From contig NC_006395.1 of the NCBI RefSeq assembly GCF_000011085.1, positions 186,001 through 250,000 of the forward strand: a stretch of 64,000 nucleotides of DNA. Reading direction: 5' to 3'. A program made the position numbers and the translations under genes. Origin of the DNA: Haloarcula marismortui ATCC 43049 (GTDB lineage Archaea > Halobacteriota > Halobacteria > Halobacteriales > Haloarculaceae). Below the pieces are notes generated by a model. That model made no database searches and was not told where the DNA came from. It saw only the letters and a program-made list of their open reading frames with translations. Shown one piece after another: positions 1 to 64,000 of the stretch. How positions within the stretch are numbered: the stretch's first letter is position 1; the number at the start of each line of letters is the position of its first letter.

Positions 1-258
1 AGAGCTAAGTGACACGGTGAGTCCCTTAGCAGCGGTTACCTCGCTGTTTAACGCCGGATTTTGAGCTGAACCACTTTGCAAATCCCCGGTGTTGACTAGG
101 GAAATTTCTACAGTCTTTTGCTCACCAGGGGCGACACCGTCGTCTTCAAGCGTTGCAACGATATCGGGGCTCCCAACGACCGCAGCGGTTGCCGTTCCGC
201 TAGTTACGACAATGCCAACTACGGCCAGGAGTAGCAGCTTCTGTGCCTTCGGTGCCAT
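1..258 (-). CDS. Truncated COG1361/NEW3-like exported surface protein (N-terminal part)
   Basis: Reading leftward from an ATG at 258, 86 codons stay open to the window edge, so the C-terminus is missing. The protein starts with a basic n-region and a strongly hydrophobic stretch ending in a TATAA-type cleavage region, a typical Sec signal peptide. After it come beta-rich segments with an APGE turn and an NTGD motif, as in the COG1361/NEW3 Ig-like domains found next to archaeal exporters. It is divergent from the TetR gene at 755. In haloarchaea such proteins are often encoded beside RND/MMPL exporters, so an exporter partner could lie just outside the window; that is inference. Confidence 0.7.
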   Translation of the reverse strand, partial: MAPKAQKLLLLAVVGIVVTSGTATAAVVGSPDIVATLEDDGVAPGEQKTVEISLVNTGDLQSGSAQNPALNSEVTAAKGLTVSLSS

Positions 259-754
259 ATTAGTAAGGCTTCCATTCAATCCGCGGTTCGTTGGTAGTCA
301 TAAACGGCTTCGAAATTCTTCGGTTACCAGTCGTCATGTTCCTGTAGTTGACTAAACGTTCAATCACATATAGTGCTTTCGTCTCTTCTGAAGTCAGATA
401 GGACAACCAATCGATCAAAACCCGCGCTGTTTGATTTTTGGGACCTCAGAGTGTTGGCGTTAGAAGGGTCTGAGAGCACACCAAATGGGCAGATACGTGC
501 GATACACTCGGATGAGTGTGTGAATACAAAGAACTAGAATGCAGTCCAATTCACTCCGTGATACAGGGGCCAACAATACGCTTAAGTTTATTGAATGTAT
601 AGTCAAGAATATAGCTATCTACCAACAACTGCCCTTACTCAATCCAGTGATGAAAACGAGACCCCAGATTGGCCACGTGGTCAACAGCGAGCGAACAGCA
701 AAACCGTGAGTGATTTGAACCGTACCGCTCAAGCACGGAACGGTCAATGTAAAG
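259..754. promoter_or_regulatory. Divergent intergenic region with a possible TetR operator
   Basis: This 0.5-kb gap separates the truncated exported protein from the TetR gene. No convincing ORF is visible. At 588-609 there is an imperfect palindrome (TTATTGA, 8-nt spacer, TCAAGAA; six of seven positions pair) in an AT-rich setting, which would suit a homodimeric TetR regulator. The operator role is inferred only from position and symmetry. Confidence 0.3.
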
Positions 755-1354
755 ATGACTAACGAGATAACCTTTTTTCAGAACCCGGAGGGAACCCGCG
801 AGGAGATCCTCGAGGCAACCTTCTATGCACTGCGTCAGCACGGCTACGCGGATCTAACTATTTCAAAGATAGGTGATGAGTTCGGGAAGAGTCAATCGCT
901 CATATATCATCATTACGATAATAAAGACGAGTTGCTGGTAGATCTTCTTGATTACATGCTTGAGCAGGTCGAAAACCAAGTTCCGCTTCCCAACCAATCC
1001 CCTGAAGCATACATTGACGTGATCGTCGACGAAATATTTGGGACAAGCAACAACAGTGATATCGAATTTTCCCAGGCTGTGATTGAGTTGCGAGCGCAGG
1101 CAGCGCACGACGACGATTACAACCGTCTCTTTCGCAGGAGTGATGACTTTATTCGAAAGCAGATCGCCCGTGTCATCCAAGCGGGTGTTGACGCCGGCGC
1201 ATTTACTGTTGAAGACCCATCGCAGACAGCCGCACTGTTCCACACAGTTTTAGTCGGGATTCAGGCGGAACGGATTACCAGCGACGAGGACACAATCGAC
1301 GACGTGAGAGCCGAATTTCGACGGTACGTCGAGAACTGTTTGCTCTCGGAGTAG
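755..1354 (+). CDS. TetR/AcrR-family transcriptional regulator
   Basis: A 199-residue protein of normal TetR length. Residues about 13-60 form the N-terminal helix-turn-helix: TREEILEAT, then a LTISKIGDEFG recognition region and SLIYHHYDNKDELL, the canonical TetR signature. The rest is the variable alpha-helical ligand domain with a hydrophobic C-terminal helix. It is divergent from the exported COG1361-like gene and probably controls that gene or an exporter beside it, with derepression by a toxic small molecule. The ligand cannot be read from sequence. Confidence 0.9.
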   Translation: MTNEITFFQNPEGTREEILEATFYALRQHGYADLTISKIGDEFGKSQSLIYHHYDNKDELLVDLLDYMLEQVENQVPLPNQSPEAYIDVIVDEIFGTSNNSDIEFSQAVIELRAQAAHDDDYNRLFRRSDDFIRKQIARVIQAGVDAGAFTVEDPSQTAALFHTVLVGIQAERITSDEDTIDDVRAEFRRYVENCLLSE

Positions 1355-1382
1355 CCCCATCAAGTCACGTCTAGCTGAGCGA

Positions 1383-2099
1383 TTAACTGCCACCGTCAGC
1401 CATCGTGCCGCCACCGGGCATCGACTGACAGTCTCCTTCGGGCTTCTGGATCGGGTCAACCACACCCCACGAGTGGAAGTCCCACCGCATTGACTCGCCT
1501 TCAATACGTCGCGGATATCCGGAGTCCGCCAGAATGTAGTATGTCAGCGGCTTCTGGGACTCAGCCTGAGAGATTTCATACACCAGCACCTCCTCACCAT
1601 CGATGGTATCCCGACCGACCGGCGTGACTTCCGGGTTTTCCTCCGGCTGATCGGAGAAACGGCCTGGATCAACCTCGTCACGACCCATCCCCTGTTGCAT
1701 CGTTCCCCGGACACACTGCCCTCCAACAACGGTGTACGTACTGTTCCCAATGTGATACATCTCCATCTGTTGTCCCTGCTGGTCGAATGACCAGTACATA
1801 TCTCCCCGGTAGAAACGGCCAGACATCTCCACGGTCCGCCCTCCGGACTGCACTGTGGCTGTCATCGCATACGATTTAGGGAACCGTGTAACCTGACCGA
1901 ACTGTGTTGATCTGTCGTCGTTACCGCTGAGCGTCGATTTATTCGTAGCAGTTACCGCAGCTGAGTCCGGCGTTGGTTCGGCACCGCCACCAGTCTCAGT
2001 CTCACTCGAATTACCGCTTTGATCGCTGCCACAACCGGCGAGTACAGTCAAGCCCGAACACACGACTCCGAGTAGCTGCCGTCTATGTAGTTGGTGCAT
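1383..2099 (-). CDS. Twin-arginine lipoprotein of unknown function
   Basis: A 238-residue protein when started at the ATG at 2099; an upstream ATG at 2126 would add nine residues. The N-terminus has HRRQLLG followed by a hydrophobic segment and the lipobox LAGC, so it is probably exported by Tat and lipid-anchored. A low-complexity Ser/Glu/Thr/Gly linker precedes a beta-rich domain with aromatic-rich strands (YRGDMYWSFDQQ; MEMYHIGNSTYTV) and a YEISQAES segment. The fold resembles outer-surface LolA/LppX-like lipoproteins, but only vaguely. It converges with the TetR gene, 28 bp away. No function is assigned. Confidence 0.75.
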   Translation of the reverse strand: MHQLHRRQLLGVVCSGLTVLAGCGSDQSGNSSETETGGGAEPTPDSAAVTATNKSTLSGNDDRSTQFGQVTRFPKSYAMTATVQSGGRTVEMSGRFYRGDMYWSFDQQGQQMEMYHIGNSTYTVVGGQCVRGTMQQGMGRDEVDPGRFSDQPEENPEVTPVGRDTIDGEEVLVYEISQAESQKPLTYYILADSGYPRRIEGESMRWDFHSWGVVDPIQKPEGDCQSMPGGGTMADGGS

Positions 2100-2347
2100 G
2101 GGGACGGATATCCTCGGCTGACACACACTACACAGACGATTATGGTTATTGTTACCATGTATATTCCATCCTGGCTACGAATGGGGTGATCGTACGCGTA
2201 TGGACTAACCAGCGCAAGCCGAATAGCTATACGGTATAGCTTATCTAATTAGACGTGAATTAACCCAAGTCGGATTGGAGGGGGTAATTATCATGCCCGA
2301 ATATTCATACATATATTATACGTGCGTTCCAGTTATTTGCTAGATAG

Positions 2348-2710
2348 ATGACCGACGACAGCCGGAGCGATGAGGCTGATGGGGATACGGGCCTCTTTGC
2401 GGCAACGAGCGGCACCCTCACTGAAGTTCGGTACGACCCAACTAGCGATCAGGAGCTTGCCGCGGTTATTGTTCAGGCCATCGCCGACCAGACGGGAACA
2501 GAAGCAGGAACGTATCGTGAGTCGCCATTGCACGACTACATTGATGTCGGTGCAATTGAGACACTGCTGTTCGGCACACAGCCGGGCCAGTCAACCGGAC
2601 CAGCGACTCAGACCATCACATTTCAGTACCGGAACTTTCTGGTGACAGTGCGCGCTGACGGAGTGATCCAGTTGTCGAATACCGACAACAACAGGTCAGG
2701 TAGGTACTAG
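2348..2710 (+). CDS. HalOD1 output-domain protein
   Basis: A 120-residue stand-alone protein. After a 25-residue acidic leader it shows the HalOD1 pattern: an SDQELAAVIVQAIADQTG helix, an SPLHDYIDVGAIETLL segment, and a C-terminal hairpin (ITFQYRNFLVTVRADGVIQL). HalOD1 is a haloarchaeal domain found alone or at the end of signalling proteins and thought to act as an output module; its biochemical role is not settled. It is monocistronic and points toward the origin. A shorter HalOD1 protein occurs at 45564-45827. Confidence 0.8.
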   Translation: MTDDSRSDEADGDTGLFAATSGTLTEVRYDPTSDQELAAVIVQAIADQTGTEAGTYRESPLHDYIDVGAIETLLFGTQPGQSTGPATQTITFQYRNFLVTVRADGVIQLSNTDNNRSGRY

Positions 2711-3079
2711 TGGCAAGCATACAGATCAGGGTATCTAGCCCAATAGCGTCCTTATGTGAATATTTTACTGACAATCAATCTCAGAATTTCCCATCATTGG
2801 GTTGGAAAGTTGCCACCCATCAAGCAACCGTACGTGGACAGGTTGCAATAGTCTGGCCTGTGATACTGTGCAAGGAGAGGCTTTACGCGATGATTTAGAT
2901 GAGAGGTCCGATTCACGTGATAGGCGGATTGTCTCTGGTTTTCGAGGAAGCAATCACTTGACGTAGAAAACCACTATTCAGCCATTCTTGCCTGAAAGAT
3001 GGTGTTAATTACAACTATCACACGTATTTGATTCTCAAAAGCAATATCAGTAGATTTCACAGGAAATATTATCCCATCA

Positions 3080-3179
3080 ACAGAAGAGTCGTCACTGTTG
3101 AACACCACTGTGTCCGGAGTTCTTCGCGCTACTGAGGTAAATACAGAAGAGTCGTCACTGTTGAACACCACTGTGTCCG
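3080..3179 (+). repeat. 37-bp direct repeat carrying two origin boxes
   Basis: Two identical 37-bp copies lie at 3080-3116 and 3143-3179, with starts 63 bp apart. Each ends in the box AACACCACTGTGTCCG that recurs across the region. A third box (GACACCACCATGTCCGCCG) lies at 3221-3239, just beyond the stop codon of the Orc1/Cdc6 gene. The period is a multiple of three, which keeps a spurious minus-strand ORF open. Confidence 0.8.
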
Positions 3180-3242
3180 CTGTTCTATATCCTGAGAACC
3201 ATCCCGTATCGGTCGGTTCCGACACCACCATGTCCGCCGTTC

Positions 3243-4487
3243 CTACGTAGACTGGAAGTCCGAAAGCGTCGCTTCGGCATCGACAAGGTTAGTGACAGAT
3301 TTGTGGATTCCAACATCGTCAACAGTCTTCTCAAGCGCTGCAAGAATCATTTCCGGGTCCATCTCGAGAGAGTACTCGCGATAGGTCCCACCACGCCGTC
3401 CCTCGTTCCGTTCGATTGCCGAAATAATACCTAACATCGACAGTTCACCGAGGTGGTCACGCATCCGGCGTGGAACAAGCGGGTCAATCCCTGCCTTTTC
3501 GGCGAAGTTCGTGTATCGAGGTCTGATATCCCGTGTCCGGGCCGGCGTCTTCCCTTCCTGGTCAAGTGTAACCATAGCATATACCACCAGATGACCGTGT
3601 TGGGTCAGTCCCGAAATACCCTCTTGAATCCGACCCCGTTCCAGAACGTCACGTGCCTCTCGAACAAGGTCTTCCGAGATCGTGTCTGTGTCTTTGTCGC
3701 GGGCCAGGTCGCCCGTTTTCATGAGCAGGTCAAGTGACTGTCGTGCGTCACCGGCGTCTTTCGCGCCGTAAGCAGCGCACAGTTCGATGACACCGTCTTC
3801 GAGGACGCCGTCGTGAAACGCTACATCAGCGCGTTGTTGCAGGATCTGTATCAACTCCTTCGCGTCGTATGCGGGGAACTGGATTTCCTCTTCACAGAGT
3901 GAGCTCTTGACCTTCGGGGAGAGGTCATCGCGGAAAGAGAAATCGTTCGAGATACCGATGATACCGATCTTCGCAGAGCTCAGGTTGTCGTTTGCTCGCG
4001 CACGTGGGAGTTGATAGAGGATACTGTCGTCTTCGATGTGATCGACTTCGTCGAGAACGATATAGATAGTGCCACCACAGGAGTCGAGTTCGGTCCAGAG
4101 CATATCATACACTGTCGCGCGCGGATATCCCGTCGTACTGATCTGGCTCGTTTCGTCCCTGAATTCGTTGACGAGTCGGGTAGCGATTTGATAGCTACTG
4201 GAGAGGCCGTCACAATTTAACATTTTCACCGTGAGATCGATATCCTCGTACTTTGCTGCGTCTTCTTCGAGATGGTCGATTAGATACCGCGTACCAGCAG
4301 TCTTCCCGACCCCCGTTTTACCGTACAAGAAGATATTGTTGGGCTGCTCACCGTTGATTACGGGTTGAAGCGCAGCTCGATACCGGTTTAGCTCAGTATC
4401 ACGCCCGACAAGGTTCTCAGGCTGGTAATCCTCTCGGAGGGCATCCCGATCCAAGTAGATCTCGGTGTCACGTTCGAACATCCCCAT
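3243..4487 (-). CDS. orc1: Orc1/Cdc6-family replication initiator
   Basis: A AAA+ initiator of 414 residues, the usual length. From the chosen ATG, Walker A is GKTGVGKT at residues 56-63, Walker B is IYIVLDEVDHI, sensor 1 is in GISNDFSFRD, and the C-terminal third is a winged helix (RTRDIRPRYTNFAEKAG...RRMRDHLGELSMLG). It binds origin boxes and loads the replicative helicase. I prefer the ATG at 4487 to the one at 4529 because a TATA-like element (TTTTATATAGA on this strand, 4515-4525) would start transcription a few bases before 4487. Copies of one box flank the gene on both sides, the layout expected of an initiator beside its cognate origin. Confidence 0.93.
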   Translation of the reverse strand: MGMFERDTEIYLDRDALREDYQPENLVGRDTELNRYRAALQPVINGEQPNNIFLYGKTGVGKTAGTRYLIDHLEEDAAKYEDIDLTVKMLNCDGLSSSYQIATRLVNEFRDETSQISTTGYPRATVYDMLWTELDSCGGTIYIVLDEVDHIEDDSILYQLPRARANDNLSSAKIGIIGISNDFSFRDDLSPKVKSSLCEEEIQFPAYDAKELIQILQQRADVAFHDGVLEDGVIELCAAYGAKDAGDARQSLDLLMKTGDLARDKDTDTISEDLVREARDVLERGRIQEGISGLTQHGHLVVYAMVTLDQEGKTPARTRDIRPRYTNFAEKAGIDPLVPRRMRDHLGELSMLGIISAIERNEGRRGGTYREYSLEMDPEMILAALEKTVDDVGIHKSVTNLVDAEATLSDFQST

Positions 4488-4514
4488 AGTCGTTGCTTGA
4501 CGTATTGGAAGGAA

Positions 4515-4525
4515 TCTATATAAAA
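4515..4525 (-). promoter_or_regulatory. TATA box of orc1, abutting origin boxes
   Basis: On the minus strand the element reads TTTTATATAGA. It lies about 27 bp before a predicted transcription start near 4493, giving an almost leaderless mRNA for the ATG at 4487. Tandem degenerate origin boxes begin at 4524 and run to about 4563, directly upstream. Initiator binding there could repress or regulate its own gene; this is inferred from the overlap. Confidence 0.5.
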
Positions 4526-5173
4526 CCACCCCTGTCCGCAGTGTCCGGAGTGTCCGCTGTTCTTTTTATTATAAACGATTGGGGGGACCCTCCCACCCCA
4601 CTATGTCCGCAGTAACTAGAGAAGGGCGAGAGGGGTGAGAGAGAACCTATATATTAGGGAAAGGTTTATTATGGTCTGCAGAGAGCTAGACCGTAATGTA
4701 ATTTGATAGCTGTAGAAGAGAGCACTATAGTATTACTTGAGAACATACCTAGTCTAGACAAACAAGATTTCAATTCAAATGTTGCCGTTTCTGCTTTCCC
4801 TTCCCGTCCTGCCTGAAGAACAGCGGACAAAGTGGGGTGGGAGTGTTATCTCCTATTATTGATCTGGTTTGCAGCTTCCAGCCTCTCCCTGAGTAATTCA
4901 TAGCACTTCTACTGTCTGAGTACACACCACTGTGTCCGCTGTTCTCCTCTCCGGCCCACAAGAACAGCGGACATCGTGGTGTGACTACGATGGAATAACA
5001 CCACGATGTCCGCAGTAATTGACTCCTGATTTCTCAAACGCTCAGTAGAACAGCGGACATCGTGGTGTCGATTTAGTATTATGCCTATCTTTTTTCGGTC
5101 AGACGCCACGATGTCCGCAGTAATCTGGCAATAGAGACCATCTGATACGATGTTACTGCAGACACCGTGGTGT
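4524..5173. other. Predicted replication origin: clustered initiator-binding boxes around an AT-rich spacer
   Basis: Boxes related to ACACCACGATGTCCGCTGTTCT lie at about 4524-4563 (tandem, degenerate), 4593-4615, 4817-4840 (inverted), 4924-4945, 4961-4982 (inverted), 4998-5018, 5047-5068 (inverted), 5102-5123 and 5153-5173 (inverted). The last six form three facing pairs. The 4593 and 4817 boxes share a CCACCCCACT variant and flank an AT-rich stretch (4616-4816) that fits a duplex-unwinding element. Haloarchaeal origins typically comprise origin recognition boxes next to an orc1/cdc6 gene. No gene was found here. Confidence 0.85.
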
Positions 5174-5589
5174 TCTCTGTGACACACTGCTTGCTCGATG
5201 ATCTGGGAAGGGCCTCCGTGAGACGTACAGTTCTGACCCCTTTCTGTAATCTCCTCTCAGATTGGTCGACCCCAGAACGCTCGACAGTGTCGTCATCATA
5301 ATTGCAATAGCAAATACAGAATCCACCATGGCTCTAGCTTCCGGTTCCAGCGTCAATGTTGGCGTCATATTGGTCGCGCTAGACGCTGCAGCGTTCCTGT
5401 TCATCCGCCGGGACCGCTGCTGAGCTCAGAATGTCACTGAATGGTGCATTCTATATAGCTTTCAATAACCCACTTGCCAGTCATCGTGATAACCAATAAT
5501 CCACCCGCGACGTTCTACTACTTTCACTCATTCAAGTAATTCAAACACGGGAGTGGTGCACCGATATCTAACCATCTCTGTGGTAGCTG
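5174..5589. other. Intergenic region with a possible hydrophobic gene remnant
   Basis: About 0.4 kb between the last origin box and the HTH-10 gene. On the plus strand, codons up to a TGA at 5423-5425 encode a hydrophobic stretch (VVIIIAIANTES, then VGVILVALDAAAFLFIRR) that looks like the tail of a membrane protein. No credible start or upstream body is present, so it may be a remnant. Nothing else is visible. Confidence 0.25.
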
Positions 5590-6306
5590 TCATTTGAACG
5601 TCCGTTCAACAAGCCGTGCCTCTGCTTTTCTGAGATGGTTCGATGCAGTGCTCGGGGCACAACCGAGTTCTTTGGCAACGTCCTCGACGCTCCCATTTCG
5701 TGGGACGTCGTAGTACCCGACTTCTCGTCCCACGGTGAGTGCCTCGCGCTGGCGTGAAGTGAGGCCGGTGGCAAATGTTCCGGGACTGGCATCGTATTCG
5801 CCGATTTTCCGGACATTTACCGAAATTCCATCGGGAAGCGCACTCCGGACCTGTTCGAGCGCGGCAGGCTCCCCGACGACGTCGAACAACACGATCCCAT
5901 GCGGCCGGTAGGCAACCGGTGGGACTATCATTAGGGTCGGCTGTTCGAACGCCGTGTAGAACTGTCGTGATCGGTCAGTCTCTTGGCCACGGATGAACGC
6001 ATAGAACGCCTCGTCCCGAACGGGTGTAATATCGTAGCTTTCCATGGTTTCAACCCCAGAAAGCGCCGATTCGTACGGCTCGCGATCGCCGACGACATAG
6101 AACAACGTATAGGCAATTCCGTCTTCGACGCCGACTTTCCATGTGACGAGCCATTCGCGCTTGATTGCATCGCTTTCGGTCATAAGGCGGTGCATCGGAC
6201 GCTGATACTCCAGTGCATACTGGATCTCCAAGCGGAGATATCTCACAGGCGAGTTCTGAAAGCGGCTTCCGAATAAAGACACTAGTGTGTACGACAGTTC
6301 GTGCAT
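5590..6306 (-). CDS. HTH-10 (bacterio-opsin-activator-like) transcriptional regulator
   Basis: A regulator of 238 residues from the ATG at 6306, or 218 from a GTG at 6246. The GTG version begins VRYLRLEIQYA, which better matches the usual N-terminus of this family. The N-terminal two thirds is the alpha/beta sensory-type domain of haloarchaeal Bat/DmsR-like proteins. The C-terminus is the HTH-10 domain: LTSRQREALTVGREVGYYDVPR, then VEDVAKELGCAPSTASNHLRKAEARLV. Such proteins usually regulate nearby catabolic or respiratory genes. The divergent nuoB-like gene at 6336 is the obvious candidate target; effector unknown. Confidence 0.85.
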   Translation of the reverse strand: MHELSYTLVSLFGSRFQNSPVRYLRLEIQYALEYQRPMHRLMTESDAIKREWLVTWKVGVEDGIAYTLFYVVGDREPYESALSGVETMESYDITPVRDEAFYAFIRGQETDRSRQFYTAFEQPTLMIVPPVAYRPHGIVLFDVVGEPAALEQVRSALPDGISVNVRKIGEYDASPGTFATGLTSRQREALTVGREVGYYDVPRNGSVEDVAKELGCAPSTASNHLRKAEARLVERTFK

Positions 6307-6335
6307 CCGGCCCCACTATCTATCACCATCTGGCC

Positions 6336-7022
6336 ATGAGTAGTGATCGGCGGAATGTGGACGACGCACAGTCAGATGATCGGATATGCCCCGGCAGAAG
6401 AGCAAACGACCGATTTAATTCTACACTTCGGGAGGTGCTTGGGTCATCTCCGTTCATACTCACGAAATTCGACACGTTCCTGAACTGGGTTCGGGGGTCT
6501 TCCATGTTCGTGCTGCAGTTCGGCATCGCCTGTTGCACTATTGAGATGATGGGTACTCTCGCGACGAAACACGACCTCGACCGCTTTGCTGCCGGAGTCC
6601 CTCGGGCATCACCGCGACAGGCAGATCTGATTATCGTTCCAGGCACAATTGTTTCGAAGTTCGCACCGCGGATGAAGCGCGTCTACGACCAGATGCCCGA
6701 GCCGAAGTTCGTCGTCTCGATGGGGTCCTGTACCATTTCCGGTGGCCCATTTCAGGAAGGATACAACGTGATCAAAGGTGCAGAGCAAGTCATTCCGGTT
6801 GACATCCACGTCCCGGGCTGTCCACCACGCCCCGAGGCACTCATCTACGGCATCGCCAAACTGCAAGAGCGCATCGCTGAGGGTGAGTCCTCACCGGTAA
6901 CGGTCAAACCCTACGAACTAGAACAGTTCGGCGATCTTGAACGGGATGAACTCGTAGACAAACTCGCCAGCGAAATCGATGAGGACGACCTCGTCATGCG
7001 GTACGACTGGAGTTCGCCATAG
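6336..7022 (+). CDS. nuoB: NuoB-like iron-sulfur subunit (complex I/[NiFe]-hydrogenase small-subunit family), stand-alone
   Basis: Starting at the ATG at 6336 gives 228 residues, normal for NuoB; the longer frame to 6213 would run into the divergent HTH-10 gene. All four ligands of the N2 4Fe-4S cluster are present: the adjacent pair C66-C67 (GIACCTIEMMG), C132 (SMGSC) and C162 (VPGCPPRPE). In complex I this subunit passes electrons from the peripheral arm to quinone. Normally it is encoded in a nuo operon, but no other nuo gene occurs in this window, so this is an isolated copy, either a second paralogue or a displaced gene. Confidence 0.88.
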   Translation: MSSDRRNVDDAQSDDRICPGRRANDRFNSTLREVLGSSPFILTKFDTFLNWVRGSSMFVLQFGIACCTIEMMGTLATKHDLDRFAAGVPRASPRQADLIIVPGTIVSKFAPRMKRVYDQMPEPKFVVSMGSCTISGGPFQEGYNVIKGAEQVIPVDIHVPGCPPRPEALIYGIAKLQERIAEGESSPVTVKPYELEQFGDLERDELVDKLASEIDEDDLVMRYDWSSP

Positions 7023-7046
7023 GCTCTGGAAGCCGCCTCGACTACA

Positions 7047-8261
7047 CTACCCGTCCGTAATGATATTGGCAACGCGGTCGCGGCTGAAAAGCTGTTCAGC
7101 CGATGGGATCTCTGGATAGTGATCCCCGTTTTCGTAGGTTGGCCACTCACCAAAGATATCTGGGTAGAGTTGTTTCGCGGTCATCTCGATCTGGAACAGA
7201 TTCATGATAGGGCCGTGGTATCGCATTCCGTGTGCGTACACACGGTCGGTTTGGACTGCGGCGAGCTCTTTCCCAACGCTGTGTGACTCGAGTCGCCCGC
7301 GGATATCATCCATGTCGTAGCGCGGTGTCATTCCCCAGAGGTGGAGGATTACGTCAGGGTCCGCCTCCAGCATCGTTTCATAGCCAACTGAACCCCAGAG
7401 ACCGTCCCACGTTTCATCCCCGAAAGCGTCGTTGGCTCCAAGTGGACGCGTGTCGGCGAGCCAAAATCCCGGACGGTTCAGATGATACGTCCAAAACTGG
7501 TCATCGCCAAGTGTAACCCGAATCGCTGTCGGTCGTTCTTCTTCTGGCGGAAGGTTCGTTTGGATGGTATTGATGAGCTCATCGTAAACGGCTCTGAGCT
7601 GTTCGTAACGCCTTCGCTCCTGAAATACGGTGGCGACACGACTGAAAAGCTCCCACAGCGTGTAATACTGGTAGTCCCCACTGTAGGGTCCCTGCGGGTC
7701 ACTGTGTGTTCCGCTGTAGAAATTTCCGAAAAAGGGGCCGATGTTGTCGATAATTTCCTCGATATCGCTCATATCCCAGTTCTCCTGGGTAATCGCCCAT
7801 GCGGGGTCAAGGAAGTGAACGTCGCTACCGAGGCTATAAAAGAACTCCTTGCTGAAATTATCGTAGGGGTTGGGAAGGTCTTCCCACTCAAAAGAGACGC
7901 CGGAAAGTCGCTCGTAGTAGTGGTTCATCGATGGCCCAGCCATGTCTGGCACGAACATCGAATTGACCGCGTCACCGTGATTGAGCGCAACTAACATATC
8001 TGCATACTGATTGTACATCGTGAAGACGTTCTCCGGGACGGAGTCGAACTCGACTTCCCCGACGGGAGAAAGTGAGGCAGTGTAGGGGCCATTATCTGAT
8101 GGGGTCGATGTGTCCGTTCCGCTATCGCGCGATGTAGCGGTACTGGGCGATTCGCCACCGTCACCGGAACAGCCAGCAACGATCGACGTGCCAAGCAGCA
8201 CACTACCGCCGGAGAGGTAGTCGCGCCGGGTGAGACCATTTGAATCGTCTGCCTTGTCCAT
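7047..8261 (-). CDS. Tat-exported iron-siderophore-type ABC substrate-binding lipoprotein
   Basis: A 404-residue protein. It starts with TRRDYLSGG, a hydrophobic core and the lipobox VAGC, so it is probably Tat-exported and lipid-anchored. After a Ser/Thr/Asp-rich linker it has the two-lobed FecB/BtuF-type periplasmic-binding fold, with FDSVPENVFTMYNQYADMLVAL near the first strand and MLEADPDVILHLWG near the second lobe. It likely binds an iron chelate or cobalamin-like ligand at the cell surface. No permease or ATPase follows it here, so it must share a transporter encoded elsewhere. An iron-regulator-like palindrome sits immediately before its start codon. Confidence 0.85.
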   Translation of the reverse strand: MDKADDSNGLTRRDYLSGGSVLLGTSIVAGCSGDGGESPSTATSRDSGTDTSTPSDNGPYTASLSPVGEVEFDSVPENVFTMYNQYADMLVALNHGDAVNSMFVPDMAGPSMNHYYERLSGVSFEWEDLPNPYDNFSKEFFYSLGSDVHFLDPAWAITQENWDMSDIEEIIDNIGPFFGNFYSGTHSDPQGPYSGDYQYYTLWELFSRVATVFQERRRYEQLRAVYDELINTIQTNLPPEEERPTAIRVTLGDDQFWTYHLNRPGFWLADTRPLGANDAFGDETWDGLWGSVGYETMLEADPDVILHLWGMTPRYDMDDIRGRLESHSVGKELAAVQTDRVYAHGMRYHGPIMNLFQIEMTAKQLYPDIFGEWPTYENGDHYPEIPSAEQLFSRDRVANIITDG

Positions 8262-8264
8262 GTT

Positions 8265-8278
8265 TTAGGTTGGCCTAA
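8265..8278. promoter_or_regulatory. TTAGG-N4-CCTAA palindrome, likely metal-regulator operator
   Basis: The palindrome TTAGGTTGGCCTAA lies three bases upstream of the ATG of the iron-type binding protein (start codon 8259-8261). It resembles the half sites of IdeR/DtxR boxes (TTAGGTTAGGCTAACCTAA class). Haloarchaea carry DtxR-like iron regulators. Position over the transcription start of a probably leaderless gene suggests iron-dependent repression. Both the regulator and the metal are inferred. Confidence 0.55.
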
Positions 8279-8356
8279 TATGGTGTATATGGCTTTCGGA
8301 TTAACTGGCCATCTGTGGCGCAGGGATGCTAGAAGATCTTCGCGATGAGGAAGAAA

Positions 8357-8494
8357 TCAAGTCCGAACATGGCGAAATTCTAGTACCCCACCGACGACAA
8401 CGCTCATTATTGACAGGGCGATCCAGAACACCCAGATAGCATCACTTCTCACCGGGAACGTTTCATGAATACTCCTGAACGGTGGATCGTGCAT
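8357..8494 (-). CDS. Candidate small single-span membrane protein
   Basis: A 45-codon ORF from an ATG at 8494. It has a polar N-terminus, one hydrophobic segment (AIWVFWIALSIMSVVVGGVL) and a short basic tail. It overlaps a 13-codon hydrophobic ORF (ATG at 8370, stop at 8329-8331) starting MFGLDFFLIAKIF, and both lie upstream of the binding-protein gene on the same strand. Composition suits a small membrane subunit, but I recognise no family and it could be a gene remnant. Confidence 0.35.
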   Translation of the reverse strand: MHDPPFRSIHETFPVRSDAIWVFWIALSIMSVVVGGVLEFRHVRT

Positions 8495-9060
8495 TGTCTG
8501 CCCCAGTTAGTCTACGACAGGTCATCGGCCTCACTGAAGCCATTCTGTGCCTTGCTTGCAGTGCGAGTGACTGACCACGCCATTACTGCAGTGTATGTTG
8601 CACAACTTCACTCTGTGACGGAATACCTCGATATTTTCTGTCCTTACTATACATATGCACTTTCTAGTGATAAATTCGCTATAATATAGCCATAACAAGC
8701 CAAGTACGACAATAAGAAAGATACTAGTAAAAACTCAAATATATAAACAAAAATATGGGGTAGGAATTGTGGGCCTTTGTTTTTATACTCGACATTCTAG
8801 TCACAAGAATACACCAGACTCACCAAATAGTGATATATTGTGGCTAGATCGCCTTAGACGGTAAGACCTGGTTTAGCTTCAACTGTATATGATCTCTGCG
8901 ACAGCAAGTCCGTAAGCTGCTATACCGAACACAGGTGTCCGATACTAGTGGCCAACAGGCCTGTTGAGTTCGCTGGGACCTCTCACATAACATCTGTACA
9001 GATGTTATTGCCTTTCGGCTTCAGCTCTAGGCCATAGCTTTTTAAACGAAACTTGGTACG
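8495..9060. other. AT-rich intergenic region, nothing recognised
   Basis: About 0.57 kb with low GC and many stop codons in all frames. A short plus-strand frame at 8465-8689 has no family resemblance and overlaps the small membrane ORF antisense. No RNA gene, repeat or mobile-element end was recognised. Confidence 0.4.
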
Positions 9061-9237
9061 ATGGATTGTAAATCTTCGTTGGGGCTTTCAGCTAACTATG
9101 GCTCCGAAAACAGATCTTCAATCTTGGAGGGTGAGCGGAGTGGAACCTCACCCGGAAACTTCCTCGAAATACGATACTGTGATTGCGCTGTGCACCGTCT
9201 TGACTGGAATAACACGACAGCCGCTATTGGCACATAA
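9061..9237 (+). CDS. Candidate small ORF, unknown
   Basis: A 58-codon frame from an ATG at 9061. A TATA-like TTTTTAAAC at about 9037-9046 lies just upstream, compatible with a short leader. The product is polar, with a Cys near the start and a CDC-x2-H cluster around residues 40-45. I recognise no family. The frame could be chance in a 1-kb gap; the promoter-like element is the only supporting evidence. Confidence 0.25.
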   Translation: MDCKSSLGLSANYGSENRSSILEGERSGTSPGNFLEIRYCDCAVHRLDWNNTTAAIGT

Positions 9238-9291
9238 CTGAGCTTCAAGACAATATATCAGCGACAGAATTAGAAAAGCCGAACGACTCAG

Positions 9292-10362
9292 TTACAGTTC
9301 GACGACATCGCTGCTCTCCGCAGCCTCGTGAATTGCTCGGATGATCCGCATATCTTGGAGGCCATGGCGACCGTCCGGGACAATCTCAGCATCAGTCAAA
9401 ACGCGGTCAGCGAAGTAATCGAACTCCTCTCGCATTTCATCCTCCGCGTCGAAGTTCTCGTGTTCGACAGTTACTGTGGTCTCGTTCCGAGACAGATGGA
9501 GTTTCGCTTTCCCGTGGAACGCTGGACGGAGTTCGATCTGCCCGTCCGTTCCAGTTATTTTCAGTTGCGTATCACGGTGGGCGTTCTGGCTATCGGTCGT
9601 GACCATTTTCACACCGTCTTCCAGCGCAAGCAATGCTCCGGAGCGTTCATCAGGCACGTCCTCGAAGGCCTCCCCATGAGAATCCATCTGTGACTGCACC
9701 GCCAGCGGTTCTCTTTCGAGCAAGAACCGAGTCGTGTTAATCGAGTAAATCCCGAGGTCCATCACTGAGGTGCCATATCCTGACAGGTCCGGATCGAGCC
9801 GCCACTGGTCTGTGTTCGGATTCATCTCAAGCAACGGCTGGCTATTGTTGCCGTATACGGATACTGGCTCACCGATGAATCCGTCTTCGATGAGTTGCTT
9901 TGCACGCCTGACGGCGGGGTCAGTTTGCATTCGATAGGCGATCATCAGCGGCACGGCGGCGTCCTCACAGACCTCAACCATCTCCTCTGCCCGTTCGACT
10001 GTTGACTCCATTGGTTTCTCACACAGGATCGCTTTGTCTAACTCCGCGGCTGTTTTGGCGTACTCTAAATGGAAAGCGTTCGGTGTCCCGATGTAGATGG
10101 CATCAAACGCGTCGGACGCCTTCCCGTCGTGGAACTCTTCGTAACTTATCCCGTGGTCTACACCGTTTTCGTCGGCGAGACGTTTGGCTTTCTCCGAGGA
10201 ACTACTGACAAACGTCGTGACTTCACCTAGATCAGAGTCTTGAATCGCGGGGAGTGCCAGGTCGATTGTCCACCAACCGAGGCCCAACAGTGCGTACCGA
10301 ACCGTTCCGTCCGTTGTGGTTTGCCAGTCACGTCCGTTATAGGCATCAATCCAATCTTTCAT
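9292..10362 (-). CDS. gfo6: D-xylose 1-dehydrogenase (NADP+), Gfo/Idh/MocA family
   Basis: A 356-residue oxidoreductase. The N-terminal Rossmann fold is near residues 22-120, with YALLGLGWWT as the nucleotide-binding turn and the catalytic family motif CEKPME near residue 115. The C-terminal alpha/beta domain contains WRLDPDLSGYGTSVMDLGIYSINTTRFLL. The unusual GLGWWT turn and overall layout match the haloarchaeal xylose dehydrogenase (Gfo6/Xdh), which oxidises D-xylose to xylonolactone in the oxidative pentose pathway. No other pentose gene is adjacent. A TTTTAAACG-type AT element just upstream of the ATG may be promoter sequence. Confidence 0.82.
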   Translation of the reverse strand: MKDWIDAYNGRDWQTTTDGTVRYALLGLGWWTIDLALPAIQDSDLGEVTTFVSSSSEKAKRLADENGVDHGISYEEFHDGKASDAFDAIYIGTPNAFHLEYAKTAAELDKAILCEKPMESTVERAEEMVEVCEDAAVPLMIAYRMQTDPAVRRAKQLIEDGFIGEPVSVYGNNSQPLLEMNPNTDQWRLDPDLSGYGTSVMDLGIYSINTTRFLLEREPLAVQSQMDSHGEAFEDVPDERSGALLALEDGVKMVTTDSQNAHRDTQLKITGTDGQIELRPAFHGKAKLHLSRNETTVTVEHENFDAEDEMREEFDYFADRVLTDAEIVPDGRHGLQDMRIIRAIHEAAESSDVVEL

Positions 10363-11093
10363 ACGAATCCATTTTAAACGCCGGCGGTAAAAACTTCGGA
10401 TTCTGGGGACGCAAACACCACGCTGGTGGGAGGAACATGGGGACTCTCGTTACAACTTCGACCGAACGCGTGTTTCCCAACGGCGGTGCTTGATGGTGTA
10501 TAAGCTCTGGTCGTTTTCCCGCCTGTTCTACTGGTGAGTGGGGCGATGTCGCCGCAGTCAGTCATTATTCGATACTGCGATAGCATTACAAACAACCTGT
10601 TGTTACTCAGGTGCTATTATGACCTTTTTGACTGTGAGAAAAATAGAGAGAAATCACAGGTTGAACCTTCTCGTTCAGCAGTTAATACAGTATTATATGA
10701 GTAGGTGTAACCTAATAAATATGAATGCACCAGAATTATCGGTATCTTGTTCGCTCTGTGAAGGCATCACCTAAATATAGTTCAGAATATATGTTAGTCT
10801 GACATATGAATTAATACGTGGACTATTACGTGGGTGTCGGATTCTGTGAGTTGTGTCTCCATTCAAACTCTGATACATTGCTAGTGATCTATATCGGCCG
10901 GTCTGAATTGATAGTTGGGTTGAGGAGGTCGATTCCGATTATTTCGTGCCGGATAAATCTCAGCTACAGCTGCCTATCTCATATAAATATAAACTCTATA
11001 TTCGACCGTGGTGTAGCCGTAGCGAGCGCATATTCATGTTTCGAGGAAGTGGAGCATTATGACATTGGTACATCTTACAGGGAGTTACAGCGC
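10363..11093. other. Intergenic region before phnM, no gene recognised
   Basis: About 0.73 kb. The first part (to 10550) is moderately GC-rich with no coherent frame; from about 10600 it is strongly AT-rich. An open frame extends the phnM ORF up to 10818, but that extension has non-haloarchaeal composition and no homology to PhnM. A ribosome-binding-like GGAG lies at 11081-11084 before the ATG at 11094. Confidence 0.45.
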
Positions 11094-12239
11094 ATGAACA
11101 ATAATGAAAACCAGACATTGATATCAGGAGGAACTGTTGTTACGCCTACTACTGAAATAGAGAAGGGGACAGTAGCATTCTCTAACGGGAAAATCGTCTC
11201 AGTGGAAGCAGAATCTCATGACAACCCTGATATTGATGCGACGGGTAAATACGTTCTTCCTGGATTGGTAGATCTCCACGGTGATGACATCGAACGGCAC
11301 CTTTTTCCAAGAGCGGAAGAGCGTGTCGACACAACTATCGCTCTGGATCGATGCGATATAGCCAATGCCAGTGCGGGAGTTACGACAAAATATCACGCTA
11401 TCTCATTCGAGGACGTTCCAGATGATAACCGGAGTATCGAATTAGCCCGTCGCCTCGCCGAGCAGATACGAAATTTCAACTACGAAACTGGCGCCCGAGT
11501 CGACAACAGACTCCATATGCGGTGTGAGCTCACCAATGAAGCGTCAGTTGACGCTGTCTCGGAAGAAATCAAATCGGGGGGCGACCTCGTATCTCTTGTC
11601 ACACACGTTCCTGGAACAGGTCAATTCACCGGCGAAAACACACTTGCACAGCGCTATGACCGCTCTGACGGGGAATTAGAAACAGGGCTTCAATCCCTCA
11701 AAACACGTCGCAGTGGTGTCCCCGAAGCAGAGTTGCTCGCGCGCGCACGAGAGGTCACAGAATTAGCGAGCAATAGAAATATGACGGTCGCTTCACACGA
11801 CGATGAAACTGTTGCGAGTGTAGATAACGCTGCTGCCATCGGGGTAGACATCAGTGAGTATCCGCTTTCCCACCGTGTTGCGCAGCGTGCAACCGAGCTA
11901 AACTTGACCGTTGCAATGGGTGCTCCGAATGTGGTGCGTGGCGGGAGCCTGTGGGACGGGCCCGATGCGTCTCAGGCAATCAAAGACGGCGTTGTTGACA
12001 TCCTTTGTAGCGACTTTCGTCCGCAATCACTGCTTAGTTCTGTGTTCATTGAAAACGATGAGCCGCTCAAAGACCGGGTGTTTCGTGTTTCTACTGCACC
12101 AGCTGCTGCTGCCGGCCTGTACGACAGAGGGCGGTTGGAGTGCGGGGCAAGGGCCGACATTATCATCGTCGATCCAGATCCGTCTCCATCTATAGCACGA
12201 ACATATGTTGCCGGCGACCAAGTGTATTGCTCGGCATAG
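11094..12239 (+). CDS. phnM: PhnM-like ribose 1-methylphosphonate 5-triphosphate diphosphatase (amidohydrolase superfamily)
   Basis: Starting at the ATG at 11094 gives 381 residues, the family's length. The order of motifs fits PhnM: an N-terminal beta sandwich, LPGLVDLHGDDIERHLFPR with metal-ligand His and Asp, LVSLVTHVPGTGQF, VASHDDET, and the PhnM hallmark MGAPNVVRGGSLWDG followed by CSDFRP. In the C-P lyase pathway it removes pyrophosphate from the ribose methylphosphonate triphosphate before cleavage. No phnGHIJKL gene is in the window, so it is isolated here. It may serve a C-P lyase cluster elsewhere. Confidence 0.85.
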   Translation: MNNNENQTLISGGTVVTPTTEIEKGTVAFSNGKIVSVEAESHDNPDIDATGKYVLPGLVDLHGDDIERHLFPRAEERVDTTIALDRCDIANASAGVTTKYHAISFEDVPDDNRSIELARRLAEQIRNFNYETGARVDNRLHMRCELTNEASVDAVSEEIKSGGDLVSLVTHVPGTGQFTGENTLAQRYDRSDGELETGLQSLKTRRSGVPEAELLARAREVTELASNRNMTVASHDDETVASVDNAAAIGVDISEYPLSHRVAQRATELNLTVAMGAPNVVRGGSLWDGPDASQAIKDGVVDILCSDFRPQSLLSSVFIENDEPLKDRVFRVSTAPAAAAGLYDRGRLECGARADIIIVDPDPSPSIARTYVAGDQVYCSA

Positions 12240-12298
12240 CCTACTCAGTACGTGTACTGCGTGAAAATTGGGTGCGGAACCAAACCGTTCTTATCCGG

Positions 12299-12934
12299 CT
12301 ACTCGCTGTCCGGTGCTTCCCGCTCAACTGACCAGTGATAGACGGAACACGCGCCTGCAACACCTACGACCAGGGAGAACAGTCCGAAAACCATGGTCCC
12401 GGAAAGTGAGAAGGCGACAGAAGCAGCGAGGACCATTGCGCCCAGCACCGAGACAGCTGCATAATACCGATACCACTGTCGATTCTCCGCCTCCTCCTCA
12501 GAGCGGTTGAGGTACTTTTCGAAGTCGTCGGCCTTCTCGGTAAGGGTGATATGCCCACGGTCTTGGTTGAAATCGATGACACCGATATCGTCCATCTTCG
12601 GTAGATGGCACTGGTACAGTCCGACGTACACGCGCTTGCGCTCACTTGATGTCAACGCATCAGTCGTGGTTTCGTTTTCGATGGCCGCGACGTGTTCCGC
12701 AAGTTCTCCAAGAGATACCTGTTCGTCCCGTTCTCGAAGAAAATGGAGGACCTCTCTACGGCGGCTGTTTTTCAGTATTTCAAAAATAACGTCCAGAGAT
12801 GCACCGTGGCCGTCCTGCTCCTGCGGCGCTGCTTGGTCGGCACTGCTTTCGTTCCCTTTTGACGCTGGGACGGATTCATCGCTCAGTTCATTATTCGGTT
12901 CTGCCTTCGTTTGTGCGGTGTCTTTGACTCCCAT
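12299..12934 (-). CDS. DUF7344-type winged-helix regulator with two membrane spans
   Basis: A 211-residue protein from the ATG at 12934; an ATG at 12970 would add 12 residues. After a low-complexity acidic leader comes the winged helix (VIFEILKNSRRREVLHFLRE...SERKRVYVGLYQCHLPKMDDIGVIDF), matching the haloarchaeal DUF7344 domain. Two hydrophobic C-terminal segments (AAVSVLGAMVLAASVAFSL and FGLFSLVVGVAGACSVYHW) would tether it to the membrane. A paralogue with the same architecture lies at 44250-44804. Such proteins are presumed membrane-bound transcription regulators. Confidence 0.8.
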   Translation of the reverse strand: MGVKDTAQTKAEPNNELSDESVPASKGNESSADQAAPQEQDGHGASLDVIFEILKNSRRREVLHFLRERDEQVSLGELAEHVAAIENETTTDALTSSERKRVYVGLYQCHLPKMDDIGVIDFNQDRGHITLTEKADDFEKYLNRSEEEAENRQWYRYYAAVSVLGAMVLAASVAFSLSGTMVFGLFSLVVGVAGACSVYHWSVEREAPDSE

Positions 12935-13715
12935 ATTTACCCACTTCCTGTGTGCTGCGACATCGTCCACCCGTCTGGAATCGCGCTCACACAGCCCCCC
13001 GGCTGTATCGACGGAGCGTTACGCTGTCAGCCAGCATTTCAAATCAACATCACCTTGCCACTTAATACTTTGTTATGTAATATATTAGATAGTTTTTCTT
13101 TGATTACCGCCAAGGATAGTAAGTAGTTGATTCGGTATTCTGGGAGTAACAGTGCTCTTCGAATCAATATCCGGTGATCCACGGTACGGGGGTGTTTTGG
13201 CGTGCGTTGGAACACGATAAATACATAGAATGACCGTTTCATTTGCTGAGGCGCAGATATATTGTACTTATACGTAATTGCACTCTCTATGATTGTACAA
13301 GATAAATCATCGCGTATACTGTCTGTTTCCGTTGGCTGTACAAGTAACGTAATCCTATGAACCCCAATTGAAGGGCTACCTGCACCGGTACAATGACGTT
13401 GCACGTACGAAACCATTGATGGAACTTTCCTTGGGATGGTCGTCAGGAATTGGAACCGTACGAGCTCTGCAGTATCGGTTGTTGACTGGTGGCCGAACAA
13501 GTAGGTGGAACGCGCGATCTGTGAATCAGATGGAAGAGCGATATTACTCACCATATACTCAGTATGTGGGGTAATCAACCGGAATGGTGTATGGTTACGA
13601 AGCGAGAGCAAGCGACACGAGCGAAACAATTAACCATAGGCACATGGAATATCATTGTACACGAGTTTGTGTCCAAGAAAAGTAGTTGGTACACTCGTGC
13701 ATACGAATAGATACG
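12935..13715. other. Intergenic region, no gene recognised
   Basis: About 0.78 kb between the two regulators. It has mixed composition. A long minus-strand frame (13039-13629) is rich in Arg, Ser, Thr and Ile with little acid, unlike real haloarchaeal proteins here, and resembles nothing known. No mobile-element terminus or RNA gene was seen. Confidence 0.4.
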
Positions 13716-13997
13716 ATGGCAGACTTTGATCAGTGGGACGAAGTGAGCTACGTAATCAGTTCACGGTATCGAGTCGAGACTCTCCGCCGGTTGTCAGAAG
13801 GCCCTGCGACACCGTCGTTAATCGCGGACGATAGAGAAATGAGTATTGCTCACGTTTCACGTGCCTTGCAAGAGCTTCGTGAGTCGGAACTGGTCGATCT
13901 ACTAGTTTCGGAAGATCGGAAAAAAGGCCGTGTGTACGACATTACTAAGAAGGGTGTCGATATTTGGGAAACAATCGAACGGAAGAATATGGCATAA
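13716..13997 (+). CDS. Small winged-helix DNA-binding protein
   Basis: A 93-residue protein from the ATG at 13716; the in-frame GTG-type start at 13686 would add ten atypical residues. Almost all of it is one winged helix: YVISSRYRVETLRRLSEG, then ATPSLIADDREMSIAHVSRALQELRESELVDLL and a wing ending GRVYDITKKGVDIWETI. This is the MarR/ArsR-like single-domain regulator common in haloarchaea. Its target is unknown; it lies upstream of the surface-protein gene on the same strand but 391 bp away. Confidence 0.8.
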   Translation: MADFDQWDEVSYVISSRYRVETLRRLSEGPATPSLIADDREMSIAHVSRALQELRESELVDLLVSEDRKKGRVYDITKKGVDIWETIERKNMA

Positions 13998-14388
13998 CTG
14001 CCGCGTCTCGGCCTTGAACTGACATGATCGTACAGGCGCGTCGACTTAGAATTATCTCCGCCTTTCTTCGGTTTGAATTGAACTATGTCTAGACCTGGAT
14101 ATCTCGCGTATACGCGACTCCGTAACAGCAACTCCGGTACTAGGTCATAATTTGGTGCGCTTTCCACAGGCCCAATTACGGTTAATTGAGACGCCAACAA
14201 ACGGTATCGACTTACTACGACTGTGGCTGTCAGTTCATCGTTTGACGGACGCGTCTGGTGGTAAACGAATGCTACCCATTCCGAGACATCGTCTAAGGAA
14301 ACCCGGTTTCGGATATTGAATGCAAAGAGTGTCTACTGACTAGTATAGCGGTCGTAACAATAATGATTTGTAACCTACCCGCGTACGC
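13998..14388. other. Intergenic region, nothing recognised
   Basis: About 0.39 kb. No coherent frame, RNA gene or repeat is visible. It presumably contains the promoter of the surface-protein gene at 14389. Confidence 0.4.
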
Positions 14389-16236
14389 ATGTTGTCAATA
14401 GGCTCCGGAAAATTACTGATTGGATGCGTCGCTGGACTCTTAGTCCTTGGCGGCGCTACGCTAGGGCTTGGAATCGGTGGCTTCGCTGATGTGCCGGCAG
14501 ATTCTGAGACCACTGTGGGCGAGGACGAACTGGAGATACGCGCTGTGCAGACGCCAACTGAAATTCGGCCGGACGAGCCGTTACGTGTGCAACTTCGACT
14601 TACAAACGCAGGGTCGGAGACGACAACGAAACAAGTAGCGCTACAATTGAGTGGGGATGGAGACCAACAGTCTCTCGAAACGGTAGCGACAAAACAAGTC
14701 GAGGTTTCGGCAGCTGAACCGACGAACGTGACCCTGACTGTCGAGCCTGAGCAACTCAGTTCTGGAGAGTACACGTACGCCGTTGCTGTCGGTGAGTCTT
14801 CCTCCCCGGAGACAACTGGGAGTGTGGCTGTCCTCACTCCGCCTACGTTTGTACTCGACGATACCACTGAAAACGCTACTATCGTCCGTGGAACGAACGT
14901 CTCGATCCGAGCAAACCTGACCAATGCCGGTGCATATCGCGGCGTCCAGACCGTTCGAATCGCTGTCGATGAGGACCAGAACGGCCAATACACCGATGCT
15001 GAAAGGCTGGACGAGAGCGTATACTCGCTTGCGGGCGGCCAGAGTCAAGTGAGCACTGCCACGGCCCACACCACTGATATGGAACCCGGTCGATACCAAT
15101 ACAAGATCGCCACGGAAAACACAACAGCGACTGGCACCCTCTCTGTCCAGCAACCGGCGACGTTCCGAGTGCAGAACACGACAGCACCGGTCAACGTAAC
15201 GAAAGGCGAAACTGCCAATGTCTCCGTAGTCGTCAAGAACGTTGGTGATGTGGACGGTACCGACAATGTCACAATCCGCAGTGATTCCCTGAACACCACC
15301 TATTCGCGCTCTGTTTCACTTGCTGCCAACGAAACGACAACGGTGTCTATTGGAGTGAATACGACAAATTTGAGCAGCGGGACACACAACCATTCCCTTG
15401 GAACTAGTACTGACACAGACCCTGTCTCGATGACGGTTCAGGACAGTCATTTCGAGGTATCGGATCTGGATGGACCAAATGTTCTGTACGTCGGTGATAT
15501 GGCTGTGTTCTCCGCAGACGTAACGAACACCGGTAACATCACCGGAACCCAATCGATCCAGCATCGCATCGACAGCGATGACGACGATCGACCGGAGGCC
15601 TACGGCGTCGACAGAAACGTCACGCTTGCACCCGGCGAGTCGACTCGCGTTCGGTTCGAGATTGACTACACGGTAACTGACTCGACAGAGTACCCCGTAG
15701 AACCACTGAGACTGCAGACGTACGTCCATGGAATCTATTCAGAAGACGCGCGTGCGTCAACAGCGATGTCGGTCAAGCCGTCATGGGCAAAAGACGGAGG
15801 ATCAAGCAGTTATAGCGGGAGTACCAGCGTCTCTGAGGGTGATCGCGCTTCGCTTGATGAAATAACTCAAGATAAGTACGGACGCCACTATGATGAGGTG
15901 AGCGGTGAAACGAAGCGCCAGGTCGAAGAGATTCACGAACGCCAACCGTTCGCAGACGGCCTTGCGGCCGCAGAGGTACGAACGCGTGAGGAAATCGCCC
16001 GGCAAGAGTATGATGCCGATGTGAAAGCTGGCGAGAAGTTTAATTTCACTGGATTAGATATTGAAACTCAACAGAAGGTTGAATCAGACTTTGATGCACA
16101 GTTTGAGACTGATTCCGGTGACCGAATTGAGTCATGGGACGAACTGGCCAACGACACATACGAAACGTCGTATGAAAATCTAACTACTAGTCGCCAGGCA
16201 GACATCAGGACGACGTATCAGGATCAATTCGAATAA
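14389..16236 (+). CDS. Large exported protein with CARDB-like repeats
   Basis: A 615-residue protein. Residues 8-30 are a hydrophobic N-terminal anchor or signal (LLIGCVAGLLVLGGATLGLG). Residues about 45-470 contain four Ig-like CARDB units, each with a recurring pattern of I(R/V)AV...NTG or NAG, a V(S/T)V strand and an S(S/G)G(T/E)Y turn. There are many N-glycosylation sequons (NAT, NVS, NLT, NTT). The last 150 residues are charged and helical without repeats or a C-terminal anchor. It is probably a cell-surface glycoprotein. No PGF-type C-terminal sorting signal is seen. It stands directly before the glycan locus, which could modify it. Confidence 0.75.
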   Translation: MLSIGSGKLLIGCVAGLLVLGGATLGLGIGGFADVPADSETTVGEDELEIRAVQTPTEIRPDEPLRVQLRLTNAGSETTTKQVALQLSGDGDQQSLETVATKQVEVSAAEPTNVTLTVEPEQLSSGEYTYAVAVGESSSPETTGSVAVLTPPTFVLDDTTENATIVRGTNVSIRANLTNAGAYRGVQTVRIAVDEDQNGQYTDAERLDESVYSLAGGQSQVSTATAHTTDMEPGRYQYKIATENTTATGTLSVQQPATFRVQNTTAPVNVTKGETANVSVVVKNVGDVDGTDNVTIRSDSLNTTYSRSVSLAANETTTVSIGVNTTNLSSGTHNHSLGTSTDTDPVSMTVQDSHFEVSDLDGPNVLYVGDMAVFSADVTNTGNITGTQSIQHRIDSDDDDRPEAYGVDRNVTLAPGESTRVRFEIDYTVTDSTEYPVEPLRLQTYVHGIYSEDARASTAMSVKPSWAKDGGSSSYSGSTSVSEGDRASLDEITQDKYGRHYDEVSGETKRQVEEIHERQPFADGLAAAEVRTREEIARQEYDADVKAGEKFNFTGLDIETQQKVESDFDAQFETDSGDRIESWDELANDTYETSYENLTTSRQADIRTTYQDQFE

Positions 16237-16571
16237 CCACTCTTTCTGTCAGGAGTAATCGCCGTACATGGGCCCTTCTCGGAATCGTTCTAACGAGATA
16301 TTTATGCATCTAACAGTTCACTGTATATGACCGCTAACCCTGGAAAGTAAGGAATAACAATAGATTGATTTGTCCAACATGGTGACAGAGAGGGGCCCTA
16401 CTGGTGGCCGGTGAGTGGCCCCACAACCTACCATGACTATCACTGAACCAGAGGTTGCTATTGGCGCGTGGGTCTGGCATGAAAGCCGACCCGGGATGAG
16501 TAGCTCCCTTTTCGGTAACTCTGTGCGTACCGTAGCGGACTCACTCCACTCACCAACAGGGGGGACACAGA
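16237..16571. other. Intergenic region with a GC-rich hairpin-like segment
   Basis: About 0.33 kb. A segment around 16393-16421 can pair GGGGCC with GGCCCC-type arms around CTGGTGGCCGG. A 48-codon plus-strand frame (16433-16579) ends inside the start of the glycosyltransferase gene, but has no recognisable homology. The glycosyltransferase itself starts at a GTG. Confidence 0.4.
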
Positions 16572-17402
16572 GTGTATAAAGGCTCTACCGTCGGTGTCGT
16601 CGTTCCGGCACACAACGAAGAGGGGTTCATCGGTGAGGTCATCGACTCACTTCCGGAGTACGTCGATCAGGTGTTCGTTATCGACGACTGCTCGACAGAT
16701 GGCACATGGACCGAAATCAAGGAATACGTGGATACTGAGGTGAAACCCGCAAGTGTGACCGGGGACTCCGCACAACAAATAGTTGTCGCCGACGGGGCCG
16801 GGACAACGGTATCTGAAAGCCAGACGTTTCTCGATAAGCGGATCGTCCCAGTCCGTCATCAGACTAACGGCGGTCGCGGGGCTGCCGTACAAACCGGATA
16901 CGAGCTAGCGCTTATGAGCGACATGGATACGGTTGCAGTCCTTGATGGCGACGGCCAGATGGACCCGAACATCCTCGATGAGATACTCGACCCAGTCGTT
17001 GAGGGGGATGCGGATTACGCGAAAGGCAACCGCCTCATATCGCGACGCCACTGTACTCAGATGTCCAACTGGCGGCTGTTCGGGAATGCGCTCCTCACGA
17101 TGCTGACCAAGATTGCCAGCGGACACTGGCAAATGCGCGACCCACAGAACGGATACACCGCGATTTCCGCGACGGCGCTTGACCAGCTCTCGCTGAACGA
17201 TCTGTTTGACGACTACGGATTTCTGAACGATATGCTCATTCAGTTAGACGCCAATGGACTGACTGTTCAGGATGTGCCGATGGAGGCGCTTTATGGCGAC
17301 GAGTCGAGCGGAATCAGATACAGTTCGTTCGTTCCGAAGCTCTCTATGCTGCTCCTGCGACGGTTCTTCTGGCGAATCGGTAAGAAGTTCTTCAGACTGT
17401 GA
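16572..17402 (+). CDS. Family 2 glycosyltransferase (DPM1-like)
   Basis: A 276-residue GT2 enzyme from a GTG start; the sequence VGVVVPAHNEE begins at the expected distance from it. The nucleotide-sugar pocket motifs are VIDDCSTDGT and the DxD-containing VLDGDGQMDP; the acceptor region shows RDPQNGYTAIS, as in dolichyl-phosphate mannosyl/glucosyltransferases. Hence it probably transfers a hexose to a dolichol-type lipid or a lipid-linked glycan on the cytoplasmic face. It is the first gene of the surface-glycan region. A DUF1616 membrane protein gene follows after 72 bp. Confidence 0.85.
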   Translation: MYKGSTVGVVVPAHNEEGFIGEVIDSLPEYVDQVFVIDDCSTDGTWTEIKEYVDTEVKPASVTGDSAQQIVVADGAGTTVSESQTFLDKRIVPVRHQTNGGRGAAVQTGYELALMSDMDTVAVLDGDGQMDPNILDEILDPVVEGDADYAKGNRLISRRHCTQMSNWRLFGNALLTMLTKIASGHWQMRDPQNGYTAISATALDQLSLNDLFDDYGFLNDMLIQLDANGLTVQDVPMEALYGDESSGIRYSSFVPKLSMLLLRRFFWRIGKKFFRL

Positions 17403-17474
17403 CCAGTTCTCCAGATGATACGTCGTCCGATTATGTAGTTCCTACTTATATCGGACCAGTGGAGACAGTATCGC

Positions 17475-18401
17475 ATGGTTGGATGGTCCTCATCTCTGTT
17501 GCGAGTGGCCGATTTGGTGGCCGTCATTCTGCTTACCATGCTGGCGATCGCGGCAACTTTCGTGTCGGAGTCACTGCTGCGAACCGTGGTGACGATACCG
17601 TTTCTGTTCTTCGCCCCTGGATACTCGGTGGTGGTGGCCATGTTCCCACACCGGCGCTCGTCACTCGACGGCGAGCGGTTGTTCGGCTCCGAGGCGCTTC
17701 TGTTGGGTATAGCTACCAGCATTGGCCTAGCGATTATCGTCGGGGTGAATCTCGAGTACACGGTCTGGGATATCGCCGCAGTCCCAGTGATGGTTGCCCT
17801 GTCGTCAATAGCGCTTCTATCGGCCACTGTCGCGATGTATCGCCGACTGTCGCCTCTCAACGAGACCTCACCTACTACGTTTGGTGGCTCATCGGACCGA
17901 GCCAAGACCCCGAATATAGGCGACTCGATACAGCTCAGCTCGGTCATCGTTGCTGTCTCTGTCCTCGTCGCAGTACTCAGCGTCGGCGTTGTCGCACTGG
18001 ACCCGCCCCGCGGTGAGCGGTATACGGAGTTTGGTCTCCTTACCGAGGCGGAGAACGGAACCCTCGTCGCTGACAACTATCCGTCCGAGATATCGGCTGG
18101 CGACCAGGAAACACTGTATTTCACGGTCACGAACCGTGAGATGCAAACCAAACAGTACACCGTTGTGATTACGCTCGTCGCGACGAACGAGGACGGAGAC
18201 GCAATCCAGCGTGCGCGATTGGATTCTTTCAGAAACGAAGTCGCTGCCGAAGAGACGTGGCGGCAAGAACACACGGTTGAACCCCTGCTGAGCGGTGAGC
18301 GGTTACGGCTTACGTATCTGCTTTACGACGGGACTATCCCCGAACAGCCCACGGCCCAGAACAGCTACCGGGAACTCCACGTCTGGCTTGACGTGTCGTA
18401 G
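17475..18401 (+). CDS. DUF1616 membrane protein
   Basis: A 308-residue protein. The first half has four or more membrane spans (DLVAVILLTMLAIAATFV; TIPFLFFAPGYSVVVAMF, with the FAPGYS signature typical of DUF1616; and two further segments). After a final span at about residue 165-180 the C-terminal beta-domain (VTNREMQTKQYTVVITL...ELHVWLDV) would face outside. DUF1616 proteins recur in haloarchaeal glycosylation loci, often beside GT2 genes as here, but their function is unknown. Confidence 0.82.
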   Translation: MVGWSSSLLRVADLVAVILLTMLAIAATFVSESLLRTVVTIPFLFFAPGYSVVVAMFPHRRSSLDGERLFGSEALLLGIATSIGLAIIVGVNLEYTVWDIAAVPVMVALSSIALLSATVAMYRRLSPLNETSPTTFGGSSDRAKTPNIGDSIQLSSVIVAVSVLVAVLSVGVVALDPPRGERYTEFGLLTEAENGTLVADNYPSEISAGDQETLYFTVTNREMQTKQYTVVITLVATNEDGDAIQRARLDSFRNEVAAEETWRQEHTVEPLLSGERLRLTYLLYDGTIPEQPTAQNSYRELHVWLDVS

Positions 18402-18434
18402 CGAAGGCTCTAGCGAGGCGCAATCCCGCTTGAG

Positions 18435-19580
18435 TCAGGCAGTTCTGTGAGCAGGGGCTGCGGTAGGCAAGTGTGCTTGAATGAACGCCTCGTAATCCCG
18501 AAGCACGGCCTCCGGGGCGAAATCGCGCGCCCGCTCGATTAATCTCTCTTTCTGCGGTGGGTCGGCCAGAGTGGTATGTATCCCGTCTGCGAGGGCGCTT
18601 TCGTCCCCGACCGGCACTAGCGGTCCGACCTCTCCACCTTCTAAAATTTCGTAGGGACCGCTAGGGCAGTCCGTCGAGACGACCGGGCAGCCACACGCTA
18701 GCGCTTCGATGATAACTGTCGGGAGCCCTTCGTGTACTGACGACATGGCTAGCACGGATGCACCGGCCATGTAGCCGTAGGGGTTGTCGACGTAGCCCGG
18801 AAACGAGACTCTATCACTGATGCCGAGGTCCCGTACCAACTGCCTGAGTTCGCCACGCTCGGACCCCCGACCGACGATGATTGCTCGCGTTTGCGGGCGC
18901 GCTTCGTGAACCCGTTTGAACGCTTTGAGGAATGAGCCGAAGTTTTTCTGTGGTTCGAGGCGGCCGACGCCGAGCACGACCTCGTACTCTGGAACGCCGA
19001 CCCATTCGTGATCTACCGGCTCTCGGGACCGCATACGGACCTCTTCGACGGGAATCGGGTTGTGCAGTACGGTTACGTCCTCCGGACTGACTCCTACGTG
19101 CTCGACGATGCTCTCGGCGGCACCATCGGAAACGGCAACGAACTGATCCGCCCGGTCGGAAAGCCGGCCCGCGAGCCACTCAACGAACTTCTCTTTCGGC
19201 GATTCCTGCACTCCGAGGGTATTGTGGACCGTCGGAACCGCGACCGCATCGGAGCCGACCAATCCGTGTGCGAAGAGACAGACATCGTTGGCGTACGTCA
19301 TCTGCGAGAAGATCATGCTCGGTGATTCGGTCCTGAGATACCTGCGGAGTGCCGGGACAGCGGCACCGATACCGATTCCCGGGATAGACGGGGTCTCCAG
19401 ATCGATGAGGCGAACGTCGCTTCGCACTTCTTTCTTGAACTCGCCTTCACAAAACGAGACGAGGAGGTCGACGTTGTACTCCTGCTCGGCCAACCCGTTC
19501 GCGATTGTCACTGTCACTCGTTCAGCCCCCCCGACTGTTAGGGACGGAACGTAGAACGCCAGCGGTCTCTGCCCTGTCAT
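18435..19580 (-). CDS. Family 4 glycosyltransferase
   Basis: A 381-residue GT-B enzyme of full length. The N-terminal domain starts FYVPSLTVGGAERVTVTIANGLA, a GT4 acceptor-side motif. The C-terminal donor-binding domain has VLGVGRLEPQKNF and the E-x7-E motif in HEGLPTVIIEALACGCPVVSTD. It transfers a sugar from a nucleotide donor to a growing glycan with retention of configuration. It is divergent from the GT4 pair at 19824-22264. Donor and acceptor cannot be read from sequence. Confidence 0.88.
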   Translation of the reverse strand: MTGQRPLAFYVPSLTVGGAERVTVTIANGLAEQEYNVDLLVSFCEGEFKKEVRSDVRLIDLETPSIPGIGIGAAVPALRRYLRTESPSMIFSQMTYANDVCLFAHGLVGSDAVAVPTVHNTLGVQESPKEKFVEWLAGRLSDRADQFVAVSDGAAESIVEHVGVSPEDVTVLHNPIPVEEVRMRSREPVDHEWVGVPEYEVVLGVGRLEPQKNFGSFLKAFKRVHEARPQTRAIIVGRGSERGELRQLVRDLGISDRVSFPGYVDNPYGYMAGASVLAMSSVHEGLPTVIIEALACGCPVVSTDCPSGPYEILEGGEVGPLVPVGDESALADGIHTTLADPPQKERLIERARDFAPEAVLRDYEAFIQAHLPTAAPAHRTA

Positions 19581-19823
19581 ATCGACATTGTCTCGGTCAG
19601 TAGGCTTTTTTTATTATCTTCCTACCCGAGGCGTATCACGTATTTTTGCCGTATCGCACGTCGCGGGACGGTCCGCAAACTGGCTCGGAGACTACGGCAG
19701 AATTTGGCGACAAACTCGCCAACGCACAAATTCCGCTCCGGAGCAGATATCTGGTTAGGACTGTGATACCCTAGAAAGCACAGGCTTAACAATAAGTATC
19801 GGACAGCAAGCGTCCTGCACAGA

Positions 19824-21026
19824 ATGCGCATCCTACGTGTCGCCCAAGATATCTTTCCAGACAAAGTTGGGGGAGCACCTTATCACATACACGCTCTAAG
19901 CCGCGACCAAGCCGAGATGGGACACGATGTGACGGTCCTGACCGTCTCGAACGACCAATCCAAGCCACAGACAGAACAGAGAGCCGGGTACACCCTTGTC
20001 CGTCTGTCGCCGCGCATCGAACTGTTCGGTAACGCGCTGTTCGCCGGGACGGTGAAGTACCTCCGCAACGCTCGGGAGTACGACGTGGTACACGCTCACT
20101 CACACCTGTTCTTTTCGAGCAACCTCACGGCGGCTTACAGTCGGGTAACCGACATCCCGCTTGCCGTTACGTGTCATGGACTTATGTCTCAACGAGTCCC
20201 CGAATGGTTTTCTCGGTTCCATCTCAACACTGTCGGACGGTTCACATACAACGCGGCGGACGTGCTCTTCTCTTACACTGCGCCCGAACGCGAGCGACTT
20301 CGGGACCTCGGTGTCTCCTCCGATATCCGCGTCATCCACAACGGGATAGACGTCGACCGATTCACGCCAGTCGGCGCAACGTACGACCGGATAACCGATG
20401 CCACTGGTCCGGCAGTCGTTTTTGTCGGTCGTCTGGTCGAAGGGAAACGGCCCCGGGACGTTCTGAAAGCCTTTCAGACGGTACAAAATAATATACCTGA
20501 GGCCAAACTGTTTTTTTGCGGTGACGGGCCGCTCCGGGACAAGCTAGAACAGATTGTCGAGCGAGAAAACATGCGCGAGTCGATACGTTTTCTTGAACGG
20601 GTTCCGTATCAGGAGATGCCGGCGGTATATCGTGCCGCGGACCTGTTCGTGCTCGCTAGTAGAACAGAGGGGTTCCCACGAAGCGTCATGGAATCGATGG
20701 CGTGTGCCACACCCATTCTCAGCACCCGACTGGAACAGACAGAACAGGTAATCGAGCAGGCTGGCCGGACGGTGCCGGTCGGGGACACGACGGCACTAGC
20801 TGATGCCATGTCTTCGATGCTCGACGATAGAGCCGCGTTACGAAAGCTCGGCCAAGCAGGCAGGGAGATCGTTATGCGAGAATACGACTGGTCCGAAACG
20901 GTAGAACAGACGACACAGACCCTCGGTACTATTTCTACGTCTACGCCCTCCCAGCAACAGGTCGACAGTGGCCAGGCCGAAGAGCAAGTGATACCCGCCG
21001 GCTCGAACACGGAGCATGAGCAATGA
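19824..21026 (+). CDS. Family 4 glycosyltransferase
   Basis: A 400-residue GT-B enzyme. It opens MRILRVAQDIFPDKVGGAPYH with the glycine-rich loop of GT4. The donor half contains VVFVGRLVEGKRP, FCGDGPL and the E-x7-E motif TEGFPRSVMESMACATPIL. A polar Ser/Gln-rich tail of about 30 residues follows the fold. The stop codon overlaps the next gene's start (ATGA at 21023-21026), so the two GT4 enzymes are translationally coupled and probably act in succession on the same glycan. Confidence 0.88.
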   Translation: MRILRVAQDIFPDKVGGAPYHIHALSRDQAEMGHDVTVLTVSNDQSKPQTEQRAGYTLVRLSPRIELFGNALFAGTVKYLRNAREYDVVHAHSHLFFSSNLTAAYSRVTDIPLAVTCHGLMSQRVPEWFSRFHLNTVGRFTYNAADVLFSYTAPERERLRDLGVSSDIRVIHNGIDVDRFTPVGATYDRITDATGPAVVFVGRLVEGKRPRDVLKAFQTVQNNIPEAKLFFCGDGPLRDKLEQIVERENMRESIRFLERVPYQEMPAVYRAADLFVLASRTEGFPRSVMESMACATPILSTRLEQTEQVIEQAGRTVPVGDTTALADAMSSMLDDRAALRKLGQAGREIVMREYDWSETVEQTTQTLGTISTSTPSQQQVDSGQAEEQVIPAGSNTEHEQ

Positions 21027-22264
21027 ACCGCTCAGACACGGCACACGAAGCTCCCACGACGGGTACCGACAGCTACGATGGAACCTCCCGCCAATCTCCG
21101 GACGAGACCTTACGCGTCTGCTTTCTCATCAACAAACTCGCACCTGATGGCGCACCGACTATCGTCCTGAACCTCGTCGAGCAAACGCGAGACCAACAGT
21201 TCGATTTCACGGTCTGTTTCTTCGGCGGTGACGACACGCTCCAGAAAGATTTTGAGGACGCAGGCGCGCGCGTTGTCGACTTTGGAGCGGTCGGGGAGTT
21301 CCCGCAGTTCGACCCACGCTCGCTCCCGCGCATGCTCCGTTTCTTCCACCGGGCATCGTTCGACATCCTCCACTGCCACTTGCCGTACTCACAATCGCTC
21401 GGACGACTCGTCGGCTCCGTAGCCGACATCGACCAAATCGTGAGCACACAGCACAACGTCCCGGCGAACTATCATCCCATAGAGCGGGTAGCGGAACGTA
21501 TCACCCGACCGCTCGATTCTCGGACCATTGCCGTCTCAGAGGGCGTTCAGACGGCTTTCACCGGTGAGAGCGAGGTCTTTCACCACGATGCTGGTAGGCA
21601 GTGGACCACGATTCCCAACGGGATTGACGCGGACGCCTTCGCTGGCTCCGTGGACGCGGCTGACGGAAGTGTCGTCCGCCAGGAGTGGAACCTTTCGGGC
21701 TCTGACCCGCTCTATCTCAACGTGGCCCGATACGAACCCCAGAAGCGACAGGAGACGCTCATCGAGGCGATGGAAGAAGTTGTCGACAGCGTGCCGTCGG
21801 CACATCTTCTCATCGTCGGGTGGGGCTCGCTCGAAGCATCGCTCCGAGAGAAGGTCCAGAACGCGGGCTTGTCCCAGGCTGTGACGGTCACCGGACGCGT
21901 TCCGGAGATTCACGGGTATTACGCGGCTGCTGATGCCTTCGTCTCTGCATCGGCCTTTGAGGGACTGCCGGTGACTATCCTCGAAGCCATGGCCGCCGAA
22001 TGCCCAGTTGTTGCCACAGACATTGACGGCGTGAGAGAAGTCGTCCTTGACGGTGAGACCGGACGATTGGTTACACCCGAGGAGCCCACACAGATGGCAG
22101 CGGCGATGCGAGCGCTCGCGGACCACACGATCCGGGAGCGCTACGGGGAGAAGGGATACGACCGTGTTCGAAACATGTTCACCGTCGAACAGATGGTCTC
22201 TCGCTACACCCGGTTGTATCGCTCTCTCGACAGCCGACAGAGACGGGACAATAACACCGGATAA
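21023..22264 (+). CDS. Family 4 glycosyltransferase
   Basis: A 413-residue GT-B enzyme with a 30-residue polar leader. The acceptor-side start is CFLINKLAPDGAPTIVLNLVE. The donor-side motifs are YLNVARYEPQKRQE, LLIVGWGSLE and FEGLPVTILEAMAAECPVVATD (E-x7-E). It overlaps the preceding GT4 by four bases. A large membrane protein follows 171 bp downstream on the same strand and may belong to the same transcription unit. Confidence 0.88.
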   Translation: MNRSDTAHEAPTTGTDSYDGTSRQSPDETLRVCFLINKLAPDGAPTIVLNLVEQTRDQQFDFTVCFFGGDDTLQKDFEDAGARVVDFGAVGEFPQFDPRSLPRMLRFFHRASFDILHCHLPYSQSLGRLVGSVADIDQIVSTQHNVPANYHPIERVAERITRPLDSRTIAVSEGVQTAFTGESEVFHHDAGRQWTTIPNGIDADAFAGSVDAADGSVVRQEWNLSGSDPLYLNVARYEPQKRQETLIEAMEEVVDSVPSAHLLIVGWGSLEASLREKVQNAGLSQAVTVTGRVPEIHGYYAAADAFVSASAFEGLPVTILEAMAAECPVVATDIDGVREVVLDGETGRLVTPEEPTQMAAAMRALADHTIRERYGEKGYDRVRNMFTVEQMVSRYTRLYRSLDSRQRRDNNTG

Positions 22265-22435
22265 TACGAAAACGATACCTGACTCCGATATGCACGATAC
22301 TGTCGTCCGCGGCACTGCCAACCCTGTCCGACTCGCGTCGGCGGCCCGTTATGCCGCATTTACTTATTGTTACAAAACCGAACAAGCGGACGTGAACCGT
22401 GTCACAGGTAGTAACTTCATCTTTCTCCATCGGCG

Positions 22436-24244
22436 ATGAGTATCGTAAATAATCTCGAACGCCGCCTCGACAACTGGGTCGGGTTTACTGATAGCCATCT
22501 GCAAACGACTCTCGCCGTCATTCTATCGGGCCTCCTCCTCGCCGAGTGTTTCCTGTTTCTTCGAATCCAACTGGCAACGGGATACGAAACCTCGATCGTC
22601 GAGTCACTCCCGTCGACGTACTGGCTCCTCTTTTATACGATATTAGCCGGTAGCATCGTACTGCTGTTTTTCGCCGGTGCTACCGGCACCACGTTCTGGC
22701 GACACGGACTGGCCCTCTTGCTGGCGAACTATCTCATATACATGTTCCTGCCAGTTGCCCGAGGGTACAAGCTATATGGACGCGGTGAGGCTGATAAACT
22801 CCGGCATCTCGGGGACGTCCAGGCCATCGTCGAAACCGGGGGACTCCCCGGCATCTGGTATCCCGGCGAACACGTTCTGATGGCGGAACTACACATGCTC
22901 GGCCTTCCGCTGACGAGCACCCAATACGGCATCAATTTCGCGTTCACTCTACTACATATCGTGGCCATCGGTGCCGTCGTCCGTCTGTTCAGTCAGCGGC
23001 GGGAAAGCATTGCAGCCGGACTAGCGGTCGGCGCGCCGCTCCTGTACACCACGTTCCACCTTTCGGCACATCCTGCCATCTTGTCCTTTATGCTACTCCC
23101 GGTTGTTCTGCTCGTACTCGAACGGTACCGCCAGACGAACGAGAAGACGTACCTCTTACTTCTCGTTACGCTGGGTCTCGCGGTCATTTACATGCACCCG
23201 ATGACGACGCTGTTCATGATCGGGATGATTACGGTGACGGCGGCGTATTCAATCCTGTACCGAGGCATCTTCGATAGCTCAATCAAGACGCTCAGTCTCC
23301 GTCTGGGTGCGCTCTTCCTGCCGCTTCAGTTTATCTGGTTACAGGGCTTCCGGCAAACGGAGGTGTCTATGTACAATATGTTCGGACCGGACAAAGGGTC
23401 GAGCCCGGCGGCTCAGGAACTGGCGAAAGCCACATCGGTTTCGTTCACTCCGGTGCAGCTAGCCTGGAAATTCGTCGACCTCTACGGTAGCGTGTTCCTT
23501 TACTTTTTGACCGCGGGCCTCTTTCTCGTAATCATTCTCGTCGCCTTCCTCCGCAGAAACAACCGCTACGACTGGGGCCTCAGCGCGACCCATTTCATGG
23601 CCGGTGTAACACTGGCAGTGCTCTTCTTGCTTCGTGACCTCGTCGTCAAGGGCCACATCCGTCTGTCACGCTACGCTATCCTCTTTGCCGCAGTGGCTAT
23701 TGGGATGCTCATTCTACACATCTTCGAGCGACAGCGGTCATATCTGATAGTCTTATCCGCGCTCGTAGTGCTTCTCGCGGCTGGATTAGGTGCCCAGGCA
23801 GCATACGAACCGAACCGCCATCTCACCCACGCTGAGTACGACGGGACGCAGTATGTGTCGACGAAATATAACCTTGAAGAGCCCGTGTACTCGATGGATA
23901 CGTCACACAAAATGAAGGAGTTCGTGCTGTCGAGCAACCACGACCGCCTATGGCCGAGAGGCATCACTACGGAGAACAACGTTCCGGATGGGTTGGGTTA
24001 CACCGGACCAGATGTGAGGGCGGCAGATACGTACGGCAGTGCGTATCTCGTGACGAAGACGTACGACCGCAAACGACACACTGCCTCCCACTACACGCCG
24101 GAACAGCAAGAGTTCCTCTTCCGATATGGCGAGTCCCATTTGAATCAGTTAGAACGGGATTCGACGGCGAACAAAGTCTACGTGAATGGCGGGTACACGG
24201 CCTGGAGAGTGTCCCCACAAGTGGATGAGGATATCGCGGAATAA
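22436..24244 (+). CDS. Polytopic membrane protein, GT-C-like
   Basis: A 602-residue protein with about a dozen hydrophobic segments spread over residues 20-460 and a soluble 130-residue C-terminal domain. A loop after the third span reads RGEADKLRHLGDVQAIVETG, followed by WYPGEHVLMAEL; acidic residues in such first loops are typical of GT-C glycosyltransferases that use lipid-linked sugars outside the membrane. No exact family is recognised. Its place inside a run of glycosyltransferases supports a role in glycan assembly, either as a GT-C enzyme or as a polymerase. Confidence 0.65.
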   Translation: MSIVNNLERRLDNWVGFTDSHLQTTLAVILSGLLLAECFLFLRIQLATGYETSIVESLPSTYWLLFYTILAGSIVLLFFAGATGTTFWRHGLALLLANYLIYMFLPVARGYKLYGRGEADKLRHLGDVQAIVETGGLPGIWYPGEHVLMAELHMLGLPLTSTQYGINFAFTLLHIVAIGAVVRLFSQRRESIAAGLAVGAPLLYTTFHLSAHPAILSFMLLPVVLLVLERYRQTNEKTYLLLLVTLGLAVIYMHPMTTLFMIGMITVTAAYSILYRGIFDSSIKTLSLRLGALFLPLQFIWLQGFRQTEVSMYNMFGPDKGSSPAAQELAKATSVSFTPVQLAWKFVDLYGSVFLYFLTAGLFLVIILVAFLRRNNRYDWGLSATHFMAGVTLAVLFLLRDLVVKGHIRLSRYAILFAAVAIGMLILHIFERQRSYLIVLSALVVLLAAGLGAQAAYEPNRHLTHAEYDGTQYVSTKYNLEEPVYSMDTSHKMKEFVLSSNHDRLWPRGITTENNVPDGLGYTGPDVRAADTYGSAYLVTKTYDRKRHTASHYTPEQQEFLFRYGESHLNQLERDSTANKVYVNGGYTAWRVSPQVDEDIAE

Positions 24245-24275
24245 TCTGGCTCGGCACTCTGCTTTCGGAGCGGTA

Positions 24276-25691
24276 TTACTCGACTATATATCCTAGGTCG
24301 GAAAGTTGGTCTCTGATGTCGTCGCTGAACTCGACCTCTTCCCCATCGAGTTTCTGACTGTCGATTTCGCTTAGCCGCCTCTGGAGGCCCGCCTTGAGTT
24401 CGTCCCTGCGGTCGGGGTACGACATTGAGACGTCTGACTGTTCGTCGGGGAGTTCGAACAGCACGTCACCTTCCGCACTCTGCTGATATTTGAAGTCGTG
24501 GGTCCGGAGCGAACTAAGCGCCGCATCGTCGAAGTACCCGGTATCGAACGACGGGTCATGTTCTTGTATCGCCGAGAGCGGGCCCTGGATGTCAGCGGCA
24601 CGCTGGCTGAGTGCAGCTGTCCGTCGTTCGTTCCGGAGGTCTATGCCATCGAAATCGGTCGTATCGCCGCCAGCAATCTCGACGAGCGTTCGAACGATGT
24701 CGATATGCTGGACGAGTTCGTCCTGTTTATCGGCCACTGAATCGAGCCCGTGTACGACGGCCGGGACGTGAATCAAACCATCGTGAAGGACGAATTTGTG
24801 ACCGAGCAGGCCACACTCTCCGAGGAGGTCACCGTGGTCGGCGGTCACAACGAAAACGGTGTTCTCGAGGTCGAGCGCCTTCAGATGGTCGAAGAGTTCT
24901 CCGATCAGTGAGTCAGAGTACGCTACGAGCGTGTCGTACATCACGTTCAAAGCGTTCCAGTCCGCTTCGCCGAACTCACTGACATTGGCGATTCCTCGGT
25001 GAAGGTCGGCGGTGTGTTTGAAGGCCCGCTCGCTCGCTGCTCTTGGCGATTCGACGAGGTCCGACGAGAACCGGTCCTGCCATGCCGGCGGCGGATAGTA
25101 CGGGAGGTGTGCGCCGTGGTAGTGTGCGGACAGAAAAAACGGTTCCTCCCTTTCGGTTCGGGACGAGACCTGCTTCTTTACGACTTCGTTGACGAAGAAG
25201 TCGGGCCGGTGTTTCGTCTTCTCCGTACTGAGGCCGCCTGAATGGGACCGCAAGTTGCTGAGGAAACGGAGCAGTGTACGCGGGCTAACCTCTCTGAATA
25301 GGTCGGTCGGATTGATGTGTTTGAACGTTTCGAACCCACGGGAAAGGCCGGTAGATTCGCTGAAGTAATGGTTCGCCGAGACACCAACCGTCTGATACCC
25401 TACCTCCTGAAGTCGCTCGGCGACGGTGTTGACGCTCTGTGGCAGCTTGTTCGTACCGTAGCCTGTCCGGTGGTGTTCGGGAAAGGTTCCGGTGTGTATC
25501 GATGCTGCCGACGGCAGTGACCAGTTCGCGGCGGCAATGCAACTACTGAAACTGACTCCGCCCGCCTGATTGGCGATACGCTCCATGTTCGGCGTCGTCG
25601 CTCGCGCGTGGCCATCTAACGTGGTACGGTCGTATCGAATACTGTCTAGAGTAATCCAGATGATATTAGACGGAGCAGTTGACTCGCTCAT
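24276..25691 (-). CDS. Sulfatase/alkaline-phosphatase-superfamily protein
   Basis: A 471-residue cytosolic-looking protein (no signal peptide). The superfamily fold is clear: IIWITLDSIRYDRTT near the start supplies metal-binding Asp, and TADHGDLLGECGLLGHK supplies the second metal site. The nucleophile region reads NWSLPSAAS (residues 56-64) instead of the C/S-x-P-x-R sulfatase signature, so formylglycine cannot form. It ends in a family-typical LSDLGYIVE tail. It may hydrolyse or transfer a phosphate or sulfate ester on the glycan. It overlaps nothing; a similar gene lies divergently at 25891. Confidence 0.82.
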   Translation of the reverse strand: MSESTAPSNIIWITLDSIRYDRTTLDGHARATTPNMERIANQAGGVSFSSCIAAANWSLPSAASIHTGTFPEHHRTGYGTNKLPQSVNTVAERLQEVGYQTVGVSANHYFSESTGLSRGFETFKHINPTDLFREVSPRTLLRFLSNLRSHSGGLSTEKTKHRPDFFVNEVVKKQVSSRTEREEPFFLSAHYHGAHLPYYPPPAWQDRFSSDLVESPRAASERAFKHTADLHRGIANVSEFGEADWNALNVMYDTLVAYSDSLIGELFDHLKALDLENTVFVVTADHGDLLGECGLLGHKFVLHDGLIHVPAVVHGLDSVADKQDELVQHIDIVRTLVEIAGGDTTDFDGIDLRNERRTAALSQRAADIQGPLSAIQEHDPSFDTGYFDDAALSSLRTHDFKYQQSAEGDVLFELPDEQSDVSMSYPDRRDELKAGLQRRLSEIDSQKLDGEEVEFSDDIRDQLSDLGYIVE

Positions 25692-25890
25692 TACTGCGTT
25701 AGATTCGGCGTTGGCAGTTTGTTAATGACTACGTACACCGGCTGTTCATCGAACGTCTGCGAAGTCCAGCGATTCTTCCGCCGGTGGCCTGCAGACTCTA
25801 TCGGCCGATAAAACACTGTACGCGAAGTAGCTGAAGATTGGTCAGTTTTAACTCGTATAACTATACCCGTCGGTGAAAAATTGGGTCCCA

Positions 25891-27372
25891 ATGTCACTGA
25901 AGCAACGGCCAAACGTGCTGTTGATAGTTCTCGACACAGCACGTGCGCGCACGGTGCTCCCGGGTCTCGAATCCGGACTGATGCCGACGCTGTCACGTAT
26001 TGCGAGTGACGGAACGACATTCACCGATGCGACGGCCACTGCGCCGTGGACTCTCCCTTCTCATGCCGGGATGTTCACCGGAAAGTACACGTCATCACAC
26101 GGCGTCCACGCCGGAAACCACATCTTTGACCCGGACTCCGAGCCGCTCGCATCCCGAATCTCCAACGCAGGCTACCGAACGGCGGGCATCTCTGGAAACG
26201 TCTGGATAAGTCCGGAGTTCGGCTTCGATGCCGGCTTCGACGAGTTCTCGATGAAGTGGGACCTTTTTTGGGATGCCCCCGAGCTTTCGAGCGTCATCAG
26301 CAACCGGAACACGACGGCGACCGGCGACACCATTCTGGATGTGTTTCGGGGGCAGGGCCCGGTCGACCTCCTCAAAGGCACGCTTACTACCGGTTACGCG
26401 AAGTTCCTCGCGGAACGTCACGATGATGGGGCACACCACACTACCTCACGAACGGTCGAATGGTTGGAACAGAACGGCACGGAGGACGACCCGTTCTTCT
26501 ATTTCCTGAACTACGTTGAACCACACCTTCCGTACGAACCGCCCGCGCCCTTTCTCGACGAGTACCTGCCTGACGGTGCCGACCCGTCACGCGTTTCGGA
26601 CCTCAACCAGGACCCCTGGCAGTACGTCGCCGGCGACCAGGAGCTGACCGATGCGGACGTAGAAATATTCAAAGGCCTGTACGAGGCAGAGCTGGCGTAT
26701 CTTGATACGCAACTCGAACGGCTCTACGATACACTTGCTGAACAGTGTATTCTCGACGAGACCGCCATCATTCTGGTCGGAGACCACGGGGAGAACATCG
26801 GCGAACACGGGCTGATGGACCACCAGTACTGCCTCTACGAGACACTGATTCACGTCCCTCTCGTCATACGATACCCGGAACTGTTTGACGAAGAGGAGGT
26901 TTCTGGACCCGTCGAACTCCGGGATCTGTATCCGACCGTTACAGACCTCGCGGGCGCTGAGCAGCCGGCCGATACGGACGTTTCGACACACAGTTTGGTT
27001 CCCCGGGACGGCACCGTTCCCGTACGGGACAGAGCAATCGCCGAGTATCTCGTCCCGCAGCCGTCGATGGATTCGCTCCGAGAGGCAGTGGAGTCGTTTG
27101 ATGAGGCTGCGACGCGGTTCGATCGCCCGCTTCGAGCGATTAAAACAACCGACTGGAAATTCATCGAGGCACCGGACGACACTGAACTGTACGACCGCGA
27201 TGACGACCCTATCGAATGGATTGACGTCGCATCGATACATCCGGACATCTGTGAGCTCCTCGGGACAGACCTCCGAGACGAACTCGGTCGCCTCGCTCGC
27301 GGAACGTCGGACAGCAATACCATCAGCGCGAATAAAAAAGAGCGCCTCGAAGACTTGGGGTACCTACAGTGA
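25891..27372 (+). CDS. Sulfatase/alkaline-phosphatase-superfamily protein
   Basis: A 493-residue protein from the ATG at 25891; a GTG at 25873 would add six residues. It shows NVLLIVLDTARARTVLP, TAPWTLPSHAGMFTGKY (residues 50-66) and LVGDHGENIGEHGLMDHQ. The nucleophile position TLPSH lacks the sulfatase Cys and Arg. The C-terminus ends LEDLGYL, shared with the other three superfamily members in this locus. No signal peptide is visible, so it would act on intracellular glycan precursors, or be exported unconventionally. It pairs divergently with the gene at 24276-25691. Confidence 0.82.
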   Translation: MSLKQRPNVLLIVLDTARARTVLPGLESGLMPTLSRIASDGTTFTDATATAPWTLPSHAGMFTGKYTSSHGVHAGNHIFDPDSEPLASRISNAGYRTAGISGNVWISPEFGFDAGFDEFSMKWDLFWDAPELSSVISNRNTTATGDTILDVFRGQGPVDLLKGTLTTGYAKFLAERHDDGAHHTTSRTVEWLEQNGTEDDPFFYFLNYVEPHLPYEPPAPFLDEYLPDGADPSRVSDLNQDPWQYVAGDQELTDADVEIFKGLYEAELAYLDTQLERLYDTLAEQCILDETAIILVGDHGENIGEHGLMDHQYCLYETLIHVPLVIRYPELFDEEEVSGPVELRDLYPTVTDLAGAEQPADTDVSTHSLVPRDGTVPVRDRAIAEYLVPQPSMDSLREAVESFDEAATRFDRPLRAIKTTDWKFIEAPDDTELYDRDDDPIEWIDVASIHPDICELLGTDLRDELGRLARGTSDSNTISANKKERLEDLGYLQ

Positions 27373-27490
27373 CACTCGCCCGATTTATCATCCGCATAAT
27401 AGAAGACTCACAATTACGCCGGACCACGACCTGGCAGCGGACGACACACTCGACCGAGTCTCCTGACACATCAGAAATCATACAATAGAT

Positions 27491-28447
27491 ATGAACGAGC
27501 CACCCGTCAGCGTTGTCCTCCCGACGTACGACCGCCCAGAAATCCTCCGAAACGCCGTCAAGAGCGTTCAGGAGCAGACGTACCGTCACATCGAACTTGT
27601 CGTCGTTGACGACCACTCACCGACCCCGGCGGCGGACACGCTCAGTCCGCTCTCGTTCGACGAACTGACCGTCGAGATAATCAGACACGAGGAAAACAGG
27701 GGCGCAAACGAGGCCCGAAACACGGGAATACGTGAATCGACGGGCGAGTACATCGCTTTCCTCGACGATGATGACGACTGGGCCCCGTCAAAAATTGAAA
27801 AGCAAGTGGCGGTGTTCCGCGAGGCCAGCCCGGAGGTCGGTGTCGTCTACACGGGTTCCGAGTACGTGTACGACGATTACGTTCGAACGGTCGTCTTCTC
27901 GCTGGAAGGGGACGTCACCGAAGAGATGCTCCGCGGTCGCTCCCTCGGCGAATTCACCACCCTAATGGTACGCCGGGATGTCGCTATGGCCGCTGGGCTC
28001 CCCGATACAGACTTTCCGAGTTGGCAGGACCGCGACTGGCTCCTGCGACTGTCCTGTCACTGCAAGTTCAAAACCGTCCCCGAGGCTCTCACCACTCGGC
28101 GTCGCAAGACCGGAGAAGACAGCATCAGCGATAACTTCGAGGAGAAGCGCGACATCTCGTACCCACTGTTTATCGAGAAACACAGGGACCTCGCCGCGGA
28201 GTACGGGTGGCGATGTGAGCGGGCGTTCATGGCCGCGACGACCGAATCACTTGGACAGGAGGCACTGAAAAACGGATACTACGCCGATGCGAAAAAATAC
28301 TTCCTCAAAGCGCTCCGATACCATCCCCTCGATAGATCACGGCTCGTGTACGCTCTGGTCGCATATGGCGGGAAGTACACCTACGGGGCGGCACACACGC
28401 TAGCCAGTCTGCTCCACCGGGTCAGGACGGATACCATCCACAAGTAG
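27491..28447 (+). CDS. Family 2 glycosyltransferase
   Basis: A 318-residue GT2 enzyme. Motifs in order: VSVVLPTYDRPEILRNAVKSV, VVVDDHSPTP, NRGANEARNTGI and the DxD-type IAFLDDDDDW. A WQDRDWLLRLS segment marks the acceptor side. The C-terminal extension after residue 230 is helical. It follows the sulfatase-like gene by 118 bp on the same strand and precedes another, suggesting one transcription unit that combines sugar transfer and ester modification. Confidence 0.87.
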   Translation: MNEPPVSVVLPTYDRPEILRNAVKSVQEQTYRHIELVVVDDHSPTPAADTLSPLSFDELTVEIIRHEENRGANEARNTGIRESTGEYIAFLDDDDDWAPSKIEKQVAVFREASPEVGVVYTGSEYVYDDYVRTVVFSLEGDVTEEMLRGRSLGEFTTLMVRRDVAMAAGLPDTDFPSWQDRDWLLRLSCHCKFKTVPEALTTRRRKTGEDSISDNFEEKRDISYPLFIEKHRDLAAEYGWRCERAFMAATTESLGQEALKNGYYADAKKYFLKALRYHPLDRSRLVYALVAYGGKYTYGAAHTLASLLHRVRTDTIHK

Positions 28448-28583
28448 GAACTGACTAGTAATACCGCCGGTCGGCTCGCTACAGTTGCAATCGTGGCTTG
28501 AACTCACCCCCTCGCGCGCACCGTCTGTACAATTGTTTAATAACTCTCTTACTTTGATTCCGATAGTCTTGGGGACAGATAGT

Positions 28584-29780
28584 ATGAACTTGGATGTCGA
28601 AAACGTCCTCATTTACGTCGACGACGCTGTTAGATACGATGCGATTGCGGACACGCTGTCTGATTTCGGGCCGACGCACAAGACCATCGCAGCGTCGACT
28701 CATACCCCGACGTCGTTTGGGAGTCTGCTGACTGGACTATTACCGCCGCGGAGCGGAATCCACAGTTTCAAACACACAGTCCCCCCTGACGTGCGGTCTG
28801 TCTTCGATATCGAGACATACGAGACGTCGATGGGGTCTGAGGGAGGGATGAACGACGGCATCGCAGACATCTTCGGCTCTCCGGCACGGACGACTATCGA
28901 GGAAGCGAGGCCGCCATTCGTCCACGTTGTCCGCCGTCCCGGTGGACATGCGCCGTACAATGGGTTCGAGTGGGAGCAGTACGAGTACGCGGACGAGACT
29001 GCCGCCGAATATTTCGACAGGATTTCGAATCAACCAGAACAAGCACGAATCGATTACGAGCGGGGCGTGGAGCGCTCGTTCGAGGAATTCCAGCGCGTCC
29101 TCGGTGTCCTGAAAGAGCGCGGGCTCGCCGACGACACGTTAGTGGTCTACACGAGCGACCACGGTGAACTCCTCGGCGAGTACGGGTTTTTCGGACACAC
29201 ACACGCTGCCACGCCCGAAGTCGTCTACGTGCCGACGACGTTCATCCATCCCGAGCTCGAACCTGGACAGGTCGACGGTCTCTTCCACCACGTCGACTTG
29301 GTGCCGACCGTCGCCGACGCGATGGCACAAGACGTCGACATCGGAGAAACAGACGGGGTTATTGAGGGCGCCGACCGCAAAACCGGATACAATCACCTCC
29401 GGCACATCCGGTACGGGACCCTTGCCGACCCGCTCGAACGTCTGCTCCAGATGACCGGCGGATTCGAGCGGACCATCCAGAGTCTCTGGGATGCGAACGG
29501 TGGTCACGTTTTCGTCGACGGGTCACACGTCACTGCCTCGCTCATCTACCTCGTCCTGTTGCTACAGAAGCCGTTCGGGAAGCAAGTCCGATACGGGAAC
29601 CGCGTCCTCGAATCGTACAAGATGTTCACGCCCGGACACGCGTCGTACGGGCTCCCCGGGTTCGACAAGTCCGAGGCCCAGTCGAAAATCGACTTGATTC
29701 TCGAAGGCGAGACCGCCGGCAACGAACACGACATAGATGCAGCCACTACGGAGCATCTCGAAGAGATGGGATATCTATAA
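28584..29780 (+). CDS. Sulfatase/alkaline-phosphatase-superfamily protein
   Basis: A 398-residue protein from the ATG at 28584; the upstream extension to 28485 lacks homology. It keeps VLIYVDDAVRYDAI and VVYTSDHGELLGEYGFFGHTH for metal binding and ends LEEMGYL. The region of the nucleophile reads THTPTSFGSLLTG (residues 39-51), again without the sulfatase Cys and Arg. A histidine-containing HVVRRPGGHAPY loop precedes the second half. It is third of four related genes here. Confidence 0.8.
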   Translation: MNLDVENVLIYVDDAVRYDAIADTLSDFGPTHKTIAASTHTPTSFGSLLTGLLPPRSGIHSFKHTVPPDVRSVFDIETYETSMGSEGGMNDGIADIFGSPARTTIEEARPPFVHVVRRPGGHAPYNGFEWEQYEYADETAAEYFDRISNQPEQARIDYERGVERSFEEFQRVLGVLKERGLADDTLVVYTSDHGELLGEYGFFGHTHAATPEVVYVPTTFIHPELEPGQVDGLFHHVDLVPTVADAMAQDVDIGETDGVIEGADRKTGYNHLRHIRYGTLADPLERLLQMTGGFERTIQSLWDANGGHVFVDGSHVTASLIYLVLLLQKPFGKQVRYGNRVLESYKMFTPGHASYGLPGFDKSEAQSKIDLILEGETAGNEHDIDAATTEHLEEMGYL

Positions 29781-29843
29781 CGGGGACAGCGTTTCGGTAG
29801 CCATATTATAATTTTCACAGGGGGAGTCTTGCACACAGATATT

Positions 29844-31112
29844 GTGGCCGATAACACAGCGAACCACGCGTACAACCGACCGCCTCGGGGTGCACAAGAT
29901 TGGGACGTACTGCTCAACGAGAACTTTTCGCGTATAGACGGCGACGTCGAGATTCGGGATACGGAGGAGAACCGCAGTCAGTACACACCGAAGACCGGTG
30001 CGAAGTACCTCGCGACGGATACCGGACAGGTCTATCTCGGCGACGGGAACGAGTGGCAGCGACGAGCCTCCGTCAACGTCGTCCGGAACGGTTTCACTCG
30101 GACGGCCGACGGAACAGTGATTGCTCCACCGGGCGAACTCCAAGCGGCAATCGATGCGACCGCGACGAACTCCAACTTCGGTCAGCAACCCACACAGACT
30201 ATCAGTCTCGTTTCCGGACGAACGTATGAAATATCCGATACAATTACGCTCAAATCCGGTGTCCGGCTGGAGTGCAACGGCGCTAGAATCGTCCCATCCG
30301 GCGATTTCAATGTTTTTGAGCTTCACCGTGAGACACAGCTAGTCCGCCCCCACATTGACACGCGAAACATGGACTGGCAGTCGATTCAAGTCCTCATCGG
30401 TACCAAGGAGTCCGACAAGCTAGAACCGTCAAACCGAGCCTGGGTACAGGACGCCTATTTGCTCGGTGAGCCGGGACGGGGCACTGGCTTGCAGTTTCGC
30501 GGACAGGACGGACCGTGTTCAATGCAAGCAGCCAGCGGTATACTCAATGGATTCGACACCGCACTGGAGTTCTACGCGGCGGGCGGCGACACCAGCGGCC
30601 AGGGCGACTGGTCGAACGGCAACCACTTCGAGGGCACTATTCGGAACTACCGTGTCGCGATTAGCATGCGATCGGAAGGTGCAGCGGTCAGCGGGAACAC
30701 GGTCAGGGCGCAAGTACAGGCAAACAGCAAGCGGAGCGAATGGCTCCTGTGGATGGCGGATGACCCCCGAAGCGAACGGGACAGCGAGAACTACCTGATG
30801 AAGGGCAACACCCTCTTCGTGTATCCGTGGGACGTCAACAACTACAGCGCGAACAACCCCTACAGCTCTGATGCGGACCGACGGGCTCCGATATGGTATC
30901 TCGGGCGAGGGACCCGCTACGGGAACTCCATATACGATTTCAGTGGCCTGCTGGGAAACGAGTTCATCGTGAACAACTCCGACAACCCCGACCGAAACGG
31001 GATCTTCACCGCACACGGCGGAGAGGTCACTGGAACGGCACAGCTCCGGTTCAACCCCGCATACGACCGAAACGATAGTCGAAGATGGCACCCGGAGTCC
31101 GAGAACAGCTGA
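29844..31112 (+). CDS. Tailspike-like right-handed beta-helix protein (paralogue A)
   Basis: A 422-residue protein from a GTG at 29844; a TTG at 29829 would add five residues, but the GTG aligns with the start of the paralogue at 32398. The N-terminal 70 residues form a module with DWDVLLNENFSRIDGDVEIRD and YLATDTGQVYLGDGNEW, like the adapters of phage tail fibres and spikes. The rest is a pectin-lyase-type beta helix (GVRLECNGARIVPSGDFNV onward). No signal peptide is seen. It converges with a close paralogue 26 bp away. It may bind or cleave the polysaccharide made by this locus; enzymatic activity is unproven. Confidence 0.72.
   Translation: MADNTANHAYNRPPRGAQDWDVLLNENFSRIDGDVEIRDTEENRSQYTPKTGAKYLATDTGQVYLGDGNEWQRRASVNVVRNGFTRTADGTVIAPPGELQAAIDATATNSNFGQQPTQTISLVSGRTYEISDTITLKSGVRLECNGARIVPSGDFNVFELHRETQLVRPHIDTRNMDWQSIQVLIGTKESDKLEPSNRAWVQDAYLLGEPGRGTGLQFRGQDGPCSMQAASGILNGFDTALEFYAAGGDTSGQGDWSNGNHFEGTIRNYRVAISMRSEGAAVSGNTVRAQVQANSKRSEWLLWMADDPRSERDSENYLMKGNTLFVYPWDVNNYSANNPYSSDADRRAPIWYLGRGTRYGNSIYDFSGLLGNEFIVNNSDNPDRNGIFTAHGGEVTGTAQLRFNPAYDRNDSRRWHPESENS
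30573..30634 (+). repeat. 62-bp perfect inverted repeat, left arm (inside paralogue A)
   Basis: This 62-bp stretch is identical to the reverse complement of 31622-31683, inside the convergent paralogue. It encodes the YAAGGDTSGQGDWSNGNHFE segment in both genes. Identity at every third position over 62 bp, while flanking sequence has diverged, suggests recent gene conversion or strong constraint. The arms are about 1 kb apart and could support inversion. Confidence 0.9.
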
Positions 31113-31138
31113 AACCAGGGCCTTCTGGACAGCAGTCG

Positions 31139-32398
31139 CTACGAGTTACGTGATTCGTGGTGCCAGTTACGGCTGTCATTGCGCTGGTAGTTCGGCGGCT
31201 GGCTCCACTCCGTAGTCCCCGTCACATGCCCACCGTGGCCGGTGAGAATACCGTTCCTGTCAGGGGTGTCAGCGTTGTTGACGATGTACTGGTTGCCCAT
31301 CAGGCCACCGAAATCGTACAGCGAATTCGCGTACTGCTTGCCCTTTCCGATGTACCACACCGGAGGCTTGCGGTCACTGCTATCGTAGTACGGGTTCTTT
31401 TCGTAATTGATGTTGTCCCAGGATTTCACCAGCATGGCGTTCCCCTTCTTGACGTAGGAAGAGTCTCCGCGCTGAGAGCTGGAGCGGGGGTCGTCTTCCA
31501 TGTACCAGAGCCACTTACTGACTCGCGGGTTCGGCTGCGCCTGCAGACGGAAGGAGTTGCCAGTGACGGCCGCGCCTTCCGACCGCATCGAGACCCCGAT
31601 TTCGTAGTTTCGGATGAGCCCCTCGAAGTGGTTGCCGTTCGACCAGTCGCCCTGGCCGCTGGTGTCGCCGCCCGCCGCGTACAGGTCTATCGCACGCTTG
31701 AACCCGTTGATAGTTCCGGTCGCCCACTGCATCGAGCAGGGGCCACCGCTTCCGCCGCGGAACTGGAGGCCCGTTCCAGCGCCCTTGTCGCCCATGAGGT
31801 AGGCGTCTCGGACCCAGGCCCGGTTCGCGGCCTCGAGTTTTGCAGCGTCGTCGGCACCGACGACGATTTGGGTCGAACTCCAGCCTTGGTTCCGGGAGTC
31901 GATATGTGGCTCTATGAGCTGGCTCTCCCGGTACATCTCAATGACGTCGAAGTCACCGGAGGGAACGATTCTGGCGCCGTTGCACTCCAGTCGGACGCCG
32001 CGCCGTATTTTAATTGTGTCCGAAACGGTGTAGTTCTCACCCGAAACCAACCGGACGGTCTGGGTCGGCCGCTTGCCCCATTCGGCTCCGTTCGAAGCGT
32101 CGTCGATCGCGGACTGGAGGTCGCCGGGCGACGCGATTATCGTCCCGTCGTCGGCGGTCTTCGACCCCGTAGACGAGGGTGTAATGTCCCCAATTGGGTT
32201 CCACATGTCACCGTCTCCGAGATACACTGTCCCCGTATCCGTCGCGAGGAACTTCGCACCGGCGTTGGGCGCATACTGGTCCATGTTGGATTCGGCGTCC
32301 CGGTGTTCGACGTGGTTGTCGAGCTTCTTGAAGTTCTCGTTGAGCGGTACGTGCCAATCTAGCGTGCCCTCCGCGGGCGTGTTGTATCGTTCTGACAT
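31139..32398 (-). CDS. Tailspike-like right-handed beta-helix protein (paralogue B)
   Basis: A 419-residue protein from the ATG at 32398. The frame is open upstream to 32677, but that part overlaps the CBM6 gene and is low-complexity read-through. It matches paralogue A along its whole length: DWHVPLNENFKKLDNHVEHRD, FLATDTGTVYLGDGDMW, GVRLECNGARIVPSGDFDV and the conserved C-terminal RNDSRNWHHES. No signal peptide is visible. It starts four bases after the stop codon of the CBM6 lipoprotein gene, so the two are co-translated, linking this beta-helix protein with a surface carbohydrate-binding protein. Confidence 0.75.
   Translation of the reverse strand: MSERYNTPAEGTLDWHVPLNENFKKLDNHVEHRDAESNMDQYAPNAGAKFLATDTGTVYLGDGDMWNPIGDITPSSTGSKTADDGTIIASPGDLQSAIDDASNGAEWGKRPTQTVRLVSGENYTVSDTIKIRRGVRLECNGARIVPSGDFDVIEMYRESQLIEPHIDSRNQGWSSTQIVVGADDAAKLEAANRAWVRDAYLMGDKGAGTGLQFRGGSGGPCSMQWATGTINGFKRAIDLYAAGGDTSGQGDWSNGNHFEGLIRNYEIGVSMRSEGAAVTGNSFRLQAQPNPRVSKWLWYMEDDPRSSSQRGDSSYVKKGNAMLVKSWDNINYEKNPYYDSSDRKPPVWYIGKGKQYANSLYDFGGLMGNQYIVNNADTPDRNGILTGHGGHVTGTTEWSQPPNYQRNDSRNWHHESRNS
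31622..31683 (-). repeat. 62-bp perfect inverted repeat, right arm (inside paralogue B)
   Basis: Partner of the arm at 30573-30634, read on the opposite strand. The two genes are otherwise clearly diverged at nucleotide level, so this block stands out. Confidence 0.9.
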
Positions 32399-32402
32399 TG
32401 TT

Positions 32403-34697
32403 TTACTGGGTACCCCCGTACCCACCCATCCCATAGCCTTCGCTGCCGAGGTCGTCGGTCGCGGTCTCGGTCTCCGTCGGTGTCGGCGTCGCCGTTTCAG
32501 TCGGTGTGGCCGTCTCGGTCTCCGTCGGTGTCGGCGTCGCCGTTTCAGTCGGTGTGGCCGTCTCGGTCTCCGTCGGCGTCGCGGTTTCGGTCTCCGTTTT
32601 GGCCGCGTCCCGGAACTCGAACCAGTTGAAGTCGATACCGGAACCGACCGCCTTGACCTGGATGACGTGTTCGCCACCGGAATCGACCGTCACATCCGGA
32701 AGCGTCGCCGTCTCCCAGGTAGTCCAGTCGCCCGTGTTCGGGACAGCCACCGTGCCGACCCGGTCGCCGTCGATCGACACCCGCAGTTGCCTGTCGTCAC
32801 GGGTCGTCGCCACCCGGACGTCGATGATGTAGGTTCCGGTCGGCACCTCCACGGTGTATTCGAGCCACTCGCCGTCCTCGAAGTAGCCGACGTTGTACTC
32901 CCCGGAGACGTCCTGCGTCTGCCGGATGTCAACGTCGGAGTCGCGGTAGTCGAGGTCGTACTCGCTCCCGGCGGTGGTGTCGTGGTACGCCACGCCCTCG
33001 CCCCCGAGGTCGTAGTTCTGGGCCTGCACCCGACCCGGCAGAACCGGGACGCCATCGAACGGCTGGTTGCCGGCGACGACGAACTCGGCCCAGTTGAAGT
33101 CGATGCCGGAGCCGACGGCCTCGACCCGGAGAACCTGCTGCCCGTCGGCGTCGATGTTTACGTCCTCCAGGGTCGCGGTTGTCCACGCCGTCCAGTCGCC
33201 CGTGTTCGGGACGTCGAGTGTTCCGAGCGTCTGCTCGCCGAGCGTGAACCGGAGCTTTCTGTCGTCCCGGGTCGTCGCCACGCGGACCTTGATGTCGTAC
33301 TGGCCCGGCGAGACGTCGGCGGAGTATTCGAGCCACTCGCCGTCCTCGAAGTAGCCGACGTTGTACTCCCCGGTGCTGTCTTGGGTTTCCCGGATGTCGA
33401 CGTCGGTGTCGCGGTACCCGGTGTCGTACTCGTTGCTGGCCGTCGTGTCGGAGTACGCGATGCCCTCCCCACCCGTGTCGTAGTTCTGGGCCTGGATACG
33501 GCCGGGAATCGTGGCGGGCGTCCCGTTGTAGGGGTCTTGCCCATCGACTCTCTCAAACTCGACCCAGTTGAACTCCACGCCGGAGTCCAGCGCCTCGACC
33601 CGCAGCGTCGATTGCTGTTCGGTCGTTATTTCGATGTCCTCTACTGTGACGGTCTCCCACGAGGTCCAGTCGCCCGTCTTGGGAATGGTGATGGTCGCGA
33701 GGGCCCGGTCGCCAAGGAACAGTTCGAGTTGGCCGTCCGAGAGCGCCGACGCGACTCGCAGGCTGATATCGTACGTCCCCGGCGAGACAGTGGTCGTGTA
33801 TTCGAGCCACTCTCCGGCCTGGAAGTAGCCGACGTTGTACTTCCCGGACTCGTCTCCCGTCGGTCGGATGTCCACGTCGGTGTCCCGGTTGGCGGACCCG
33901 TAGATGTTCCCGTTGGACGTGTCGTGATACGCCTCGCCTTCGCCGCCGATGTCGAAGTTCTGGGCCTGGATACGGCCCGGAATCGACCGGACTGTTCCCT
34001 CGTACGGAGACTGGGACTGCGTCGTGTTGCCGGTCGAGAGGGTCAGCGAGTAATCGCCACCGCTCCGACCGATGTCCATGACTTGCAGGTAATATGTCGC
34101 ACTGGTAGAGAGCGATTCCGGGAGATACACGGGGGCCGCCGAACTCGCGTACGCCTGCGACACCAGTTCGCCGTCGGGGTTGAACACCCCAAGGGCAGCG
34201 GGCCCCGTGCCGGGGCCGGGTGTAAACTTGACCGTCACGTCCTCGGTGTCGGGCCGAAACGTGAAGAGGTCGGACGAGCTCGGAGACAGCGTCGTCGAGA
34301 GCGGAGACCCGACGTTGAGGCTGCTGACCGACTTCGCCACGCTGGCGTCTCCGGCCACATCCGAAACATCGACCGCGGCGAGCTGGGACGTCACTGCTGG
34401 CTCGCCGCCGTAGCCGAACTGTGCCGTCGAACTGACTGTGGTAGGACCACCTTTACCGGTACATCCCGCCAGGGACGCGGTGGCAATGCCTGCTAATTTC
34501 AGGCATGTGCGTCGGTCTACGACGGTCGTGTCCGTCGGCCTCCTGTCCTCCCGCGACACCTCTTCACTGTCGTGCGAGCGATTCTGTTCTTCGTTGGTCA
34601 CACTCCGGTAATCTCTATTTACTATTTTATTCGTTGTTGCGGGTTGGGTGGCTTTTGAACTACTTGCCATCCCATTCAATATATCTTGCCATCCCAT
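32403..34697 (-). CDS. Tat lipoprotein with three CBM6 domains and a Gly-Tyr tail
   Basis: A 764-residue protein from the ATG at 34697; ATGs nearer the signal could be used. A DRRTCLKLAGIATASLAGC segment (about residues 61-79) is a twin-arginine signal with lipobox. A pre-peptidase-like beta domain follows (residues 110-210). Then come three CBM6 domains, each opening IPGRIQAQN(F/Y)D or LPGRVQAQNYD and ending (V/I)(E/D)FNW(V/A/F)EF. A TPTETETA-repeat stalk and the C-terminal GYGMGGYGGTQ close the protein. It probably anchors at the membrane and binds polysaccharide outside. It is co-translated with the beta-helix paralogue B. Confidence 0.87.
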   Translation of the reverse strand: MGWQDILNGMASSSKATQPATTNKIVNRDYRSVTNEEQNRSHDSEEVSREDRRPTDTTVVDRRTCLKLAGIATASLAGCTGKGGPTTVSSTAQFGYGGEPAVTSQLAAVDVSDVAGDASVAKSVSSLNVGSPLSTTLSPSSSDLFTFRPDTEDVTVKFTPGPGTGPAALGVFNPDGELVSQAYASSAAPVYLPESLSTSATYYLQVMDIGRSGGDYSLTLSTGNTTQSQSPYEGTVRSIPGRIQAQNFDIGGEGEAYHDTSNGNIYGSANRDTDVDIRPTGDESGKYNVGYFQAGEWLEYTTTVSPGTYDISLRVASALSDGQLELFLGDRALATITIPKTGDWTSWETVTVEDIEITTEQQSTLRVEALDSGVEFNWVEFERVDGQDPYNGTPATIPGRIQAQNYDTGGEGIAYSDTTASNEYDTGYRDTDVDIRETQDSTGEYNVGYFEDGEWLEYSADVSPGQYDIKVRVATTRDDRKLRFTLGEQTLGTLDVPNTGDWTAWTTATLEDVNIDADGQQVLRVEAVGSGIDFNWAEFVVAGNQPFDGVPVLPGRVQAQNYDLGGEGVAYHDTTAGSEYDLDYRDSDVDIRQTQDVSGEYNVGYFEDGEWLEYTVEVPTGTYIIDVRVATTRDDRQLRVSIDGDRVGTVAVPNTGDWTTWETATLPDVTVDSGGEHVIQVKAVGSGIDFNWFEFRDAAKTETETATPTETETATPTETATPTPTETETATPTETATPTPTETETATDDLGSEGYGMGGYGGTQ
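32464..32590 (-). repeat. 48-bp tandem repeat coding the Thr/Pro/Glu stalk
   Basis: Two identical 48-bp units at 32464-32511 and 32512-32559 are followed by a partial, diverged copy to about 32590. They encode the ETATPTETATPTPT-type stalk of the CBM6 lipoprotein. Exact copies suggest length variation by slippage; such Thr-rich stalks are probable glycosylation sites. Confidence 0.85.
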
Positions 34698-34916
34698 TCA
34701 ATGTATCTTGCGTACCAGTACTGGAAGGAAATTACAAACGAAAATGACAGCCAAACTATCGAACGTCTGCCGATATTGCCGAATAGGTGCAGAAGTAGGA
34801 AGGAATTAACAGTAAGATATGGCAGAGTGCCCCGCTGGCAAATCCAGTTCCTGACTTGCTTACCGGGCCTCAGCCGCGTGGTTCCGGTCCGGCGACGACG
34901 CGACCTGTATTCCGAG

Positions 34917-35831
34917 TCAGTTCACGTAGCCGAGATGCTCGAGTCGCTTGCGGGCAGTCGCTCTATCCTGGTCGGTCGTGTCGGAACCAGCGGGATTCTC
35001 AGCGGTGATTTCCGGACGCTCGCCGCGCTCGTATGTCAACCACGGAACCGTGACCAGTCCGTCGGCGTACACCCCGCCCGGGTGTCCGTACTCCCGTATC
35101 GGCACGGGGAAACTCCGCTCACCGATGACCTGCCCGTGGTCCGCGGTGACGACTGTCTTTCCCGAGAACTCATCGAAGAGCCGTTCGACCTCGGGCAACA
35201 CCACGTCGAGATTCTCCTTGAACGCACGCTCGACGATCTCGTCGGAGACGTCCAGTTCCCCGCTGAGGAGCTTGTACCACTCGAAATTGAGCCTGTCCAA
35301 TTCGAAGTGCTCCTGTCCGGTCGGCCCGAGGAACGGGTAGTGCGGTTGGAGGTAGTGGACCAGCAGTCGCTTGTTGGGGTACCGCTCTTTCGCCTGTATC
35401 GCGGCTTCGGTCATCGTTTCTGGGAGGACCGTCCGGTACTCCTTGTCCCATCCGTCCTCCCTCCACACGTCGACGACGTCGTGAAACCGCGTCTCTACCT
35501 TGTCTCGATGCCTGTGCAACATCGGGCTTCCCGTTACGTACACCGTATCGAGGAACTCGCGCCCGTGAAAGTTCGCTCTGAGGAACTCCTTCGTGTCCGA
35601 CGCCCTCGATTCCACCGACTCGAGTTTCCCGGGAAGCGAACTCTGCTCCTCGAACATGTCGTAGCGACACGCATCCAAAATGAGGAGGTGGTCCCAGTCC
35701 TTGGCAAAGACGTCGATGCCGTCACGGTTGTACGGCCACGTCCGTAGTCGGCGATAGTAAAGGCGGTTGACCTCTTGGAAAATCTTGTGTGGTTCATCGA
35801 GGCCGTGTTTCAACGACTCCAGCGTGTACAT
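34917..35831 (-). CDS. Alkaline-phosphatase-superfamily protein, short
   Basis: A 304-residue protein, shorter than the three other members. Near residues 45-60 it has WDHLLILDACRYDMF, the metal-binding Asp with a Cys at the nucleophile-proximal position; TVVTADHGQVIGERSFPVP and YGHPGG complete the metal site. It ends LEHLGYVN, like its relatives. There is no signal peptide. Proteins of this type recur in haloarchaeal glycan loci and are annotated sulfatase- or LTA-synthase-like; the substrate is unknown. Confidence 0.8.
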   Translation of the reverse strand: MYTLESLKHGLDEPHKIFQEVNRLYYRRLRTWPYNRDGIDVFAKDWDHLLILDACRYDMFEEQSSLPGKLESVESRASDTKEFLRANFHGREFLDTVYVTGSPMLHRHRDKVETRFHDVVDVWREDGWDKEYRTVLPETMTEAAIQAKERYPNKRLLVHYLQPHYPFLGPTGQEHFELDRLNFEWYKLLSGELDVSDEIVERAFKENLDVVLPEVERLFDEFSGKTVVTADHGQVIGERSFPVPIREYGHPGGVYADGLVTVPWLTYERGERPEITAENPAGSDTTDQDRATARKRLEHLGYVN

Positions 35832-35996
35832 CTCTACTGGTGGGACCGCTGTCGGACGTATTGTTATACCGTCTAAAACCGGCTCACTTTGCTACCGTAA
35901 TTCCGGTCCCACTACCAATCCGAATGCGATAGGCCGCCCCCAACCCGCCCTCGCCGTGCAGTGTCCGCGACCCGGAGGCGACGCCGCACGCTCCTG

Positions 35997-36497
35997 TCAT
36001 TCCCCGGTCGGGTCGTCGATGCCGACCCGACACCGACGCTGCAGGGACTCCCTATCGCTTGCGAGACAGGACAGCGAGATGATGGTGTCACCGTTGAGGA
36101 GAGATGTCTGAAACGAAATGTGGTCACCCACCGCGGTCCCGCTGTAGAGCGCCCTCGATGTCCGGTAATCCACCGTTCCGGTCCGACTGAACAGCTCGAG
36201 ACTGCTGCTGTGGTGGTTGACTGTGACGTGGAATTGTATAGCATCGTACGTTTCTCGAAGCGAAGTTGCATCCGCTGGCGATATCTCCTCCGGTGACTGT
36301 CCAAGCAGCCCCTTGTGCTCGGACGAAACAGTTGTCCCGTCATCGTCAACGACGACAATCTCAGTCGTCTCCCCTCCGGCGATGCCGACGAACCGCTTTT
36401 GAACTATCTCACCTTGATTGACGAGCAGCAACCGATCTAACCAACGCGTACCCTGTAAAAACGGGAGGACGCCAGCAAGCACTGTTCGTCGCTTCAT
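35997..36497 (-). CDS. Predicted exported protein, unknown
   Basis: A 166-residue protein that starts MKRRTVLAGVLPFLQG, a short twin-arginine-like N-terminus. The remainder is beta-rich (EIVVVDDDGTTVSS; IQFHVTVNHHSSSLELFSRTG) with three Cys-poor strands and no recognised domain. It lies between the short phosphatase-superfamily gene and the flippase gene on the same strand, 58 bp from the latter, so it likely belongs to that transcription unit. No function is assigned. Confidence 0.6.
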   Translation of the reverse strand: MKRRTVLAGVLPFLQGTRWLDRLLLVNQGEIVQKRFVGIAGGETTEIVVVDDDGTTVSSEHKGLLGQSPEEISPADATSLRETYDAIQFHVTVNHHSSSLELFSRTGTVDYRTSRALYSGTAVGDHISFQTSLLNGDTIISLSCLASDRESLQRRCRVGIDDPTGE

Positions 36498-36555
36498 CGC
36501 CCTTTCCTCTTCTGTTCGCCGGGTCGATTGATCTGGATTGTCTGTCTCATTTTGA

Positions 36556-38061
36556 TCACGCTAACGCATCGAATATTGATTCGAGGTTCTGCTTGACTTC
36601 CCAATTGAAACTAAACATGAGAGCCAGAGCCAGAGCCACATAGACTCCGATACCTACGAGAATTAACAGAATAAACTCCAATACTGGCGCATTAAGAGTC
36701 ACCGTCTGATAGACGTAGGTCACTGCGGCTGCCATCCCAAGACTTGCCACCAGTGGATACGAAACCTCTCTGAGGACCCGAACCGGAGACGTTCCGACAG
36801 TCCGGGCAATAAGGTAGGTGTCTATCGGCATCATCGGGAAGATATAGATGCCCGTAATGACGGCTGCGGTACCCTCAATACCATACATCATCGTGGTCGG
36901 GTAGATGAATATCGCAATAAGGGTCACGCGTACAGCGGAGAGCTTGGCGATATAGTCAGGTCGCCCGACCGCCTTCCAGACCGGTCCCATCGTTGCACCC
37001 ATTGAACGCAATAGCCCATAGATAGCCAGCAACTGCATTACTGGTATCATCGGCTGCCATTCAGGGGTAAAAAACGCCTCGACGAACGCGGGTGCGACTG
37101 CTGCGATACCCATCGCTGCTGGGAATGAAGCCAATGTGGTCATTCTAAGCGTCTGGAAGTATCCGGACCGCAGCTTCTCGATATCATTCTGTACTTTCGA
37201 ATACGCCGAAAACGTCACACTTGAGATTGTCTGTGTGATTTCGGTCGCTGGCGCGTTTGAAAGCCGGTAGGCGAGTTGGTAAAACCCCAGTGCACTTGCC
37301 ATGAGCGCCCAGCCGACAAACGCATCATCCCCTCTACTGTACAGGAAATATAGGATCGAGTTGGCCGTAACCCATTTGCCGAAACTGTAACGTTTCTTTG
37401 CAACATCAAGGTCAAACGAAGGCCATGGCCGGTACCCGTCTGCGATATATGAGACGAGAAACCGGGCGGCGTCGCCGGCGATGAATCCGATTGCCAGTGC
37501 ATAGACGGTTGGCTTATACAGAGCTATGCCTACGGTGACGACGAAGTATGCCACCGCGCCGCTAACTCTGTAGACGAACTCTTTGTGGAAATCTAGACTC
37601 TTCTGGAAATAGACGACAGCAGGGTTTCGTAACCCGACAATAAACGGCGAAAGGGCGATGACTCGAAACAGATCGGTCGCCGCAGGTTCGTTGAACAACG
37701 ATGCAATAAATGGGGCCCCAAGGAACAGGATCACGGCGATTACGGTCCCCCTGGCTGTCTCGATTGTCCAGGCCGTGTTGAGTTCGTCGTCGACGTTGTC
37801 CTCCTCGGCCTGTATCAGAGCGGACTTGATGCCCAACTCGGAGAACTTTTTGAGTGAGGAGAGTGTTAACAGCGCTATCCCCATCAACCCGAATGCACGC
37901 GGGGACAACAGTGAAGCAACGATGACTAGCAATAGCAACTCTAGCCCCCGTTCAGTGACGTTCATTATGCCAACCCAAACGCCACTCTTCACAGCCTGCT
38001 CCATAACATCATCACTGGCCGGGAGCAGCCGCTTTATCAGTCGTTTCAGTTTATCTAGCAT
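36556..38061 (-). CDS. Wzx-type lipopolysaccharide/oligosaccharide flippase
   Basis: A 501-residue protein with 12-14 membrane spans across its length and the polysaccharide-export MATE-superfamily pattern: SGVWVGIMNVTERGLELLLLVIVASLLSPRAFG at the start, GIKSALIQAE after the second span and the FSAYSKVQND loop midway. It would move a lipid-linked oligosaccharide from the cytoplasmic to the outer face. It is the only flippase in the locus, which makes it the probable exit step for the glycan built by the surrounding glycosyltransferases. Confidence 0.88.
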   Translation of the reverse strand: MLDKLKRLIKRLLPASDDVMEQAVKSGVWVGIMNVTERGLELLLLVIVASLLSPRAFGLMGIALLTLSSLKKFSELGIKSALIQAEEDNVDDELNTAWTIETARGTVIAVILFLGAPFIASLFNEPAATDLFRVIALSPFIVGLRNPAVVYFQKSLDFHKEFVYRVSGAVAYFVVTVGIALYKPTVYALAIGFIAGDAARFLVSYIADGYRPWPSFDLDVAKKRYSFGKWVTANSILYFLYSRGDDAFVGWALMASALGFYQLAYRLSNAPATEITQTISSVTFSAYSKVQNDIEKLRSGYFQTLRMTTLASFPAAMGIAAVAPAFVEAFFTPEWQPMIPVMQLLAIYGLLRSMGATMGPVWKAVGRPDYIAKLSAVRVTLIAIFIYPTTMMYGIEGTAAVITGIYIFPMMPIDTYLIARTVGTSPVRVLREVSYPLVASLGMAAAVTYVYQTVTLNAPVLEFILLILVGIGVYVALALALMFSFNWEVKQNLESIFDALA

Positions 38062-38298
38062 TGTCGCTTAAACTCTCTGCCACGTATGTGATGAGCCAGA
38101 TCATCAGGCCGATTGACCGACACCAGTTCGTTCTTCCGACTCAATACTCTGTATTGCTGTGCCTGCATAGGCTCTCCGTTGCTACATACTTTGGATACCA
38201 TCTGTTTGTTATGGGCGGGGTAACCGTGACGCAGCCGAACTATCAGGGTGTATCCCGACACCTCTTCTCAGTGTCCAACTGTTTGAGTGGACTGGGAT

Positions 38299-39435
38299 TT
38301 ACTGTTTGTCAGCAGTGAGTACTTGTCCGCTTTCGACCATCGATTCCAGCGGGTTGTCATCAATTTCCAGTGGGAAATCGACTTGTCCGCACCGCCGGGC
38401 GGACTCCCAGCACCCGAATATAAGCTCCGTTGCCTGCAGTGCGTTGTCAGCTGAGAGTTCAGGTTCACGGCCTGTGGCAAGTGCGTCGACGGTGTCCGCT
38501 ATGGCACGGTCAATATAGCTTTCAGGCCTCGCGTTTTCTACAGTGGCTCCCGGTATGTGAGCGCTGATCTTCTGCTTTGCAGCGTCGAATATTGTCTCGT
38601 TGGGACCATGTACGTCCTCTCCATCAGTGTCGAGTGTTGTCCAGCTGTTGCCAGTCCGGACCCGTAGCGGAACCTCGCCACCGATTTCTATCATTCCGTC
38701 TGAGCCCAGCAGCCGCATATGACAGTCGACAATACCACCGTCCCCTGTCGATGCAAGCCCATTGACACCGTTCGTATACCGCCATTGTGCGATGGCCTGA
38801 TTCTCGTTGTGGGCCCCAAACTGCACGTTTTCCTCGCTGTATTCGATCCCAGCCATCACCCATTTCGACATCGTCTGGTCAGTGAAGTACCCACAGAGGT
38901 CAAACAGGTGTGACCCATAGTCGAATAGATTTTTTCCACCGAGTTCAATTCGCTCCAACGAGCCTATTTTCCCGTCTTCAAGCAGCGACTTGGCCTTCCG
39001 GAACGGCTTTCCGAACCGCCGTTGATGATTAAACGTAAGCTGGATACCAGCCCGCTTACAGGCCGATGCCATTTTTTGACAGTCCTCCCATCTCGTTGCC
39101 ATCGGCTTTTCGCAATGGATGGCGTCCATTACCCCACTCTCAGCACACGTCATCACGACAGGTGCGTGGATGTGGGGCGGCACGCAGACGCTGACAATGT
39201 CGGGCTTGACAGCATCGAGCATTTTCTCAGTGTCCGTGTAGACGTTCCCATCCGGGAGATTCCATCGTTCGCCGAAGTTCTCTGCATTCTCCGGGACGAC
39301 GTCAGCACAGGCGGTGAGTTTACACGAATCTAGCCGTTTGTACGCGCCTGCGTGTCTGTATGCCATTGCGAACCCGTCGGTATCCGGGTCGTCCGGATCT
39401 GCACCGGTCCCAATGACTGCGACAGTGTAAGTCAT
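38299..39435 (-). CDS. Gfo/Idh/MocA-family oxidoreductase
   Basis: A 378-residue protein from the ATG at 39435; the ATG at 39462 would add nine residues before the Rossmann strand. VAVIGTGADPDDPD is the nucleotide-binding turn, the catalytic family motif is HCEKPMA, and FNHQRRFGKPFRKAK lies at the substrate side. Members act as NAD(P)-dependent sugar or nucleotide-sugar dehydrogenases. In a glycan locus it likely makes a modified sugar (for example a 3-keto or amino-sugar precursor), but the substrate is not evident. Confidence 0.82.
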   Translation of the reverse strand: MTYTVAVIGTGADPDDPDTDGFAMAYRHAGAYKRLDSCKLTACADVVPENAENFGERWNLPDGNVYTDTEKMLDAVKPDIVSVCVPPHIHAPVVMTCAESGVMDAIHCEKPMATRWEDCQKMASACKRAGIQLTFNHQRRFGKPFRKAKSLLEDGKIGSLERIELGGKNLFDYGSHLFDLCGYFTDQTMSKWVMAGIEYSEENVQFGAHNENQAIAQWRYTNGVNGLASTGDGGIVDCHMRLLGSDGMIEIGGEVPLRVRTGNSWTTLDTDGEDVHGPNETIFDAAKQKISAHIPGATVENARPESYIDRAIADTVDALATGREPELSADNALQATELIFGCWESARRCGQVDFPLEIDDNPLESMVESGQVLTADKQ

Positions 39436-39963
39436 CGATGGAAGGTGGGATAGTAGCCTCAATAGTAGTAACCTCGTACTGATTTACTCAGGCAGTCCCC
39501 ACCGACTGCCTGCTCTCTCAATCCTACCGTGACAATCTATCCGAAACTTCGGTATCATTCTACCAGAGAAAGGTATAAGCGCCATCTCGTCTGGTTTTAG
39601 CACACGAACGGTGTATTATATGACTCTTAACCACTCCGATTCTGGTGAATTCCAAGCAGGACAACCGGATGTCCAACTAACTACCCATTCACCCGTGGAC
39701 TGACCACAGTCGATGCTTGGCTGAATATACGAAGCCCGGCAAAACCAATTGAGATTTAATTTCGGGATGTCTTCATATCTACCGTCGGTGAGTTCGTACC
39801 CAAATCACAAGGAGGTCAATAGGTGGGATATGCTGCAGCATGATTGACGGTATGGCCTGTTTACTAAAACGGTCTCCGTCATTGGATTCCTGGTAACGAT
39901 GGACCAAAATAGTCGCCGACAAAGCGTAGCTACGGTCGCGAAGAGGACTATCTCACTGTACTG
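39436..39963. other. Intergenic region before the small Gly-Tyr-tailed gene
   Basis: About 0.53 kb, AT-rich, with no coherent frame, repeat or RNA gene. It should hold promoters for the two divergent genes at its ends. Confidence 0.4.
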
Positions 39964-40137
39964 ATGTCTTCAGATGAAAAGACCAAGGAAATGCAGCCGG
40001 AGCAGGCGACTCGACGGACTATTCTGGCCCTCGTTGCGACTGGACTCTCGTTTGGTGCTGCAGTGCTGATGAAGCGGGAGATGCTGTATCGTGGGTACGG
40101 TGAGGATGGCTATGGTGAACAGGGCTTCGGCGAGTAA
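39964..40137 (+). CDS. 57-residue membrane protein with a Gly-Tyr-rich tail
   Basis: An ATG at 39964 opens 57 codons ending at TAA 40135-40137. The protein has a charged N-terminus, one hydrophobic span (TILALVATGLSFGAAVLM) and the tail YRGYGEDGYGEQGFGE. Codon use and acidic charge fit haloarchaea. The tail resembles the GYGMGGYGGTQ end of the CBM6 lipoprotein at 32403-34697, and both lie in the same surface-glycan region. It may be a small partner or receptor for such tails; this is speculative. It is too short for many ORF callers. Confidence 0.65.
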   Translation: MSSDEKTKEMQPEQATRRTILALVATGLSFGAAVLMKREMLYRGYGEDGYGEQGFGE

Positions 40138-40233
40138 CTAGTGAATCTCTGCCAACTTTCTCTAACGAAAGAGTTGTGACCAGCAGCTGCTAGCTTGTCT
40201 AAATTCGGAGCACCGAAGCAACACAGAGTAACG

Positions 40234-41040
40234 TTATCCTGATCGTTCTGGAGATTGTGAAGGTCGATCAATATCCGGTACCCCGCCCCTGCCTTCTTCG
40301 TGGTGGGTGTGATCGAGGAATCCTCGAAGACGCCCAGCTGTCTTTGCAACAGTACTACCCGCTTCTATCATGGTCGCTACTGGGGTTATTCTGACGTAAT
40401 TCAGCGGGTCAAATGTCTCACAGAAAATGTTCTTGAGCTGATCCGCTCGTGAGACGTTACACTTTGACCAGTAGTACGGACTCTTCGTTTCGAGTTTATA
40501 CTGTTTCTTCCAGTAGTCGGTAATAGATGACGCGTATGGATGGTCGACAACGAGTTCGGGATCGTATCGAATATCAAACTCGCTTCTGACTCGCCTGGCG
40601 AGTTCTTTTTCTTCGTGACCCCACCCCATTTCTTCGTCCCACCCACCGACGGTCTTGAACACGTCTCTATGGACGCCCATATTACACCCCCAGAAGTGAT
40701 CGACGTAGCAAGGGTCGCCCCCCCAGTCGTAATGGGCGGTGAAATGGCGGGCAAACACATCATCTACCGGGTGGATGGTTCGACCGGCGTACGCCGCCTC
40801 TGTTTCGAGGACATCGTTGGCTTTTTCAAGATATCCTGGCTGGGGTCGAGAATCGTCATCGAGAAACACTATCTTGTCGCTTGAAGATTGTCTGATCCCC
40901 TCATTACGGGCTCTGGTCACCGGGCTCTTATCACATACGATAACCTCAAAGTCATCGAACGTCTGGTCTTCGAGGCACTGTATCGCTTCAATCTCATCTC
41001 GCGGCTTCAATGTCGCGATGACAACGCTGACCGATACCAT
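40234..41040 (-). CDS. Family 2 glycosyltransferase
   Basis: A 268-residue GT2 enzyme from the ATG at 41040; the frame extends to 41118 but only the shorter form starts directly before VSVSVVIATLKPRDEIEAI. Motifs are VIVCDKSPVTRARNEGI, the DxD-type IVFLDDDSRPQPGYL, and the acceptor-side VGGWDEEMGWGHEEKELARRV with the ED-like catalytic region. It ends with a polar tail. It belongs to the surface-glycan locus and is followed downstream by the small Gly-Tyr-tailed gene in convergent orientation. Confidence 0.85.
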   Translation of the reverse strand: MVSVSVVIATLKPRDEIEAIQCLEDQTFDDFEVIVCDKSPVTRARNEGIRQSSSDKIVFLDDDSRPQPGYLEKANDVLETEAAYAGRTIHPVDDVFARHFTAHYDWGGDPCYVDHFWGCNMGVHRDVFKTVGGWDEEMGWGHEEKELARRVRSEFDIRYDPELVVDHPYASSITDYWKKQYKLETKSPYYWSKCNVSRADQLKNIFCETFDPLNYVRITPVATMIEAGSTVAKTAGRLRGFLDHTHHEEGRGGVPDIDRPSQSPERSG

Positions 41041-41127
41041 GTAATTCCTTCTATCAACTTGCTCTTGCCTCGAAGATATTAGTATATCCCACCTGTCATT
41101 AGTAGGCAAGGCATTCACCCGTCTGGC

Positions 41128-41403
41128 CTACGTCGGCATGGCTGCAATGACTGCCTGTACCCACGATACAACTCCGTAAATGAACACCACAAACCCACCC
41201 ATGGAAACCCAGCGTAGTCGCCTGTGATTTTTCGGTCGGGCGCCATCTGGTTTGCTGAGCTCGACCGCAAAAAGAAAGCCTGCGTAGCTGAGCAGGTAAT
41301 ACAACAACAGGTTCCAACGACCGATAAATATCATTCCTCCCAACGCTAACAATAGCCAGACGACAAAAATCCCCACAAACTGTCGGGCCCATCCAGCGCA
41401 CAT
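41128..41403 (-). CDS. Small membrane protein, unknown
   Basis: A 91-residue protein from the ATG at 41403 (an ATG at 41409 would add two residues). Three hydrophobic segments (FVGIFVVWLLLALGGMIFIG; LLLYYLLSYAGFLFAVEL; MGGFVVFIYGVVSWVQAVIA) are separated by short loops with a basic RPKNHRRLRW segment. No family is recognised. It lies just upstream of the GT2 gene on the same strand. Confidence 0.6.
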   Translation of the reverse strand: MCAGWARQFVGIFVVWLLLALGGMIFIGRWNLLLYYLLSYAGFLFAVELSKPDGARPKNHRRLRWVSMGGFVVFIYGVVSWVQAVIAAMPT

Positions 41404-41812
41404 AGCCAAGTCAATACACGTCTTCCTGTTTTGTTATGCTACTACTAGAGCGTACTATCGGACGATAATCTGAATGGTGCTTGTAATGACAGTCACCGTA
41501 TCGGCAACTGTCGACACACAATGTTCCAACCGGGAGCCCCGTCAATGAGCCACAGGAAGATTGCTACTGATAGGAGCAGTACTTCGAAAACAATTGCACA
41601 AATAGCGCTGGGATTCGCCATTGACTCACGGCCACTAAACAAGGAAGGTGGGGGGCAACGGGGTAGAAACCTATGCCTGGGGATGACTCAGATATGATTG
41701 TTCCACATACCCATTCTGTGGTAAGGTAATGTGTATCCAATGTTGAGAGCGCTATGTAGCTAGCTGACAGGTACTTTCATAGCCACATCAGTTATCATCC
41801 GTACTGATGGAT
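41404..41812. other. Intergenic region, nothing recognised
   Basis: About 0.41 kb, AT-rich, without a coherent frame or repeat. Confidence 0.4.
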
Positions 41813-42568
41813 CTATCGAGAGATGTTCCCACCACCAGAGGCTAGGGTGGCCGTTTCTTCTGCAAGACGCTGCTCTGCAGCATCCCTGTTTTCAGGATAT
41901 CCAACGTCGACACGCCACCCATTGAGACGAACGGCGTCGATTGTTCTTCCGCTGTCCATCAGTAAATCAATGGCATCGCTGAGTTCGTACTCGCCGCGAT
42001 CAGAGGGTTGAACAAGGCTACAAGCTTTGAATATTGCCGGCGAAAACGTGTAAAAGCCGGTCATGACCAGATTAGATGGCGGATCGTCCGGCTTCTCTAC
42101 GACATCCGTTATTTCACCGTATTTATTGGTCACGCAAACGCCATATCTAGACGCTTCGTTTTTCGGAACCTCCTCTACCAGAAACGCGCAGTCGACGCGT
42201 TGTTCCTGTTGTCGTTGCACGACTGTGTCGAGGTTCCCCCGAAACACATTGTCTCCCAGCATCAACATAAAATCGTGTTCAATTTTCGGCTCGGCCTGTA
42301 ACAAGGCGTGCGCTAGCCCAGCAGGCTCCTCCTGATGGACGTATGTTACCGGGACACCATCGTACGAGCTACCGTAATAGTCGATAATCTGCTGTTGACG
42401 ATATCCGACGACGATAACAAACTCATCTGCATCAAGTGAAATAAGTTCGTCAAGGCAATGAGTCAGAAGCGGTTTTCCGTCTACCTCAACTAACGCTTTC
42501 GGGAGGTCATCAGTCAGTGGCTGAAGTCGTGTTCCCTTCCCGGCTGCGAGAACTACTGCTTTCATCAC
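41813..42568 (-). CDS. Sugar-1-phosphate nucleotidyltransferase (AglF/RmlA-like)
   Basis: A 251-residue enzyme, the short form typical of archaeal glucose-1-phosphate uridylyl- or thymidylyltransferases. The activation loop reads VVLAAGKGTRLQPLTDDLPKALVEV (residues 4-28), the product-site motif is LMLGDNVFRG, and VVEKPDDPPSNLVMTGFY follows. It joins a sugar 1-phosphate to UTP or dTTP to give the nucleotide sugar used by the glycosyltransferases nearby. The base specificity is not readable; AglF in Haloferax uses UTP and glucose 1-phosphate. Confidence 0.87.
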   Translation of the reverse strand: MMKAVVLAAGKGTRLQPLTDDLPKALVEVDGKPLLTHCLDELISLDADEFVIVVGYRQQQIIDYYGSSYDGVPVTYVHQEEPAGLAHALLQAEPKIEHDFMLMLGDNVFRGNLDTVVQRQQEQRVDCAFLVEEVPKNEASRYGVCVTNKYGEITDVVEKPDDPPSNLVMTGFYTFSPAIFKACSLVQPSDRGEYELSDAIDLLMDSGRTIDAVRLNGWRVDVGYPENRDAAEQRLAEETATLASGGGNISR

Positions 42569-42668
42569 TCACACGCTTTCCCAGATGCCACATTGTAATA
42601 TTGCTACTAATCGGAACCTGCCATCGGTAGGCGAACCGCACATTCTTTCGGCTAGTCACGCTGTTCAG

Positions 42669-42869
42669 CTATCGGCGTAGATCTCGAAGTGAATCCGAGT
42701 GAATAACAATGAACTCTTCTTCACCGAGTTGCGACTCATGCTCCGGCAAAAATATCAACTGTGAATCAGTCGAGGATTTGACAACGGTGAGTTCCTCCAT
42801 CTCGTAGCCCAGGTCTGATTCCCAGTCTGGGTCCGTCGCTACTTCTTCCCACTCCTCTGAGGTCATCAT
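42669..42869 (-). CDS. Small acidic protein, unknown
   Basis: A 66-residue protein starting MMTSEEWEEVATDPDWESDLGYE; the second ATG at 42866 is an equal candidate start. It is very acidic and has a compact alternating pattern (LTVVKSSTDSQLIFLPEHE, then EFIVIHSDSLRDL). Its composition and the DPDWESDLGYE motif look like conserved haloarchaeal small proteins, but no function is known to me. Confidence 0.55.
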   Translation of the reverse strand: MMTSEEWEEVATDPDWESDLGYEMEELTVVKSSTDSQLIFLPEHESQLGEEEFIVIHSDSLRDLRR

Positions 42870-44087
42870 TCAGCTGCCACTCCATTCAAACATCCTGACC
42901 TTGACAGACTCAACCACCTGTATGTAAACCACGAATTCTGACCCCGCCCCCAAAGCCCTAATCTCAGATTAAGACGATGTTTAAACTTCCTCTCTACTGC
43001 GCTGACATTGAGCATATCTCGGAAAGGAGTAATTACTATATTAAAGATTGCGCCCCTATACACAGCACTTCTTTGCCATTTACAATTAATTTACTTACCA
43101 ACTCATTCTATGAATTTGTGCCTATCAAAATCTCTGAAAACAGACTAATTCCTGATGGTAGGGTTAAATTACTTTAATATTCGATAGGACTTCACTGGAC
43201 AATGACATTGTTTTACGATGTATATGAGAAATGAACGCTGAGCGAAGCCACAGATTCACCATCGGAGCAGGATGAATCAAATACCTTCAGGCACATTTGC
43301 ATCAATACCATCCTGTATCTGCGGCTCCCCGTCTACGATCCTATACTTACTTCTTGGATCGTTACGCCCGAAGCTCGAAACCGATGGAGCCCTCTCAAAT
43401 GCCATTACGAACCTTAGCCCTCCTCGACATCTGAGCTATATGATCAGCTACCACCGTTCCACGTCCGTCTGGGGTGGTAAGCTCCGCCATGCCAGAATAA
43501 CACGACTATAACAATACACCCCTGCGGTTTAGACACTGATGGAGAGGGCAGTTACCCGACACCCACAACACCGGCCCAATCCTTACCACCCCCCTCAGGG
43601 ACGCTCGTGCCCTGTATAGTCGCTGTCGACTCGGATCGCTCTCTCCACTTTGACAGTGAGCCGGAGCGGCTTCGGTCACACCGTTCTTTCCGGCTCATTC
43701 CGGTCTCGACTTTTTAACTATGACAACTGGATTCTAACCCTTTGCTAATGATTCACTGATTCTCCTGACTAACTGTTGAGATACTGCTGACCCTTCTCGA
43801 GTTAAATTGTGTGATGGGAAAGCCTAGATGTCCAGTAGACACTGTACCAGAAGTCATGACCGAGAAACGGGCATTATGATATCATTCAGATATTCACCTA
43901 GAAGTTGGCTATAGGAGTGCTTATCGAGTAGCTATAATCATCGAAATTCTGGGAGTTTATAACAAATATATGATGGCTCGACACCAGTATCCCTCAGCAC
44001 ATGGATAACTAGCAGGTGTCCAGAAGAAGCCGACTACCTCATATATGAACTCAATTACTAAACTGTAACAGTTAGACGTAGCGGTGT
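42870..44087. other. Long gap with AT-rich and GC-rich islands, no confident gene
   Basis: About 1.2 kb. The part at 42960-43190 is strikingly AT-rich and contains a 66-codon plus-strand frame (42977-43177) with many Asn, Ile, Ser and Tyr and no haloarchaeal acidity. The part at 43520-43710 is GC-rich without an acidic frame and ends in TTTTTAACTAT on the plus strand. Remaining sequence has scattered stops. This looks like a site of insertion and decay, but no element was identified. Confidence 0.4.
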
Positions 44088-44207
44088 ATGCCGGAACATA
44101 TCTCCGACAGCGAAATGGAACGGATTTCGGAATTCGCGAGCACTCCGATGTACAAACGGTCGCCCGACCAGTTACTGCCGGATGGTGCGGCCGACGACGA
44201 AGAATAA
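44088..44207 (+). CDS. 39-residue acidic small protein
   Basis: An ATG at 44088 opens 39 codons ending TAA at 44205-44207. The product (MPEHISDSEMERISEFASTP at its start, DDEE at its end) is acidic, helical at first, with a YKRSPDQLLPD segment, which suits a conserved haloarchaeal micro-protein. A stem-loop follows the stop immediately, as expected for a transcribed unit. It was missed by ORF calling because of its length. No function is known. Confidence 0.5.
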   Translation: MPEHISDSEMERISEFASTPMYKRSPDQLLPDGAADDEE

Positions 44208-44208
44208 C

Positions 44209-44225
44209 ACACCCCTGGGGGGTGT
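44209..44225. terminator. Stem-loop between convergent genes
   Basis: ACACCCC (44209-44215) pairs perfectly with GGGGTGT (44219-44225) around a 3-nt loop, followed by TTCTC. It lies between the 39-codon gene and the convergent DUF7344 gene, so it may terminate both. Confidence 0.5.
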
Positions 44226-44249
44226 TTCTCAGTCAGCATACAATCCCAC

Positions 44250-44804
44250 TCACGGCTCACCGATATCAAAGGACTTGTTGTTTTCCCCTCGCCGTCTGGA
44301 GACCCCGTGAGTAATAGAAAGCACGAGAAACGAACTTATGACGACTAGTCCGATAATTAATGGACTAATCGCACTGAGTGGAGGCACACCGACGATTGCT
44401 GCTATGAGTAAAACGGCGTTCAACAGGGCCACAGCGCCATAGTACTGATACCATTTTGACTCGTTATCGCCATTGCTGATGAATGGTTCAACTTCTGGAG
44501 CATCCTCTCGAAGAGCTATCTCACCCGTATCAGCGTCATAGGTTATTAGCCCTGCCTCTTGGAGCTTTGGAGCATGAGTCTGATACAGCGAGACGTACAC
44601 CCGCTTTCGCGCCTGTGAAGAGAGTTCTTCGACGGTTGTATCGTTTTCCCACGCAGCCAGCTCCTCAGCTAAATCGGTTAGCTGGACTGGCTCTATTTGC
44701 TGGCGTAGATAGTACAGTGTATATCGACGCCTAGAGCTGCTGAGGATATCGAACATTTGGTCGCGTGAGAGCTCTGGTTCTTCCTCTACCATCGATCCAC
44801 TCAT
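44250..44804 (-). CDS. DUF7344-type winged-helix regulator with two membrane spans
   Basis: A 184-residue protein with the same architecture as the one at 12299-12934. The winged helix spans about residues 15-95: MFDILSSSRRRYTLYYLRQ...SQARKRVYVSLYQTHAPKLQEAGLITYDADTGEIAL. Two C-terminal spans follow (GAVALLNAVLLIAAIVGV; SPLIIGLVVISSFLVLSITHG). The (R/Q)ARKRVY(V)SLYQTHxPKL motif is common to both. The paralogues border the surface-glycan region on either side. A TATA-like CATATATAC sits upstream near 44848-44860. Confidence 0.82.
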   Translation of the reverse strand: MSGSMVEEEPELSRDQMFDILSSSRRRYTLYYLRQQIEPVQLTDLAEELAAWENDTTVEELSSQARKRVYVSLYQTHAPKLQEAGLITYDADTGEIALREDAPEVEPFISNGDNESKWYQYYGAVALLNAVLLIAAIVGVPPLSAISPLIIGLVVISSFLVLSITHGVSRRRGENNKSFDIGEP

Positions 44805-45563
44805 GACCTCGGTTGCTGCGTTGGTTTATGTTCAGGCCGCGAGAGCGACATATATACACGAAACCCGGGGTACCGTTTTGTTACACCCCCGTTACCCTCT
44901 AATTCCCGAGTAAGAAGTAGCTACTTGAATGGCGTACTGGGCTTTTGTCTTTCACCGTCGGGTCACAGTCGGTATCTAATCCCTGTGTTTCTGATGTGGA
45001 AGTATTGACAGTACTACACGAATCCCTCACAACAGCAGAGAATAAATAAAAATAGATATGCAGGCGAAAGCGCAGTACGGTGAGTTATTGTCCGATCCGA
45101 TATAAGTCGCGGTGTCACACTACTAAACTCTGGGTCTACTTCTACTAGTATATGTACAAACATTAGCACTACGCTATCGGATTCTAATGAGGATAGACGG
45201 AAACTACGTAGTGTCTTATTAATAATATATCCTAGTTATACGATATTGGCTCTGTCAGTTGATTTACCAAGTCACCGAGTGGGGATTTGGCGAGGCCAGT
45301 CTGAAAGCACAGCCGCACCTGTGATAGTAATCTCAAGAATAGTCTGGCCTAACCTCTGTGAAATCTGGAGTAGTTCAGTCCGTAATAGGATATATCGCCA
45401 ACTATCGAGCTAAGAGCGTGACTGCTCAATATTCTTTTTCAAATTCGGATATCCTCTTCTGCGGCTACTGTACTGCTCTCCCGCTCGTCTTGCTGGCGTG
45501 CTCTCTTGCCGGAGGCTCTTCATCATTTCCTCAATTAAGAACTAGTAGGAAGTTGATAGCCGA
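44805..45563. other. AT-rich intergenic region, nothing recognised
   Basis: About 0.76 kb. A 93-codon plus-strand frame (45358-45639) overlaps the HalOD1 gene antisense and has no family resemblance. No other feature was recognised. Confidence 0.4.
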
Positions 45564-45827
45564 TTACGTGGGCGTGATCTCGATTGTCTCGCTGTCTCGA
45601 ATCCGAATGGTGTACCCACTGTATGTGAAACTGATCTGAATGTCGTCGGTGGACTGCCCTGCGACAAGTGTGTCGAGGGCATCCGGGTCGATTTGATTAT
45701 ACAGCGGCGGGAGACTAGTTTCCGTTACGGATTCTTTAGCTGCTATAGCGGTAACAATCGCTTCACTCGGTGATTCGTACTGGTTTGCCCAAAAGACCGT
45801 TTCTGTCTCGTTCCACTCCAAACTCAT
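45564..45827 (-). CDS. HalOD1 output-domain protein
   Basis: An 87-residue single-domain protein. It follows the HalOD1 order: SPSEAIVTAIAAKESVTETSLPPLYNQIDPDALDTLV and a C-terminal hairpin ISFTYSGYTIRIRDSETIEI. It is a stand-alone copy, like that at 2348-2710. It lies 69 bp after the stop of the large receiver/GAF/HTH-10 gene on the same strand... that is, just downstream in transcription order, so it may be co-transcribed with that sensor-regulator and form its output partner; this is an inference from position. Confidence 0.8.
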   Translation of the reverse strand: MSLEWNETETVFWANQYESPSEAIVTAIAAKESVTETSLPPLYNQIDPDALDTLVAGQSTDDIQISFTYSGYTIRIRDSETIEITPT

Positions 45828-45896
45828 TGTTCTTTGTATGAACCACTCCCGTATCAGGATATACTCTATCAGACTAGCAAACTCAGATAACAGACG

Positions 45897-48800
45897 CTAT
45901 CTATCTAGATGCTGTGCCGTTCTCTCTTCGCCAAACAACTCCTCAAGTAGTTTCCGGACAGCTACCCGAAGGTGGTGGCTGAACGTCGGCTGTGATATAT
46001 CGAGTGTATCAGCGATTTCCTGACCGGTCTTGTCCCGGGGAGATTGATAGAATCCGCTATAAAAGGCTGCAAGCAGGACCTCAAACTGCCGAGGGGTTAG
46101 CTGTGCTGTCAGTTCTGAGTAGAATGACTCGCGGGTTTGGACACTACGTTCCCGCTTGTGACGGCTGACGAGTTCGATGTCCGGACATGAACGCCGTAAC
46201 TCAGCAATGAGTTGGCGAATATCGACAGTCTGTGGAACCTCAATCTGAATCTTCAGCGTCTTCCCATCAGACTGGATCAATTGCGGGGCTCCTCCTTGCT
46301 CGGCGACTGTCAGTGCGAGTTGTGTACCCGAGACTGTCGCTTCGAACAAACTCGTATCTTCTGTGTCGGTTAGACACTCTATTCGCTCAATCCGAGGGAG
46401 GGTATCCAAGCACGCTTGTAGATCTTCTGAGGGAGCGTCAGTGCTGAAAAACACGATACAGCTGGCATCTCCCTGTGGGACGATCCCCTCGAATGATATC
46501 TCTGCATCGACGACGCCCGCGATCCGATGGAGGATATCATCGGATTCGGTTGCTTCCAGTTGAAGCTCGACAGCCCGATCCGCGACGAGCCCTTGCTTCG
46601 TCTCAATGCTGTTAATGGCGTATCCAACCGTCTCACTCACTTCCTCGAGTACTGACTGTGTCGGCAGATCGAAAACGTTCGGCGCTTTCGCGTACACAGT
46701 CAGGATCCCATATGAGAGCTGCTGATAGCTGAGTGGAATACTGACGACTGATTGGAACCCGCGTTCCAGTAGCCGCCGCTGCCACCCCTTCCCTCTGAGC
46801 CCGTCCGCGATGTTGTTGTTCAGCGTCTGCTCGTTCGTCCGGGCTGTCTGGACTGCTGGTGGAGGCGGTGTTTCATTCGAAGGTGTGCGGGATTCTTCGA
46901 GAAAGCCACGGTCGGTTCCTGCCCACGTCCGTGGCGTGACACGGTCAGTATCGGATTCGTATTCACCGATCCAGGCAAACGAACAGATGTCGGACGCGAC
47001 TAACTGGTCACACACTGCCTGCTCTATCTCTGAGCGACTGTCTGCCCTGAGCACTCGCTCGTGAATTTTCTGACTCAACTCTGTCAACCGGTTCATCTGC
47101 TCAAGCTGCACCGTCTGTTGCTCCAGATCGCGTTGCCTATCTTCGAGTTCCGTCTCGTAGTTCAGCCTATCGAACGCCGTTCGAATAGTCGCCCCGAGGA
47201 GTTCGGTAATTCGACGAGTCTGGGTATCGAACTCGCCGCCGATTGTGTCGCCCGCTCGAAGTACCCCATGGTCACCCAGCGGGACAAAGACGGCTTTTCC
47301 ATCAGTCGTCGTGCTCTCGCCCGATTCCGAGGCCGAGTTCTCGTCGCAGATTATAGTTTCCTCGGTAAAGAAGGCCGAACTTACGAAGCTATCACCGTCT
47401 GCTGGGATAGCTTGGTGTTCCTCGGTCTCCGTCGTCGAAAGCGGGCGAAAAGTGTTCGTCTCGCTGTCGAACGCGTACAGCACAACCTCAGGGAGACCGA
47501 TGATATCACGGGTCCGCGAGACAACAATTTGCGCGGCTTCCTCCTCTGAAGTCACGCCCAGGAGGTCTGTTGCGGTTTCGTACAGCTGTGTAAAGCCCAT
47601 CTCAGCCCGCTGTGTCTGTAATTCGTTTCCGATCCACTTGCTTAGCAGGTCCACGAGCGTTACGTCCCAGTCCGAAAACCCGGTCCCGCTCGTCCCGGAC
47701 CCGTAGAAACAGAGCGTCCCATAGATACTCCCACCCACAGTGAGTGGCGTGCCGAGATACCGATCGACTTTGTCATCCCACATGTGGTCTCGACTATCGT
47801 CGCCGCAGTCGGCAGCAACGTCAGTCATCACGACCGTCTCCCCGTCTTTGATAGCTTTCGCGCAGGGGGTTTCCGACAACGGAATCGTTCCGCCTGAAAA
47901 AATCGTTTCCTCTGGTGTCTGGAGCACCTCGAAATCGTATTCCATTCCATTTATATGAGAAAGTGTCGCGTACTCGGTTCCAAGCACGCTACGGCCGACT
48001 TGCATGAGGTCCGCTATCTGTTCTTGTAGCGCCCCGTCCCGTGCTGTGAACACTTCGGTAATCGTCCGCAGGACTTCCTCCCGCATTTCGAGTTCGGCAC
48101 GTGTTGCAGTTGAATGGAGCCCATCGGCGACAATCTCAGCAAGCTCTGTCAGTACTGTCTGCTCCGCCTCGTCAAACGCGAAGGGTGTGTCTGCGTATAT
48201 CGAAATCACGCTCTGTACTGATCCTGTGTACTGGATCGGGAGAACGATCATCGACCGGAACCCGTACTCCGATGCGAGTTCCTGCCATGGCTGGACAGAC
48301 GAACCAGTCCTGATATCAGACGCCACCTGCTGTTCGCCGGTTTCGATTGCGTGGCCGAACGGTCCGTCATCGAACACTGAGCGGTCATAGCGAGAGAGCA
48401 TCGCTTCGACGTATTCGAGTGCGTCGCCACCGCCAGCGGTGGGAACGATGTCGCCTGACTCGTTTTTCTCACCGATCCAGGCAAACTGGTAGGCATCCGA
48501 ACTGGTCAGAATTTCACAGACAGCCGCTTTGATCTCTTCGGCTGTTGACGCCCTCAGCACTTGGCGATTTATCTCCCGGAACAGGGAATTAATCCGAGAT
48601 AACCGCGCCGTTTCCCGTCGGAATCGGTACGATTCGACTGCGTTCTCGATTCTGTTTGTGAGCACTGCGTACTGCTCCGGCCCACCACCTTTGACGAAGT
48701 AGTCGGTGACACCGGCCGAAACCGCTTCACTGGCGAGTTTCTCGCTTCCCTGGCCTGTCAGCAGAATAAATGGGAGGTCACCGTTAGACCGTCGTACCGT

Positions 48801-49061
48801 CTCTACGAATTCAATCCCGTCAGCTTCGGGCATCTCGTAGTCACTGACGATACAGTCGATCGACTCGGAATCGAAGTAGCTGAGGGCATCATCGACGCTT
48901 GCGGCCTCAATTACCTCGATACGGTCGTTCTCGTGTTCCAGCAGTTCTGCCGTGGTCTGCCGGAACTCCCCGTAGTCATCGACTAACAGCACCTTGATTT
49001 TCGGGGCTTCCGTCCCACTATCCGTTGGTGCCGGTCCGGTTTCACCGGCCAACTTCCGCAT
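45897..49061 (-). CDS. Receiver-multi-GAF-HTH-10 transcriptional regulator
   Basis: A 1054-residue signalling protein. Residues 21-140 form a response-regulator receiver (VLLVDD acidic pocket; phospho-acceptor D74 in CIVSDYEMP; conserved Lys in DYFVKGG). Residues about 160-820 hold four GAF-like domains, two opening with SDAYQFAWIGE or SDICSFAWIGE. The last 230 residues are the bacterio-opsin-activator pattern: an alpha/beta domain, then HTH-10 (LTPRQFEVLLAAFYSGFYQSPR, EIADTLDISQPTFSHHLRVAVRKLL). It would integrate phosphorelay and small-molecule or redox inputs into transcription. No cognate histidine kinase is adjacent. Confidence 0.92.
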   Translation of the reverse strand: MRKLAGETGPAPTDSGTEAPKIKVLLVDDYGEFRQTTAELLEHENDRIEVIEAASVDDALSYFDSESIDCIVSDYEMPEADGIEFVETVRRSNGDLPFILLTGQGSEKLASEAVSAGVTDYFVKGGGPEQYAVLTNRIENAVESYRFRRETARLSRINSLFREINRQVLRASTAEEIKAAVCEILTSSDAYQFAWIGEKNESGDIVPTAGGGDALEYVEAMLSRYDRSVFDDGPFGHAIETGEQQVASDIRTGSSVQPWQELASEYGFRSMIVLPIQYTGSVQSVISIYADTPFAFDEAEQTVLTELAEIVADGLHSTATRAELEMREEVLRTITEVFTARDGALQEQIADLMQVGRSVLGTEYATLSHINGMEYDFEVLQTPEETIFSGGTIPLSETPCAKAIKDGETVVMTDVAADCGDDSRDHMWDDKVDRYLGTPLTVGGSIYGTLCFYGSGTSGTGFSDWDVTLVDLLSKWIGNELQTQRAEMGFTQLYETATDLLGVTSEEEAAQIVVSRTRDIIGLPEVVLYAFDSETNTFRPLSTTETEEHQAIPADGDSFVSSAFFTEETIICDENSASESGESTTTDGKAVFVPLGDHGVLRAGDTIGGEFDTQTRRITELLGATIRTAFDRLNYETELEDRQRDLEQQTVQLEQMNRLTELSQKIHERVLRADSRSEIEQAVCDQLVASDICSFAWIGEYESDTDRVTPRTWAGTDRGFLEESRTPSNETPPPPAVQTARTNEQTLNNNIADGLRGKGWQRRLLERGFQSVVSIPLSYQQLSYGILTVYAKAPNVFDLPTQSVLEEVSETVGYAINSIETKQGLVADRAVELQLEATESDDILHRIAGVVDAEISFEGIVPQGDASCIVFFSTDAPSEDLQACLDTLPRIERIECLTDTEDTSLFEATVSGTQLALTVAEQGGAPQLIQSDGKTLKIQIEVPQTVDIRQLIAELRRSCPDIELVSRHKRERSVQTRESFYSELTAQLTPRQFEVLLAAFYSGFYQSPRDKTGQEIADTLDISQPTFSHHLRVAVRKLLEELFGEERTAQHLDR

Positions 49062-49608
49062 ACTATACTACTTACGCGACAGCCCGTATAAACGTTTGAC
49101 TTGGTTGCAACGCAGCCATTGTTCTGCCTCTGCTAGTCACTGTCTCCCTTGAAAAACTCGGTCCAACCCGAATCAGTAGGTAGTTCATATTCTTACAAGC
49201 ATACAAACACTACGCTCTCCGAACCAATGGTTCCCGACCCGAGTTATTAGAAATTTATATATTCTAGTAGTGTTGAACTTTGAATATCTTCTCGTCGATA
49301 TGCTATCGTACAGATATCAAATGTGGTAAGAAACGGTCCGTATTGAGATTAAATCAAACCTGGATTTAGCTCTGTAAATATCGACTACATAATAATATGG
49401 GAGAAATACCAGATAAGAATGATAACGCATTTACTAGCATATGTGTGATAATAATTCCATTTGCGAATAATTCTCTTCCCCCACTCACATTCGTCTATGA
49501 CCAAAGTACACACTGAGGGTGTGTAGACTATCGGAGTTAGGGCTCACGTACACTGTGCGTACACCAGGCGTCAAAAACTATTACTGAACAGGCCGAAACG
49601 ACTGAACA
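49062..49608. other. AT-rich intergenic region
   Basis: About 0.55 kb between divergent genes. It is strongly AT-rich between 49240 and 49460. No gene or repeat was recognised; it must carry promoters for the sensor-regulator and for the rdfA operon. Confidence 0.4.
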
Positions 49609-50256
49609 ATGGCTGTTGACTCCGGTTGCAAAGTAGATGCGGTTATCGATAAGTACGGGCTGGCGTCAGCGGACCCCGTCTACGAGTCCCTTGACGATGG
49701 CCTGCTCGCACGCTGGACAGGCGCCGATGACCGGACCGAAATGGGGTATCGGTCGTTGACAGTGTGGTTCAACAAACGACTCCTCAAACAGGTGTATACT
49801 GAACACGGTCGTGAAGCCCTTGATACCCGTATAGACAGCGACTACGAGACGTTATGTGGCGATGACGACTTACAACGGGACGAACTCATCGAGCGACTGC
49901 AAGCTACAGGCATCCCTGGTGCGTCGCTCCATGATGATATGGTGTCGTGGGGGACGATGCGAACACATCTCAACGACTGTCTGGACGGTGAAAAAGAGCC
50001 ACAGAAGGCGACAACTAACTGGGAGCGTGAGAGCGTGGCAACGGCCAAGACGGTTGTCGAACAGAAGGCCGAAACGGCACTGTCATCGCTCGCGAAGAAA
50101 GGCGACATCGACGGCGGTGACACCGCGGAGATTGAGGCCCAGGTACAACTTGGATGTCCAGACTGTCCGACCCGCGTTCCGTTCGCTGTCGCACTTGAGC
50201 GTGGGTACGTCTGTAAGCAACACCGGAGCGCGAATCTGTCAGCACACAACTCATGA
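49609..50256 (+). CDS. rdfA: Rod-determining factor RdfA-like protein
   Basis: A 215-residue protein. The N-terminus reads SGCKVDAVIDKYGLASADPVYESLDDGLLARWTG, then RSLTVWFNKRLLKQVY, features of the haloarchaeal RdfA family. A central charged helical region follows. A C-terminal zinc-finger-like element has C-x2-C (LGCPDCPTRVPF) and C-x2-H (YVCKQHRS). In Haloferax volcanii RdfA is required for rod-shaped cells and is encoded with an SMC-like gene and ddfA; here the same neighbour follows with a four-base overlap (ATGA at 50253). A regulatory role in cell shape is therefore likely. Confidence 0.8.
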   Translation: MAVDSGCKVDAVIDKYGLASADPVYESLDDGLLARWTGADDRTEMGYRSLTVWFNKRLLKQVYTEHGREALDTRIDSDYETLCGDDDLQRDELIERLQATGIPGASLHDDMVSWGTMRTHLNDCLDGEKEPQKATTNWERESVATAKTVVEQKAETALSSLAKKGDIDGGDTAEIEAQVQLGCPDCPTRVPFAVALERGYVCKQHRSANLSAHNS

Positions 50257-52043
50257 CTTGGAACATCGACATCGAACGAATCGCAGGTATACTTGATGGG
50301 TCGGCAACGATAGCGCCGGGAGTAAACGTCGTCCGTGGTTCGAACTGGCAGGGGAAATCGAGCTTCATCGAAGCAATCAAAACGGCCCTTGGCACCTCCA
50401 CAGAATTGACCGAAGGGGCAGAAAGCGGGACAGTACATCTAGAAACACCGACAGGCGTCTATGACGTGGCGCTCACCCGTGAGAACGGTACTGTCGCCCG
50501 ACGCGGTGAGCCATACCTCAGCGACGAGTACGACGTGATACGCGCTGAACTGTTCGCGTGTCTGGACGAGCGCAACGAAGTCCGCCGTGCCGTCCGGGCA
50601 GGAGAAAATCTTGAGGATGTGCTGTTGCGGCCGCTCGACTTCCAGAATATCGACGCACAGATCGAGACGTTACAGCGAGAGCGCGAACAGATCGAAACAG
50701 AACTTACGCAGGCACGCGAGGCGAAAAAGCGGATTCCCAGTGTTCAAGAGAAAGTGACACGGCTAGAAAACGAAATTGAAGATTTGCAGGCCAAACGTGA
50801 GACGATCGACAGTGAGGCAGGAAGCGACGACAGTTCGGAGTCGGTCCGCCGTCAGCTCAGCCAAGCACGAACTGAACAGAATCAGGCGCAAAACCGCGTC
50901 GAACGACTTGAGCAGAGTATCGAGCGGACGGAACAGCGTCTTTCGGAGCGCCAAGATGATCTTGATGCTCTCGAAATCCCGGAGTACAATGACGTTGCAG
51001 ACAAACTTTCGGAGGCGAGGGAGTCCCTCTCACAAGTAGAGCGAGACGCCGAGGTACTCCAGTCCGTCTACTCCGCCACCGAAATGGTACTCAGTGAAGA
51101 CCGACTGGACCTGCTTACCGAGGTGGAGCGTGATATCGACGAGGACACCGTTGCCTGTTGGACATGCGGCAGCGAGACAACACGAGCGGACCTGGCTGAC
51201 CGGCTGGACGCTCTTGGGAGCGAACTCACGGCGCTTCGCGCCCAGAAGGAGACCTACCGAGATACTGTCGAGGAACTGGAAACACAGCGCGAGGAAATCA
51301 GCCAGGCTCGCCAGCGAAAAGCCGATTTAGAAGAAGACATCGCTGAGTTGAAGACGACGCTGGCCGACCGGAAACAAAGCCTCGATGCAGCCAGAAGCAG
51401 GCTCGAAAAGGCCCAAGGGGACGTGGAGCGGCTTTCCGATCACGTTGATGCGGCCGTGGCGGAACTTTCGGATGTCGAAAGTGAGATCAAGTACCGCGAG
51501 GCCGAACTCGAAGACACCGCCGACGAACTGGCGCAACTCGAAACGAGAGCGGCCCGCGTCGACACGCTCGAAACCGACCTCGAATCCCTTCGTGACGACC
51601 TCGCGGAACTCCGGGGCCGAAAAGACCGACTCAAGCGTGAGGCACGGGAAGCGTTCGATACGGCGATGCAGGACATCCTTTCCCGATTTGGGACGGGGTT
51701 CGAAACGGCTCGACTCACCGCTGACTTCGATATTGTGGTCGCTCGCGACGGTCAGGAAGCGAGCTTAGATGCCCTCAGCGAGGGGGAACTCGAACTTATT
51801 GGCTTTGTGGCAGCGCTGGCCGGCCGCCAGTCGTTTGATGTTGGCGACGCTGTCCCGCTCTTGCTCGTTGACGGCCTTGGCGGTCTTGACGATGACAATC
51901 TGCACACCCTTATTGAGTACCTACAGCAAGGAACGGAGTATCTGGTGTTCACTGCGTACCCGGAATACACTGCGTTTGACGGACGCGAGATCGACCCGAC
52001 CCGGTGGACTGTTGCGAACGAAAAACAGGCCTCGGCTGACTAG
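50253..52043 (+). CDS. sph: Archaea-specific SMC-related protein (Sph-like) with zinc-hook motif
   Basis: A 596-residue ABC-type ATPase. The N-terminal head has VRGSNWQGKSSFIEAIKTAL (Walker A, near residue 30). Two long coiled coils (about residues 145-290 and 310-470) meet at a C-x2-C turn, VACWTCGSET near residue 300, like the Rad50 zinc hook. The C-terminal head has the signature LSEGELELIGFVAALAG and Walker B LLLVDGLGGLDDD. It is half the size of a true SMC. It overlaps rdfA by four bases, so the two are made together, as in the Haloferax cell-shape operon. Confidence 0.87.
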   Translation: MTWNIDIERIAGILDGSATIAPGVNVVRGSNWQGKSSFIEAIKTALGTSTELTEGAESGTVHLETPTGVYDVALTRENGTVARRGEPYLSDEYDVIRAELFACLDERNEVRRAVRAGENLEDVLLRPLDFQNIDAQIETLQREREQIETELTQAREAKKRIPSVQEKVTRLENEIEDLQAKRETIDSEAGSDDSSESVRRQLSQARTEQNQAQNRVERLEQSIERTEQRLSERQDDLDALEIPEYNDVADKLSEARESLSQVERDAEVLQSVYSATEMVLSEDRLDLLTEVERDIDEDTVACWTCGSETTRADLADRLDALGSELTALRAQKETYRDTVEELETQREEISQARQRKADLEEDIAELKTTLADRKQSLDAARSRLEKAQGDVERLSDHVDAAVAELSDVESEIKYREAELEDTADELAQLETRAARVDTLETDLESLRDDLAELRGRKDRLKREAREAFDTAMQDILSRFGTGFETARLTADFDIVVARDGQEASLDALSEGELELIGFVAALAGRQSFDVGDAVPLLLVDGLGGLDDDNLHTLIEYLQQGTEYLVFTAYPEYTAFDGREIDPTRWTVANEKQASAD

Positions 52044-52199
52044 TCTCTCTTAAGTCGGAGTGTCCGCACCACCGACGCTGATGCCTTGCTTGACTGCATA
52101 CCCTGTTGTTCAAGAACGGAATATACTCTCTAAGAGTATTTTCAATTTTAGGATAATTATACAAAAATACTATCAGTGGTAGGGTTGTTCAACAATCAG

Positions 52200-53024
52200 A
52201 TGGCGACCATTCGGGTAAAAGATTGGACGAAAAATAAATTGAGGCGAATACGGAACGCGGAGTCACACTCGTCGTACGATTCGGTCATCAAAACACTGCT
52301 AAAAGACCGCAAACTCGCAAAGTACACCGACGACGCCTCCAATACAGCGACGAGCGAGTCCGGACAGCCACAGGACGCCGACATCGACAAGGCGTTCGAC
52401 GATCTGACTGTGCTGGCGGAACTAACCGGGAGCCACGACGACGTGTTATTCCTGTGGTGTCCGAACTGCGGGAACGAACTCGTCCATCTCACGGTTGAGC
52501 AACCGCTTGGCCTCTCCGTGTTTGAGATGGAGTGTCAGCGATGTCTTACCCATCTCGACAGTCACGCCATCGTCGCTATTGAACTGCGGTATCCCATCGA
52601 ACAGAAGATGATCGAGGGACAGCTTCAGACGGACCTCAAATCCTGCGTGATAGACTACTGGGACCGGACACTGGAGGCGGTGGCTGACGGGACGCTCGAA
52701 GCAGACACCTCCGCCGCCAGTCTCGTGTGGCAGTTCGACCAGTACTACAAGCAGTTTACCTGGGACTGGCCGACTGACGTTCCGGCTGTCAGCGTTGTCC
52801 CCGGCGTCACGTATCGCAATACCGTGACTGACGAGCGAATCGAAGCCGTCGAAGCTGTCACCGAGAACCGGAACGCGATGGATTCGTACAAAGTCAGACG
52901 GTACACTGTAGACGGCGATGTCCTCTCGGATCGGATAGACAGTAGCACGATTGTCGACTGGGTTGTCAACCGTGAACTGGTCATCACTGAGCAGTCCGTG
53001 GAAACGACCAAACCGGCGACGTAA
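52200..53024 (+). CDS. Ribbon-helix-helix/zinc-ribbon protein at the ddfA position
   Basis: A 274-residue protein from the ATG at 52200; the upstream GTG-type start at 52176 adds non-conserved residues. The first 40 residues (MATIRVKDWTKNKLRRIRN and SSYDSVIKTLLKDRKL) look like an antitoxin-type ribbon-helix-helix. Two C-x2-C pairs, LWCPNCGNEL and MECQRCLTHL, form a zinc ribbon near residues 90-120. The rest is helical then beta-rich. A TATA-like AATTATAC at about 52155-52162 suggests its own promoter. By position after rdfA and sph it corresponds to ddfA (disk-determining factor), but I cannot confirm homology. Confidence 0.6.
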   Translation: MATIRVKDWTKNKLRRIRNAESHSSYDSVIKTLLKDRKLAKYTDDASNTATSESGQPQDADIDKAFDDLTVLAELTGSHDDVLFLWCPNCGNELVHLTVEQPLGLSVFEMECQRCLTHLDSHAIVAIELRYPIEQKMIEGQLQTDLKSCVIDYWDRTLEAVADGTLEADTSAASLVWQFDQYYKQFTWDWPTDVPAVSVVPGVTYRNTVTDERIEAVEAVTENRNAMDSYKVRRYTVDGDVLSDRIDSSTIVDWVVNRELVITEQSVETTKPAT

Positions 53025-53438
53025 GGGACCTTGGTGCCGCGTACTTTATTTTATCGCTGGTGTATGTGGCGTTCCTCTCAAAACGCCCCGTGGTTTGCTG
53101 GATGCTGATCTGAGTGGGGGTATATTTTCGCCTCGAAGTACCCCTCCCTCGCAGTCCTAAATCTAAAGATTGGACAATATTCTGAATATTATGGTCTGTA
53201 CGGTCGGCAATGAGTGCGAAAAATATCTTGTCTTGGTTATTGGGCCGCTTATAATATGGAATAACCTTAGGTAATATATAAGGTATATCGAGGCTACTGA
53301 AGACACTCATGACGTTTGTCGACAACAGTTATACGACATCAGTGACCTCTTTTCTAGCATGATTAGGCTGGTTGGATGCATGCGTTTCACTAGTTGCATC
53401 TCCGTGCATATCCAGAGTTGCAAGCGAGGGAGTGACCT
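53025..53438. other. Intergenic region, nothing recognised
   Basis: About 0.41 kb, AT-rich in its second half. No coherent frame, repeat or RNA gene is visible. Confidence 0.4.
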
Positions 53439-54287
53439 GTGAGCAAAGCGACGCACCCTCACACGCTCAAACTCCCGCGTGAGGAACACGGATTGGCGAC
53501 CTCGAAGGCAGCGACCAGACGGATACAGGGAATCCTTCCGGTGTTTCTGGAGAACAAGATCACGGAGGCGGAGGCCAATGGACTGGTCGTGCCGCTTGAT
53601 GGCAGCATCGAATCGACGGTTGCGGCGGCGCTAGCTGTCGACGGTATCGGGGCCGACTACGTGACCGGACTGGTGATGCCGGTACAGCTAAGCGATGAAG
53701 GGCCTGCCCGGACGGCTGAAACCGTCGCGTCGCTGCTGGATATCGACTGTCACCGGCTCAACCTGCAGCCGGTACTGACGGCGTTCCAGCGGGTCGTCGG
53801 TGAAACCGGTGAGCCGACCGACGACCTCGTGGCGATGCAAAACGCCGGCGAACGCTTCCGGATGGCGTGTAAGTACTACGTCGCAAACACCAGAAACGAA
53901 CTCGTCGTTGGGACGGTCTCCCGGACTGACCGACTGCTGGGTTCCGTTGCGAAACACGGCGAGAACGGCGTGGACCTGTCGCTGTTTGGCGACCTCTATC
54001 GAACTGAGATCGAGGCCCTTGCTGATGCGCTCGCGGTTCCATCGAACCTACTCGACCAGTCTTCACGTTTAATGGAGCACACTGGTGCAACTGATGCGGC
54101 GGAGCTGGGCATCGACCAGCGAGACCTCGACAGCATCCTCCACTTCGCGATTGATAGGGGCTGCTCCGCGTCGACAGTGGCCGACAAAGTCGGTGTTGGC
54201 GAATCTGTCGTCGAGCGAACGATTCAGTGGTGTGCCAGTACGCGCCACAAGCGACACACGCCACCAAAGCCCTCGATGGATAACTGA
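53439..54287 (+). CDS. NAD synthetase (NadE)-like protein with degraded catalytic motif
   Basis: A 282-residue protein from a GTG at 53439, about the length of archaeal NadE. Its order of segments follows NadE throughout. However, the ATP-pyrophosphatase loop that is SGGxDS in active enzymes reads PLDGSIESTVAAALAVDG (about residues 49-66), and the usual GT(D/E) and P-x-A-x-L acidic motifs are altered (VVGTVSRTDRLLGSV, then LLDQSSRLMEHTGATDAAELG). The C-terminal helical HTH-like segment matches archaeal NadE. It is probably a non-catalytic paralogue. It follows the cell-shape genes on the same strand. Confidence 0.78.
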   Translation: MSKATHPHTLKLPREEHGLATSKAATRRIQGILPVFLENKITEAEANGLVVPLDGSIESTVAAALAVDGIGADYVTGLVMPVQLSDEGPARTAETVASLLDIDCHRLNLQPVLTAFQRVVGETGEPTDDLVAMQNAGERFRMACKYYVANTRNELVVGTVSRTDRLLGSVAKHGENGVDLSLFGDLYRTEIEALADALAVPSNLLDQSSRLMEHTGATDAAELGIDQRDLDSILHFAIDRGCSASTVADKVGVGESVVERTIQWCASTRHKRHTPPKPSMDN

Positions 54288-54431
54288 TACTCTCGGCTGT
54301 CTGTCTGTGGCGTCTTTCGCCACCCAGGGGTCGCAAATCTCTCACAATATGGACGGCCAACAGTATGAGCCACACCGTGGTATTTCTGTGAGCAAAGCAG
54401 TTAACAGCTATACTCCGCGATTCTCACATCC

Positions 54432-54629
54432 ATGCAGGCCGACCCCAAGGAGATAATCGATATCGGCGACAGGCTACTGTCGGAGTATCCTGAACTGTTT
54501 ACTGAGCAGTACGAGACAAACACTCGTCTCGTTCAGCGACTTGCCAGCGTGGATTCGTTTCGTACACAAACCCGACTCACCAGATACATCACCCGCAAAA
54601 AACGGACACGGAACGGCTCGCAAAGCTGA
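54432..54629 (+). CDS. Divergent second ribosomal protein S17e
   Basis: A 65-residue protein with the S17e layout: an N-terminal helix (EIIDIGDRLLSEYPELFTEQYETN) and the terminal pattern SVDSFRTQTRLTRYITRKKR, which matches the family's NIESKxVRNRIAGYVTRK. The normal S17e start (AIKP-type) is replaced by MQADPKE, and several conserved positions differ. It therefore looks like a paralogue, not the housekeeping gene. It lies 144 bp after the NadE-like gene. It could mark a specialised ribosome or have left the ribosome for another role. Confidence 0.72.
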   Translation: MQADPKEIIDIGDRLLSEYPELFTEQYETNTRLVQRLASVDSFRTQTRLTRYITRKKRTRNGSQS

Positions 54630-54748
54630 GGTCACTACGAAGCACACGCGCCACACGGAGCGCCACACGTCTGTGGCCGGATTGTCTGCACTCGGCGTCC
54701 ATCCCGATATGAGGACCTTCTTTATGTAGAGACCGTCTTGCAGGACGT

Positions 54749-56083
54749 ATGTTACTCACTGGGACTGTCGTTTCGGATTCTGAGACCGTCCTGCAGGACG
54801 GAGCGGTCGTCGTTTCCGGGGACCGTATCGAGGCCGTGGGTTCCCGGGCCGAACTCGAATCGCAGTACGCTGACCACGAACACCAGTCATACGACGTGCT
54901 GTTGCCGGGGCTCGTCGGTGGCCACATCCATTCCGTACAGAGTCTCGGCCGCGGCATCGCCGACGATACGGAACTACTCGATTGGCTGTTCGACTACATT
55001 CTGCCGATGGAAGCCTCCCTCACGGCCGAGGAGATGGAAGTCGCGGCGAAACTGGGCTATCTGGAGATGATCGAAAGCGGGACCACGACCTGCATTGACC
55101 ACCTGTCGGTCGCTCACGCGGACCGCGCCTTTGAAGCGGCGGGTGAGATCGGCATCCGCGGCGTGCTCGGGAAGGTGCTGATGGACCAGCGCTCGCCCGA
55201 CGGCCTGCTAGAGGACACACAGGCCGCACTGGACGAATCTGAGCGACTGATTCAGCAGTATCACGGTGCCTATAACGACCGGATCCGGTACGCTGTCACA
55301 CCCCGTTTTGCCGTCTCGTGTAGCGAGGCCTGTCTCCGTGGGGTGCGCGAACTCGTGGACAAATACGACGGTGTCCGCATCCACACCCACGCCAGTGAGA
55401 ACCAGAGCGAAATCGAGACGGTGAAAGAAGACACTGGGATGCGAAACATCCACTGGCTTGACGAGGTGGGACTCACCGGGGAGGACGTTGTTCTTGCGCA
55501 CTGTGTCTGGACCGACGAGAGCGAGCGCGAAGTCCTCGCAGAGACGGGGACTCACGTCACGCACTGCCCGTCCTCGAATATGAAACTCGCAAGTGGTATC
55601 GCACCGATCTGGGACTACCGTGACCGCGGTATCAACGTCGCAATCGGCAACGACGGACCGCCCTGTAACAACACCCTCGACGCCTTTACCGAGATGCGAC
55701 AGGCAAGCCTCCTGCAGAAGGTTGACCAGCTAGACCCGACGGTGACACCGGCAGCCGAAATCTTCGAGATGGCGACGCGAAACGGTGCGAAAGCCGCCGG
55801 CTTCGAGGAACTCGGTGCAATCCGGGAGGGATGGCGCGCTGACATTGTCGGCCTCGATACGGACCTCACGCGGGCAACGCCGCTGCACGACGTACTCTCC
55901 CATCTGGTGTTTGCGGCCCACGGCGACGATGTCCGCTTCACGATGGTCGACGGGAACGTCCTCATGGAACAGGGTGAGGTAACCACTATCGACGCCGACG
56001 CCGTCCGCTCTCAGGCCTCGACGATGGGCCTTGAGATGGACCTCGAAGACGCACGCAAGTCCGCACAGGAACAGAAGCCCTGA
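54749..56083 (+). CDS. TRZ/ATZ-type amidohydrolase (adenosine/SAH/methylthioadenosine deaminase-like)
   Basis: A 444-residue metal-dependent deaminase. The metal ligands are in order: GGHIHSVQSLGRGIADD (H-x-H), the RIHTHASEN His, VVLAHCVW His and GNDGPPCNNTLD Asp. Catalytic Glu lies in the MIESGTTTCIDH region and HASE. The TRZ/ATZ subfamily deaminates S-adenosylhomocysteine, methylthioadenosine, 5'-deoxyadenosine or related purines and triazines; which one is not readable. It converges with the PhnDCE-like operon. With RidA and molybdenum-hydroxylase genes next door, a purine-catabolic role is plausible but unproven. Confidence 0.83.
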   Translation: MLLTGTVVSDSETVLQDGAVVVSGDRIEAVGSRAELESQYADHEHQSYDVLLPGLVGGHIHSVQSLGRGIADDTELLDWLFDYILPMEASLTAEEMEVAAKLGYLEMIESGTTTCIDHLSVAHADRAFEAAGEIGIRGVLGKVLMDQRSPDGLLEDTQAALDESERLIQQYHGAYNDRIRYAVTPRFAVSCSEACLRGVRELVDKYDGVRIHTHASENQSEIETVKEDTGMRNIHWLDEVGLTGEDVVLAHCVWTDESEREVLAETGTHVTHCPSSNMKLASGIAPIWDYRDRGINVAIGNDGPPCNNTLDAFTEMRQASLLQKVDQLDPTVTPAAEIFEMATRNGAKAAGFEELGAIREGWRADIVGLDTDLTRATPLHDVLSHLVFAAHGDDVRFTMVDGNVLMEQGEVTTIDADAVRSQASTMGLEMDLEDARKSAQEQKP

Positions 56084-56111
56084 CGCGGGCCTGTTGGCTC
56101 TCGTCCGAATG

Positions 56112-56990
56112 TCAGCCGAGCCGCGTCCGCAACTGAGACCCGAGCCAGTCGCTCGTGACGACCAGCGCAAACACGGCAAGGATGGCGGTCGAGAGTTTTC
56201 CGTACTGCAACCGCTGAATGGTGATGACGAGATAGTATCCGACGCCACCCGCACCCACGAACCCGAGGATGGCGGCCGACCGAATGGTACACTCCCAGCG
56301 GTACAGCGTGTACGAGGCGATTGTGGGCGTCACCTGCGGAACCATCCCGTGACAGACCGCCTGCAGGCGAGTCGCACCACTTCCGGCAACCGCCTCGGTC
56401 GTCATCGGGTCCGTGTCTTCAAGGAAGTCGGCGTACAGTTTTCCCAGGACACCGGCGTTGTGAACTGCCAGCGCGAGAACGCCCGCAAACGGGCCGAGGC
56501 CGATAGCGGTAACGAACAGGAATCCCCAGACGATGCCGGGGACGGAGCGCAGAAAGCTGAGCACGGTTCGGCTGGCGTGATAGAGACCGCGTCCGACGGC
56601 AATACGGCCGGCTGAAGCGTTTCTGTATAGCGGGCCACGATGGGTGACGGTGGCGGCACTGGTCAGACCGAGTGGGACGGCGAGCGCGACAGCGAGTGTG
56701 GTTCCGACAACGCTGATAGCCAGGGTTTCGACGATAGCCCACAGCAGGCCATCCCGAAGGCTTCGTCCCAGCAGGTATTCACGGCCAGTCTCCGGTGGGA
56801 AGCCCTCGGCAACGAACGCGCCCATCTGCTCACGAGCACCGGCGGCGAACAGGGCCATCGGATCCACTTCGGCGATCCACGCCGCAGTCGCTAGAATGAC
56901 ACAGCCGCCGAGGAGTGTCGTGAGCTGGCCTTTCGAGAGTCCGGTCGCAGCGTGCTGGGCGGCATCTGGACCGCTATATTTTTCAGACAT
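56112..56990 (-). CDS. phnE: PhnE-like ABC transporter permease
   Basis: A 292-residue permease from the ATG at 56990. Five to six membrane spans are visible ([68 protein letters not shown]). The cytoplasmic coupling loop [25 protein letters not shown] matches PhnE permeases. It overlaps the ATPase gene by eight bases. The family imports phosphonate or phosphite, but paralogues transport other oxyanions, and no phosphonate enzyme is adjacent here. Confidence 0.84.
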
Positions 56991-57804
56991 ACCACGGAAC
57001 CGGGATATCGCTCTCTTTCTCTGTTCCCGTTCGTTCGGCGTCGGTACCCGGCGTGGATGCTCCCGCCGCAAAGAGGGCATCCAGTTGGTCGTCGGTCACC
57101 GCCCGTGCGGGCGTATCAAACCTGACTCGGCCATCCGCCATGCCGACAATCCGGTCGAAGTGCTCCAGTGCCAGGTCGACCTCGTGAAGGACGGTGACCA
57201 GCAGTTCCCCGTCGAGGGCGGCGTCGAGAACGTCGATAACGTTCCGACGGGAGCTGGGGTCGAGGTTCGCTGTCGGTTCGTCGGCCAACACGACCTCGGC
57301 ATCCTGCATGAGGGCCCGTGCGAAGGCGACCCGCTGGCGTTCGCCGGCACTCAACGATTTCACGGGGACATCAGCACGGCCAACTAGCCCGACAGCATCG
57401 AGTCGTTCGAGGGCTGGCTCTGGATGCTGGGGCAGCAGTGGCTCGATGAAGCCACGGAGCCAGGACAGGGCTCCGAGGCGTCCAGTGAGGACGTTCGACA
57501 GTGCTGTCCGCCGGTCCACGAGCGTCTCCCCCTGATACGCAAGCGTCGCGGTCGAACCCGTACTGCTGCTCCCGTCGAAGCGAACTGTTCCAACATCAGG
57601 CTGCAACGCGCCGGCTGCCAGCCTGAGAAGCGTGGTTTTGCCGGCTCCCGACGGGCCGATGACGGCGACCCGTTCACCGGCTTCCAGTTTGAGCGAGACA
57701 TCCCGTACCGCAACTTTCCCGCCGAATCGCTTGGTGACACTATCGAAAACGAGCCCCTGGCCTGATTGTTTGCCCTCTGGCCGCGCTGTGTACTTGCTCT
57801 TCAC
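56983..57804 (-). CDS. phnC: PhnC-like ABC transporter ATPase
   Basis: A 273-residue ATPase from a GTG at 57804, chosen because this GTG overlaps the stop of the binding-protein gene (GTGA) and gives a normal N-terminus; the open frame further upstream is spurious. Walker A is GPSGAGKTT, the signature is [16 protein letters not shown], Walker B is [13 protein letters not shown] and the switch His is in [10 protein letters not shown]. It powers uptake with the permease downstream. The C-terminal extension of about 40 residues is specific to this gene. Confidence 0.87.
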
Positions 57805-58676
57805 CCGTCGCCTCCCCGTTCGATGCCAGCCATCTCGACGGCCGTTTCCAGCGAGGTGAACGCGTCGTGGCTCACCCCGACGTACTGGTCGACAGCCTGC
57901 TGGTCGAGAATGTCCGTTCGCCCTTTCGAATCGAGGGTCGTGAACGCCGTCTGCACAGCGTCCGCTGTCGTTGCCTCTAGCGACGGGGCAACGGCCCACG
58001 GGTAATCAGGGAAACCGGGGGTCCGCCAGAGCTCTTGTACCCCATCAACAGCGTCCTCTGCGAGTAGTCTGGCGTAGATGCGGGCGTTCAGGGCCCCGAC
58101 GACACCGCTCGTCCGGCCGACTGTCGCTGCCGTTGCGTCGTGGGCACCGACGTGTGTGACCTGTGCGAACGCGTCGGTGTGTAGGCTGTACTCTGTCCGA
58201 AGGTGGTACGTCGGCATCACGGTTCCACTGGTCGAGAGCGGGTCGCCAAACACCAGTTCGGTCTCGCTTGCAGTCTCGACTACGTCTGCCATTCCTGTCA
58301 GGTCACTATCTGACGGGGCGATGAACACGGAGTGCCACTCTGTCTGTCCATTCCGTGACCCGACGGCGACTGGCTTTGCGCCTGCTCGATGATGCGCCAG
58401 AATGTACGATACACCACCGTAATAGGCAATATCGACCTGGCCCGCGACCATCGCCTGTACCATCCCGGCATAGTCAGCCGCTGTGCGTAGCTCGGTCTCG
58501 ACGTCAAGTTCGGTCGCCAGATACGCCGCGAGTTCGGTGTTCTGTTCGATGGCGGTATCCGGGTCCACGTCGGGCACGATACCGACCGTCAGCGTCGGCG
58601 TTGCTGTCCCTCCGAGACAGCCTGACAGTGAGAGCGCTGCCGCTGTTCCCAGGAATTCACGCCTCGTGGGTCGCAT
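57801..58676 (-). CDS. phnD: PhnD-like Tat lipoprotein, ABC substrate-binding
   Basis: A 291-residue protein from the ATG at 58676; an ATG at 58721 would add 15 residues. [20 protein letters not shown] is a twin-arginine signal with lipobox. The body is a type-2 PhnD-like binding fold ([53 protein letters not shown], the anion-site pattern). It captures the ligand on the outer face of the membrane. It overlaps phnC and follows ridA on the same strand. PhnD relatives bind phosphonate, phosphite or other oxyanions, so substrate should not be assumed. Confidence 0.83.
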
Positions 58677-58765
58677 TACGCTGTGATGCGAGTCGCCGGG
58701 CTTGAAAGTTGTGTGCGCCACATCCCGGCTGTGTGGCCCACGACAGCAGTGCGCGTCTGTCGGCC

Positions 58766-59146
58766 TCAGTCGTTCGTTGCGATGGCTTCGATTTCGACGC
58801 CGACACCCTTTGGCAGATTTGCGACCTCAACTGCGCTCCGGGCCGGCGGCGCTTCGTCGAAGAAGCCGGCATACGTGTCGTTCATGTCCTCAAAGTCGTC
58901 GATGTCATCAAGATAGACGGTCACCTTCAATACGTCACTCATCTCCAGCCCCTCAGATGCCAGCACCGCTTCGACGTTCGATAGCGCCTGTTCCGCCTGT
59001 GTCGCTATCGGTTTGTCGTCCAGCAGGTCGCCGTCGGGCGTCATCGGAATCTGGCCCGCGGTGAACACGAGCGAACCGTTTGTCGTTGCCTGACTGTACG
59101 CCCCGACTGCATCGGGTGCATCGGCCGTGCTGATAGTCCGTTTCAT
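58766..59146 (-). CDS. ridA: RidA-family enamine/imine deaminase
   Basis: A 126-residue protein, standard RidA length. It has AVGAYSQATTNGSLVFTAGQIPMTPDG, TQAEQALSNVEAVLAS, VTVYLDDIDDFEDMN and APPARSAVEVANLPKGVGVEIEAIA with the catalytic Arg. RidA hydrolyses reactive enamines and imines made by PLP and other amine-oxidising enzymes, protecting them. It stands between mocA and the PhnDCE-like genes on one strand, hinting that the imported compound contains nitrogen. Confidence 0.9.
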   Translation of the reverse strand: MKRTISTADAPDAVGAYSQATTNGSLVFTAGQIPMTPDGDLLDDKPIATQAEQALSNVEAVLASEGLEMSDVLKVTVYLDDIDDFEDMNDTYAGFFDEAPPARSAVEVANLPKGVGVEIEAIATND

Positions 59147-59178
59147 CAGCCGAGTGTTCCACCATCAGTGTCTTAAAT

Positions 59179-59796
59179 TTACAGGCTGTCGCGGCGGTCG
59201 GTGAACTCGGCGAGGTCAGCATCGGTATCGATATCCCAGTGGACGCCGGGGTCCGAAACCTCGATGAACGCTGTCTTCTCGGTGGTCTCGATGATATCTC
59301 GACCGCCGCGGTCGCCGGAGACAGAGGCGAGCGAATCGAAATGGCAGTTGTCGAAAAGCACCGGATTACCCCGTCTCCCCTCGTGCTCGGGAACAACAAC
59401 GGTTGCCGTTCCTGTACGGTACGCTTCGAGAAGCTCCTCGATGGTTTCGACGCGTACAAACGGCATATCGCCCAGCAAGAACAGGGCGGCGTCCCAGCCG
59501 GCCGAACGGGCAAACTCGACTCCATGTCGAACCGACGCACTCTGGCCGGTCGCGTACTCGTCGTTATGCTGAACTGAGAGCGAGAGGCCATCCAGCGCAG
59601 CAGCGACGGCCACTTTTTCGTGGCCGAGGACGGCGACAGCGTCCGACAGCGATGACTTGCAGGCGGTTTCGGTCACCTGTCGGACGACTGCTTTCCCATC
59701 GATAGTCGCCAGCAGTTTGTTACCCGACTCGTATCGAGAACTCCGCCCAGCAGCGAGGATGACACCGCCGACTCTGGTCCGATGTTGACCGCTCAT
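59179..59796 (-). CDS. mocA: MocA-like molybdopterin nucleotidyltransferase
   Basis: A 205-residue protein of the MobA/MocA family. GVILAAGRSSRYESGNKLL is the nucleotide-binding loop, followed by LFLLGDMPFV and the RRGNPVLFD motif conserved in MocA and its relatives. MocA makes the cytosine dinucleotide form of the molybdenum cofactor for xanthine-dehydrogenase-type enzymes. It lies 46 bp after yqeC and 32 bp before ridA on the same strand. Such a mocA-like gene commonly accompanies selenium-dependent molybdenum hydroxylases. Confidence 0.83.
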   Translation of the reverse strand: MSGQHRTRVGGVILAAGRSSRYESGNKLLATIDGKAVVRQVTETACKSSLSDAVAVLGHEKVAVAAALDGLSLSVQHNDEYATGQSASVRHGVEFARSAGWDAALFLLGDMPFVRVETIEELLEAYRTGTATVVVPEHEGRRGNPVLFDNCHFDSLASVSGDRGGRDIIETTEKTAFIEVSDPGVHWDIDTDADLAEFTDRRDSL

Positions 59797-59842
59797 ACTA
59801 CCCCTCGTCTCGCAACACTACCGGCTGTGCCCTCGCAGTCAG

Positions 59843-60625
59843 TCATCGCTGCTTCTCCTCTTGCACATCCGATCTTGAGACCTCTTCACAGATATCCGAC
59901 GCGAACGATGTGATGACGCCCCGAGAACACCGCTCTGTCTGTGAAAGCGCGTGGGTGAGCACGTCAGTAGCGATACGCCGCTGTGGTTCGGTATCCGCTT
60001 TGTTGACTAGCGGTATCACAGACGCCTCGGCTGGCGCGTTTCGGAGGCCACCGTTGGGATGTGTGAGCACTGTCCCGACAGCCGCCGCAGTAATCGTGTC
60101 GCCCACACGAAGGCCGGTGATATCCGCGACCCGCTCCGGTCGATGGACCACGTCCGTCGTCAGCGCTTCACCGACGGCGGCGACTGAGGCGACCGGGACG
60201 ACGTGGGTCGCTGTACTCGGGACGACTGGCTCTCCGTCGCTAGGCGCTTTGAACTCCCGCTTGCGTGCCCCGTCAGCCTTGACGAGAAGCCAGTCGAAGA
60301 GTCCGGCATCGGATAGCTGCTCCATCACACTCGCCTCGAATCCGCGAACCTTCCGGTTGACTCGCGCCGGATCGGCTACCTCCTCGCGAGCGACAGCAAT
60401 CGGCGGGTCGCGCGTCTTGAGGTCGGTACGCCACCCGTCCGGGTCGGTGAGCGTCAGAGGCAGGTTGGGCGGGGGCGGCATCGCCGTCGTTGTCGTGTAG
60501 CCTACGTCGTATCCCTCGTCGGTCCCCTCAACGGTCAGTTTTCCCATCGCGGATTTCTTTCCGCCGGCCCCGACAAAGGCGACAGCGGCGCTGGAACCCA
60601 GGCCCAGCGCAGCAGCCAGATCCAT
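59843..60625 (-). CDS. yqeC: YqeC, selenium-dependent molybdenum-hydroxylase accessory protein
   Basis: A 260-residue protein from the ATG at 60625; upstream frame to 60769 is spurious. It opens MDLAAALGLGSSAAVAFVGAGGKKSAM, the P-loop-like start typical of YqeC. WLLVKADGARKREFKAPSDGEPVVP is the family's second signature, then VVHRPERVADITGLRVGD. YqeC is, with YqeB, a marker of the trait that loads a labile selenium atom onto certain molybdenum hydroxylases. It is divergent from tusA, 94 bp away, and heads the yqeC-mocA-ridA-phnDCE gene series. Confidence 0.87.
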   Translation of the reverse strand: MDLAAALGLGSSAAVAFVGAGGKKSAMGKLTVEGTDEGYDVGYTTTTAMPPPPNLPLTLTDPDGWRTDLKTRDPPIAVAREEVADPARVNRKVRGFEASVMEQLSDAGLFDWLLVKADGARKREFKAPSDGEPVVPSTATHVVPVASVAAVGEALTTDVVHRPERVADITGLRVGDTITAAAVGTVLTHPNGGLRNAPAEASVIPLVNKADTEPQRRIATDVLTHALSQTERCSRGVITSFASDICEEVSRSDVQEEKQR

Positions 60626-60719
60626 ACGCTCGCTCCGCGCAAGACACACAAATAGCTTACCGGCGCAACCACGTGTGGCGGCGATAGCGTTTTTGTGATC
60701 TAATGGCACACGTACCGGT

Positions 60720-60968
60720 ATGGCCCGCGTAGACGTTCGTGGTGAAATCTGCCCCCGGCCAGCGCTCATTGTCCGGCAGGCGCTTTCGGACCTCGATACC
60801 GGCGAGACGCTCGTCGTTCGAGGTGATTACCCGCCGGCCGAAGAGAACCTCCGGCGGATGTGTACGACGCACGGCATCGACGTGACGACCGCGGAGACTG
60901 CTGGCGAGTCCGACGAGTTCGAACTGGAACTTCGGGTGACCGAGATGGCGTCGCTATCGGAGGCCTGA
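60720..60968 (+). CDS. TusA/YedF-like sulfur-carrier protein
   Basis: An 82-residue protein of TusA size. The N-terminal strand VDVRGEICPRPALIVRQAL contains the active-site C-P-x-P cysteine; the rest (GETLVVRGDYPPAEENLRRMC) fits the TusA two-layer fold. TusA carries persulfide; a relative, YedF (TusA joined to DsrE), is a known companion of selD. The next gene, selD, starts two bases after this stop codon, so they are co-translated. It probably carries selenium or sulfur for the pathway. Confidence 0.82.
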   Translation: MARVDVRGEICPRPALIVRQALSDLDTGETLVVRGDYPPAEENLRRMCTTHGIDVTTAETAGESDEFELELRVTEMASLSEA

Positions 60969-60970
60969 GT

Positions 60971-62011
60971 GTGGGACCCGACGCGGCGACTGACGATGAC
61001 GACGAGACGACGCGCCTGACGGAGTACACGGAACTCCACGGCTGTTCCTGCAAAGTTGGCCAGAGCGACCTCGATTCGCTGCTCGCCGATGCCGGCCTCA
61101 CCGGTGAGAGCGACGCGTTGCTGTTCGGCATTGGCGAGGACGCCGCTGCGCGGAAACTTACCGACGACCTCGCGCTGGTCTCGACGGTGGATTTCTTCAC
61201 ACCCATCGTCGACGACCCGTACGACTTCGGCCGTATCGCCGCCTGCAACGCCGCTAGCGATGCCTTCGCTACGGGTGCGGTCGAGAATGTCGACTGCTTG
61301 GTCGTCCTCGGACTCCCACGAGCACTAACCGAGAGCGCAGCGCCAATTCTCGCCGGCATGGCTGACGCACTGGACGCGATGGATGGCGTCATCGCCGGCG
61401 GTCACACCATTATGAGTCCGTGGCCCTTCGCCGGCGGGGCCATCTCGGCAACGGGGCGTCCCGACGCCCTCCTCACCTCGCAGGGAGCCAGTCCCGGCGA
61501 CCGGCTCTACCTGACCAAACCGCTCGGGACACAGCCAGCTATGGGGGCGACCCGCGTGACTGACGAGCAGTTCGTCGAGACGGTCACCGACGCCACTGAC
61601 CGGCCGCTCGACACCATTGCTTCGGAGGCTATTGCGTGGATGACCACACCGAACCGGGACGCAACAGTCGCGTGCCGCGAATACGCGACAGCCGCGACTG
61701 ATATTACCGGCTTCGGCCTCGTCGGGCAGAGCCGCGTGGTGGCCGCCCGCTCGAACGTCGGTATCGAACTGACACATCTCCCGGTCATCACGGGAACGCC
61801 TGCCCTCTCGACGCTTTTCGGATACGGGCTGACTGCGGGCGAGAGCGCGGAGACCAGCGGGGGACTGTTCGTCTCCGTCCCGCCGACTGCGACTGACGCC
61901 GTCGAAACGGCGTTCGACGACGCCGGCGTGTTCTACCGTGCTGTCGGACGTGTTACGGCCGGACGCGGTGTCTCACTTTCGGACCCGACTATCGAAGAAG
62001 TCAGCCGCTAA
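60971..62011 (+). CDS. selD: Selenide, water dikinase (selenophosphate synthetase)
   Basis: A 346-residue SelD from a GTG at 60971, which follows the tusA stop immediately; the open frame up to 60860 overlaps tusA and is rejected. The catalytic loop HGCSCKVGQSDL has Cys and Lys at the active site, with Cys in place of selenocysteine. GIGEDAAARKL, TVDFFTPIVDDPYDFGRIAACNA and AGGHTI follow as in all SelDs. It makes selenophosphate from selenide and ATP. No selA, selB, sepSecS or ybbB (tRNA selenation) gene is in the window. Confidence 0.92.
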   Translation: MGPDAATDDDDETTRLTEYTELHGCSCKVGQSDLDSLLADAGLTGESDALLFGIGEDAAARKLTDDLALVSTVDFFTPIVDDPYDFGRIAACNAASDAFATGAVENVDCLVVLGLPRALTESAAPILAGMADALDAMDGVIAGGHTIMSPWPFAGGAISATGRPDALLTSQGASPGDRLYLTKPLGTQPAMGATRVTDEQFVETVTDATDRPLDTIASEAIAWMTTPNRDATVACREYATAATDITGFGLVGQSRVVAARSNVGIELTHLPVITGTPALSTLFGYGLTAGESAETSGGLFVSVPPTATDAVETAFDDAGVFYRAVGRVTAGRGVSLSDPTIEEVSR

Positions 62012-62028
62012 CGTCGATTAAGAGCCTT

Positions 62029-63609
62029 CTACCGCAACCGGAGCACTGCCTCTAGCACGCCACCGCCGAGACACAGTGCTTTGTCGGAGATTTTCGTTGG
62101 GTCGACAGACTCGCCACGAGGGTCGACATCGCCGAGTTTGGTGCCCTCGCTGACACTGAGGCCGCCGTGAACTAGGCCGCGAACCAGTCCATCTATCTCG
62201 GTTTCGACCGGCCGGTCGCCGACGGTGCCGACCACGTCGCCGGCTGTGACACTATCGCCGATGGCGACCGTCGGGGTCCACTCACCGTCTGTCGGGGCGC
62301 GAAGCACCCGCTCGTGAGTGTAGCCACGGCGTTCGCCGGGCTCGCCGTCGTATTCGCTTGCCGTCCCGTCGTAGAACACACGGCCGAGTTCGTGCCCGCG
62401 GTCCGTTTCGACGACTGCGTCTACGTCCTCTCCGGCCTCGAAACCGGGCCCCATCCCGACCACCACGTCGGCGTCTTCCCGGCGCGTACCGGTGTCGAAC
62501 GCCCCTTTCGCCATAATCGCGTCGACAAGGACCGCCGCGTCGAGGTCGTCAGCGACAGTCGCCTCGGGGTCGACGAGTACCGGCACGACATCGTCGGCGA
62601 GCAGTTCGAGTGCCTCGTCGATGTCCGCTGCTGCACGGCCAGTGACTCCTTCGACTTCCACCTCGTCTTCGTACAGCGCCGCGCCGAAGGCGACCGCCCG
62701 CCGGACGACTGTCGGTTGGTCGACTTCGGTGACGATGACCGGAAAGCCGGCCTGCTGAAGCCGATAGACGACGCCGCTGCCGAGGTCGCCGCCACCGCGG
62801 ACGACGACGAGGTCGTCGAGATTCAGGCGCGTCGCCCGCGCACCGGTGGCGTCGTGGCGGTCCATGGTGACCTCGGCGAGAACCGAGAGCGCGACGGCGG
62901 CCGGCCCGCTCCCGCCGAGGTCGAGTCCCACCGGTGTCTGGACCCGGCTGAGGTCCCGACGGGCGTACCCGGACTCGGCGAGCGAATCGAGCACGTGGTT
63001 GGCCTTTGTCTCGCTTGCGACGAGGCCAACGTAGCCAGCCTCGCCGTCCAGCGCTGCGGCGACGGCAGCCTGATCGAACGTCCCGCTCCGCGTCGCGACG
63101 GCCACGGCTGTCTCTGTCCCCATCGGCAGGTCACCGAGCGCCTCTCCGTATTCGCCGTGAATCACGTCCGTCTCGTCGGGGAACTGCGTCGGGTCGGCGT
63201 ACGCCTCGCGGTCGTCGACCACGGTGACGGCGTAGCCCAGTCGCTCCGCCAGTGGGGCCAGTTCGACGCTGATGTGGCCGCCGCCGGCGATGTAGAGCTG
63301 TGCCTGTCCGCGAACATGGTCGATGAACACGTCCATCTCGCCGCCACAGACCATGCCCGTGTTGCCGCCGCGTTCGAGTTCGTACGTCCGGATACCAGGG
63401 TCGTCGGCTCCCGAAAGCACTGACCGGGCGTCCTGTACGGCGAGATGCTCGACCGTGCCGCCACCGATGGTTCCGTACTCTTCGTCAGCGGTGACGATCA
63501 TCTTGTCCCCCACGTCCCGCGGTGCGCTGCCGTCCTTGCGGACGATAGTCAGGAGCGCCGCCGGCTTTCCTTGCGCTGCCAGTTCATCAAGCTGTTCGAA
63601 CAGGCTCAT
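62029..63609 (-). CDS. XdhC-YqeB fusion, selenium-dependent molybdenum hydroxylase maturation
   Basis: A 526-residue protein from the ATG at 63609; upstream frame is read-through of tusB. Residues 1-245 are XdhC: the N-terminal LLTIVRKDGSAPRDVGDKM...GTIGGGTVE and a Rossmann domain LYIAGGGHISVELAPLAERLG. From residue about 260 begins YqeB (EF2563-type): VVRGGGDLGSGVVYRLQQAGFPV, PVLVDPEATV, MGPGFEAGEDVDAVVETDRGHELGRV and the terminal LCLGGGVLEAVL. XdhC sulfurates molybdenum cofactor; YqeB serves the selenium trait. A joint protein suggests one handler for the cofactor's S or Se ligand. It overlaps tusB (ATGA). Confidence 0.85.
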   Translation of the reverse strand: MSLFEQLDELAAQGKPAALLTIVRKDGSAPRDVGDKMIVTADEEYGTIGGGTVEHLAVQDARSVLSGADDPGIRTYELERGGNTGMVCGGEMDVFIDHVRGQAQLYIAGGGHISVELAPLAERLGYAVTVVDDREAYADPTQFPDETDVIHGEYGEALGDLPMGTETAVAVATRSGTFDQAAVAAALDGEAGYVGLVASETKANHVLDSLAESGYARRDLSRVQTPVGLDLGGSGPAAVALSVLAEVTMDRHDATGARATRLNLDDLVVVRGGGDLGSGVVYRLQQAGFPVIVTEVDQPTVVRRAVAFGAALYEDEVEVEGVTGRAAADIDEALELLADDVVPVLVDPEATVADDLDAAVLVDAIMAKGAFDTGTRREDADVVVGMGPGFEAGEDVDAVVETDRGHELGRVFYDGTASEYDGEPGERRGYTHERVLRAPTDGEWTPTVAIGDSVTAGDVVGTVGDRPVETEIDGLVRGLVHGGLSVSEGTKLGDVDPRGESVDPTKISDKALCLGGGVLEAVLRLR

Positions 63610-63851
63610 ACGAAGCTCTTGACCTCCTGTTCGACCAGGCGTTCGACTACGGCGTCGTAGGATATCCGGTCGATGTCCGGCGGCAGCGAGACACCACGCA
63701 CGGCCACGTCTCTCGCGACCGCTGAAACTGGTGCGTCGATATCCGGTGTGAGGTAGACGCCGTCCTGAATCAGGACGACGTGCGCCTCGGGGTCCCCGGC
63801 GGCAGTACGCAGTCCGATTTCTGCCATCGGCTTGTCGATGAGATATAGCAT
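63606..63851 (-). CDS. TusB/DsrH-like sulfur-relay subunit
   Basis: An 81-residue protein with the DsrH/TusB start MLYLIDKPMAEIGLR and the conserved HVVLIQDGVYLTPD segment. DsrH with DsrE and DsrF forms the ring that passes persulfide from TusA. The active-site Cys found in many relatives is absent, as in TusB. It overlaps the XdhC-YqeB gene by four bases and follows the partial DsrE-like gene by two bases. Confidence 0.75.
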   Translation of the reverse strand: MLYLIDKPMAEIGLRTAAGDPEAHVVLIQDGVYLTPDIDAPVSAVARDVAVRGVSLPPDIDRISYDAVVERLVEQEVKSFV

Positions 63852-63853
63852 TG

Positions 63854-64000
63854 TCAGAAGTCCAGTGTCCGGTCGGCGTCACGGATTCGGGCGGTGACGC
63901 GGTCGTCCGACCAGACGGCCACGTCGTCGGCGATTTCGCTCTCGTCGACACCGCGCTCGGCCATTGCCGCGCCGTCCGCGACCATCTGTCCGTCCTGTTC
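63854..64000 (-). CDS. DsrE/DsrF-like protein, C-terminal part
   Basis: The window ends inside this gene; 48 codons and the stop (TGA, reverse of 63854-63856) are present. The readable part has DGQMVADGAAMAERGV and ends RDADRTLDF. Position two bases ahead of the TusB-like gene and the DsrE-type composition suggest a DsrE or DsrF subunit. The N-terminus and the catalytic Cys lie outside the window, so the call is tentative. Confidence 0.5.
   Translation of the reverse strand, partial: EQDGQMVADGAAMAERGVDESEIADDVAVWSDDRVTARIRDADRTLDF

Follow-up and report, generated by a model that had tools for sequence, protein, structure and literature searches.

The window analyzed here, a stretch of 64,000 nucleotides that forms part of a Haloarcula marismortui megaplasmid, contains two tail-to-tail genes whose products we designate A and B. 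The open reading frame calls place protein A (422 aa, GTG start) at positions 29844–31112 of the forward strand and protein B (419 aa, ATG start) at positions 31139–32398 of the reverse strand; both proteins are tailspike-like and leaderless, and they are 59% identical to each other. These frames coincide exactly with those of the convergent tailspike-like pair described in an earlier, sequence-only reading of this DNA. Each protein begins with what we refer to as the LNENF module (A: 29856–30056, forward strand, from the module alignment; B: residues 1–69, 32192–32398, reverse strand, from alignment and model), followed by a predicted beta-helix, which in A was delimited by alignment to B (30099–31109, forward strand) and in B, where the model is right-handed, comprises about residues 80–419 (31142–32161, reverse strand; residues 326–419 at low confidence).

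A gene for a sulfatase-like hydrolase/transferase (28584–29780, forward strand) lies upstream of A, and the genes around the pair encode glycosyltransferases, sulfatase-like proteins, a flippase-type protein, AglF and a CBM6/35 lipoprotein. This gene neighbourhood places A and B within a polysaccharide synthesis cluster, as the sequence-only reading had proposed, and polysaccharide genes are present in 69 of 100 stretches fetched around matches to the module, versus one of 20 control stretches taken from the same genomes.

On the reverse strand, the gene preceding B encodes the CBM6/35 lipoprotein (32403–34601 from its annotated start). It has a Tat motif and lipobox, RRTCLKLAGIATASLAGC (34461–34514), an N-terminal GYG tag, FGYGG (34404–34418), three CBM6/CBM35 repeats, of which the best-scoring spans 32616–32945, a linker rich in Thr, Pro and Glu (32448–32600), and a C-terminal GYG tag, GSEGYGMGGYGGTQ (32406–32447), all on the reverse strand. 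Since B starts 4 bp past the lipoprotein stop on the same strand, the arrangement of the two genes makes their co-translation plausible. No carrier gene of this kind adjoins A.

Full-length B was found in 15 of the 32 Haloarcula genomes searched, this one included, and in all 15 it is accompanied by a convergent A. In 13 of these 15 pairs, those with both genes inside the fetched stretch, the genes are separated by 32–54 bp; a third gene lies between them in the remaining two (L197 and L198). Where dS is not saturated, dN/dS values of 0.02–0.26 indicate purifying selection on both A and B. The same cassette is found in Haloarcula hispanica (HAH_RS18945, HAH_RS18950 and HAH_RS18955), and a 100% identical copy of the B module occurs in record NZ_CP039137.1 (pHMA411).

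None of the Pfam pectate-lyase families matches A or B, PF12708 was not found in the H. marismortui genome, and a sequence-profile search of the PDB returned nothing convincing; the PHROGs tail spike family phrog_12123 matches the helix part of both proteins (B, 1.7e-9; A, 5.7e-5). An AlphaFold2 model of B, computed like our other models as a single chain, is of moderate confidence (mean pLDDT 61.8), with values of 80–90 through much of residues 80–180 and poor values after residue 326. Aligned with VIA-align, the modelled helix matches the capsule lyase of Klebsiella K1 (Z 18.7, 205 residues, 2.8 A), ORF18 of Geobacillus virus E2 (7chu; Z 18.7, 222 residues, 3.9 A) and the Fri1 gp49 tailspike (6c72; Z 18.4), as well as AlgE-type epimerases (Z 17.2–17.5) and RbmB (Z 16.0–16.2). 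In Foldseek searches with the whole of B, no PDB match reached E 0.001 (best, 1.2e-3), and six matches were obtained in BFVD; the PDB list includes two host proteins, WceF (6tgf, E 0.10) and VexL (6fi2, E 0.18). B is thus predicted to be a right-handed parallel beta-helix of the tailspike type, and the beta-helix and tailspike likeness noted from sequence finds support in a model that aligns at Z 16–19 to tailspikes and beta-helix polysaccharide enzymes. However, viral and cellular polysaccharide enzymes have this fold in common, and the fold alone is no proof of a viral origin.

The two motifs previously recognized in the N-terminal module were located in both proteins. A six-frame search of the window finds DWxVxLNENF at two places only, residue 19 of A and residue 14 of B, and ATDTGxVYLGDG lies at residues 57 and 52, respectively; both fall inside a conserved module of about 70 residues with a mean column identity of 65% among 37 diverse sequences. 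Mtd_N (PF18454) scores at the N-termini of A (13.7 bits) and B (13.4 bits) and on the B module alone (16.6 bits), all below the Pfam gathering cut-off of 26.3, and it scores weakly in 19 of the 37 module members (best, 6.9e-5). The fold predicted for the isolated B module (pLDDT 86) consists of a helix at residues 16–28 and a helix/strand part that resembles tail-fibre trimerisation domains. Residues 24–69 align, with low Z scores, to the trimerisation domains of collagen XVIII (Z 4.2), Mtd (Z 4.0) and phage hyaluronan lyase (Z 2.4–3.1) and to residues 3–52 of ORF18 (Z 2.8); Foldseek found no match for the module alone. Nearly all of these modelled similarities are to trimerisation or tail-fibre parts, which, at such Z scores, is suggestive only.

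Of 392 genomes of the order, 107, from 46 of its 95 genera, match the B module. In a phylum-wide sample of 294 genomes, 14 had a match, ten of them within the order and four, all weak, outside it (G428, G448, G485 and G595). For locus analysis, 100 stretches were fetched around listed module matches; several weak matches, the unlisted remainder and the majority of the Haloarcula pair loci were left aside. With four more, drawn from plasmid records (L081, L082, L083 and L086) and partly redundant with other loci or with the window, the set comes to 104 loci. In 103 of 110 open reading frames the module starts no later than residue 12, and it is either fused to its cargo or encoded by a separate neighbouring gene. 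A short LNENF tag is also found at the C-terminus of leaderless enzymes, in one case (L159) encoded 40 bp behind a GYG lipoprotein gene. The domain types seen in cargos and partners include PL14, pectate-lyase-like, CBM6/35 and laminin-G; a BLAST clustering of the cargos merged 93 of 110 proteins into a single cluster and was dropped. On these sequence matches, the LNENF module is a haloarchaeal host family that is spread across the order.

The sequence-only reading had suggested that A and B are domesticated viral receptor-binding proteins, derived from a halovirus tailspike and now trimming or anchoring the polysaccharide of the host. The tailspike-like fold predicted for B and its two-domain likeness to ORF18 of Geobacillus virus E2 are consistent with such an origin, as is the presence, in loci of the family, of a Peptidase_S74 chaperone (one member, above cut-off) and of a T4 gp19 tail-tube homologue, which lies beside the module in five of 100 loci. 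The expectation that the module itself would be found in viruses was not borne out: a search of IMG/VR found no relative of B, and of 17 pattern matches to the module there none was confirmed using the module alignment; GenBank phage records yielded no relative of B (at E 0.01 or E 10) or of the module (at E 1); and Mtd_N stays under its Pfam cut-off. The S74-type relative (L122) matches phages solely through its chaperone part, residues 232–322. Furthermore, the module occurs across nearly half of the genera of the order in host genomes, A and B are flanked by polysaccharide genes rather than virion or tail genes, and a viral origin leaves the linkage to a candidate carrier, described below, unexplained. 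The proposal of domestication is thus partly supported, by the modelled fold and the tail-type features, while no viral relatives of the module were found. As a full account of the pair we consider it rather unlikely; as a statement of origin, it is compatible with the carrier model that we favour.

The gp19 homologues might also point to a contractile injection system or tailocin, encoded at another site in the cell's genome, for which A and B would supply the tail fibres. However, the phage sheath gene (PF04984) is absent from all 15 module-bearing genomes in which it was sought, including that of H. marismortui, which argues against a fibre of this kind, and the neighbourhood is one of polysaccharide rather than tail genes; we give this reading next to no credence.

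Although the sequence-only reading treated the lipoprotein encoded beside B as mere company, GYG-tagged Tat proteins of this kind recur beside the module across the order. Such a protein or lipoprotein, encoded upstream of the module gene, carries [FY]GYGG shortly behind its signal and ends in a GYGxxGYGG-type tract. A fixed rule classed 59 of the 14,020 frames of the 104 loci as tagged, versus none of 2,374 in the 20 control stretches, and a tagged frame lay directly upstream of 47 of 110 module frames, mostly at a distance of 3–60 bp. A broader rule identified 49 upstream and four downstream partners for 112 module frames; in the controls, five of 2,633 frames passed this rule, none of them with a C-terminal tag of the GYG partner type. 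Taking the union of both rules and adding three loci after reading their gene lists (L079, L132 and L136), we found an adjacent GYG partner in 58 of 104 loci. A Tat-like signal was recognized in 45 of the 47 upstream partners, a lipobox in 37 and an N-terminal GYGG in 30.

A test that is independent of the choice of loci gave a consistent picture. The GYGxxGYGG pattern, sought at the DNA level, has 74 sites in the 392 genomes, 47 of which lie on the same strand as a listed module and at most 400 bp upstream of it, where the probability of finding a site so close upstream by chance is about 2e-5 per site; seven further sites lie within 25 kb of a listed module. A listed module is present in 52 of the 61 genomes that have a site. 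Seven stretches with a GYG site but no adjacent listed module were viewed: four (L200–L203) contain orphan GYG Tat proteins, one (L204) has a divergent LNENF gene directly behind the site, and in the other two the site lies inside an unrelated membrane-type protein (L205) or under no called gene (L199).

The linkage is not universal. By the criteria used, 46 of 104 loci have no adjacent partner, among them loci with PL14-type cargo such as L065. Among the 33 genomes with partnerless module loci, 12 (0.83 expected) have a looser GYG-type tract no farther than 20 kb from a module, including one, 25 bp upstream of the module in G184, that the earlier rules had missed; in the other 21 no such tract lies within that distance. 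The partnerless loci and the orphan GYG proteins could mean that the two components form a co-regulated surface kit without docking, in which the tailspike-like proteins leave by some other leaderless route and the GYG lipoprotein is simply a neighbour on the same polysaccharide. What argues against this is the composition of the components. Two elements stay constant, the LNENF module in the leaderless proteins and the GYG tags in their Tat partners, while cargo and partner domains are freely exchanged; the middle part of the partner may be CBM6/35, laminin-G or linker only, and the smallest partners hold little besides signal, linker and tags (L107, 78 aa, and, encoded downstream of the module gene, L140, 73 aa, and L147, 81 aa). 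Given, in addition, the near-complete mutual exclusion of module and signal peptide described next, we regard a kit without docking as improbable.

By a simple R/K rule, looser than the RR rule applied below, none of the 107 module-bearing called genes has a signal peptide, and none of the 13 genes directly behind an adaptor-only gene, that is, one encoding a stand-alone module, has one either. These 13 genes mostly start like MATLNVQDYGAVGDG or MTTYYVDPANG, as leaderless beta-helix proteins. For comparison we collected cargo homologues from the same loci with neither module nor adaptor; 28 were found, two of which are cut at a locus edge. After extension of each frame to the upstream stop, 22 of the remaining 26 untagged homologues had an RR (Tat) signal, many of them also with a lipobox, whereas the same rule found none among the 107 module-bearing proteins or the 13 encoded behind adaptor-only genes. 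All of these calls come from simple rules rather than SignalP, and as the untagged homologues fall into about five families, the 26, like the 22 with a signal, are not independent. The four untagged proteins that lack an RR signal (L145, L076, L148 and L067) are fragment-like or lie beside module genes, and stay counted. In two loci, L160 and L163, both forms are encoded as close neighbours, the beta-helix proteins being 46% and 33% identical, respectively: one form is leaderless with a C-terminal LNENF tag, and the other has an RR signal and no tag.

Haloarchaea use the Tat pathway widely, and a Tat signal on the partner alone is for that reason weak evidence. The Tat signals of the untagged homologues are more telling, as they imply that these domains are normally Tat-exported and that the module, or a neighbouring module protein, takes the place of the signal; on these sequence comparisons, the module seems to replace the signal peptide. 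The absence of a signal peptide from every module-bearing protein could also mean that A and B require no export and remain cytoplasmic, acting for example on polysaccharide that is nascent or lipid-linked. This fits poorly with the Tat signals, many accompanied by a lipobox, on homologues of the same domains, and with cargo folds that are typical of extracellular polysaccharide enzymes, and we consider a cytoplasmic role very unlikely.

From the module, the GYG partner, their genomic linkage, the pattern of signal absence and presence and the polysaccharide context, all seen at the sequence level, we infer physical docking, Tat-dependent co-export, a trimeric state and action on polysaccharide. 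A and B would be surface proteins of a plug-in type, synthesized without a signal peptide, each carrying an LNENF module for docking and trimerisation ahead of its tailspike-like beta-helix. In the cytoplasm, the module would dock onto the GYG tags of a Tat lipoprotein, which in the case of B would be translated just before it, while A may share the CBM6/35 lipoprotein of B as its carrier. Once the cargo, probably a trimer, has folded, the complex would leave through the Tat translocase on the single signal of the partner, as a hitch-hiker. In most cases the lipid of the lipoprotein would then keep the complex anchored, the CBM domains and the Thr/Pro-rich stalk would hold it in the polysaccharide, and the beta-helices at the surface would bind or trim the exopolysaccharide made by the surrounding cluster. 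On balance, we think it somewhat probable that leaderless, tailspike-type carbohydrate-active proteins are exported and anchored in this manner, with a GYG-tagged Tat lipoprotein as their docking partner, and that they bind or trim polysaccharide of the cell that makes them. More tentatively, and short of calling it probable, we suggest that this may be a general haloarchaeal carrier route, in which a portable, phage-tail-like module or its short LNENF tag takes the place of the Tat signal in a large number of surface enzymes, and a dedicated GYG Tat lipoprotein exports and holds the folded trimers in the manner of a socket receiving a plug. The partnerless module loci, the orphan GYG proteins and the lack of a carrier of its own for A leave room for a second carrier type or another export route.

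If correct, the carrier model would describe an archaeal system for the modular export and anchoring of folded, probably trimeric, carbohydrate-active proteins that lack their own signal, and would account for many haloarchaeal beta-helix proteins that are annotated as hypothetical and leaderless. It would also show parts of tail fibres serving the surface biology of a host, and might provide a tool for surface display at high salt. The module family itself is widespread and apparently undescribed, and may reveal how haloarchaea bring sugar-acting proteins to their surface.

Several known systems resemble this arrangement in part. Phage tailspikes and depolymerases such as Fri1 gp49, E2 ORF18 and HK620 share the combination of an N-terminal module and a right-handed beta-helix, but A and B are encoded in a host locus without tail genes and no viral sequence relative of them was found. 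Mtd_N (PF18454) resembles the second half of the module, aligning over 39 residues (1.6 A, Z 4.0), but leaves the first half, YNTPxxGxxDWHVPLNENF, uncovered. Cohesin and dockerin likewise act as a portable pair of tags, through which many carbohydrate-active domains are gathered on a surface scaffold; however, the partners in that system carry their own signals and dock outside the cell, whereas the haloarchaeal cargo has no signal, and the sequences are unrelated to the module or the GYG tags.

For an action on polysaccharide, the closest precedent by analogy is WceF of Pantoea stewartii, a host-encoded, tailspike-like beta-helix protein inside an exopolysaccharide cluster, for which a trimer has been solved and stewartan hydrolysis measured, and which modifies the exopolysaccharide of its own host (PMC7949094). 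The corresponding activity of A and B is predicted. WceF differs in being bacterial, and its abstract mentions no LNENF module or GYG Tat partner (PMC7949094). For export, the comparison is with Tat hitch-hiking as in Escherichia coli PaoABC, in which one subunit is reported to have a Tat signal and its signal-less partners to leave with it as a folded complex (PMC4273604). The lipoprotein and B match this pattern, the former having a Tat signal and the latter none, with adjoining genes (4 bp); A has no such adjoining partner gene. The PaoABC partners are fixed enzyme subunits, whereas the portable haloarchaeal module is found on unrelated cargos and the tag on unrelated partners, and their co-export is our proposal. 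Host tailspike-like exopolysaccharide enzymes and Tat hitch-hiking are thus each known, while the open-licence PMC literature searched yielded no description of the two combined by way of a portable module and tag. If docking is confirmed, there is a fair chance that this is a new kind of carrier system, one that would take Tat hitch-hiking beyond fixed enzyme pairs to a system of exchangeable tags.

Five loci from other haloarchaeal genomes (L079, L122, L132, L136 and L151) share the same three-gene set, in which a homologue of the T4 gp19-type tail tube, recognized by a Pfam match (6.5e-29 for the copy in L085), is followed by a tailspike-type module protein and then, in those loci where the gene could be read, by a Tat protein with GYG-like (Gly-Tyr-Gly) repeats. 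In L122 the module protein (L122:3147-4283) has a Peptidase_S74 chaperone that scores above the cut-off. The contractile tail sheath gene (PF04984) was absent from G131, the single genome checked among those with this set.

A short C-terminal LNENF tag, the reduced form of the module, is found on leaderless enzymes in L159 (4522-5646), L160 (5340-6680), L163 (5033-6391) and L165; in several of these, YGG stands before the tag. L164 carries the LNENF motif three times in tandem. The GYG-tagged Tat proteins of L200-L203 are orphans with no adjoining module gene.

Around the convergent pair A and B, the window encodes a cluster of four alkaline-phosphatase-superfamily-like proteins of sulfatase type (24276-25691, 25897-27372, 28584-29780 and 34917-35831, the last on a weak PglZ match only). 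In two Haloarcula genomes an extra gene, methyltransferase-like by eye, separates A from B (L197:4643-5434; L198:4732-5253).

In L204:5513-7625, a GYG site is followed by a divergent LNENF protein, by a leaderless protein that has the appearance of an SGNH-type esterase, and by a third protein with an FKRGT...VHDG stretch that, judged by eye, resembles phage fibres.

Follow-up and report, generated by a model that had tools for sequence, protein, structure and literature searches.

The trait that attaches labile selenium to molybdenum hydroxylases (SDMH) was described in 2008 by two groups (Haft & Self, PMC2276186; Zhang, PMC2432076). In bacteria, it is supported by 75Se labelling in Enterococcus faecalis (PMC2432076) and by Clostridioides difficile, where mutants in selD and in yqeB are both impaired on xanthine and urate (PMC11448449). 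The selenophosphate origin of the labile hydroxylase selenium was called unproven in 2024 (PMC11448449). In archaea, Lin 2015 confines the trait to Halobacteriales without the selenocysteine (Sec) or selenouridine (SeU) traits (PMC5322559). We found no archaeal hydroxylase with demonstrated selenium in the literature, in line with the first-pass annotation of this DNA, which knew of no experimental proof in archaea.

The window, i.e. the whole stretch of 64,000 nucleotides that was analysed, covers positions 186001-250000 of contig C7 (410,554 bases) of Haloarcula marismortui, an archaeon from the Dead Sea with a genome of 4,274,642 bases in 9 contigs. Its YqeB is 100% identical to that on plasmid pHMA411 of H. 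marismortui ATCC 43049 (record of 410,547 bases); this record seems to represent the same replicon sequenced again. The locus is also present in H. hispanica. After subtraction of 186000, the coordinates tabulated for pNG700 by Zhang (Table 1) become the gene positions in the window, the end of yqeB differing by the stop codon only, and the same genes were described by Haft & Self as pNG7236 to pNG7246 (PMC2276186). Because both sets coincide with the genes of the window, the locus is a rediscovery: it is already known, having been one of the two cases on which the trait was founded in 2008, and the archaeal one. The prediction for Haloarcula of an orphan selD with these markers, to which the annotation refers, was made on this very strain and plasmid.

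The four genes first recognised, mocA, yqeC, selD and yqeB, are all present and intact according to family models, and all but mocA score above the curated cut-offs. For MocA the best family is TIGR03310, yet the score of 150 bits is below the equivalog cut-off of 186. Besides these, the segment 59179-64000 holds three further genes, tusA, dsrH and dsrF, the last being cut at the window end. The tusA gene ends two bases before selD. On the other side, dsrE and dsrF overlap by 4 bases, dsrF and dsrH are separated by 2 bases, and dsrH and yqeB overlap by 4 bases; as these junctions overlap or are near zero, a coupled translation of dsrE-dsrF-dsrH-yqeB is suggested. Since selD is transcribed towards yqeB, there is no transcript common to selD and the hydroxylase genes, a point already made by a referee in 2008, for whom selD could not be co-transcribed with them here (PMC2276186). 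In contrast with selD, yqeB can be co-transcribed with the hydroxylase genes. The recurrence of the same gene block in 24 haloarchaeal loci argues that the locus is not a product of chance.

Table 1. Features of the H. marismortui locus, in window positions unless prefixed C7, with the corresponding entries of Zhang 2008 (PMC2432076).
Feature	Position	Strand	Evidence or remark	pNG700 entry in Zhang 2008
Phosphonate-type ABC transporter PhnD/C/E	56112..58676	-	TIGR01098 180 bits, above cut-off	
mocA, MocA/YgfJ-type molybdenum cofactor nucleotidyltransferase, pNG7236	59179..59796	-	TIGR03310 150 bits; PF12804	MobA-like, C7:245179-245796
yqeC, pNG7237	59843..60625	-	TIGR03172 207 bits vs cut-off 73	HP2 (YqeC), 245843-246625
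Spacer between divergent pairs yqeC-mocA / tusA-selD	60626..60719	.	gene boundaries	
tusA/SirA-like, pNG7238	60720..60968	+	CPRP motif; PF01206 60.5 bits	SirA-like, 246720-246968
selD, selenophosphate synthetase, pNG7239	60971..62011	+	TIGR00476 271 bits vs 125; start is RefSeq start	
yqeB as XdhC-YqeB fusion, pNG7241	62029..63609	-	TIGR03309 379 bits vs 220; PF13478, PF02625	HP1 (YqeB) fusion, 249609-248032
dsrH/tusB-like	63606..63851	-	81 aa, no cysteine; TIGR03011 22.6 bits, PF04077 23.5 bits, both below cut-off, PF04077 narrowly	
dsrF/tusC-like	63854..64000, runs on to C7:250207 past window end	-	PF02635 41.8 bits, above cut-off	
dsrE	C7:250204-250575, outside window		precedes dsrF in operon	
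Two hydroxylase Fe-S/Mo subunit pairs	C7:250677-256871, just outside window		same operon, before dsrE	hydroxylase subunits, 253850-256300 and 250677-252842

The region of the PhnD/C/E transporter, one gene of which (pNG7234) was suggested as a selenate carrier in 2008, scores 168 bits with TIGR04553 (putative selenate binding protein), below the cut-off of 250. The transporter is absent or broken near several SelD-positive loci and is not a constant part of the block.

The xanthine-dehydrogenase-type subunits, for which a search had been advised, are found next to yqeB as two Fe-S/Mo pairs. Three FAD-subunit queries, of limited sensitivity, gave no match within C7:216000-295999, so that the hydroxylases may be built from just the Fe-S and Mo subunits. 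They probably act in purine breakdown, as genes for a xanthine permease, an allantoate amidohydrolase-like protein and an SsnA-like protein adjoin.

The active site of SelD has a CxCK motif (residues 25-28) that is the same in all 23 sequences compared, and relatives of solved structure were found. No selenocysteine-insertion gene had been seen in the segment, and the whole H. marismortui genome likewise contains neither SelB nor tRNA-Sec above cut-off, nor SepSecS, nor SelU, the ybbB-type selenouridine gene. The best SelB match reaches 176 against a cut-off of 242; the SelB-like matches, all under the cut-off, read as ordinary translation-factor GTPases, and three sub-threshold tRNA-Sec matches are tRNA-Thr, tRNA-Arg and tRNA-Lys. 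Sec or SeU genes elsewhere in the genome, named beforehand as what would speak against the trait, were therefore not seen with these four markers, and SelD appears to be an orphan.

We then compared gene content in 292 Halobacteria genomes, presence being a match above the curated cut-off. YqeB and SelD each occur in 22 of the 292, and these are the identical 22: 14 of the 15 genomes of Haloarcula, the genus of the window, and 8 others from several families, with a patchy distribution within most genera. Because relatedness makes these genomes dependent on each other, joint gains or losses effectively number closer to six than to 22; the agreement is still exact. This co-occurrence is a new result, which extends Lin 2015. 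In a phylum-wide sample, YqeB adjoining a hydroxylase was also present in two genomes outside Halobacteria, for which the accessible part of Lin 2015 has no mention (PMC5322559).

The annotation had taken yqeC, mocA, selD and yqeB together as markers of the trait. This holds for yqeB and selD, which form the specific pair, whereas in haloarchaea yqeC and mocA have little value as markers; MocA/YgfJ is an associated gene of the SDMH trait, not an obligatory marker. As a further new result, YqeC is above cut-off in 200 of the 292 genomes, at least 178 of which are without SelD/YqeB. H. marismortui itself has a second yqeC copy on the main chromosome, lying among reading frames whose translations resemble MoaA, a MobA-type protein and a protein of the aldehyde ferredoxin oxidoreductase type. 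This spread and these cofactor-gene neighbours suggest that haloarchaeal YqeC probably has a general role in molybdenum or tungsten cofactors. They agree with a published warning that YqeB and YqeC be used jointly and with C. difficile, in which no phenotype was seen for yqeC (PMC11448449).

YqeB is composed of a TIGR03309 domain (about 62035-62808) and an XdhC part (about 62869-63579), and its N-terminal half matches XdhC in sequence and in fold. The structure model is modest (pLDDT 73, pTM 0.51), with meaningful fold matches for the XdhC half only. Cys513 of YqeB was considered as a selenium carrier; it is invariant in haloarchaea yet missing from four bacterial YqeB proteins, and was rejected.

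In all 24 loci (22 genomes plus loci L083 and L087), the dsrE-dsrF-dsrH genes lie directly upstream of yqeB at distances that hardly vary. In DsrE, cysteines 56, 82, 83 and 86, including the CGLC motif, are invariant in 23 of 23 sequences, as are Cys11 and Cys48 of TusA, whereas conserved cysteines are lacking in DsrF and DsrH. The Pfam DsrE cut-off is passed by DsrE and DsrF, DsrH being narrowly below; the equivalog cut-offs of TusB, TusC and TusD are not reached (22.6/49.2, 31.9/94.2 and 20.3/89.3 bits). According to Lin 2015, YedF has the motifs CPXP and CGXC and is absent in archaea (PMC5322559). The DsrE CGLC aligns with the CGAC of YedF, i.e. with its CGXC motif, and among NCBIfam models TusA matches best with YedF TIGR03527, in its N-terminal part, at 35.6 bits vs a cut-off of 110. 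YedF membership calls for a single protein that joins a TusA and a DsrE domain and scores more than 110 bits, and here DsrE is a separate gene. Similarity to YedF is clearer for TusA (24.7 bits) than for DsrE against the C-terminal half, which is weak (6.9 bits), so that the case for a split YedF rests on the motif, the context and the TusA match. From these features, TusA and DsrE of haloarchaea resemble a YedF divided into two proteins; they may work like YedF without being members of the family.

It can be asked whether DsrEFH rides in the operon as a passenger, with a general function in redox or tRNA thiolation, while the rest works as in bacteria. The protein family is broad, TusA/TusD transcripts of M. 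maripaludis rise under selenium shortage (PMC11097638), and the two YqeB loci outside Halobacteria are without DsrEFH. On the contrary, DsrE and DsrF are the sole DsrE-family proteins of the whole H. marismortui genome, and strong DsrE matches (at least 175 bits and 64% identity) follow YqeB and SelD exactly, in the same 22 genomes and in 0 of the 270 others. The next-best match, in one genome (G130), is a remnant of 34 residues next to a hydroxylase gene, beyond which none exceeds about 30 bits. Moreover, dsrE-dsrF-dsrH-yqeB stays together also in loci that have the hydroxylase genes, yqeC or mocA in another place. A passenger role is thus rather unlikely, but it is the alternative that survives best.

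A second alternative is that the cluster delivers sulfur, TusA-DsrEFH and XdhC-YqeB sulfurating the molybdenum cofactor while SelD acts on sulfide or is incidental. It is established that XdhC serves ordinary sulfurated hydroxylases. In the cases known, members of the TusA and DsrEFH families carry sulfur (PMC3397948). However, the catalytic Cys and Lys of SelD are kept in 23 of 23 sequences, SelD is found in exactly the YqeB-positive genomes, and the C. difficile selD and yqeB mutants have a common phenotype (PMC11448449). The hydroxylases themselves bear on this question. In the XdhA tree, the two SelD-positive copies (clades A1 and A2, exclusive to SelD-positive genomes) and the set from SelD-negative genomes (clade N) form three groups, each delimited by a fully supported branch; this separate clade of related hydroxylases without SelD is a new result. 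These close relatives, of 60-66% identity, are single-copy in about 20 SelD-negative genomes, several of which have an XdhC-like gene nearby and none of which has yqeB, selD or a whole dsrE. Sulfur maturation therefore does not need the module, and a sulfur role for the cluster is improbable. Additionally, a selenium-specific residue signature was sought: 23 positions are fixed in A1 and A2 and absent in N, a number between the control counts of 9 and 28, so that the hydroxylases show no special signal.

Selenoneine is made with a SelD-type protein. That SelD serves another product of this kind (selenosugar or selenoneine-type), its proximity to the hydroxylases being plasmid history, draws on selenoneine as a further bacterial selenium metabolite (Kayrouz 2022, cited in PMC11097638), but it is hardly credible given that the scan of the neighbouring proteins revealed no selenosugar/selenoneine-type genes and that selD above cut-off is never without yqeB in the 292 genomes.

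The reading proposed at first, SelD-dependent maturation of molybdenum hydroxylases without a selenocysteine system, agrees with all the genomic tests that were run. We consider it highly probable that the pNG700 module performs selenium-cofactor maturation for the two adjacent Mo/Fe-S hydroxylases, and this core reading seems well supported by genomics together with the bacterial experiments. What speaks against it is that no selenium signature was seen in the hydroxylases, that selD cannot be on their transcript, that DsrE, DsrF and DsrH score under the equivalog cut-offs, and that the literature found gives no archaeal hydroxylase with selenium. By its family and active site, SelD would produce selenophosphate. 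Family assignment and the bacterial work further suggest that MocA and YqeC would prepare the cofactor and that YqeB, with its N-terminal XdhC-type cofactor chaperone, would carry out the insertion step, after which selenium would be bound as a labile ligand to the molybdenum cofactor in both hydroxylases. The cysteines of TusA CPRP and DsrE CGLC would most likely pass activated selenium from SelD to YqeB, or keep it reduced, in replacement of the bacterial fusion protein YedF. As a whole, the proposal of a dedicated haloarchaeal selenium relay, in which TusA and a CGXC-bearing DsrEFH lead from selenophosphate to XdhC-YqeB as a split YedF and an obligatory part of the module, is put forward tentatively, with chances that we place slightly under even.

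Haloarchaea are a clean system in which to study this question: selD apparently serves no other pathway, secondary replicons often carry the module, and in related species a close hydroxylase occurs where selD and yqeB are absent. For the missing selenium transfer step, the DsrEFH link supplies a concrete candidate. DsrE has no mention anywhere in Haft & Self 2008, and no paper reporting a link between DsrEFH and the selenium cofactor was found in a literature scope that included few subscription-journal texts and no supplementary files; the link is a modest addition to a known locus.

Compared with the SDMH trait of Haft & Self and Zhang, the locus is identical and its core genes show no difference, while dsrE, dsrF and dsrH are not among the genes listed for it in the accessible parts of these papers. 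The E. faecalis cluster xdh-mocA-sclA-selD-yedF-DUF3343-yqeC-yqeB has the same core genes around an orphan selD, but there TusA and DsrE are joined in YedF, yqeB is without the XdhC part and a selenocysteine lyase is present, whereas H. marismortui has TusA and DsrE as two proteins, with DsrF and DsrH in addition. With the TusBCD/DsrEFH sulfur relay, the locus shares three small genes in E-F-H order, near-zero or overlapping junctions and recognised DsrE/F domains; it differs by its sub-equivalog subunits, by the YedF-like CGLC of DsrE and by the lack of a conserved cysteine in DsrF and DsrH. Finally, XdhC, of sulfurated hydroxylase maturation, is like the N-terminal half of YqeB, but ordinary XdhC is without the YqeB domain that is fused to it here.

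The phosphonate-type ABC transporter adjoining the selenium cluster was absent, within the stretch examined, from several genomes carrying selD (SelD+) and survives in another of them, at L092, just as remnants; it is therefore no obligatory part of the cluster. The second yqeC copy, on the main chromosome, is flanked by reading frames resembling moaA, mobA and aldehyde ferredoxin oxidoreductase, which suggests that yqeC has a part in cofactor synthesis in general.

Features near the selenium module and elsewhere in the genome
Feature	Position	Remark
phosphonate-type ABC transporter	56112-58676	adjoins selenium cluster
yqeC, second copy	C8:1174201-1174815 (L117, 9163-9882)	main chromosome

In the genomes of two archaea that do not belong to the class Halobacteria, yqeB adjoins a molybdenum hydroxylase gene, mocA and an XdhC-like gene (L140, G474:C22; L141, G466:C185; G+C of the stretches 42-46%), and selD, tusA and dsrEFH were not found in the stretches around it. 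A SelD- genome, G130, retains a hydroxylase gene (L109, G130:C102, 130-2468). Directly after it, in the opposite orientation, lies a dsrE remnant of 34 residues (85% identity), as if the selenium module had once been present and then lost.

The pNG700 gene table of Zhang 2008 (PMC2432076) places selD at 247358-248011 (window 61358-62011), coordinates that lack the first part of the gene, which holds the catalytic CxCK motif; the current RefSeq gene starts at 60971 (60971-62011).

In the neighbourhood of the two hydroxylase pairs of H. marismortui (C7:250677-256871, beyond the window), the analysis found no FAD-binding hydroxylase subunit, in contrast to typical xanthine dehydrogenases, which have one.
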